A stretch of 29,902 nucleotides of DNA from a virus: the IMG/VR virus record IMGVR_UViG_3300021108_000008, positions 1 through 29,902 of that record; one strand, written 5' to 3'. This document shows, one piece after another, positions 1-29,902 of the stretch. The notes under the pieces are model-generated. The model was given only the letters and a program-made list of their open reading frames with translations. It did no database searches and was not told the origin of the DNA. Position 1 is the first letter of the stretch. Every line of letters starts with the position of its first letter. The position numbers were made by a program, and so were the translations under genes.

Positions 1-2
1 TA

Positions 3-86
3 ACTAAAGAAATGTTTTTAAGTCGTCGTAATATAGGATTAAAATGTTGGAAAGAGTTTGAAGAATTAAGGGGGGATAACGCATGA
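3..86 (+). CDS. C-terminal end of an upstream protein (partial)
   Basis: An open frame enters from the left edge and gives 27 residues before TGA. The stop overlaps the next start as ATGA, the junction style used throughout this window, which supports a real gene. The visible tail contains RRNIGLKCWKEFEEL, which resembles the helix-hairpin-helix end of an RNA polymerase alpha C-terminal-like domain (pattern RNxGxKxxxEhxxL). That resemblance is only suggestive on so few residues. Function is not known. Confidence 0.4.
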   Translation, partial: TKEMFLSRRNIGLKCWKEFEELRGDNA

Positions 87-307
87 AAAAGCAAACAGCC
101 GTTGAGTGGTTACAAGAACCATTAGAACACATTTTAACACATGAGCAACAAATGCAGGTTATAGGTTTATTCCAACAAGCCAAAGCAATGGAAAAGGATC
201 AGATACTTGAAGCTTATCGTGAAGGAAGAACAGACCAACAAAGCGGAATGGAAAAGTTCCACAATCGCAGTTCTGCTTCCTACTACAACCAAAACTATGG
301 CTCATGA
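83..307 (+). CDS. Small hypothetical phage protein, 74 aa
   Basis: Acidic, mostly helical small protein. It begins MKKQTAVEWLQEPLEHIL, has a central QAKAMEKDQILEAYREG helix and ends in a YYNQNYGS tail. The layout of a TAVEWL start, an AxxMEKxQI centre and a YYN tail is one I recognise from small proteins of unknown function in Bacteroidetes phage early regions. It overlaps the helicase gene by ATGA. A G-rich run (GGGGGG about 10 bases before the ATG) is one of the few Shine-Dalgarno-like sequences in the window. No catalytic motif is visible. Confidence 0.7.
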   Translation: MKKQTAVEWLQEPLEHILTHEQQMQVIGLFQQAKAMEKDQILEAYREGRTDQQSGMEKFHNRSSASYYNQNYGS

Positions 308-1806
308 TCCTGAGACCCTACCAAGAGCGATTTATCAACAACATCGCTGCGAAGCTGCGCACCCATCGTAAGGTGGTTGCTCAGCTCGCAACAGGCGGAG
401 GCAAGACAGTATGCTTCGCTGCGATATGTGACCGCTACTGCGCGAAGTCCACGCAAGATGTCTTGATACTCGTTCACCGCGAAGAACTGCTAACACAAGC
501 AGCGAAAGCCATCAACCTGCCAGTGCAAAAAGTTGTGGCCGGAATGAAGACCATCCCACATGCTCGCGTTTATGTCGCAATGGTTGAATCAGCTCACAAG
601 CGGCTTGCGATGTTCAGCAACATCGGCTTGGTGATAGTTGACGAGTGCCACATCGGTAACTTTACCAAGGTGATTGAGCACTTCGAAGAGCCGTTCATCA
701 TCGGATTCACTGCCACTCCACTTGCCGCCAAGAAGACCAATCCACTGCGCAACTACTTCACCGACATCGTGTGCGGCATCGACATCCCAGAACTTATTGA
801 GCAGGGATTCCTTTGCCAGGACATTACCTACTCCGCAAAAACTATTGTGCAGCGAGCTCAGCTAAAGATGAAAGCAGGCGAGTTTGATCAAGCGCAAATG
901 GCTGCGATTTATAAAAACCCAAAGTACATCGACACAACTATAAACGCATACAAGCAGCACTCAATTGACCGCAAGACAATAATCTTTAATTGCAATGTAG
1001 AGCACTCGCAAGCAGTGAATGCCGCCTTCCTTGCACAAGGATTTAACTCGCGCCATCTTGATGCTGATTCAAGCGACAGAGCCGAAGTTCTCGAGTGGTT
1101 TGCTAAAACTCCAAATGCCATCCTTAACAACATCGGAATCGCAACAACAGGCTTCGATCAGCCTGACATCGAAACGGTAATCGTTAACAAGGCAACAGCA
1201 TCGATGCCTTTATGGTTGCAGATGTGCGGCAGAGGTGCTCGTCCCCATCCAGTCAAGCTCGCATTCACCATCATCGACCTTGGTGGTAACTGCGAAGTGC
1301 ACGGGCTTTGGAGGATGCAGCGCAAATGGGAGCAGATATTCCATAACCCAAAGAAGCCAGGTGAAGGGGTTGCTCCAGTTAAAGACTGCCCAATGTGCGA
1401 GGCCCGACATCATACTGCAAAGATGGTTTGTGATGCCATCCCTTATGGTCAACTATTCCCCTGCGGATATGAGTTTCCAAAAGTGGTGGTGCTCGATGAA
1501 GGCATTGAGGACTTTATCGAGATGGGCAATGCAATCGACATCAAGAAGCTAATCAAGATGAACGAGCATCACAAAGAATACCGGTCACTATTCGTATCAA
1601 TTGAACACGTTGCTATGCTTGCGAAAAAGACCCTAAAAGAAATTAATGAAGAGAACTATATCGAAATAGAAAAAAAGAATCACGAAATTGCCAGGCTCTG
1701 GTGTAAGCAAAAAAACAGAAGATTCAATCACTTCCATCGTAAGCTTGCGGATGAGAAATTAAAAACAATGCTAAATCAATTATACAATGCTCATCTCTCA
1801 CTATAA
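304..1806 (+). CDS. SF2 DEAD/DEAH-type helicase with C-terminal Cys cluster
   Basis: A 500-residue superfamily 2 helicase, expected to use ATP to unwind or translocate on DNA during phage replication. Visible motifs are RPYQ (4-7), Walker A TGGGKT (30-35), Walker B DECH (113-116), motif III TATP (136-139) and the arginine-finger motif QMCGRGARP (306-314). These place it in the type III restriction subunit/SSL2-like group. After the helicase core, C362, C365, C376 and C387 form a likely zinc knuckle, followed by a charged, lysine-rich C-terminal helix region. The start overlaps the previous stop by ATGA and the end overlaps the primase start by 20 bases, so the three genes look translationally coupled. 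The exact polarity and substrate cannot be read from sequence. Confidence 0.92.
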   Translation: MILRPYQERFINNIAAKLRTHRKVVAQLATGGGKTVCFAAICDRYCAKSTQDVLILVHREELLTQAAKAINLPVQKVVAGMKTIPHARVYVAMVESAHKRLAMFSNIGLVIVDECHIGNFTKVIEHFEEPFIIGFTATPLAAKKTNPLRNYFTDIVCGIDIPELIEQGFLCQDITYSAKTIVQRAQLKMKAGEFDQAQMAAIYKNPKYIDTTINAYKQHSIDRKTIIFNCNVEHSQAVNAAFLAQGFNSRHLDADSSDRAEVLEWFAKTPNAILNNIGIATTGFDQPDIETVIVNKATASMPLWLQMCGRGARPHPVKLAFTIIDLGGNCEVHGLWRMQRKWEQIFHNPKKPGEGVAPVKDCPMCEARHHTAKMVCDAIPYGQLFPCGYEFPKVVVLDEGIEDFIEMGNAIDIKKLIKMNEHHKEYRSLFVSIEHVAMLAKKTLKEINEENYIEIEKKNHEIARLWCKQKNRRFNHFHRKLADEKLKTMLNQLYNAHLSL

Positions 1807-3916
1807 AAACTTCCACGACAAGCAAGATGTCGACATGGAAATTGATACCTTCCTCGAAGGAGTACAGCTTGGCAAGTGGCAAGACATCGCCCTTGAAGTA
1901 CGCAATGCTCCCAACAAAGAAATCAAAGACCTAATAAAAAAGAAAGCTCCACTGGTAACACCAAGCGGATCATTCTCAGAGCGCAAAGTCGATGGACTCC
2001 GAAAGCACTCCAACTTCATAGCCATCGACATCGACAACCTCGATGATGCCGCAGAAACCAAGAAGCGCATAGGTGCTGACCCCTATATATATGCTGCATT
2101 CATCTCCATCAGCGGACAAGGGCTCTGCCTTTTTATCAAGATAGATGGCTCACGGCATCTCGATGCCTTCAACGCAATCGCTGCCTACCTTTACAACGAG
2201 TACCAACTTATTGTGGATCAGTCCGGCAAGGATGTATCTCGAGCTCGCTTTGTCTCATACGATCCATTCCTGCTTCTCAACACCAAGTCAGCAACATTCA
2301 AGAAGTATCTTCCCAAAAAGAAGGAGCCAAAGCATCCAAAGGTGATGGTAATAAAAACCGACTTTGATGCAATGATCAAGCAGATGGATGAGAAAGCCAT
2401 CAACCTATGCGAAGACTATTCCGATTGGGTGAGCATCTGCTTCTCACTTGTTTCCGAGTTCCAAGAGCAGGGCCGCGAATACTTTCACACGCTATCATCG
2501 CACTCCTCCAAGTACAACTCACTCGACTGCGACAGCCAGTTCGATGCCTGCCTTAAGAATCACAGCGAGACAAAAGGCAAGAAGTCGACAATCGGCACGA
2601 TTTACTTTCACGCTAAGCAAAACGGCATCGACATCTACTCAGAGCACACCAAGGCAATTGCGCGATTCACAACATCGCAAAAAGCGGCAGGGCTTTCAGC
2701 GGACAGCATTGTTAAGTCACTCGAGGTTTCTGGATACAGTCCTGAGGAGTCAAAAGAAATAGTTGAGCAGATAGTAAGCAAGGATATCAAATTTAAATCG
2801 GATAGCGTAAGCAGTGACATTGCTGCATTCGTTAACACCTACGACCTTCGCAGGAACTTAATCACTCGCAACATCGAGCTAAGCGGCAAGCCAATCGATG
2901 ACAACGACATCAACTCCATCTTCCTTGATTCAAAAGCAGTTTTCAAAGAGTCAACAAAAGACCTAATAAGCTCTATACTTTTCTCCAATCGCATATCGAG
3001 CTTCAACCCATTGCATGAATTCTTTGAGCAGGATCTCTTCCAACCTACCAACTTTCAATATCCTAACCTTCAGCTGCTTCTTGCCAGTGTAATCTCAGAC
3101 ACGCCGAACTACGATATGTACATCACTCGATGGCTACTATCGGCTGTCGCTTCTGCTTACGGAATCCATTCTCCATTAGTGCTGATTTTATGCGGCGAGA
3201 AGCAAGGCACTGGAAAAACACATTGGTTCCGGTATCTCCTTCCAAAAGAACTGCGCTACCTATTTGCTGAGTCCAAGATGGATGCAGGAAAGGATGACGA
3301 AATACTGATGTGCAAGAAGTGGTTTATCCTTGATGACGAGTACGGCGGAAAATCCAAGAAGGAAGACAAGCGACTTAAGGAACTAACATCAAAAGAATTC
3401 ATCAACGTGCGCGAGCCATACGGCAGAGTATCCAATGATCTTAGAAGGCTTGCGGTATTCTGCGGAACATCAAATGAAACGCAGCTGCTTAATGATCCGA
3501 CAGGAAACCGCAGGCAGATACCTTTGCACGTACTTGACATTGACCACGAGCTTTACAATCAGTGCGACAAGGCTGCACTTTGGCGCGAGCTTTTCCACAT
3601 GTTCCAAGCAGGATGCGAGTACACCATCCTCAAAGAAGATATCATGAAGCTAAACGAAGCAACAGAAATGTTCAAGCTATCTACACCTGAAGAGGATTTA
3701 ATACACAAGAAGCTTCAACCAGGTGGATACACCACCTATGGAGAATGGATGTCGCTCACCGAAATCCAACAGTACTTAATGGTTGAAACCAAATTTAACT
3801 ATCTCAGCATTCAGCGCATTGGATCCATTTTGACATCCCTTGGATATGAAAAGCAACGTAAAATGCTCAACCAATCTAAAGTCATGATGTACTTCGTTAG
3901 CCGCAATCCATTATAA
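1787..3916 (+). CDS. Primase-helicase replication protein (BT4734-like / VirE family)
   Basis: A 709-residue multidomain replication protein. The N-terminal part (about 1-165) is a BT4734-like/VirE_N primase-polymerase domain: it shows the opening SHYKNFHD, the catalytic-type AIDIDNL (D81, D83), SISGQG (107-112) and SRARFVSYDP (151-160). Residues about 200-265 look like a PriCT-2 linker (DYSDWVSICFSL). The C-terminal half is a VirE-type helicase with Walker A GEKQGTGKT (470-478), Walker B FILDDEYGG (about 513-521) and a sensor-like FCGTSNE. The start at 1787 is preferred over a later ATG at 1835 because the SHYKNFHD segment belongs to the family. Expected role: primer synthesis and unwinding at the phage origin. 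The adjacent repeat-rich non-coding region fits that role. Confidence 0.9.
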   Translation: MLISHYKNFHDKQDVDMEIDTFLEGVQLGKWQDIALEVRNAPNKEIKDLIKKKAPLVTPSGSFSERKVDGLRKHSNFIAIDIDNLDDAAETKKRIGADPYIYAAFISISGQGLCLFIKIDGSRHLDAFNAIAAYLYNEYQLIVDQSGKDVSRARFVSYDPFLLLNTKSATFKKYLPKKKEPKHPKVMVIKTDFDAMIKQMDEKAINLCEDYSDWVSICFSLVSEFQEQGREYFHTLSSHSSKYNSLDCDSQFDACLKNHSETKGKKSTIGTIYFHAKQNGIDIYSEHTKAIARFTTSQKAAGLSADSIVKSLEVSGYSPEESKEIVEQIVSKDIKFKSDSVSSDIAAFVNTYDLRRNLITRNIELSGKPIDDNDINSIFLDSKAVFKESTKDLISSILFSNRISSFNPLHEFFEQDLFQPTNFQYPNLQLLLASVISDTPNYDMYITRWLLSAVASAYGIHSPLVLILCGEKQGTGKTHWFRYLLPKELRYLFAESKMDAGKDDEILMCKKWFILDDEYGGKSKKEDKRLKELTSKEFINVREPYGRVSNDLRRLAVFCGTSNETQLLNDPTGNRRQIPLHVLDIDHELYNQCDKAALWRELFHMFQAGCEYTILKEDIMKLNEATEMFKLSTPEEDLIHKKLQPGGYTTYGEWMSLTEIQQYLMVETKFNYLSIQRIGSILTSLGYEKQRKMLNQSKVMMYFVSRNPL

Positions 3917-3927
3917 ATGGACAGCAT

Positions 3928-3957
3928 TGGACAGCTTACTATTTTCAAAGCTGTCCA
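3928..3957. repeat. Perfect 10-bp inverted repeat (TGGACAGCTT/AAGCTGTCCA)
   Basis: TGGACAGCTT at 3928-3937 is exactly complementary to AAGCTGTCCA at 3948-3957, with a 10-base AT-rich loop. A second partial copy, ATGGACAGC at 3917-3925, can also pair with GCTGTCCAT at 3950-3958, so two alternative stems share one arm. There is no T-run after it, so it does not look like an intrinsic terminator. It could be a protein-binding site or an origin hairpin. Confidence 0.7.
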
Positions 3958-4027
3958 TCGGAAACCAATGGCACTCTAAGTTCGCAGAGCATTTGGACAG
4001 GAGACACCCTACTTATCTATTAATAAC

Positions 4028-4074
4028 TATATATATACACACACATGCACACACACACACACACACGCACACAT
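4028..4074. repeat. 47-bp alternating pyrimidine-purine (TA)n(CA)n microsatellite
   Basis: An unbroken alternating tract of TA steps followed by CA steps, with single TG and CG interruptions that keep the alternation. Simple repeats this long are unusual in compact phage genomes. Such tracts can adopt Z-form or unwind easily under supercoiling. Length variation by slippage is likely. Confidence 0.85.
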
Positions 4075-4130
4075 TATGTCACCCTCCAAAGTGCGAAATG
4101 TCGGATGTCCATCATGTCCGCCTGTCCAAA

Positions 4131-4475
4131 ATGAGCGAAGTTGCAACCCAAGCGAAAGCCTTCCAAAACCTTTGGAACGCACGCCCAGACTTAAGAGGAC
4201 GCATATTTGCGATCAATAACAACTCCATCAACGGCATCAAGGGAGCAATGAATAAAGCGATGGGAGTCATTGCCGGTGTTGCTGACATGTGCTACCTCAA
4301 GCCAGAAGGCAAGACTTGTTGGATTGAGTGGAAGACAGACATCGGCAAACAGTCACCTCAGCAGATCACCTTTGAGAAGCTTTGCAGATCACTGGGCCAC
4401 GAGTATCACATTGTAAGAAGTGAAGCGGAATTTTTAAACATCATCAACCATGACGACCGAGGAGAAGATAATTAA
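4131..4475 (+). CDS. VRR-NUC domain nuclease
   Basis: A 114-residue protein made almost entirely of a VRR-NUC (PD-(D/E)xK superfamily) domain. Visible motifs are GVAD (49-52), the IEWK segment (65-68) giving the catalytic E-x-K pair E66/K68, and KQSPQQ (73-78), in the usual order and spacing of the small stand-alone phage versions. These are thought to be structure-specific nucleases acting on branched DNA. I start the gene at ATG 4131; ATG 4098 (11 residues longer) is possible. The frame stays open back to 3927 only through the CA repeat and is not believable as protein there. It overlaps the next gene by 26 bases. Confidence 0.85.
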   Translation: MSEVATQAKAFQNLWNARPDLRGRIFAINNNSINGIKGAMNKAMGVIAGVADMCYLKPEGKTCWIEWKTDIGKQSPQQITFEKLCRSLGHEYHIVRSEAEFLNIINHDDRGEDN

Positions 4476-4704
4476 GACGATGAACGAATACTATCCCATC
4501 GAGGGAAAGATTGTCGATGGCTGCGTGACCTATCATTCAACACAGCGCACGCATGAAAGCTTCAGGTTGCACTTGATCAATTCCAATCCCGAGAGCATCG
4601 TGTACAGTTACTACTTAAGCAGATGCGCAAAGTGGATTAAGACTTTAAAATTGCATAATCAAAAGTTAATTCCTATCTTTGTGCCCAATGGAACAGAAGA
4701 TTGA
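4450..4704 (+). CDS. Hypothetical protein, 84 aa
   Basis: Small protein with no motif I recognise. It has an acidic start (MTTEEKIIKTMNEYY), a central GKIVDGCVTYHS strand-like segment and a basic, aromatic C-terminal half. It overlaps the nuclease gene by 26 bases and contains the promoter for the next gene within its coding end. Its place between nuclease and terminase genes suggests a DNA-metabolism accessory role, which is inference only. Confidence 0.65.
   Translation: MTTEEKIIKTMNEYYPIEGKIVDGCVTYHSTQRTHESFRLHLINSNPESIVYSYYLSRCAKWIKTLKLHNQKLIPIFVPNGTED
4651..4681 (+). promoter_or_regulatory. Bacteroidetes-type promoter, TTG-N20-TATCTTTG
   Basis: TTG at 4651-4653 and TATCTTTG at 4674-4681 are separated by 20 bases, which matches the known -33/-7 consensus of Bacteroidetes. 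The ATG at 4688 lies only 7 bases after the -7 box, so the transcript would be leaderless or carry a leader of a few bases. It would start transcription of the small genes leading into the terminases. Confidence 0.6.
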
Positions 4705-4864
4705 GAACAGAGGCGGCAAGAGAAAAGGAGCAGGCCCGAAGTTTATCTACGGCGAGGACACCTGCAACATCACATTGCGAGTGCCCAAGAGCAAGAAGGA
4801 AGAAATTAAGAAGATGATATACAGAATGCTTGACTCATACAAAACGATTAACGATGGCTGCTAA
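4688..4864 (+). CDS. Small basic protein with NRGGKRKGAGPK motif, 58 aa
   Basis: Starts at ATG 4688; an in-frame TTG at 4679 is rejected because it overlaps the -7 promoter box. The N-terminus carries ENRGGKRKGAGPKF, the GGxRxGAGxP signature common at the start of small phage and plasmid DNA-associated proteins. It is followed by a segment (ITLRVPKSKKEEIKKMI) that resembles ribbon-helix-helix or CopG-like proteins. DNA binding is plausible. It overlaps both neighbours. Confidence 0.65.
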   Translation: MEQKIENRGGKRKGAGPKFIYGEDTCNITLRVPKSKKEEIKKMIYRMLDSYKTINDGC

Positions 4865-5153
4865 CAGATGGAGAAGTGGATACATGAGGCTGCAAGATGA
4901 CAGCTTCACTGGATACTTGACACCTATCGGATCAGTGCAAGACGTTGAGGTGACATTCAAGCTTAAGGTAATGCAGCAGATCATGGAGGCATCGGAAGAT
5001 ATCCAGATGGAAGTGCCGAACGAATATCTTATCGGATCACTTAAGCAGAATGATGAAGGATACTTCACTGCCGATGTTATTATCTACAATAAAGTTGTAA
5101 GATTGAAATTGACAGAGGACGAAATCAAGCGCAGCAAAACACTATCTTTGTAA
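4854..5153 (+). CDS. Hypothetical protein, 99 aa
   Basis: Starts at ATG 4854 inside the end of the previous gene; an upstream TTG at 4830 is less likely. The protein is predicted mixed alpha/beta, with strand-like segments (SFTGYLTPIG, VEVTFKLKVM) and an acidic centre. I do not recognise the family. It lies in the small-gene run before the terminases. Confidence 0.6.
   Translation: MAANRWRSGYMRLQDDSFTGYLTPIGSVQDVEVTFKLKVMQQIMEASEDIQMEVPNEYLIGSLKQNDEGYFTADVIIYNKVVRLKLTEDEIKRSKTLSL
5143..5150 (+). promoter_or_regulatory. Possible -7 box TATCTTTG
   Basis: TATCTTTG ends 8 bases before the ATG at 5158. No TTG lies at the right distance upstream, and the box is inside coding sequence, so it may be chance. 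The closeness to a start matches other promoters in this window. Confidence 0.3.
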
Positions 5154-5157
5154 AACT

Positions 5158-5292
5158 ATGCCACTATTCCAAGGCGACTCGCCACAAGTGATTCAGATGA
5201 ACATCAGAAAGCTAATCGATGAAGGCTATGCACCATTGCAAGCTGTGGCGATTGCGAATGCAGAAGCGGCTAAGTTTAAGAAGCGAAACTGA
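5158..5292 (+). CDS. Small hypothetical protein, 44 aa
   Basis: ATG at 5158, TGA at 5290-5292. The protein begins MPLFQGDSPQVIQMNIRKLI and continues with DEGYAPLQAVAIANAEAAK. The N-terminal PLxxG and the pattern IxxLxxEGYxxxQAVAIAxxxA recur in very small proteins of many tailed phages, so this is probably a genuine gene despite its size. Its role is unknown. Confidence 0.6.
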   Translation: MPLFQGDSPQVIQMNIRKLIDEGYAPLQAVAIANAEAAKFKKRN

Positions 5293-5312
5293 AACAGACA
5301 AAAAACAGACGT

Positions 5313-5615
5313 ATGGCATTCCCACATGACGGCAAGAAGATGAAGAAGGGGGAGACGTTGAATCCTAACGGCAGACCTCGCAAGCTTCCAGAGCTGAGCA
5401 AGCTAATGGCAGACATCTTGGGCGATGAGAAGAACGGCCTAACAACTGCCGAGCGAATCCTCAAGGCAATTGAAGCCAAGGCATTAAAGGGCGACATCAA
5501 GGCGGCAGAGATGCTGCTTGATCGAGGCTACGGCAAACCGAAGCAAACGACCGACACCAACATCACAAGCACTGAGCCATTGGTGATACTATTGACTGAG
5601 CCAAAGGTTGAATGA
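5313..5615 (+). CDS. Putative small terminase / DUF5681-like protein
   Basis: A 100-residue protein overlapping the large terminase gene by ATGA. It has the NPNGRPRK signature (17-24) followed by a helical region with ILKAIEAKALKGDIKAA and the end motif LLDRGYGKPKQ (about 68-78). This arrangement is typical of DUF5681-like or small-terminase-like proteins placed just before terL. It is expected to recognise phage DNA for packaging. No experimental small-terminase fold can be read from sequence, so the role rests on position and motif. Confidence 0.65.
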   Translation: MAFPHDGKKMKKGETLNPNGRPRKLPELSKLMADILGDEKNGLTTAERILKAIEAKALKGDIKAAEMLLDRGYGKPKQTTDTNITSTEPLVILLTEPKVE

Positions 5616-6889
5616 GTTACCAGTTGTTCGAGTCTCAGACGGTTGCATTCAGGCAAGTGATCAGTGGCGAATACAGGGTGATTGTTTTCGGAGGCGCAAT
5701 TCGTGGCGGCAAATCGGTTTGGTTGCTGCTTACACTTTCATACCTAGCACTTCATTTCGCAGGATCAAGATGGGTGATCATCCGCAAGTCACTGCCCGAC
5801 CTTAAGCGTACCACCTTCCCGAGCTTTACTGCACTGCTCGGAGATGGGTTGAACGCACATGTCAAGAGTTGGAACAGAGACACCAATGTTGTGACGTTTA
5901 ACAACGGCAGTGAGCTCATCTTCATGGCGGAAAGCTTTGACGATGACAAAGACCTCAACAGGTTTCGTGGATTGGAGATCAACGGCGCAGGGCTCGATGA
6001 GGTGAACGAGCTGCAAGAGGTTACGTTCTACAAGGTGCAGGAAAGGATTGGCAGTTGGAACAAGGCGCATGGCAAGCCGCCAATCGTTTGCCTTGCTACG
6101 TGCAACCCTGCAAACAATTGGGTGAAGTCCATCATCTACGATAGGTATCGAGACAACAGCCTTCCTGAGAAGTGGAGTTACATACCATCGAAGATCACCG
6201 ACAACCCACACATTCCGCTTGAGTACCTTGAGAGCTTGAAGGAGTTGCCGCCTGTCCAGTACCAAAGATTCGTGGAGGGTGATTGGGACATCTTGGATGA
6301 CGTTGCTAATCCGTTCCTTTACGAGTGGCAGGACGAGAAGCACATCGATGACAGCGTTGTGCTCAATCGCAACATACCGATATTCATCTCAGTCGATTTC
6401 AATATCAACCCACTCTGCGCATTGGTCATCCAACAGCTACCTCGTGGCTGCGTGGTGGTCGATGAGATTAAGATTGAGAAGGGGAGCGTTGATGCGTTCT
6501 GCGATCACATCGAGCGCATGGGGATACCAATGGGCTTGCTGCGCATCACAGGCGATGCAATGGGCAAAGGTGGCACAGTGCAACAACGAGACAATTCGAG
6601 TGCTTACACGCAGATCAAACGGCGGCTGCACCTCAGCGATTCGCAGATCATCATTCCTGCCAATCCAACCCACTACAACAGCCGCATCGATTGCAACGCA
6701 GCACTCCGCAAGCTTGACATCAGAGCCAACTCGGTGCGGTGCAAGGGCTTCGTGTTCGATGCTAAGCAAGTGCAGTGCGATGCGAACGGCAGCATCATCA
6801 AGAGCAACAGAAGAATCTTATCCGAGCGTGCTGACTTCTTGGATTGTTTTCGTTACTTTGTCAACGCAATCTTAAAGAGATACCTATGA
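5612..6889 (+). CDS. terL: Terminase large subunit
   Basis: A 425-residue packaging motor. The ATPase domain shows Walker A GGAIRGGKS (27-35, K34), Walker B GAGLDE (125-130, D129/E130) and the coupling-type TCNP (163-166). The C-terminal RNase H-like nuclease shows its acidic residues in VDFN (D262), TGDA (D315) and ADFLD (D408/D411). Length and motif order fit a complete PBSX/Terminase_6-type protein. It pumps DNA into the prohead and cuts concatemers, docking on the portal. The portal gene is unusually about 10 kb downstream here. Start and end overlap neighbours by ATGA. Confidence 0.95.
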   Translation: MSYQLFESQTVAFRQVISGEYRVIVFGGAIRGGKSVWLLLTLSYLALHFAGSRWVIIRKSLPDLKRTTFPSFTALLGDGLNAHVKSWNRDTNVVTFNNGSELIFMAESFDDDKDLNRFRGLEINGAGLDEVNELQEVTFYKVQERIGSWNKAHGKPPIVCLATCNPANNWVKSIIYDRYRDNSLPEKWSYIPSKITDNPHIPLEYLESLKELPPVQYQRFVEGDWDILDDVANPFLYEWQDEKHIDDSVVLNRNIPIFISVDFNINPLCALVIQQLPRGCVVVDEIKIEKGSVDAFCDHIERMGIPMGLLRITGDAMGKGGTVQQRDNSSAYTQIKRRLHLSDSQIIIPANPTHYNSRIDCNAALRKLDIRANSVRCKGFVFDAKQVQCDANGSIIKSNRRILSERADFLDCFRYFVNAILKRYL

Positions 6890-7212
6890 GCGTATGTTCA
6901 CCATGTTATGACGCAGGCAGTTATGTCAACGCTTGCCTGACAGAATTCACCTTTGGCATAGTTGAAGCAGATACAGAGTTCACTGTCTGGCTGCAACACA
7001 ATGCCACGCAGAAGATAATGCAGTTCACTGCAACGAGTGATGCGGAAGGCTACATCACCATTGAAGGCATTCAACTCGATCCACTTCAAGGCTATACGAT
7101 ATGGGTAACAATAGACGGTGTAGAGCAAGACATCACAGTCGATGGCGATATCTACAAGTGCTTATCATTCTCGGCTGCTTCGGTTGGGCAAAGTCCTGTG
7201 GTAATTCCATGA
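6886..7212 (+). CDS. Hypothetical beta-rich structural-type protein, 108 aa
   Basis: ATG at 6886 overlaps the terL stop (ATGA), preferred over an upstream start at 6844 inside terL. The N-terminus is Cys-rich (SVCSPCYDAGSYVNACL); the rest alternates short strands (EFTVWLQHNA, GYTIWVTIDG). Similar Cys-rich openings occur in two other structural candidates here, at 14420 and 23046. I suspect a minor virion or tail protein, but no known domain is evident. Confidence 0.6.
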   Translation: MSVCSPCYDAGSYVNACLTEFTFGIVEADTEFTVWLQHNATQKIMQFTATSDAEGYITIEGIQLDPLQGYTIWVTIDGVEQDITVDGDIYKCLSFSAASVGQSPVVIP

Positions 7213-7409
7213 GCAAGGTTAGCGCGATAATCAAAGGTTGGTGGTACATGCTACGAGGCAAGAACAACGAGCTTAGCAAACCACGCACTGCCATCTGTTC
7301 GCTGTGCCAACATAAGGACAAGCTGCTTAACTCATGCAATGCTTGCGGCTGCTTCCTTCCGGCTAAGACCAGAGTCGAAGATGCGGAGTGCCCTTTCGGA
7401 TACTGGTGA
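7209..7409 (+). CDS. Small Cys-rich zinc-finger-like protein, 66 aa
   Basis: ATG at 7209 overlaps the previous stop by ATGA. The C-terminal half has ICSLC, CNACGC and a final CPFGYW, that is CxxC, CxxCxC and C, resembling DUF6171-like small zinc-binding phage proteins. The N-terminal part is basic with a WW pair. Probably a zinc-stabilised protein; the partner is unknown. Confidence 0.6.
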   Translation: MSKVSAIIKGWWYMLRGKNNELSKPRTAICSLCQHKDKLLNSCNACGCFLPAKTRVEDAECPFGYW

Positions 7410-7410
7410 C

Positions 7411-7668
7411 ATGGCAGGCTTCATCCTTGTGCGCACGAAGTTGATTCATTTCATGGATACTGATGACGAGCAGCTGCAAGAGTTGACAGCGGAAGAGATG
7501 GGATACACGGACATCATTGTCAATGTCAATGAGATTATGTACGTGTTTGATGACGGGCATAACACAATCATCAAGATGTCGAATGCCAATGAGTTACAAG
7601 TAAAAGAATCAATACATGAAGTACATCAAAGAATTAAAAGGACGACTGCGCTCTTTATTGGGCAGTAA
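7411..7668 (+). CDS. Small FlbD-like protein, 85 aa
   Basis: Starts at ATG 7411, one base after the previous stop. The segment VNVNEIMYVF, then HNTIIKMSNANELQVKES, follows the pattern of FlbD-like and related short beta-proteins (VNxxxIxxV, then a T-I-x-L-S-N-G-x-x-h-x-V-K-E-S pattern). This type is frequent in Bacteroidetes phages; function unknown. The end overlaps the tail chaperone gene by 53 bases. Confidence 0.6.
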   Translation: MAGFILVRTKLIHFMDTDDEQLQELTAEEMGYTDIIVNVNEIMYVFDDGHNTIIKMSNANELQVKESIHEVHQRIKRTTALFIGQ

Positions 7669-8242
7669 GAAGACCACGCACAACCTCGTTGAGGTGTTCA
7701 CGCACGAGGGTCACACATACTACCGCTTTCCGAAAGAAGTCAACCTACCACTGGAACGCTTCAGCATGAGCATGAGCCTGCTCGAGCGGTTGAGCTCTGG
7801 AGTGAGCGGCGCGGAGATGGAGCTGATACTTGGCGAGATGGAGAAGGCATTGGGGGCAGGGCTAAGCAATCCAAAGAACGCGGCACTAATTGGCGCATAC
7901 ATCCATGTTATTCGTGAGCGGCAGGACACGGTGATCCATCGCGACATCCTGCTTAATATTGCGGCTACTTGGTTGGTGCGCGATGACGAAGACCCGAACA
8001 TTGTTAACAGCGACATTCACAATTATAAGCTCGAGTTATTCGAGCAGCTGAGCAAGGGAGGTGCGAAAGATTTTTTCTCAAGCTTGGGTATCGATCCGCT
8101 GATGCCCTTGTTAACTATGTCTCCCGAAGACTTTCAGATATTATGGGAATACAACCTCGTGCAGCAAAGAAATCTGAAAGACTCCTTGTTCCGTCTGAGT
8201 TCTCACCGAGAGTCAGGGCGCAGAAAGCAGGAGACTACATGA
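7616..8242 (+). CDS. Putative tail assembly chaperone (G-like), 208 aa
   Basis: Mainly helical 208-residue protein placed directly before the tape measure gene with only one small open frame between them, the position of the lambda G/T chaperones. The downstream frame (8143-8358) lies in -1 relative to it and overlaps it, as in G/GT pairs. It holds a slippery sequence at 8071. Chaperones of this kind coat the tape measure protein during tail assembly. I see no sequence motif that proves the family, so the call rests on position, size and overlap. Confidence 0.6.
   Translation: MKYIKELKGRLRSLLGSKKTTHNLVEVFTHEGHTYYRFPKEVNLPLERFSMSMSLLERLSSGVSGAEMELILGEMEKALGAGLSNPKNAALIGAYIHVIRERQDTVIHRDILLNIAATWLVRDDEDPNIVNSDIHNYKLELFEQLSKGGAKDFFSSLGIDPLMPLLTMSPEDFQILWEYNLVQQRNLKDSLFRLSSHRESGRRKQETT
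8071..8107 (+). other. Candidate -1 ribosomal frameshift site in tail chaperone
   Basis: T TTT TTC at 8071-8077 is in the zero frame of the 7616 gene (codons GAT TTT TTC), the canonical X XXY YYZ form. After an 8-base spacer, GGGTATC (8086-8092) pairs with GATGCCC (8101-8107) around an 8-base loop (one G-U pair). The -1 frame is open from here to 8358, giving a predicted fusion of about 247 residues. The slip would be about 55 codons before the zero-frame stop, earlier than in lambda, which is a weakness. Confidence 0.45.
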
Positions 8243-8358
8243 GGGAGCAAGTGATGATTCTAAGCGGTGGCAGCGTTGTGGAGTATAATGAGATGATGCG
8301 TGGTGATGTTGAGTATTATTTACGTAAATTTGAGGCCAACATCAAAGCTCAGAAGTAA
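8239..8358 (+). CDS. Small second chaperone-like ORF (T-like), 39 aa
   Basis: ATG 8239 overlaps the previous stop (ATGA) and the stop overlaps the tape measure start (TAATG). The product begins MREQVMILSGGSVVEYNEM and ends with a basic helix. The frame is open further upstream to before 8071, with another ATG at 8143, so the sequence may instead be made as the C-terminal part of a -1 frameshift fusion with the 7616 gene. Re-initiation at 8239 fits the coupling style of the window; both routes could operate. Confidence 0.55.
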   Translation: MREQVMILSGGSVVEYNEMMRGDVEYYLRKFEANIKAQK

Positions 8359-10682
8359 TGGCAACAGCTACTATTCAAGTTCAGTACGAGGCAGATACAA
8401 CAACACTGAAGACAGTAATCAATGAGATTAACTTAATCAATGATGTTGTTGTTAAAGGTGCAACCGATTCGGCAAAAAAAGTCAAAGCAAGTTATACTGA
8501 AATATCAAAAGGATTTAGTGCTGCATTTGGATCTCAAGAAGTAAGCAAGGCATTAGGTAATCAAACAACGGCAATTGAAAACTTAGGCAAAAAAGGGTTA
8601 AGCTTATCTTCATCACTTAAAGGTCTTAAGCAACAAATATCAGAACTTGATTCTGCGGGTCAAGCAGGAACTGATACATTCAACAAATTAGTTTTAGCAG
8701 CTGCAAAGCTTGAAGACCAGATTGGTGATACAAGAGCGCGAGTAAAGATACTTGCATCGGATACATTTAAGTTCGATGCGGCGGTTCAAGCAGTTGGAGC
8801 CTTATCAAGTGTTTTTGCAACAGCACAAGGTGCTGCCGCATTGTTTGGTGAGAAAAGCAAAGACTTGGAAAAGGCGTTGCTTAAGGTACAAGCAGCAACG
8901 GCAATTGCAAATGGTGTTGCGCAAATTGCAAACTTAATAAAAGAAGAAAGTGCATTAAAGACGGCATTGCTTACTGGAGCACAAGAAGCGTACAACATCG
9001 CAGTTGGCAAATCAACGGGCCTATTAAAAGCATTTAGAATTGGATTAGCAGGAACAGGTATTGGTCTATTTGTTTTTGCAATTGTTGAATTGATAAGTTA
9101 CTTTCAAGAGTTACAAGCGCAATCTGCAAATACACAAACTGTTTTTGATCGATTTAAGGATACATTCGCAAATGCTAAGATAGCCATCGAAGGCTATCGT
9201 GATTCAATCATCAATGCACAAGAGCGTATTGATGTTGCACTTGGAAAGACAACTAAGCTTCAAGCTGATGTGAATAGGCAACGGAGAGAAGATACCGCAA
9301 AGTTAGGCAAGGAACTTGCGCCATTGATTGTTGCACAGGAACAACTAAGGGCTGAATATGAAAAAGAATTAGCGATTGTCAATTCTCCTGCATTTAAAGT
9401 TTCATCAGATGATAGGATTCAAGCATTGCTGAAGTCTGAAAAAATAGGCAAAGAACTTGCTATTGTGGAGGCTGAAGTTAGTCGAGTTAGAACAGAAGGA
9501 AGAGCTGCAATAAACGCATCAACAAAAGCAATTGTTGAAGAGGAAAAAGCAACAAGAAAAGCCAAGGAGGAAAAGGAGAGTAATAATAAGAAGGTGAAGC
9601 AAACGTCACTTGAATATGTCAAGCTAAGCGAGACCCTGGACGAGTACACTAAAAAGCAGCGTGATTCAATTAAGATTGAGACTGAGCTTTCAGACCTCAA
9701 CCTAAAGACTGCTGAGGAGTCATTTCAATCTAGGATATTCTTCTTGCAAGCGGAACAGGCGGCAGGAGATAAATCGCTTGAGACACGAATTAATATCATT
9801 AAGGCGGAAGGCGAGGCAAGAAAGGCAGCACTGGAATTGAATGAAGACTTTGCAAATCGTTCAAAGATTATTAATGCTGAGACTCAAGAGGCAATCACAA
9901 AGGAAATATCTGATGAAACTGACAAGCGTATTGAGTTAGCAATTAAGTATGCTAATGCAGTTGTTAGCGCATTTAATGCAATCAATGAACTTAATAAAGT
10001 TAATTCTGAGAACAGGATTGCGGAAATAACTGCTACCAGTGAGGCAGAATTAAATGGTATTAATGCAAGCTTAGACCTTGAGCGCGATAAGCAAAGGCAA
10101 AGACTAGCATTGGAAAAGAGAACAGCACAAGCAATTGCAAACGAAAAGACAAAGCAAGCGAGAGCTGATAAAGCACTTGCAATATTTGATATAGCACTTA
10201 ATACAGCAGTTGCAATATCAAAAGCGATAGCTGCATCGCCTCTTACAGGAGGACTTCCATTTTCTGCAATTGTTGCTGCTTTAGGAGCGATTCAAATTGC
10301 AGCAGTAGCAGCCAAGCCATTGCCTAAGTTCGAGAAGGGCGGATTGATTGGCGGTAAGTTGCACAGCCAAGGCGGAACATTGATTGAAGCTGAGCAAGGC
10401 GAGTACATGGTAAACAGACGGCAGAGCGCAAAGCATCGCAGAGAACTGGATGCAATGAACACATCGACTGAAGCGTTCCGCAGAATGATTGATGAGAAGT
10501 ATGTGCGCCCTGCGCTGATGGGTTACTCGGCAGGCAGAAGAGGCAAGGAGGGTGTAACGGTGAACGCATCGCTAAACAGCAAGAGCATGGAGAAGAAGCT
10601 TGACACCATCAACAAGAGCTTGAAGAATCGCAATGTTATTGTAAACATCAACCAACAAGATTCAAGATACCAATGGCAGTAG
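8358..10682 (+). CDS. Phage tail tape measure protein
   Basis: A 774-residue, largely alpha-helical, Ala/Lys/Glu-rich protein with long coiled coils (about 370-480 and 530-600). It has a hydrophobic segment with GLAGTGIGLFVFAIVELI (about 229-246) and a second hydrophobic region near 605-655. The C-terminus has KFEKGGLIGG, a usual tape measure ending region. At about 0.15 nm per residue the tail would be near 115 nm. It fixes tail length and probably aids DNA passage through the host membrane. Codon use is AT-rich up to about 10,320 and then switches abruptly to the GC-richer style of the neighbours, suggesting a recombination joint. It overlaps the next gene by 10 bases. Confidence 0.88.
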   Translation: MATATIQVQYEADTTTLKTVINEINLINDVVVKGATDSAKKVKASYTEISKGFSAAFGSQEVSKALGNQTTAIENLGKKGLSLSSSLKGLKQQISELDSAGQAGTDTFNKLVLAAAKLEDQIGDTRARVKILASDTFKFDAAVQAVGALSSVFATAQGAAALFGEKSKDLEKALLKVQAATAIANGVAQIANLIKEESALKTALLTGAQEAYNIAVGKSTGLLKAFRIGLAGTGIGLFVFAIVELISYFQELQAQSANTQTVFDRFKDTFANAKIAIEGYRDSIINAQERIDVALGKTTKLQADVNRQRREDTAKLGKELAPLIVAQEQLRAEYEKELAIVNSPAFKVSSDDRIQALLKSEKIGKELAIVEAEVSRVRTEGRAAINASTKAIVEEEKATRKAKEEKESNNKKVKQTSLEYVKLSETLDEYTKKQRDSIKIETELSDLNLKTAEESFQSRIFFLQAEQAAGDKSLETRINIIKAEGEARKAALELNEDFANRSKIINAETQEAITKEISDETDKRIELAIKYANAVVSAFNAINELNKVNSENRIAEITATSEAELNGINASLDLERDKQRQRLALEKRTAQAIANEKTKQARADKALAIFDIALNTAVAISKAIAASPLTGGLPFSAIVAALGAIQIAAVAAKPLPKFEKGGLIGGKLHSQGGTLIEAEQGEYMVNRRQSAKHRRELDAMNTSTEAFRRMIDEKYVRPALMGYSAGRRGKEGVTVNASLNSKSMEKKLDTINKSLKNRNVIVNINQQDSRYQWQ

Positions 10683-12697
10683 ATATTAAGTTCCTAATCG
10701 ATGGAGCTGACAGAGGACAGCCGACCAATGCAGAAGAGTTTGGTGTGAATATATCACTTGACTCAGCTATCAATGCGAGGATTGTTTCCTTCGACAATGA
10801 CTTAACTTTTGTAGGCGGCACATACGAGTACATCTTTAACAACCTTGTTGATACTGGCGGCTGTTCGCTTATCGATGTTGAGGTTCAGTATCAGTGCGCA
10901 GGAGTTTGGAAGCGATTAGCAAACGGATACATCATTGTTAGTGAGTGTAATTTTGATTTGGATAAGTGCCAGGTGAAAACAAAGATTTATGATGATAGCT
11001 TTAGCACCAAGATAAACAACAACAAGAGCATTCCGTTCTACTCGAATTCAGACATCACAAAGAACTTGCAGACGGCAACGCCTCCAACAATTTACGATGT
11101 GTCATTCTTTAATGCTTCCAATGGAGACTTCGATGTTGTCAACCTTGTTGGCTGCATTAAGATTTATGATGCGCTAAAGTTTCTTGTTAGCTGTATGAGC
11201 GACAACTTCGTGGACTTTGAAAGCGACTACTTCCGCAATCAGATAAATGAATTCGGATACGGCAAAACTCTAATGATGACAAACGGCTTGGCAATCAGAA
11301 CTCCAAACCAATCACCAACTCAGATGACATTTGACAAGTTGTATGAGGCACTAAATAAGAAGATAAGATTGGGAATGGTAATTCAGCGGCAAGCAAATGG
11401 ACGGCCATTGCTTCGCATCGAGAACTATGACTACTTTCAACAGTTGGGTGAAAGCTGCAACTTATATGATCAGCCAAACATCAAGATGGCATTTGATAAG
11501 TCGCAACTTTATGCGGCTGTCAACTTTGGCTCAGACCCTTTCTTGTATCCTGCGGAGTGTGATGGTGGAAATGGTGGTTGTACCTTTCCGCAGATTGCCT
11601 TCAGAGGATTCAGAGATGAGACCTTTGGTATACTCGGAGAATGCAATACAGCCAACGTGATGAACTTAAAAAGCGGAGATGTTGTATTTGATACCAACAT
11701 CATCGATGACTGCTTTAGATTCAATAATGACCAGTACGACTTGGGAATGGTGCTTGTTGATGCCAACTTCTTCGGGCCAAGCAATATGATATTTGCCGAT
11801 GATCAAGATCCACTTGGATATGGTGGGCATGTTTATAACAGCGATTACATAAATGAGCAAGTATCACAGAACTGGCTTGGCGGTTTCCCGAATAGCTTGT
11901 TTCAGTATCTATCAGTAGGATTCAATCCATTCGATACTATTGTAATTGCTAACTCCAATTATACTGTTGGATCAGAACCTTTTTGGCAGATTGACTTTGG
12001 CAGTAACTTAAATTACAGCACTTACAATGGGACATATATTCCATTTGGTAATCAGTTCTATGACCCTAATAACTTATTCGATGGTCAGACTTATGATGTG
12101 CCATTCACTGGGCTTTACAATGTTAAAGGAAGCATAGCACTTCAGAAAATTTTATTAGGTGCTGCTAACACAACACCAAGAAACTTTCAAGTAATGGTTC
12201 GAAGATTTGACTCAAGTGCTGCATTGCTTCAAACAACATACAGCGCATTTTCTCAGGCAGTACTAGGTCGATTTGATATGTACTGCGACTTTGATGTTGA
12301 AGTTGCTTGCAATGCAACTGATTTAATTCGCATTGACATTGTCGGAAACTTTACTACAAATACGGCAGGGCTTCTTGGGCAAGGCTTGCTTAACACTGCA
12401 ACTTACAACGGGCAAACAAGAGCAACAAACATCTACATCAAGGGCGAGCCATTCGAGCCAACTGCATTGGTGGATGTTGACCCTAACTCAGTTCGCCGCT
12501 TAGATTATTCCTTCGACCGACCTCTTCGCATGGAGGAGATTGAGGCGATACTCGACAACACATCAAGGCCGATAAAGTTCGGGCAGTTCGATGATCCGCT
12601 GCGAGTGATTGAGGGATACATCAACAAGGTAGACATTAAGAGCATCATCAAGCAGGATGCTTCCATACAACTTAAATCAAACAAGATACTTCGATGA
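10673..12697 (+). CDS. Tail-tip / distal tail structural protein, 674 aa
   Basis: Large protein directly after the tape measure gene, the usual place of distal-tail and baseplate-hub proteins. The N-terminal third is beta-rich (AVDIKFLIDGADRGQ start); the last 100 residues (from EPFEPTALVDVDP) look like a separate conserved domain with RPIKFGQFDDPLR. Between about 480 and 590 lies a jelly-roll-like stretch (YDVPFTGLYNVKGSIAL and following) that looks like a C1q- or carbohydrate-binding-type module and has AT-richer codons than its surroundings. Likely role: tail tip and host contact. Exact assignment is uncertain. Confidence 0.6.
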   Translation: MAVDIKFLIDGADRGQPTNAEEFGVNISLDSAINARIVSFDNDLTFVGGTYEYIFNNLVDTGGCSLIDVEVQYQCAGVWKRLANGYIIVSECNFDLDKCQVKTKIYDDSFSTKINNNKSIPFYSNSDITKNLQTATPPTIYDVSFFNASNGDFDVVNLVGCIKIYDALKFLVSCMSDNFVDFESDYFRNQINEFGYGKTLMMTNGLAIRTPNQSPTQMTFDKLYEALNKKIRLGMVIQRQANGRPLLRIENYDYFQQLGESCNLYDQPNIKMAFDKSQLYAAVNFGSDPFLYPAECDGGNGGCTFPQIAFRGFRDETFGILGECNTANVMNLKSGDVVFDTNIIDDCFRFNNDQYDLGMVLVDANFFGPSNMIFADDQDPLGYGGHVYNSDYINEQVSQNWLGGFPNSLFQYLSVGFNPFDTIVIANSNYTVGSEPFWQIDFGSNLNYSTYNGTYIPFGNQFYDPNNLFDGQTYDVPFTGLYNVKGSIALQKILLGAANTTPRNFQVMVRRFDSSAALLQTTYSAFSQAVLGRFDMYCDFDVEVACNATDLIRIDIVGNFTTNTAGLLGQGLLNTATYNGQTRATNIYIKGEPFEPTALVDVDPNSVRRLDYSFDRPLRMEEIEAILDNTSRPIKFGQFDDPLRVIEGYINKVDIKSIIKQDASIQLKSNKILR

Positions 12698-14337
12698 GCT
12701 TTACTTCCATACCGAATCAGCCAATTATCTTCACAAGCAACACTGTTGTCGACTGCCCAGATTGCGGAGGAGATTACAAGCAGCTGCTTGACTTCAACGA
12801 CCAGGTATTCTTCCAAGTGGAGTCAACACCTTGCGACTTGTCGGTGCTGTTTAAGTACGACACAGTTGAAGTTGCTTGGGGCGTTCCTGTAGATGGGAAT
12901 GTGTGTTCTACCACTATTGATGTAGACGGCTTGTACTGCCAACTTTTGCGCACCAACTTCATCTATCAGCTATACCAGGTGACGTTTACCATCTTGACAT
13001 TGGATGAGGGAAGCTTGTCAGTTACATTGAATGGCTCAAGCACTTACGTGCTGACATTGCCTGGCACTTACACGCTTTACTTCGCCAATCCAACGATGAC
13101 CAATGACAGCGTGACTTTATGCTTTGGCAGTGATAGCTTTGTTGGATGCCTGAGCACAAAAGGCATCAAAGTGTACGGCCTTGCATCAGCTAATCAGATG
13201 AAGGTTGGCATCGTTGATGCGGTGACACTTGAGACGGTTGACATTGTTGCTCCGCTTTACACGGTAAAAGACAATAAGATTACAGCTGCATTCGACTTGA
13301 CCGATGTTGCACTTGGAGAAGGCTGCTATCGACTTGCGATGACTGACTTCTGCACTAACACTTGTGGTCAGAGTTATGTTTACAATGGCATCTTTAGAGA
13401 TTCAGGAGGAGTCTTAGGATGGACAACGGCAGGGACTGGATCAGTGGCATTAAGCGAAGGTCAATTAGATTTTAATTTTGACTCTGGCGAATTTGGTAGC
13501 ATCACATCTAATATAGGAAATCCACTATGTGAGGGCTTATTTTATTATGTAAGCATCTTTATTGAATCGCGTGCAGGAATTAAAATATTTGCAACCGTTG
13601 GAAGCAACTCGGTTGAGTTTGTTGGCACTGGATATCAAACAGTTTTAATTCAAGCAGGAACTGGAGACACTCACCTTAAGATTGAAGCTTTTCAATTTGT
13701 TTCAGACCCAAGCTTTGCCGTCATCAAGCTTGTGGAGATTGGCATCGAGGATACAGACATCCAGTGGGATAAGTTCTCAGATGTGCTTGCCATCGGTGAC
13801 TACAATGATGAGTGCAAATACTTTAAGATTGAAGGCTGCAACGCAGAGGACCAGTTTAACCTTGCATTTGGCGGTAGTAGCTTCTTGCCTGCCATCCGAC
13901 TTGAGGGCCGCAAGTTCAGACCTCAGTATGTTACCGAGGTAAATAACTTCCGCTTTGCTTCCGGCAGATATGCAACGACCTATGTTGATCGCGAAAAGAA
14001 GTGGACATTCGCCTTTGGCAGATTGCCTGAGTATGTGCTTGACTTCTTAAGCACCATCTTCTACTATGACAACTGCTATGTGAATGGTGACTTGTACTAT
14101 TCCATCGATGGCGAGTTTCCAGATATCGAGTACAATGATGCCGATGATTTAGGAGCATTGAATATCGACCTGGCACTTAAGTCATCCAAGGTGCGCAAGA
14201 TCATTTGCAGCAACACGGATGCTGACTGCTTGCCATCGATTCTCGACAATGGTGATGAGCCGTTCTTGTTGTCGCAGGATGATCAGAGATTAACAACTGA
14301 AAATTCTGTCAACCTATATCAAGAAATTATTTTGTAA
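12694..14337 (+). CDS. Tail-tip / baseplate structural protein, 547 aa
   Basis: Beta-rich protein overlapping the previous gene by ATGA. Cysteines are frequent (CPDCGGDY near residue 21, CTNTC about 218). Residues about 230-345 (from YVYNGIFRDSGGVLGW) read like a carbohydrate-binding-module sandwich inserted between two other parts, with AT-richer codons than its flanks. The C-terminal part (FRFASGRYATTYVDREKKW) resembles other Bacteroidetes phage virion proteins I cannot name. Probably a tail-tip component with a glycan-binding insert. Confidence 0.55.
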   Translation: MSFTSIPNQPIIFTSNTVVDCPDCGGDYKQLLDFNDQVFFQVESTPCDLSVLFKYDTVEVAWGVPVDGNVCSTTIDVDGLYCQLLRTNFIYQLYQVTFTILTLDEGSLSVTLNGSSTYVLTLPGTYTLYFANPTMTNDSVTLCFGSDSFVGCLSTKGIKVYGLASANQMKVGIVDAVTLETVDIVAPLYTVKDNKITAAFDLTDVALGEGCYRLAMTDFCTNTCGQSYVYNGIFRDSGGVLGWTTAGTGSVALSEGQLDFNFDSGEFGSITSNIGNPLCEGLFYYVSIFIESRAGIKIFATVGSNSVEFVGTGYQTVLIQAGTGDTHLKIEAFQFVSDPSFAVIKLVEIGIEDTDIQWDKFSDVLAIGDYNDECKYFKIEGCNAEDQFNLAFGGSSFLPAIRLEGRKFRPQYVTEVNNFRFASGRYATTYVDREKKWTFAFGRLPEYVLDFLSTIFYYDNCYVNGDLYYSIDGEFPDIEYNDADDLGALNIDLALKSSKVRKIICSNTDADCLPSILDNGDEPFLLSQDDQRLTTENSVNLYQEIIL

Positions 14338-14365
14338 CTTTGTAATTACATAGAGACCAAGTAGG
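14335..14365 (+). promoter_or_regulatory. Promoter -7 box and leader motif before the tail tube gene
   Basis: TAACTTTG at 14335-14342 matches TAnnTTTG and sits in the first real gap of the tail module, 78 bases before the next ATG. No TTG is seen at the -33 distance, so the promoter is incomplete on paper. The leader contains CAAGTAGG at 14358-14365, which recurs in the capsid gene leader at 21796-21803 at a similar distance from the start codon. Confidence 0.45.
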
Positions 14366-14419
14366 TGTATTGCCGCGACCTATCCAACAGCGAAACAACA
14401 ACACAAACTTCTACTACAA

Positions 14420-14959
14420 ATGGCCTGTGTATCCTATTGCGACACATCCTTGCTGGAGCACGACTTGGTGATCTGCAACGAATATAAACTGGGCGGAGTT
14501 TCCGCTATCATTGTCGGTGCTTGTGGCACTGAACTTATTAATCCATCGAGTGATGTTGAGGTTGATGCGTTGCTTTTATCTGGCGAAGCCAGAATGATAA
14601 GCGACATCAGATTCGCTCTTCCTGCTGGTTCACCTATTACTGTTGATTCACCAATCGGTTGTGGTACTGCAATCCGTATCAACGAAGATCGTACTGCTAC
14701 GCTTTACGATGCTAACGTGACTGATGGCAACAACACATTTTGGAACGATGTCAACAATCGCCGTATCTCTTGGATACTTGCGTACATGTGCGACAGCGGA
14801 AAGGTGATTTATATCACTGCTCCTGTTGGTATCACAACATCTGCAAACTTCATCTTGCCTGAGCAGAACAACGAGCTTCAGCGTTATGAGGTGACCTTCT
14901 CTTGGAGAAACAAAAACATTCCTGAACAATATGATGCTCCTGCCGGAGTATTTGCATAA
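14420..14959 (+). CDS. Putative major tail tube protein, 179 aa
   Basis: Compact 179-residue protein with its own promoter and an 80-base leader, as expected for an abundant structural protein. It begins MACVSYCDTSLLEHDLVICN and ends with FSWRNKNIPEQY and DAPAGVFA. Size, codon use rich in preferred codons and elimination of other candidates suggest the tail tube subunit. The position after the tail-tip genes instead of before the tape measure is unusual. It could instead be another repeated virion protein. Confidence 0.5.
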   Translation: MACVSYCDTSLLEHDLVICNEYKLGGVSAIIVGACGTELINPSSDVEVDALLLSGEARMISDIRFALPAGSPITVDSPIGCGTAIRINEDRTATLYDANVTDGNNTFWNDVNNRRISWILAYMCDSGKVIYITAPVGITTSANFILPEQNNELQRYEVTFSWRNKNIPEQYDAPAGVFA

Positions 14960-15912
14960 TGACTAAGGAATTGTCACAAACCACTCAGAGCATCACTCCA
15001 TCAACTGGAGTGGTGCTTCTTGCATTCGGTAAGCCGCAATACTATTGGGCTGCTTATAACCTTGCTTTCAGCATCAGAAAGCACAGCCCGAATGTCAACA
15101 TAACAGTGCTGTTTGATAATCCGATTAAGGGCATATCACATTGCCAAGATTTCATGCAGTACATCAACAACATTGGCAGCATCGATGCCGATGATATCTA
15201 CACCAACAAGAAGCTTGACCCAGGCAAGGTGAAAGTAAATCTTTACAAGTACTTGCCATACGATTGCAACCTCTACCTTGATGTAGATGCGATTGCACTA
15301 AAAGACATTCAGCCGATGATTGACGAGCTTAGTCAGTCCGGCAAAAATTACATAAGCCATTGCGTTGGATATCACACCATCGACAAGGGGCGCGACTTTA
15401 AGGAGATGCAGTGGGCGTGGGCGGATAAGATGTGGGCGCACTTCAACTTGCTTGAGTCATACGTGATGCCTGCCATCAACAGCTCGATGCAGTGGATTGT
15501 AAAAGGCTCACAGGCAGAAGCAATCTATCGCACAGCAAAAGACTTGTACTTCAACAATCCCATTCCCATCAAGGAGCTTCGAATGAAGTGGGGCGGTGGG
15601 CAGCCAGATGAGCTTTACATGAATGTCGCGCTTGCGATTCACGGCATTGATCCTGCGCTAAAGACCTACTCAAGAAACGATGGCAGTGAAGGCGGCATGA
15701 TTCACTTCTCAATGCAAAGAGGGTTGAGCTTTGAAAAGATTACAGAAAACTATTACTTGCAAAGCTACTACGGCGGAGCAGGCTTCACACCAATATTCTA
15801 CATCAACTGGCTCGATAGGATGCTCAATGCGGACTTTAAGGCAATAGGCAAAAGACATATCTATTTAATTAGCAGGATTTCACAAAACAAATACGCAGAT
15901 GGAAAACGATAA
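14959..15912 (+). CDS. GT-A type glycosyltransferase (GT8-like)
   Basis: A 317-residue protein sharing one base of stop/start (TAATG) with the previous gene. It opens with a nucleotide-sugar fold (VVLLAFGKPQYYWAAYNLAF, 18-37). It carries the metal-binding DxD in NLYLDVDAIAL (D108/D110) and a later WGGGQPDELYMNVAL segment typical of small-sugar transferases. It should transfer a sugar from a nucleotide donor. Inside a virion operon the target may be a tail or capsid protein, or a host surface glycan. The specific sugar and acceptor cannot be told from sequence. Confidence 0.8.
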   Translation: MTKELSQTTQSITPSTGVVLLAFGKPQYYWAAYNLAFSIRKHSPNVNITVLFDNPIKGISHCQDFMQYINNIGSIDADDIYTNKKLDPGKVKVNLYKYLPYDCNLYLDVDAIALKDIQPMIDELSQSGKNYISHCVGYHTIDKGRDFKEMQWAWADKMWAHFNLLESYVMPAINSSMQWIVKGSQAEAIYRTAKDLYFNNPIPIKELRMKWGGGQPDELYMNVALAIHGIDPALKTYSRNDGSEGGMIHFSMQRGLSFEKITENYYLQSYYGGAGFTPIFYINWLDRMLNADFKAIGKRHIYLISRISQNKYADGKR

Positions 15913-16471
15913 GGCAAAGAGAGGCAGACCAAAGAAAGAAATAGTAACCACTGAAACATTCAATGAGGTTGCAAGACATGACTGGAACTCAGAGGATGAG
16001 TGCGGTCTATTCATGGCAAACCTTATAAAGATGGCTCAGTACAAAACAGTTCTTGAGATAGGAGTCTTTGAAGGCGAGACAGCTAAGCATCTTATACAAG
16101 CCATTCCAAAAGGAGGGCAGTATGTCGGCATCGACATCAATGATTATCGAACACCTGCAACAATGCTATATATGGCAGAGGGTGGTAAGTCAATTGACTT
16201 TGTGCTTGGCAACTCACTTGAAGAGTTAACCAAGTTACCTAAAGCCCACTTTGATCTTATCTTCATTGATGCTGACCACAGCTTCGAGCATGTACTTCAA
16301 GAATTCAAGCTTGCTGAGAATCTTGTAAGCAAAGATGGTGTGATTATTTTACATGATACTATCCATCTTGAAGGCCCTAGAATGCTTGTTGAATACGCAA
16401 CATACTATAAATATAAATCAGTCACGCTTAACACTACCGAAGGGCGAGGCATATCAATTCTAAAAAGATGA
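15899..16471 (+). CDS. Class I SAM-dependent methyltransferase (Methyltransf_24-like), copy 1
   Basis: A 190-residue methyltransferase. Motif I is VLEIGVFEGETA (51-62), the SAM ribose acid is D79 in GIDIND, and a metal/catalytic region IFIDADH (121-127) and LHDT (151-154) follow. This resembles sugar or small-molecule O-methyltransferases of the TylF/CmcI type. The first residues include KRGRPKK, an AT-hook-like basic motif absent from the second copy. It overlaps the glycosyltransferase gene by 14 bases and the paralogue by ATGA, so the three form one cassette. Confidence 0.85.
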   Translation: MENDKAKRGRPKKEIVTTETFNEVARHDWNSEDECGLFMANLIKMAQYKTVLEIGVFEGETAKHLIQAIPKGGQYVGIDINDYRTPATMLYMAEGGKSIDFVLGNSLEELTKLPKAHFDLIFIDADHSFEHVLQEFKLAENLVSKDGVIILHDTIHLEGPRMLVEYATYYKYKSVTLNTTEGRGISILKR

Positions 16472-17001
16472 ATAAAGAAATTGTAACTACTAAGACATTT
16501 AAAGAAATTCCAATGCCTTGGTGGACGAGTGAGATTGATGTTTATGATTTAATTTACACGCTAATTAAAATGACATGCGCTAAGAATGTGATGGAAATTG
16601 GTGTGTTTGAAGGTTACACATCTGTTAAGATGGTTGAAGCTTTGCCAAAAGATGGCAAGTTTACGGGCATTGATATAAACGATTATTTAAAAAACGATTT
16701 AAAATCAATAGGCCCAGAAATAGATTTTATACTTGGCGAATCTATTAAAGTGATGCAAGATATGAAACCAAAGCAATTTGATTTTATCTTTGTAGATGGA
16801 GATCATCATTGGGAATATATATTGCCTGAGTTCAAAGAGGTTGAAAAATTAATAAAGCCAGGTGGCATTATAGCCTATCATGATACAATAGGTATCCCAG
16901 ATGTTACAAGGTTAATGGATTATGTTTCTAAAAATAAATATCATGTTTTAACTTTTAAAACTTCTGATAATCGCGGACTCTCTTTAATACAAAAAAAATG
17001 A
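16468..17001 (+). CDS. Class I SAM-dependent methyltransferase, copy 2 (tandem paralogue)
   Basis: A 177-residue methyltransferase that aligns along its full length with the preceding gene (for example KEIVTTKTFKEI against KEIVTTETFNEV; EIGVFEGYT; GIDINDY; DFIFVDGDHHWEY; HDTI). By eye a little under half of positions are identical. Codon use is clearly more AT-rich (AAA, TTA, GAT) than in copy 1, so the pair arose either by old duplication or by separate acquisition. It is probably part of the same glycan-modifying pathway with a different methylation position. Confidence 0.85.
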   Translation: MNKEIVTTKTFKEIPMPWWTSEIDVYDLIYTLIKMTCAKNVMEIGVFEGYTSVKMVEALPKDGKFTGIDINDYLKNDLKSIGPEIDFILGESIKVMQDMKPKQFDFIFVDGDHHWEYILPEFKEVEKLIKPGGIIAYHDTIGIPDVTRLMDYVSKNKYHVLTFKTSDNRGLSLIQKK

Positions 17002-17072
17002 AACCAAACTACTGTCGTACAAAAAATTGTGGTTCTAACATAATGGAGAGACCAAATGGCACTAAGCTCTGA
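16998..17072 (+). CDS. Micro-ORF with Cys pair, 24 aa (doubtful)
   Basis: ATG 16998 overlaps the methyltransferase stop as ATGA and gives 24 residues starting MKPNYCRTKNCGSN before a stop inside the portal gene. The YCxxxxCG pair looks like the first half of a small zinc ribbon. It may be a remnant, a leader peptide or nothing. It fills most of the only gap before the portal gene. Confidence 0.25.
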   Translation: MKPNYCRTKNCGSNIMERPNGTKL

Positions 17073-18963
17073 GGACATTCAAAAGATTGTAAACCGATTC
17101 GCGGCGAAGCGAAAGGGTTGGGAGCAGATGACACAATCTACTCCGCTTAATCCTATCACTAAGCAGCGAGCATCGAGCCAGTATCCAGAATATTGGAGCG
17201 GTTACAATTATGCCGCCAAGATGTATGATAGCATCTTGCCGCATAGCCGCTCCGATGTTTACCCTGAGCACTTGCTTTCGGTGCGTGCTCCAAATCAAAC
17301 GGATGCGCAGGCATTGTATATCAAAGCCAACTACAAGGCAACAACCTTGAGCGTGTTTGAGGATTTCAGATCTACCATTAGCAGAGCATTCGCAGATCAG
17401 AACTGGAGCATCAGATACTCGCCAGAGTTGGATGAGCGATTCGGTGAGGAGACTTTTCAGCGATACGTAAACAATGAGATTGAGAAGTTTGGAAGCTTGG
17501 AGATGTTTATCAAGAACATGCTTCCAACCTTGAAGCTTGTTGATGCCAATGGTATCATTGCCATCTATCCCGATGACATCGAGTACTTGGATGAAGAGGA
17601 GTTTGAGGAGCCAGTGATGGGCAACGAGCTGCTTCGACCAATGCCAACTTATTACAACTGCAAGAACATTGTGGGTCAGAAGTTTGGGGAGTACTACTTG
17701 GTGATAAGCGATGACCATAGCTACGTTAAAGTTGGCAGCAAGATGGAAGAGAGCGGAATCGTTCTTTACCTTTACGATCAGAATGCCATCTACAAGATTG
17801 AGCAGACAGGCAAGAAGAGTGATATGACATTCAGCGAGCCTGTGCTTTACTTTCAGCACAACTTGGGCTACGTACCTTGTATCAAGCTGATGGGCTCACC
17901 TCAACTTATCAATGACGAGATTGCATTCCAATCACCATTTATCACGGCAGTGCCATTGCTCGACCAGGTTGTACTCGATGAGTCCTACTTGCAGATGAGC
18001 AAGGCAACAAGTGCATTCCCATTTATGGTGGCACTTGGTGAGATATGCGAGTTTGTTGACCGCGAAGGTAATCGATGCAATGATGGACAGATATTCGACC
18101 CAATCAATGGAGGATATAGAACTTGCGGCAGCTGCTCAGGCAGCGGAGTAAAGAGCAGATTCTCTCCTACCGGTATGCTACTAATCAAGCCAAAGACATC
18201 GGTAAGCGATGGAGACAGCGGACTTAGCGGCGAGTACTTAAAGTTTGTAAGTCCTCCGATGGACACGCTAACATTCCTGCGCACAGAGATTGAGCAGCAG
18301 ATGTCGAAATCAAGACGTATCCTGCATCTTCCATCATCAGATGAAAGTGGAACTATCGGCGAGGCATCGACTGCAACAGGAAGCCTTAATAAGCTTCGCA
18401 GCCTTTATGCTTTCATCAAGCCTATCAGCGATCAGCTATTTACCATCTATGAATTCTGTTTGGTGACAATTGGGAAGATGCGCTATGGTGATTTGTTTGG
18501 AGGAGTAAACTTGGTTTATCCAACAAGCTTCGACATTAGCACACCGAGTGATTATCTTGCGGTAATTAGCGAAGGCGTGAAAGCAGGAGTGCCGCCATCG
18601 ATTACGTTCTCCAATGTTTACAACTACATCAGAGCAATACACTACACCGATGAAGAGACTAGTGCAGTGTACGACCTTATCATCAATGCCGATGAGTTGC
18701 TGCTTATGAGCAATGCAGATATCCTTGCAAGACTTGCAAGCGGCAGCGTTGAGAAGTGGCAAGATGTGTTGCATAACTCTGGGCCGCAGTTAATCATGGA
18801 GCTCATCAGAGACTTTATTCCAACAGAGGGCGCAGAAAGATTCCTTGACCTACCGATGTCTGAGCAGATTGCAGCACTTAGAGCAAAGGCGGCAGAGAAG
18901 ATTGCAGTGACACTTGATCCAATCCAACAAGCACAACAAACACTATTGAATGGCATCGTTTGA
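17056..18963 (+). CDS. Portal protein
   Basis: A 635-residue protein just before the MuF-like gene. It has the profile of siphovirus portals: an N-terminal alpha/beta body, a stem/crown helical region with SRRILHLPSSDES (about 423-435) and a long helical C-terminus ending PIQQAQQTLLNGIV. It forms the dodecameric DNA entry ring where the terminase docks. A Cys cluster C331, C341, C357 and C360 (the last two in RTCGSCSGSG) looks like a zinc site within the body. It overlaps the next gene by 14 bases. Confidence 0.85.
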   Translation: MALSSEDIQKIVNRFAAKRKGWEQMTQSTPLNPITKQRASSQYPEYWSGYNYAAKMYDSILPHSRSDVYPEHLLSVRAPNQTDAQALYIKANYKATTLSVFEDFRSTISRAFADQNWSIRYSPELDERFGEETFQRYVNNEIEKFGSLEMFIKNMLPTLKLVDANGIIAIYPDDIEYLDEEEFEEPVMGNELLRPMPTYYNCKNIVGQKFGEYYLVISDDHSYVKVGSKMEESGIVLYLYDQNAIYKIEQTGKKSDMTFSEPVLYFQHNLGYVPCIKLMGSPQLINDEIAFQSPFITAVPLLDQVVLDESYLQMSKATSAFPFMVALGEICEFVDREGNRCNDGQIFDPINGGYRTCGSCSGSGVKSRFSPTGMLLIKPKTSVSDGDSGLSGEYLKFVSPPMDTLTFLRTEIEQQMSKSRRILHLPSSDESGTIGEASTATGSLNKLRSLYAFIKPISDQLFTIYEFCLVTIGKMRYGDLFGGVNLVYPTSFDISTPSDYLAVISEGVKAGVPPSITFSNVYNYIRAIHYTDEETSAVYDLIINADELLLMSNADILARLASGSVEKWQDVLHNSGPQLIMELIRDFIPTEGAERFLDLPMSEQIAALRAKAAEKIAVTLDPIQQAQQTLLNGIV

Positions 18964-19858
18964 TGAACTCGTTAAACAGAAAATTAAACTGCTTGAGACC
19001 GTTCCCGAGGAGATTGCTACTGCGGCGGAGAGGACTCAACGCCAGGCATGGAGAAAACTTGCTCCACTGCTTTCCGAGATGGATGTTGATGCCCAAGGAA
19101 ACATCACACAGACAGAAGACAATGTTCGAAGAATTGGACTGATTACTGAGGAGCTTAACAAGGTACTGGCAGGCGGCGAATACAGAGCCGCCGTGCAGTC
19201 CTTCCTTGCTTCCATCGATGAAGGTGTGCAGCTGACTGATGACATTGCACGAAAAATAGACAGCACCTTTGAGCCCGACAATGTGCAGCGGCAACTACTC
19301 GCCATCTCCAAGCAAAATGCAATCAATGCTTTCTTTGGCTCAGGACTCCGCGAGAATGTGACTCAGCCATTTCTTGAGCAGCTTACTGCAAATGTTGCGG
19401 CCCGTGCTCCACTGCGCGAAGCAGTGAAAGCATTGCAAGGTGTAATCGAGGGAACAGATGCAAACGATGGCAGGCTGCTTGCCAATGTGCGCACCACAGC
19501 CAACACTGCTCAAGCGATTGCAGACAGAAGCTATGCAGCGGCGGTCAACGAGGAACTCGGCATTGAGTACTTCCAATATCTGGGCGGAGAGATACCGACA
19601 ACAAGGCCGTTCTGCGAACATCGCGAAGGGGCAGTCTTCCATCGCAAAGAGATTGAAGCATGGGGTAATGGAGAAAACAGCGCAGGCATCAACGACATTC
19701 GCAATGGCACATGGGCAGGGCGCATCGAGGGCACTGACTCACGCAGCATCTTCACCTTTGTTGGTGGTTGGAACTGCCGCCACTTTCTTGTGCCAGTGAT
19801 CAAGCAGAGAGTTCCTGCAAGTGTTATTGCAAGAGCGAAGGCAGAGGGTTATGCTTAG
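18950..19858 (+). CDS. Phage head morphogenesis protein (MuF/SPP1 gp7-like)
   Basis: A 302-residue minor head protein. The N-terminal two thirds are helical. The C-terminal part has the Mu F signature: RPFCEHREGAVFHRKEIEAW (C222) followed by GGWNCRHFLVPV (C276, H278). Such proteins sit with the portal and may enter the host with DNA. Its stop (TAG, 19856-19858) overlaps the stop of the convergent reverse-strand gene by 4 bases, with no terminator between them. Confidence 0.82.
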   Translation: MASFDELVKQKIKLLETVPEEIATAAERTQRQAWRKLAPLLSEMDVDAQGNITQTEDNVRRIGLITEELNKVLAGGEYRAAVQSFLASIDEGVQLTDDIARKIDSTFEPDNVQRQLLAISKQNAINAFFGSGLRENVTQPFLEQLTANVAARAPLREAVKALQGVIEGTDANDGRLLANVRTTANTAQAIADRSYAAAVNEELGIEYFQYLGGEIPTTRPFCEHREGAVFHRKEIEAWGNGENSAGINDIRNGTWAGRIEGTDSRSIFTFVGGWNCRHFLVPVIKQRVPASVIARAKAEGYA

Positions 19859-20655
19859 GTAGCTTGAGAAGAAATTCGGGCCTTAGCAGTGTATCCTGTT
19901 TTCTTAAATCCTAAAATCCATATAAGCTCCTTTGTCCATCTTCCGTTTTCCTTTTTAGGTTGAAGCCGAAAATGCCCTCTTACATTAAAGCCATCAGATT
20001 TTACCAAGTCTGTAAACCATTTGCTATCTAAATAGGTTAACTGAAATTTAGTATCGTTAACATATTTGCAATCAATGTCTTTTACTTTTGAGTTTGGCTG
20101 TAATATTTTTGTTTCGACTTGAGCATAAGTCTTAAACATTCTAAGAATAACAATATCTCTAAGCTTAGTATAAATCCAATTTTGTATTTCATCTGGATTA
20201 TTATTAATCGAAAAGCAAGAACTTATCCATCCGTTTTGAAATACTTTGTATTTAGAACTATCGTTAAACATAGCTAAAGGAATTCCAGCTTTATCAAACA
20301 TGTATAAAAAAAGTTCATTGTCTTCGCTTCCTTTTTTAACTTCATAGCTTATCATAAAAACAAAATCGCCCATAATATAGCAGCCTTTAATACTAAAATC
20401 AGCACTATCATTTAGAACAATATCAGACCATAAATCAACTAAACTTTTTTCGGCCTTAACAGTTGCTTCATAAAATGGTTCGCTTATTACATTTACTTCT
20501 TGCATAAAATCTTTGCAATAAAATTTCCAATTATTTATAAAAGCTTTACCATAAATATCAAAGAAATTTTTATCTGTATGAAAAAGAGGCATGTTGCCTA
20601 AACTTCCTTTGTGTAGCTTTTCAAGTATTGGGTAATTGCTGTAACTTATTTTCAT
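19855..20655 (-). CDS. Reverse-strand AT-rich hypothetical protein (moron), 266 aa
   Basis: The only convincing reverse-strand gene in the window, inserted between the minor head and scaffold genes. It is strongly AT-rich compared with both neighbours and has its own complete promoter, the features of a moron acquired by transfer. It begins MKISYSNYPILEKLHKG; the C-terminal part contains NVRGHFRLQP and a final W/G/Y-rich IWILGFKKTGYTAKAR, a combination I know from uncharacterised Bacteroidetes proteins. No signal peptide or clear catalytic motif is visible. Possible roles include host defence, exclusion or host fitness, none shown here. Confidence 0.75.
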   Translation of the reverse strand: MKISYSNYPILEKLHKGSLGNMPLFHTDKNFFDIYGKAFINNWKFYCKDFMQEVNVISEPFYEATVKAEKSLVDLWSDIVLNDSADFSIKGCYIMGDFVFMISYEVKKGSEDNELFLYMFDKAGIPLAMFNDSSKYKVFQNGWISSCFSINNNPDEIQNWIYTKLRDIVILRMFKTYAQVETKILQPNSKVKDIDCKYVNDTKFQLTYLDSKWFTDLVKSDGFNVRGHFRLQPKKENGRWTKELIWILGFKKTGYTAKARISSQAT

Positions 20656-20659
20656 GCCG

Positions 20660-20689
20660 CAAATCTATAAACATATTTTGATTAAGCAA
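20660..20689 (-). promoter_or_regulatory. Promoter of the reverse-strand moron, TTG-N19-TAGATTTG
   Basis: Read on the - strand, TTG (20689-20687) and TAGATTTG (20667-20660) are 19 bases apart, a full match to the Bacteroidetes consensus. Only 4 bases separate the -7 box from the ATG at 20655, so the mRNA should be leaderless or nearly so. Confidence 0.65.
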
Positions 20690-20717
20690 TGCGCAATAGA
20701 ATAATATTTTGCGCAAT
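20690..20717. promoter_or_regulatory. Operator-like repeat GCGCAAT x2 between divergent promoters
   Basis: GCGCAAT occurs at 20691-20697 and 20711-20717, exactly 20 bp (two helical turns) apart; the outer arms TGCGCAA (20690-20696) and TTGCGCA (20709-20715) also form an inverted repeat. The sites adjoin the -33 element of the reverse promoter and overlap that of the forward one, so one bound protein could control both directions. Confidence 0.45.
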
Positions 20718-20736
20718 CAAAAGTTTACTATCTTTG
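20709..20736 (+). promoter_or_regulatory. Promoter of scaffold operon, TTG-N17-TATCTTTG
   Basis: TTG at 20709-20711 and TATCTTTG at 20729-20736 with 17 bases between, at the short end of the known range. ATG 20741 follows after 4 bases, mirroring the reverse promoter and again predicting a leaderless message. It would drive the small ORF at 20741 and the scaffold gene. Confidence 0.6.
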
Positions 20737-20740
20737 CCTT

Positions 20741-20962
20741 ATGACTTACTACATCATGAGCGATGGCACAATCAAGCGTGCCTCTGATGTACTCGCAGCT
20801 GAACTAATCAAGCGAGGTGCAAGGGAATTAAAACTAACACCAATAACAATAGACTATGGCAATCAAATCGGAGGAAGCACTGGAGCTGATGAAGTTCCTC
20901 AACCTCGAAGAAGCAGCGGATCTCGAAGCCGCAAAAGAAAAGTTCCAAGAAAATTGGATTAA
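20741..20962 (+). CDS. Small basic-tailed protein overlapping scaffold start, 73 aa
   Basis: It begins right after a promoter and gives MTYYIMSDGTIKRASDVLAA, continuing to a very Arg/Lys/Ser-rich end (RKRKVPRKLD). The last 36 residues lie in the +1 frame over the start of the scaffold gene (107 bases of overlap), so this basic tail could be a by-product of that overlap. The first 38 codons have no other coding use and look protein-like. It may be a real small structural or regulatory protein, or a translated leader for the scaffold. Confidence 0.5.
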   Translation: MTYYIMSDGTIKRASDVLAAELIKRGARELKLTPITIDYGNQIGGSTGADEVPQPRRSSGSRSRKRKVPRKLD

Positions 20963-21677
20963 GCAGGAAGAAGTAAGCGGCAAGATTGGCAAGCTCACAG
21001 GCACAATTGCCAACGTGACTCGCAAAGCATTTGAGCCGTTTGGCATCGTGCTTACTGATGAGGACTTCAAAGGGCAGAAGGTTGAAGAAGTAATTCGCAG
21101 CGCATCAGAGAAAGCAAAGAGCGCATTTGAAACACAGCGCGAAGAGTGGGAGAAGCGTGCATCTGGCAACGGCTCAGAGGCATTGCTGCAAGAGTGGGAG
21201 AAGAAGTATAAGTCTCTTGAGCGCAAGACAAATGAGCTTGACTCAGCTCGCCAAGATGTGATGCAACAGTTTGAATCCTACAAGGTGCAAGTGGCAACCG
21301 ACATCAAGACTAGCAAGATAAACAGCTCATTTGAGAAAGAGCTTGGTGCATTGAAGCTTGATCCAAGTGTAAACGAGTATACCATTCGCGGCTTCAAGTC
21401 GGCAGTCACTGATAAGTATGCAATCGACCTTGAGGAAGATGGCGCATTTGTAGTGAAAGACAAGGCAACAGGCGAGCGACTTAAGAGCAAGGAGAAAGCA
21501 GGATCATTCCTAACTATGTCCGATATTTTAATTAAGGAAGCAACGGAGGCAGGCATCATCCAGAAGAATCCTCATGCAGGGGCAAAGATTCCAATGCGCA
21601 GCCCACTGATTCCGCAGATGGAAAGTGCAGGGGAGAAGAAGTTAAAAGGAATTAATCCGAGATTCTACACAAAATAA
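20856..21677 (+). CDS. Capsid scaffolding protein, 273 aa
   Basis: Highly charged, coiled-coil protein (about 25-50 and 80-150) immediately before the capsid gene, the standard place and profile of a scaffold. It begins MAIKSEEALELMKFLNLEEA and has the C-terminal segment VKDKATGERLKSKEKAGSFL, common in phage scaffold/minor structural proteins. It should guide coat assembly and leave or be degraded before packaging. ATG 20856 is the first Met of the frame. Confidence 0.75.
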   Translation: MAIKSEEALELMKFLNLEEAADLEAAKEKFQENWIKQEEVSGKIGKLTGTIANVTRKAFEPFGIVLTDEDFKGQKVEEVIRSASEKAKSAFETQREEWEKRASGNGSEALLQEWEKKYKSLERKTNELDSARQDVMQQFESYKVQVATDIKTSKINSSFEKELGALKLDPSVNEYTIRGFKSAVTDKYAIDLEEDGAFVVKDKATGERLKSKEKAGSFLTMSDILIKEATEAGIIQKNPHAGAKIPMRSPLIPQMESAGEKKLKGINPRFYTK

Positions 21678-21679
21678 TG

Positions 21680-21687
21680 TATCTTTG
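21680..21687 (+). promoter_or_regulatory. Possible -7 box TATCTTTG after the scaffold gene
   Basis: TATCTTTG 3 bases after the scaffold stop, with no TTG at the -33 distance. A transcript started here would hit the terminator at 21717 after about 55-60 bases, so it would be a very short RNA or a chance match. Confidence 0.3.
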
Positions 21688-21716
21688 TAAAGGGTATTAA
21701 TGTTTTTTTAGTTTTG

Positions 21717-21748
21717 AGCCGCACTTGCAAGAGTGCGGCTTTTTTTTT
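21717..21748 (+). terminator. Rho-independent terminator after scaffold gene
   Basis: AGCCGCACT (21717-21725) pairs perfectly with AGTGCGGCT (21732-21740) around a 6-base loop, followed by eight Ts to 21748. A 9-bp GC-rich stem with a T-run is a textbook intrinsic terminator. It separates scaffold from capsid transcription. Confidence 0.9.
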
Positions 21749-21757
21749 CTACCTTTG
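21725..21757 (+). promoter_or_regulatory. Capsid gene promoter, TTG-N22-TACCTTTG
   Basis: TTG at 21725-21727, inside the terminator hairpin, and TACCTTTG at 21750-21757 with 22 bases between. The start codon is 107 bases away, leaving a long leader that contains CAAGTAGG (21796-21803). A promoter set immediately behind a terminator suits strong, independent capsid expression. Confidence 0.6.
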
Positions 21758-21863
21758 TGATTCTCTATGGTAGTCGGCAGGACTTTCAGCTGCAACAAGT
21801 AGGCATCAACGCAACAGCCTTCAGAATACGTTGCTAAAAATTCTACAATCAAAAACGACTATC

Positions 21864-22907
21864 ATGTCTATTTCAAGAATACTTTCTGAATGCCCTAATG
21901 TGCAAATGTCATTGGGCGAATTATTTTTAGAGGTTGGTCAGCGCGAGCAACTTCCATTCCTTGAATTCTTATTGTCTCCAGAAAACGCGAAATTAATTCG
22001 CACAGAGGTATCACCTGGACAAGGTAAATTAAAAACAGTTCAAGCTCGTTGGATTCAGCGCTTGCCTGAGACAGAAGTTGAAGAAGGTGGCGAAATCCTT
22101 ACTTGTACTTCTGCTAATACGTACGGAGATTCAACTACTACGTACACAGTTGAGACAACTGACACGTACACTGCATCTCAATTGATCAATGCTGGGGACA
22201 TCGCTCGCCATTGCCAAGAGAACAGCCGCTATGTGCTTGAGTCAATCATGCGCTTAATGGATGTGCTTGATCGCAAGGTGGCATCTGCCGCAGCTGTTCA
22301 AGCTGTTGCTGCAATTGGTAACTGGGGAACTGAGGTTGAAGGATTCTACACAGTTACTTCTGACTGCTTAGTTGTACCTACAATGGTTGCGGCTAACGAG
22401 CCAAACGCATTCGCAATCGCTGACATTCAGCAAGCAACACGCATGGCTAACTACCCAGGTGCACCAATTGCATTCGGTGGAGCAGCAATGCAGCGTTATG
22501 CTAACGCTATGGCAGCAGGATGCTGCACTCAGTATGGTATCGACTTACTTGCAATCACTCAGCAGAACGGTTTCGGCTTTGCTTATGATTCACGTTTGGC
22601 AGCTGCTCAAGGTGCACAGACTAAGGCTTTGGTTACAACAGCAGGAGCAATCCAGTGGTTGTCATTCAACTTAGCTGAGTGGAACACAGGCATCACTCCA
22701 ACAGCAGGAAGCAACTACTCTAAGACGTTGGTGTTCACACCGGCAGGAGTTCCAGTTGACTTGACTATGAAGGATGATTGCGGTAACTTATCAATTGTAT
22801 TGACTACAACTGGTATCATCGCAACATTGCCGACTGACATCTACGAGGCATCAGACAAGTATGCAGGCGTTAACTACGTGAACTGCGTATCTATCGTAAA
22901 CCCGTAA
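21864..22907 (+). CDS. Major capsid protein
   Basis: A 347-residue protein after the scaffold gene, with its own promoter, a long leader and clearly optimised codons (GCT, CGT, CAA, GTT), all expected for the most abundant virion protein. It begins MSISRILSECPNVQMSLGEL and has the segment SVSPGQG-like EVSPGQGKLKTVQARW (about 49-64). ATG 21864 is chosen over TTG 21831, which would add 11 odd residues. The fold is not provable by motif, but location, size and expression signals leave no better candidate. The 3' end carries a candidate frameshift signal that would add 26 residues. Confidence 0.8.
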   Translation: MSISRILSECPNVQMSLGELFLEVGQREQLPFLEFLLSPENAKLIRTEVSPGQGKLKTVQARWIQRLPETEVEEGGEILTCTSANTYGDSTTTYTVETTDTYTASQLINAGDIARHCQENSRYVLESIMRLMDVLDRKVASAAAVQAVAAIGNWGTEVEGFYTVTSDCLVVPTMVAANEPNAFAIADIQQATRMANYPGAPIAFGGAAMQRYANAMAAGCCTQYGIDLLAITQQNGFGFAYDSRLAAAQGAQTKALVTTAGAIQWLSFNLAEWNTGITPTAGSNYSKTLVFTPAGVPVDLTMKDDCGNLSIVLTTTGIIATLPTDIYEASDKYAGVNYVNCVSIVNP

Positions 22908-22984
22908 CGAGCTCGCAGAATCTGCTGAGCGAAGGCTCGGATGATCTGTTGAGCGAGGGCAGCGATAATTTGCTGACACAATGA
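22898..22984 (+). other. Candidate -1 frameshift signal and 26-residue capsid extension
   Basis: A AAC CCG at 22898-22904 is a canonical X XXY YYZ heptamer in the capsid frame, directly before the TAA stop. After 6 bases, an 8-bp stem (22911-22918 with 22922-22930, loop AAT, one bulged T) follows, the usual spacing of a stimulatory hairpin. The -1 frame then reads V-T-S-S-Q-N-L-L followed by SEGSDDLLSEGSDNLLTQ and stops at 22984, 6 bases before the terminator stem. The extension has no start codon of its own. The predicted long form is 373 residues. A sequencing or natural frameshift is the alternative. Confidence 0.55.
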
Positions 22985-22990
22985 ATTAAG

Positions 22991-23017
22991 GGAGAGGTGC
23001 AATGCCTCTCCTTTTTT
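22991..23017 (+). terminator. Rho-independent terminator after capsid gene
   Basis: GGAGAGG (22991-22997) pairs with CCTCTCC (23005-23011) around a 7-base loop, followed by six Ts. It ends the capsid transcript just after the end of the frameshift-frame reading. Confidence 0.85.
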
Positions 23018-23020
23018 ATT

Positions 23021-23028
23021 TATCTTTG
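23021..23028 (+). promoter_or_regulatory. Promoter -7 box TATCTTTG for the neck/fibre operon
   Basis: TATCTTTG directly behind the terminator and 18 bases before ATG 23046. A -33 TTG is not evident. The position rules out the upstream in-frame GTG at 23028 as the gene start, because that codon overlaps the box. Confidence 0.55.
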
Positions 23029-23045
23029 TGAAAAATAAGACAGCA

Positions 23046-24083
23046 ATGTGCTACGAATCTCTTCTCGGTCTTCAAGGTTGCGACAGACCAGAGCCAACTA
23101 CTGGGCTTTATATCGATGATCTCGGAATCAATCAAACTTTACTTGGGCAGCTAATCACTGACCAATATAACAGCGGAGTTGAATTGTTTGAAGCAAAGCG
23201 AGCATTCGCCTGGCGCAAGATGTCAACCGATATCTTAAGCAGGCTCACACCTATGATGAAGGCCGACACCGTTGTGGAGTCAAAGCGCATCGGTCAAGTG
23301 GTGAGCAACGCTGCTAACATCGACACAATGGTAGGTGCAGGAAAGTACACAGGCATCAGAGTCACAATCGACCCGAACACCGAAAGCTTTCTCAACTTCT
23401 ACCTGTCGAATTTTAAGATTGACATCTACACAATGGCGGTGCCAGTGGAGATATTTGTCTACGACATGACCACCTTGAAGTTGATTGATTCATTTTTCTA
23501 CCAATCGGAAGCGGTTGAGCAGTTCATCGGTAAGACCTTTAAGGCGAATCGCAGAAAGTTAGATTTGGCATTTGTCTATGAGTCGCTTTATGACACAACA
23601 AAGATGATTCCTAAAAAGGGGCACTGCTTCGATTGCTCTGGCAATGTAAGAGGTGCGCACATCTGCCCATTCGTGGATGCTGTTGGTATTGAATTAACGG
23701 TGAGCGGAGATGATGTGATAAGTTCCAAGTCGAAGAAGTACACGCAGGGGATGTCGTTGGTTTATAATGTCAACTGCGACAGAGAAGCTTGGCTGTGCTC
23801 GATTGGTGGATTGATGGCGATGCCGCTTGCTTATGCAACGGCGGTCGAGATTTATAACTACGGGCTAACAATAAGCCCTAACCAACGAGTGAATACTACA
23901 GTAAGCGTGAACACTGGCTTCGCAACATCAGACCCTAACGATGGTATGATTGCAGGGCGAGACATTGCTGCAACGAGATACAGCGAAGAACTCACAGCGA
24001 TGTTGCAGAACATGCGACTACCAAGCGACAATACGTGCTTTGATTGCAGAAGAAATATGAAGTACGTCACAGCACTTCCATAA
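23046..24083 (+). CDS. Structural protein, probable head-tail connector region, 345 aa
   Basis: Starts MCYESLLGLQGCDRPEP at ATG 23046, just after a promoter. It has a Cys-rich opening like two other structural proteins here, GLYIDDLGIN (21-30) and a Cys cluster near GHCFDCSGNVRGAHICPF (about 192-209) that may bind metal. It sits between capsid and neck genes, where connector and adaptor proteins are found. I know similar proteins only as uncharacterised Bacteroidetes phage virion components. Confidence 0.6.
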   Translation: MCYESLLGLQGCDRPEPTTGLYIDDLGINQTLLGQLITDQYNSGVELFEAKRAFAWRKMSTDILSRLTPMMKADTVVESKRIGQVVSNAANIDTMVGAGKYTGIRVTIDPNTESFLNFYLSNFKIDIYTMAVPVEIFVYDMTTLKLIDSFFYQSEAVEQFIGKTFKANRRKLDLAFVYESLYDTTKMIPKKGHCFDCSGNVRGAHICPFVDAVGIELTVSGDDVISSKSKKYTQGMSLVYNVNCDREAWLCSIGGLMAMPLAYATAVEIYNYGLTISPNQRVNTTVSVNTGFATSDPNDGMIAGRDIAATRYSEELTAMLQNMRLPSDNTCFDCRRNMKYVTALP

Positions 24084-24544
24084 TGGCTACACCAAAGGAG
24101 ATAAGTGATCGCATTAATGCTCTGTTCTCTGATTGGAATAGTGGCTTTACTCCGCTATCTTTTGCAGTACAGGATATGCGCCGCGAGATGTACATCCGAA
24201 TCTTCGGGATTGATACTGGCAGAGGAAGAAACCAAGCAGGGAACTTTCTGCCGACTAAGCCTTACACTCCGGCATACGCAAAAATCAAGGCAGCAAATGG
24301 CAAACCACCTTTGGAGCTCACAGGGTTTCTTAAGCGGTCATTTGCAACCGACCAAACAACAGTTGTGACTGAAGGATTTGATACTGCAATCTACACAGTT
24401 GCTGATGAAGCAGGCAAGGTAGAAGGATTGGAGAAACTTTACGGAACAATATTTAAACCAACAGCTGAGGAGCAATCGAGAATGTTGCAACTACATGCAG
24501 ACTTGTTGGTTGAGCAAATCGCAAATCAGATAAGCAAACCATGA
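24083..24544 (+). CDS. HK97 gp10-like neck / tail completion protein, 153 aa
   Basis: ATG 24083 overlaps the previous TAA by one base. The sequence has RREMYIRIFG, a central flexible loop, and PPLELTGFLKRSF (about 73-85), the L-x-x-T-G-x-L-x-x-S-h pattern of HK97 gp10-family proteins. These join head and tail. It is followed by a gene whose start resembles a tail terminator, consistent with a neck module. Confidence 0.65.
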   Translation: MATPKEISDRINALFSDWNSGFTPLSFAVQDMRREMYIRIFGIDTGRGRNQAGNFLPTKPYTPAYAKIKAANGKPPLELTGFLKRSFATDQTTVVTEGFDTAIYTVADEAGKVEGLEKLYGTIFKPTAEEQSRMLQLHADLLVEQIANQISKP

Positions 24545-27057
24545 ATCTACTTAAGACCATCATCGAGCGGCTCAATCAACGTGTTGAGGTAGCAAATATC
24601 TTCGACAAGCAGTTCGGACTTTGCGAGCTTAATGCAAACGGCAACGACAAAGCTTGGGTGCATTACATCGGCAATGGTCAAGCGGAGGTGGTTACCAACT
24701 TCGATGCTAAGCAAGGCACATTGTTCTGGGCTAAGCGTGGCAAGGTGACAGTTGTCAAGACTGATGCCTACAAGATGAGCGGCTGCAAGCAGTTGTACGT
24801 GACCTCTTTTCCCTTGACTGCTTATGCAGTTGTGCGCAAGAGCCATCTGCCATGCGATGGCGATGATGCTCAGGACTGGCTTGCTTCAAGAATCTACAAG
24901 CTGACGAGCGGCACTGATCCACTATTCAAGCAGAACCTTGGAGTGATTAACTACGAGGTAATTCCTAGCGGTTACATCAACGAGATTAAGACCTTAACAG
25001 CCAACTATGAATTTGCTTGTGTGACTGTCGACTTTGATGTGCAAGTTATTACTACCACTGAAGATGGATGCTATGACATCTGTGCAACGGGTGACATTCC
25101 ACTCCCGGACTTGCAGCCATGTACTCCTTGCTTGACGGAGGTTGCTGTTGATGGAGTGACAATCATCGGAAATGGAACGGCTGAGGATCCATTGATTGCA
25201 ATTGGTGGTGGCGGCGGTGGTGGTATAATGACAGCCATTGCATTTTCAACAGATCACTTAAGCGCAACTGGCAATCAGTATGTGATAGGCAATGTGGTGT
25301 GGTATCTTGGTAACATCTACCGATGCATTGCAAACAATGATTCACTGCTTCCAACCAACACTACCTATTGGACAAATCTTGGAGCAGGATTCCAAACTAT
25401 TGAAAGGCCTGCCGATTGGACATCATCAAGCGGCAACAATCAGATATTAAACAAGCCGACAATTCCAGTGCTTCCTGCAACCATTGTGGAATCAGTTGGA
25501 GGCACAGCACCAATCGCATCAAGCGGCGGAGCAAATCCAGACATCAGCATCAGCCAAGCCGATGGCAGCACTGATGGCTACTTGAGCTCAGCGGATTGGA
25601 GTACCTTCAATGGCAAGTTCGATGTTCCAACAGGAACAAACACCGACTACCTTGATGGCTTAGGAACACCGACTCCATTCCCGACTATACCAACGGGCAC
25701 TGTTACATCGGTCGACCTTACGATGCCTGTTGCATTCACTGTCACTGGCAACCCTGTGACATCGAGCGGAACATTGGCAGTTGCAGCGGCAGGGCTTGCA
25801 ACTCAGTACATCAGAGGAGATGGGCAGCTTGCAACTCTACCAAGCAATGCAAGTGGTGGCTCTGCTGTTAGCTACTACCTGAACGGGGGTACTGCTGCAT
25901 CGGTAGCCACATACTTTCAGATGAGCCAAATTGCGGTGGTAGGAATAGGAACTAACGCAGACTTCAATAAGGCAGGGAACGGGCTGATAAGCCAATGGCT
26001 TACAGATGTAGGTGACCCGAACCGATTAGAGATACCAGCAGGGAACTGGAATTTCGAGATATTCATGTCAGCTTCCTCTATTGGTGGTACACCAGCATTC
26101 TACGTTGAGTTGTTAAAATATGATGGTATAACATTCACTACAATCGCTAATAGTTCATTAGTACCTGAGGCGATAACAGGGGGCACAATCATTGACCTTT
26201 ACTTGACTTCTCTTGCCATACCACAAACAACGCTACTTGTAACGGACAGGCTTGCATTAAGAGTGTACATTGTCAACTCAGTAGGAGGCAGGACAATAAC
26301 CATGCACACGCAGGACAGCCATCTATGTCAAGTGATTACTAACTTCGCAGGAGGCATATCAGCATTGAACGGACTAACAGCCAACACGCAATACCTCGCA
26401 GTTGGAATGGGAGGCACTGACTTTGGAATATCATCGGCAACAGATACGCATACCTTTAACCTACCAACTGCATCAGCTGCAAACAGAGGTGCATTGAGTG
26501 CTGCAAATTGGTCAACATTCAACGGCAAGCAGGATGCACTGGTAAGCGGCACAAACATCAAGACTATTAACTCAACATCATTGCTTGGTAGTGGTAACAT
26601 TGTGATACCAACAATATACAAGTCAACAACTGACACTGCTACAATCACGGGCATCACAAATCAGTTAGTAGCAAGTCAATTGATTCCGGCTAATACATTT
26701 GCAGTTGGTGACATCATTAAGATATTGGGAAGGTATCGTAAGTCAACGACACTTGTGAATATGACTACACGTATCTACGTTAACTCAGCTAACAACCTTA
26801 CTGGAGCATTACTTCTTGGCACTTATAGCCTTGTTGGTTTATACTCTCAACTTGAGCGTAATCTATTTATCAAGTCTGCCACCAATACAGAGACATTTGG
26901 AAATACATCATCTTTCTATATTGATAGTGGAACTACAAATGCTGTATCAAGTACAAGTGTAGACTGGACAATTAACCAATACATTATCTTCGCAGGGCAG
27001 CAAGGTGTGGCTGGTGAAACAACATTAGTCTCTGGATTCTTAATCGAAAAACTATGA
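24541..27057 (+). CDS. Tail-terminator-like N-terminus fused to receptor-binding tail fibre, 838 aa
   Basis: Residues 1-170 (MNLLKTIIERLNQRVEVANI onwards) look like a neck or tail-terminator-type domain and follow the gp10-like gene as such a gene would. A linker with GTAEDPLIAIGGGGGGGG (about 213-229) leads to fibre modules: a carbohydrate-binding-like repeat with YRCIANNDSLLPTNTTYW (about 261-278), LSSADWSTFNGK (about 350) and LSAANWSTFNGK (about 652), GTVTSVDLTMP and YIRGDG. A module near 440-640 (NWNFEIFMSASSIGGTP and following) recurs in Bacteroidetes phage fibres. The C-terminal 150 residues are AT-richer. Its role is probably host recognition. Confidence 0.7.
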   Translation: MNLLKTIIERLNQRVEVANIFDKQFGLCELNANGNDKAWVHYIGNGQAEVVTNFDAKQGTLFWAKRGKVTVVKTDAYKMSGCKQLYVTSFPLTAYAVVRKSHLPCDGDDAQDWLASRIYKLTSGTDPLFKQNLGVINYEVIPSGYINEIKTLTANYEFACVTVDFDVQVITTTEDGCYDICATGDIPLPDLQPCTPCLTEVAVDGVTIIGNGTAEDPLIAIGGGGGGGIMTAIAFSTDHLSATGNQYVIGNVVWYLGNIYRCIANNDSLLPTNTTYWTNLGAGFQTIERPADWTSSSGNNQILNKPTIPVLPATIVESVGGTAPIASSGGANPDISISQADGSTDGYLSSADWSTFNGKFDVPTGTNTDYLDGLGTPTPFPTIPTGTVTSVDLTMPVAFTVTGNPVTSSGTLAVAAAGLATQYIRGDGQLATLPSNASGGSAVSYYLNGGTAASVATYFQMSQIAVVGIGTNADFNKAGNGLISQWLTDVGDPNRLEIPAGNWNFEIFMSASSIGGTPAFYVELLKYDGITFTTIANSSLVPEAITGGTIIDLYLTSLAIPQTTLLVTDRLALRVYIVNSVGGRTITMHTQDSHLCQVITNFAGGISALNGLTANTQYLAVGMGGTDFGISSATDTHTFNLPTASAANRGALSAANWSTFNGKQDALVSGTNIKTINSTSLLGSGNIVIPTIYKSTTDTATITGITNQLVASQLIPANTFAVGDIIKILGRYRKSTTLVNMTTRIYVNSANNLTGALLLGTYSLVGLYSQLERNLFIKSATNTETFGNTSSFYIDSGTTNAVSSTSVDWTINQYIIFAGQQGVAGETTLVSGFLIEKL

Positions 27058-27272
27058 TAGACATAACTCTTGAAGGTGGATATGTTACCTTCTATACATC
27101 GGTACTTGGAGCAATCGCATCCAATGTTGAACTCTGCGAAGTGGTTGATGAGAATTGTTTGCACTTGGGTACTAATGTCGGAGTGTTTCTAATCAATGTA
27201 AATCAATTCACATTTAACGGCATTAAGTTCACCGATTCAATCAAAGCAGTAAACTACATCTTAAACAACTAA
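27054..27272 (+). CDS. Small hypothetical protein, 72 aa
   Basis: Overlaps the fibre gene by ATGA. A short strand-rich protein (MIDITLEGGYVTFYTSVLG start) with no family I recognise. It lies between fibre genes, so a fibre chaperone or accessory part is possible. Confidence 0.6.
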   Translation: MIDITLEGGYVTFYTSVLGAIASNVELCEVVDENCLHLGTNVGVFLINVNQFTFNGIKFTDSIKAVNYILNN

Positions 27273-27276
27273 TATC

Positions 27277-27780
27277 ATGGCAGGAGTAAAAATTACCGAC
27301 CTAGTAACAATCACGGAAGCAGCAAGCAATGACTTGCTCTACATCGTTGACGTAAGCAACATATCTCAATCCCCTGAAGGCACATCTTCGCAGATTGAGG
27401 TGGGCAAAATGTTCAGCAGTGGCAGCTATTCTCCGACTATTAGCGGAGAAGTGAATGGCATTATCGTAAATGTTAACTCAGCAACATATATCCGAGTTGG
27501 AAACATTGCAACCGTTTCTGCTCAGTTAGATATTGCTATGGATAGTGGAGAAGATAATGGAGATTTTGAAATTGAACTACCAGTTGCATCTGTTTTTACA
27601 AGTGGTAAAAACTTGTTCGGATTAATGCAATATTCATTTCAAGGTACATTAGCAGAGATTGAACTCCTAACAATTGAAGGAGAAATAACGAACAACACTT
27701 GCTATGTTAGTCTTAAAACATTAACGCCTACAATATCAATGCAATACTGCACCATCCAATTCCAGTATGAAATCCTCTAG
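27277..27780 (+). CDS. Accessory tail-fibre-like protein, 167 aa
   Basis: The first 45 residues (MAGVKITDLVTITEAASNDL, then VDVSNISQSPEGTSSQI) follow a pattern shared by many Bacteroidetes phage fibre or fibre-tip proteins. The remainder is a beta-rich module with AT-richer codons, suggesting that an exchangeable tip has been attached to a conserved base. It overlaps the lysozyme gene by 14 bases. Confidence 0.6.
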   Translation: MAGVKITDLVTITEAASNDLLYIVDVSNISQSPEGTSSQIEVGKMFSSGSYSPTISGEVNGIIVNVNSATYIRVGNIATVSAQLDIAMDSGEDNGDFEIELPVASVFTSGKNLFGLMQYSFQGTLAEIELLTIEGEITNNTCYVSLKTLTPTISMQYCTIQFQYEIL

Positions 27781-28222
27781 CAATGGCATCCGACTCATAC
27801 AGGAGTTTGAAGGCTTGCGCCTCACCTCCTACCTATGTTCGGCAGGTGTTGCCACAATCGGATACGGCGTAACCTACTACCAAGACGGCAGCAAGGTGAA
27901 GCTCGGGCAGACAATCACCAATGCACAGGCAGCGCAGCTTCTTAAGGATCATCTTAAGGAGTTTGAGGGCAGCGTGCTTGGTCTGCTTAATACAACCAAG
28001 GTGAACCAGAACCAGTTCGATGCCCTTGTAAGTTTCTGCTTCAACCTAGGCGCAGGCAACCTTGCTAAGTCGCAGCTGTTGAGGTTTATCAAAGCCAACC
28101 CAAACGACCCGAAGATTGCAGCCGAGTTCCTTAAGTGGAACAGAGCAGGAGGCGAGGTTTCTACTGGGCTTGTAAGAAGGCGCAAGAAAGAGGCGCAACT
28201 ATATTTCACTCCAATCGTTTAA
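27767..28222 (+). CDS. Phage lysozyme (GH24 endolysin)
   Basis: A 151-residue muramidase that cleaves the N-acetylmuramic acid-N-acetylglucosamine bond of peptidoglycan. The catalytic pattern E-8aa-D/C-5aa-T is met by E15 (EFEG), C24 and T30 (TIGYG), that is the Cys variant of the triad. Later family landmarks are NQFDALVSFCFNLGAG (about 83-98) and FLKWNRAGG and GLVRRRKKE near the C-terminus. There is no signal peptide or SAR helix, so release probably needs a holin. It opens the lysis cassette. Confidence 0.93.
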   Translation: MKSSSNGIRLIQEFEGLRLTSYLCSAGVATIGYGVTYYQDGSKVKLGQTITNAQAAQLLKDHLKEFEGSVLGLLNTTKVNQNQFDALVSFCFNLGAGNLAKSQLLRFIKANPNDPKIAAEFLKWNRAGGEVSTGLVRRRKKEAQLYFTPIV

Positions 28223-28228
28223 TCAGTT

Positions 28229-28429
28229 ATGGCCGCAAGAAGAGTCAGTAAACCAAGGCAAGTGCTTGATATAATTGTTAAGTACTGGAGGCCAACAATT
28301 GGCTCCTTGGTGATACTCTCAAGCGTGTTTGCTCTTATCTTTAAGCAGATAGGAACAGAGACACTTGCGGCAATTGTTGCAGCTATGGTGGCGGCAGGAT
28401 ACATACCTAAAGCAAATGACAATGGATGA
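28229..28429 (+). CDS. Putative holin, 66 aa
   Basis: Small membrane protein with a basic N-terminus (MAARRVSKPRQ) and two hydrophobic segments (about 24-42 and 45-61) joined by a short polar turn. It lies 6 bases after the lysozyme gene. Size, two-TM layout and place are those of a class II-type holin that forms membrane lesions at lysis. No sequence family can be named. Confidence 0.65.
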   Translation: MAARRVSKPRQVLDIIVKYWRPTIGSLVILSSVFALIFKQIGTETLAAIVAAMVAAGYIPKANDNG

Positions 28430-28898
28430 AGGCAGAGACTCAACGTATACTACAATCGATGAAGGTTGCGTGGTGGGTATTGGCTGCAAAGTCCATACGC
28501 ATCATCACACAATTCACATCGAGCCGCAGATAGTCTACCAATCGATGGAGAAATTCACTATCTTTGGGCGCAACTATTGCACTAATCAATGGGGTCAGAC
28601 TTACGAGCTGCCTGCCGAAGAGCCAATGCTAGAGCCACAACCGATGCAACAAACCTACGCAAGCGACACCATCACACCATCGTCATCTGCATTCTTGCTT
28701 GCTCCTAAGCCGGAAGCAAAGATTATCATCAAGCCTCGGACTGAGTTCACCGAGTATAAGCCGACAATGGATGGGCCAATCATGGGCATGCTGTTGACTT
28801 TTACAATTTACCTCACAGTGCAATGGGCATGGAGCTCGATGGGCGCATGGAATAACCTTTATAGCGAACTCTCTGCATGTCTTCGCTCTTCATCCTAG
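28416..28898 (+). CDS. Hypothetical single-TM protein of the lysis cassette, 160 aa
   Basis: The start may be ATG 28416 or 28422, both inside the holin end. The N-terminal half is soluble-looking with a His-rich HTHHHTIHIEP stretch; a Pro/Glu-rich middle follows, then one hydrophobic helix near the C-terminus (GMLLTFTIYLTVQWAWSS). C-terminal anchoring after a Pro-rich stretch is a possible spanin-like layout, but the orientation is unlike classical i-spanins. It overlaps the PAS-HisKA gene by 22 bases. Confidence 0.55.
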   Translation: MTMDEGRDSTYTTIDEGCVVGIGCKVHTHHHTIHIEPQIVYQSMEKFTIFGRNYCTNQWGQTYELPAEEPMLEPQPMQQTYASDTITPSSSAFLLAPKPEAKIIIKPRTEFTEYKPTMDGPIMGMLLTFTIYLTVQWAWSSMGAWNNLYSELSACLRSSS

Positions 28899-29443
28899 AA
28901 CATTCAATCGACCTCTTCTATGTCGTAACCGATAGTGATGGGAAGATTTTCACCAACAACGAACTCTTCAAGAACTATGTAAGCCATATTAAGCCTACTA
29001 AGATTACCGACATCATAAGCATCGAAGGTGACAAGGATGATTTCATTGAAGCAATTGAAAGAGCTCGCAAGCATTCGCCTGAGCCATCAAGAGTCTATGC
29101 TCGCACACGACAGAAGAATACAAGCGACAGATATAATGTTTGGAATTGCTTTGCGATTGCTGACACTCTTCACTTTGTCGGCATCCAGATGGTGGATGTG
29201 ACAAGCATCAGCTCGCATGACTACGAACGGCAAAGAGTGCTGCTTGAGGAGTTCCGCTTTATGCTGAGCCATGAACTTCGACAGCCATTAACCAACATCT
29301 CTGGTCTTGTTCAGATGCTTATGCAGCACCAAGGTGCAAGCGATGTAGACAGGAAGGATGTGCTGAGCATGATCCACACATCGGTCAACAAGCTTGATGA
29401 TGCAATCAAGGCACTTGTTAAGAAAGCAGCTCGGGAGTTATGA
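28877..29443 (+). CDS. PAS-HisKA protein: histidine kinase fragment without ATPase domain
   Basis: A 188-residue protein. Residues 1-110 read as a PAS sensor domain (opening HSIDLFYVVTDSDGKI, closing FVGIQMVDVT). Residues about 120-185 are a histidine-kinase dimerisation/phosphoacceptor domain with an intact H-box FRFMLSHELRQPLTNI, phosphoacceptor H132. No N, G1 or G2 box of an HATPase_c domain follows; the gene ends by ATGA overlap with the next gene, so it is complete as it stands. It cannot phosphorylate itself without partner. It may pair with host kinases, receive phosphate in trans or act as a decoy. Its location inside the lysis cassette is unusual. Confidence 0.85.
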   Translation: MSSLFILEHSIDLFYVVTDSDGKIFTNNELFKNYVSHIKPTKITDIISIEGDKDDFIEAIERARKHSPEPSRVYARTRQKNTSDRYNVWNCFAIADTLHFVGIQMVDVTSISSHDYERQRVLLEEFRFMLSHELRQPLTNISGLVQMLMQHQGASDVDRKDVLSMIHTSVNKLDDAIKALVKKAAREL

Positions 29444-29622
29444 CAGATCAGCAAGCAGATGAAAGACTGGTTAAGGTTGCTGCTTGGTATGTGATGGAGC
29501 GTGGAATGCCGGTATGTGTGGCATTGCAGATACTGCAAGCAGAGCTCAAGGATAAAAGAGTATTTTGGGAAGCATCGAAGGAACTTATAAAACTCATTCA
29601 ACATGGCATCTGTACGTACTGA
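29440..29622 (+). CDS. Small hypothetical protein, 60 aa
   Basis: Overlaps the PAS-HisKA gene by ATGA and the next gene by 20 bases. A helical small protein (MTDQQADERLVKVAAWYVME) with two cysteines and no known motif. It could be a partner of the PAS-HisKA protein, judged only by coupling. Confidence 0.6.
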   Translation: MTDQQADERLVKVAAWYVMERGMPVCVALQILQAELKDKRVFWEASKELIKLIQHGICTY

Positions 29623-29902
29623 AACGATTTATTTAATTGCAATCATTGTACTTGTATTTTTGCTACTTAAATCTTGCGGAGAAAACGTGTCTAACGATTA
29701 CCGCCTTAAGCACACGATATATGAGGACAGCATACTTATAGCTTCGCAGAAGAAGATAATCGCACAGAGCTCATCGGATGCGGCAAAACAAGCGCAACAG
29801 ATTGCGGAGTTGGAAGTTAAAGTCAAGAACGCAAGCGAGGTGGTGCGCATCGAGACCAGGACAATCATAAAAACGCAGATTAAGCTAGGCGATACGGTGA
29901 TG
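29603..29902 (+). CDS. Single-TM coiled-coil membrane protein, i-spanin-like (3' partial)
   Basis: Open to the right edge (100 codons visible). The N-terminus holds one membrane helix (IYLIAIIVLVFLLLKSCG, about 9-26) followed by an extended helical, probably coiled-coil, periplasmic part (AAKQAQQIAELEVKVK), ending in a strand-like VVRIETRTIIKTQIKLGDTV. This is the layout of inner-membrane spanins and similar lysis-cassette proteins of Bacteroidetes phages. The LKSCG also resembles a lipobox, which is less likely given the long flat helix. Confidence 0.55.
   Translation, partial: MASVRTETIYLIAIIVLVFLLLKSCGENVSNDYRLKHTIYEDSILIASQKKIIAQSSSDAAKQAQQIAELEVKVKNASEVVRIETRTIIKTQIKLGDTVM

Follow-up and report, generated by a model that had tools for sequence, protein, structure and literature searches.

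Dimeric helical hairpins with a phosphoaccepting histidine are characteristic of Spo0B-type phosphotransferases, which have no PAS sensor and keep a C-terminal ATPase-like fold. HisKA proteins devoid of an ATPase domain figure in signalling censuses and are common in Bacteroidota; no functional study of this class was found in the literature searched. In archaea, proteins that join PAS or GAF sensors to a C-terminal HisKA domain and have no HATPase domain were described as "nonenzymatic HK-like proteins", and roles in phosphoacceptance, in phosphotransfer or as receiver phosphatases were suggested for them with no functional tests (PMC5847659). A sensor kinase homologue of another kind, the ATPase-dead RetS of Pseudomonas, dephosphorylates GacS and uses its kinase core to inhibit the autophosphorylation of that kinase (PMC5992135).

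The window analysed here comprises the 29,902 nucleotides of the IMG/VR virus record IMGVR_UViG_3300021108_000008 and is assigned to a phage because it contains helicase, primase, terminase, tape-measure, portal and endolysin genes. An open reading frame on its plus strand (28877..29443), running from ATG to TGA, encodes a 188-residue protein, referred to as PAS-HisKA, with an N-terminal PAS-type sensor, a C-terminal HisKA domain that includes the conserved histidine, and no ATPase domain. The phage protein belongs to the known class of HisKA proteins without HATPase, listed in P2CS as "possible incomplete histidine kinase", with which it shares the combination of a sensor and a HisKA histidine; here the class is represented in a phage lysis region. 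The nonenzymatic HK-like proteins of PMC5847659 are archaeal, whereas the phage protein is fixed beside lysis genes together with a conserved small neighbour. No report of phage ATPase-less HisKA or PAS proteins in lysis regions was found in a literature search that left many subscription journals outside its reach. Since viral fold libraries hold other phage proteins annotated as PAS or histidine kinase, a phage PAS or HisKA domain is not new in itself. The succession of a PAS domain and a DHp hairpin is shared with PAS-histidine kinases of the LOV/FixL type (4gcz, 8a7f), but these have an ATPase domain, and the phage PAS domain is without an evident LOV cysteine motif. Compared with Spo0B-type proteins, the phage protein has a PAS sensor and no C-terminal ATPase-like domain. 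With RetS it shares the retained H-box and the inability to autophosphorylate expected of such a homologue; RetS differs in being a host protein in which receiver domains and a degenerate HATPase are retained, and its action on another kinase (PMC5992135) is hypothetical for the phage protein.

The C-terminal half of PAS-HisKA was recognized directly by profile searches. The Pfam HisKA model (PF00512) matches residues 129–179 with an E-value of 1.9e-9 (37.8 bits against a cut-off of 26.9), the match placing H132 within FMLSHELRQPLTNI, and the same model matches all 38 scanned family members at E <= 0.1. Models of the two-component sensors PhoR, PnpS and AtoS span both the PAS and the HisKA regions, with alignments starting at about residue 15. 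Sequence profiles are weak for PAS, and PAS_9 matched in three of the 38 family members. An AlphaFold2 model computed from an alignment of 38 phage relatives (mean pLDDT 79.9) displays a PAS fold that leads into a long hairpin of two helices. The PAS domain, delimited by secondary structure and pLDDT at about residues 11–105 (28907..29191, plus strand), aligns to known PAS domains with a VIA-align Z score of 13.8 over 94 residues (rmsd 1.8 Å), and the top solved structures in Foldseek are LOV-histidine kinases, including 4gcz, at E about 1e-7. The HisKA/DHp hairpin occupies about residues 114–188 (29216..29440, plus strand), with helices at 114–150 and 156–187, and the protein ends at residue 188, directly after the second DHp helix, where an ATPase domain would start. 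The protein is probably cytosolic and dimeric. These results bear out a sequence-only reading of the locus, which had described a PAS-like domain followed by an H-box with H132 in a gene with complete ends; of the profile support that it called for, the HisKA part was obtained, while PAS sequence models stayed below significance on the window protein alone.

The predicted phosphoacceptor, His132 (codon 29270..29272, plus strand), and the adjacent Glu133 form a pair that is kept across relatives: the position is histidine in 109 of 109 distinct coding sequences from related phages, and the next residue is glutamate in 108 and aspartate in one. At H+4 the residue is glutamine in 105, serine in three and asparagine in one, serine and asparagine occurring in distant members; the HExxT phosphatase motif of RetS has threonine here, so phosphatase activity of the phage protein is uncertain. 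Across 89 distinct phage proteins the block LLEEFRF..SHE.RQP is near-invariant, and much of the hairpin side of the DHp domain, below the H-box, varies. The basic C-terminal tail (K183/R186) is conserved as well. All aligned sequences have R186, although relatives use six different codons for it, from which it follows that the constraint on the tail acts on the protein; for the same reason we rejected the idea that conservation of the terminal KKAAREL is a by-product of the ribosome-binding site of the downstream gene. A distant homologue, L373 (L373:3453-4004), is 37% identical overall, its PAS part staying more similar, and its H-box has decayed to NHDVINNV with loss of the PF00512 match; the histidine and its acidic neighbour are still there. 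This retention, seen in a single sequence, is suggestive, not strong. The L373 homologue offers a natural test case for the role of the histidine. In the family at large, the invariant pair of histidine and acid fits a role in phosphate handling.

The HATPase_c domain of an orthodox sensor histidine kinase is absent from the protein, from the window and from all 37 virus records searched, which comprised the window record (E up to 1) and 36 related records (E up to 10), namely 12 relatives, 21 further terminase-sampled records and three distant relatives. The records are about 13 to 40 kb in length, some of them incomplete, and the same search detected the domain in 14 of 14 control genomes. 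A nearby ATPase domain completing a normal kinase, the finding that the earlier reading had named as fatal to its proposal, was thus looked for and not encountered in these 37 records. Having no ATPase domain, PAS-HisKA should be incapable of phosphorylating itself. A response-regulator receiver domain was likewise matched in none of 13 virus records, and from the two absences together it follows that, if phosphate is involved, the partners must be host-derived.

The gene lies in a compact series of plus-strand genes. The endolysin, a phage lysozyme (27767..28222; PF00959, E 4.9e-42; phrog_7, E 5.6e-57), is certain, and is followed by a 66-residue holin-like small membrane protein (28229..28429), a 160-residue protein with one C-terminal transmembrane segment (28416..28898), PAS-HisKA, a 60-residue protein (29440..29622) and a spanin-like gene that is cut by the window end (29603..29902; 215 residues in relatives). 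The holin and spanin labels are weak, being derived from topology, position and sub-threshold matches: a clade B homologue of the former weakly matches the phrog_565 holin family (E 0.012), and the latter, which has an N-terminal membrane segment, reaches only E 0.026 with an Rz-like spanin profile, its full-length relatives giving no spanin match. PAS-HisKA overlaps the upstream membrane-protein gene by 22 nt and the 60-residue gene by 4 nt, and the 60-residue gene overlaps the next one by 20 nt. The tight overlaps noted from the sequence alone are therefore real, and the placement between a holin and a spanin-like gene stands as far as gene order and the endolysin are concerned, less so for the two weakly matched labels. 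The PHROG matches of PAS-HisKA itself are to kinase or unknown families, none annotated as lysis, although profiles may not exist for many regulators of lysis. The 60-residue protein, retained down to 24% identity, is predicted to fold into three helices (AlphaFold2, pLDDT 83.8), with no Foldseek match below E 3 and no fitting Pfam family; an Sda-like antikinase hairpin, considered as a candidate for it, finds no support in this model and these searches.

Retention of the gene was surveyed in several samples of related viruses. Viral relatives numbered 373 in a profile scan, and one scan yielded 80 viral loci at 77–100% identity. All 81 close viral loci carry PAS-HisKA, and all 81 the 160-residue membrane protein, in a common order (endolysin, holin-like, membrane protein, PAS-HisKA, 60-residue gene, spanin-like) from which genes are missing only at contig ends. 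Relatives were also sampled through the terminase, which avoids selection on the PAS-HisKA gene itself: it is present in 31 of 35 such records, down to 57% identity, and in 31 of the 31 that cover the cassette, the other four showing no absence because the endolysin is also unmatched and the region apparently uncovered. Among loci fetched via the upstream membrane-protein gene, all 50 that extend far enough to hold PAS-HisKA contain it. Values of dN/dS were 0.041–0.083 across six pairs, with dS near saturation. In a distant clade, made up of L292 (on a short contig belonging to a Bacteroidota metagenome-assembled genome), L372 and L373, the holin-like gene, the membrane protein, PAS-HisKA and a small gene with a 4-nt overlap are kept, and a membrane-anchored 153-residue gene, maybe the spanin, now sits before PAS-HisKA. 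The 60-residue gene is always downstream of PAS-HisKA, with the 4-nt overlap in nearly all cases, and as the two stay together when the spanin-like gene moves, the pair is more constant than the surrounding cassette. By these counts PAS-HisKA is a fixed neighbour of the lysis genes throughout a large group of uncultured phages, and the substitution rates point to strong selection. The survey proposed with the sequence-only reading finds the gene beside lysis genes in all relatives covering the region, and such universality makes the original observation stronger than first stated. Among cultured phages, tblastn gave no relative at E 0.01; with a clade B sequence (E up to 1) or a Bacteroidota DHp domain as the query, the matches were confined to weak ones in the HisKA region, all to records that lack annotation. 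Records G029 and G046 contain a further HisKA-like match, which apparently falls in a coiled-coil segment of a 207-residue early-region protein and was judged to be due to chance. In one record (L235/G016) the terminase is 93% identical to that of the window, and the cassette genes are 47–76% identical to those of the window's clade, a mismatch that likely arose when phage lineages exchanged their lysis regions. Distance correlations of the cassette genes inside the main clade are low, as if they were recombining.

Beyond L292, the relatives on genome contigs include ATPase-less proteins of Bacteroidota, from Filimonas, a Chitinophagaceae and a Sphingobacteriales metagenome-assembled genome, with the architectures PAS-PAS-HisKA, GAF-HisKA and GAF-HisKA-PAS. 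The proteins of Filimonas zeae (L293) and Chitinophagaceae LGM1 (L296) resemble the phage protein in having a SHExRQPLT-type DHp domain that ends soon after LDxxIxxIV with no ATPase domain, although members of the Bacteroidota class are longer and chromosomal, and often have membrane segments or multiple sensor domains. When five Bacteroidota genomes were searched with one such domain, 35 matches were obtained. The full sequence was read for 24 of them: 16 stop no more than 20 residues from the aligned DHp segment, and two more run on into a PAS domain only. The class seems large. Proteins of this kind, with PAS or GAF domains and a terminal HisKA-like hairpin but no ATPase domain, are found at L293, L294, L296, L299 and L302-L331; their typical motif is IAWIQSHxVRAPL..IMGL, with H+1 often non-acidic. 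The phage DHp sequences were scored with two HMMs, one of the ATPase-less class, made after removing members found via the phage protein, and one of orthodox kinases taken from two of these genomes. The former scored higher for 89 of 90 sequences, by 12 bits on average (56.5 against 45.2 bits for the window protein); the advantage drops to about 5 bits once helix 2 is cut back at its C-terminal end, much of the difference arising because orthodox kinases continue there into the linker to the ATPase domain. These scores point to a moderate closeness of the phage DHp domain to the Bacteroidota subclass, and they favour, but do not prove, that the phage protein descends from an ATPase-less one of Bacteroidota. 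Since ATPase-less PAS/GAF-HisKA proteins are common in Bacteroidota, the ATPase domain is more likely to have been inherited as missing than to have been lost in the phage. The host is probably a member of the Bacteroidota, as suggested by these relatives and by L292.

Of the explanations considered we favour, though at somewhat less than an even chance, one in which PAS-HisKA, acquired from the Bacteroidota-type class, acts as a DHp dimer on two-component proteins of the host, exchanging phosphate with them or removing it. An ATPase-less PAS/GAF-HisKA protein would have been acquired and then fixed beside the phage lysis genes. As gene order and overlaps suggest, it would be made late, together with the lysis proteins; the DHp dimer would accept the phosphate of a receiver domain or hybrid kinase of the host, or strip it off, under the control of a signal sensed by the PAS domain, and the host envelope or stress response may be adjusted around lysis as an outcome. 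The 60-residue protein, as the most constant neighbour, may be a partner or an inhibitor of PAS-HisKA. That partnership rests on adjacency, because the correlation of pairwise distances between the two proteins is no higher than for other cassette genes. A narrower version, in which PAS-HisKA with its 60-residue partner forms a PAS-gated phosphoacceptor that reads or drains host phosphorelays like a tap to set or prepare lysis, is tentative and rather unlikely. The suggestions of the sequence-only reading, that the protein forms heterodimers with a host kinase, diverts phosphate or passes a PAS-sensed signal into lysis timing, are hypothetical and plausible.

Other explanations do without phosphate transfer. 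The protein could regulate lysis timing by contact: late in infection its PAS domain would respond to the redox state or to a small molecule, and its DHp dimer would switch the holin, the 60-residue protein or the neighbouring membrane protein, in this way delaying or triggering lysis. The fixed place among overlapping reading frames of the lysis region, the constancy with which the 60-residue gene follows even where the spanin-like gene has moved, and the tail conserved at the amino-acid level are all in agreement with such a regulator; gene order, however, speaks of co-expression and not of function, and the survival of His132 and its acidic neighbour in the otherwise decayed H-box of L373 is left unexplained. 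We hold regulation by contact to be unlikely. The DHp hairpin is the dimer interface of HisKA kinases. A phage hairpin might therefore enter mixed dimers with host kinases as a dominant-negative decoy that blocks trans-autophosphorylation with its own histidine unused, for which the inhibition of GacS autophosphorylation through the kinase core of RetS provides a precedent (PMC5992135). A pure decoy would have no need of an invariant histidine and acid, and the phage DHp domains are nearer to the ATPase-less Bacteroidota proteins than to orthodox host kinases, so that we regard this explanation as improbable.

Two further explanations are scarcely credible. HisKA domains are widespread in bacteria and the H-box of L373 has decayed, as would be the case for a host-derived accessory gene or a degenerate kinase remnant of no fixed role, but universal retention, dN/dS below 0.1 and the invariant histidine largely refute such a remnant. 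Split kinases do occur in bacteria, and an ATPase fold beyond recognition could be encoded by another phage gene of the same genome; the HATPase_c searches of the window record and its 36 relatives, set against their success in the control genomes, make this very improbable. Were the preferred phosphate-handling model true, action on host phosphorelays around lysis would give the lytic programme a direct route to read or override host signalling. The phage version, compact and under strong selection, consists of a single sensor domain and a single hairpin beside one constant neighbour gene, and so offers a minimal system in which to learn the function of the class.

Elsewhere in the window, a tandem pair of adjacent, overlapping genes (15899-16471 and 16468-17001) in the structural gene region is O-methyltransferase-like, both members matching the same families (Methyltransf_3/24). 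A minus-strand open reading frame of 266 residues (19855-20655), with no Pfam or PHROG match, is located between plus-strand structural genes. Upstream of the endolysin, a tail-fibre-like gene of 838 residues (24541-27057) is highly variable among relatives, with about 40–100% identity in aligned parts and shifting offsets, and the lysis region is conserved by contrast.
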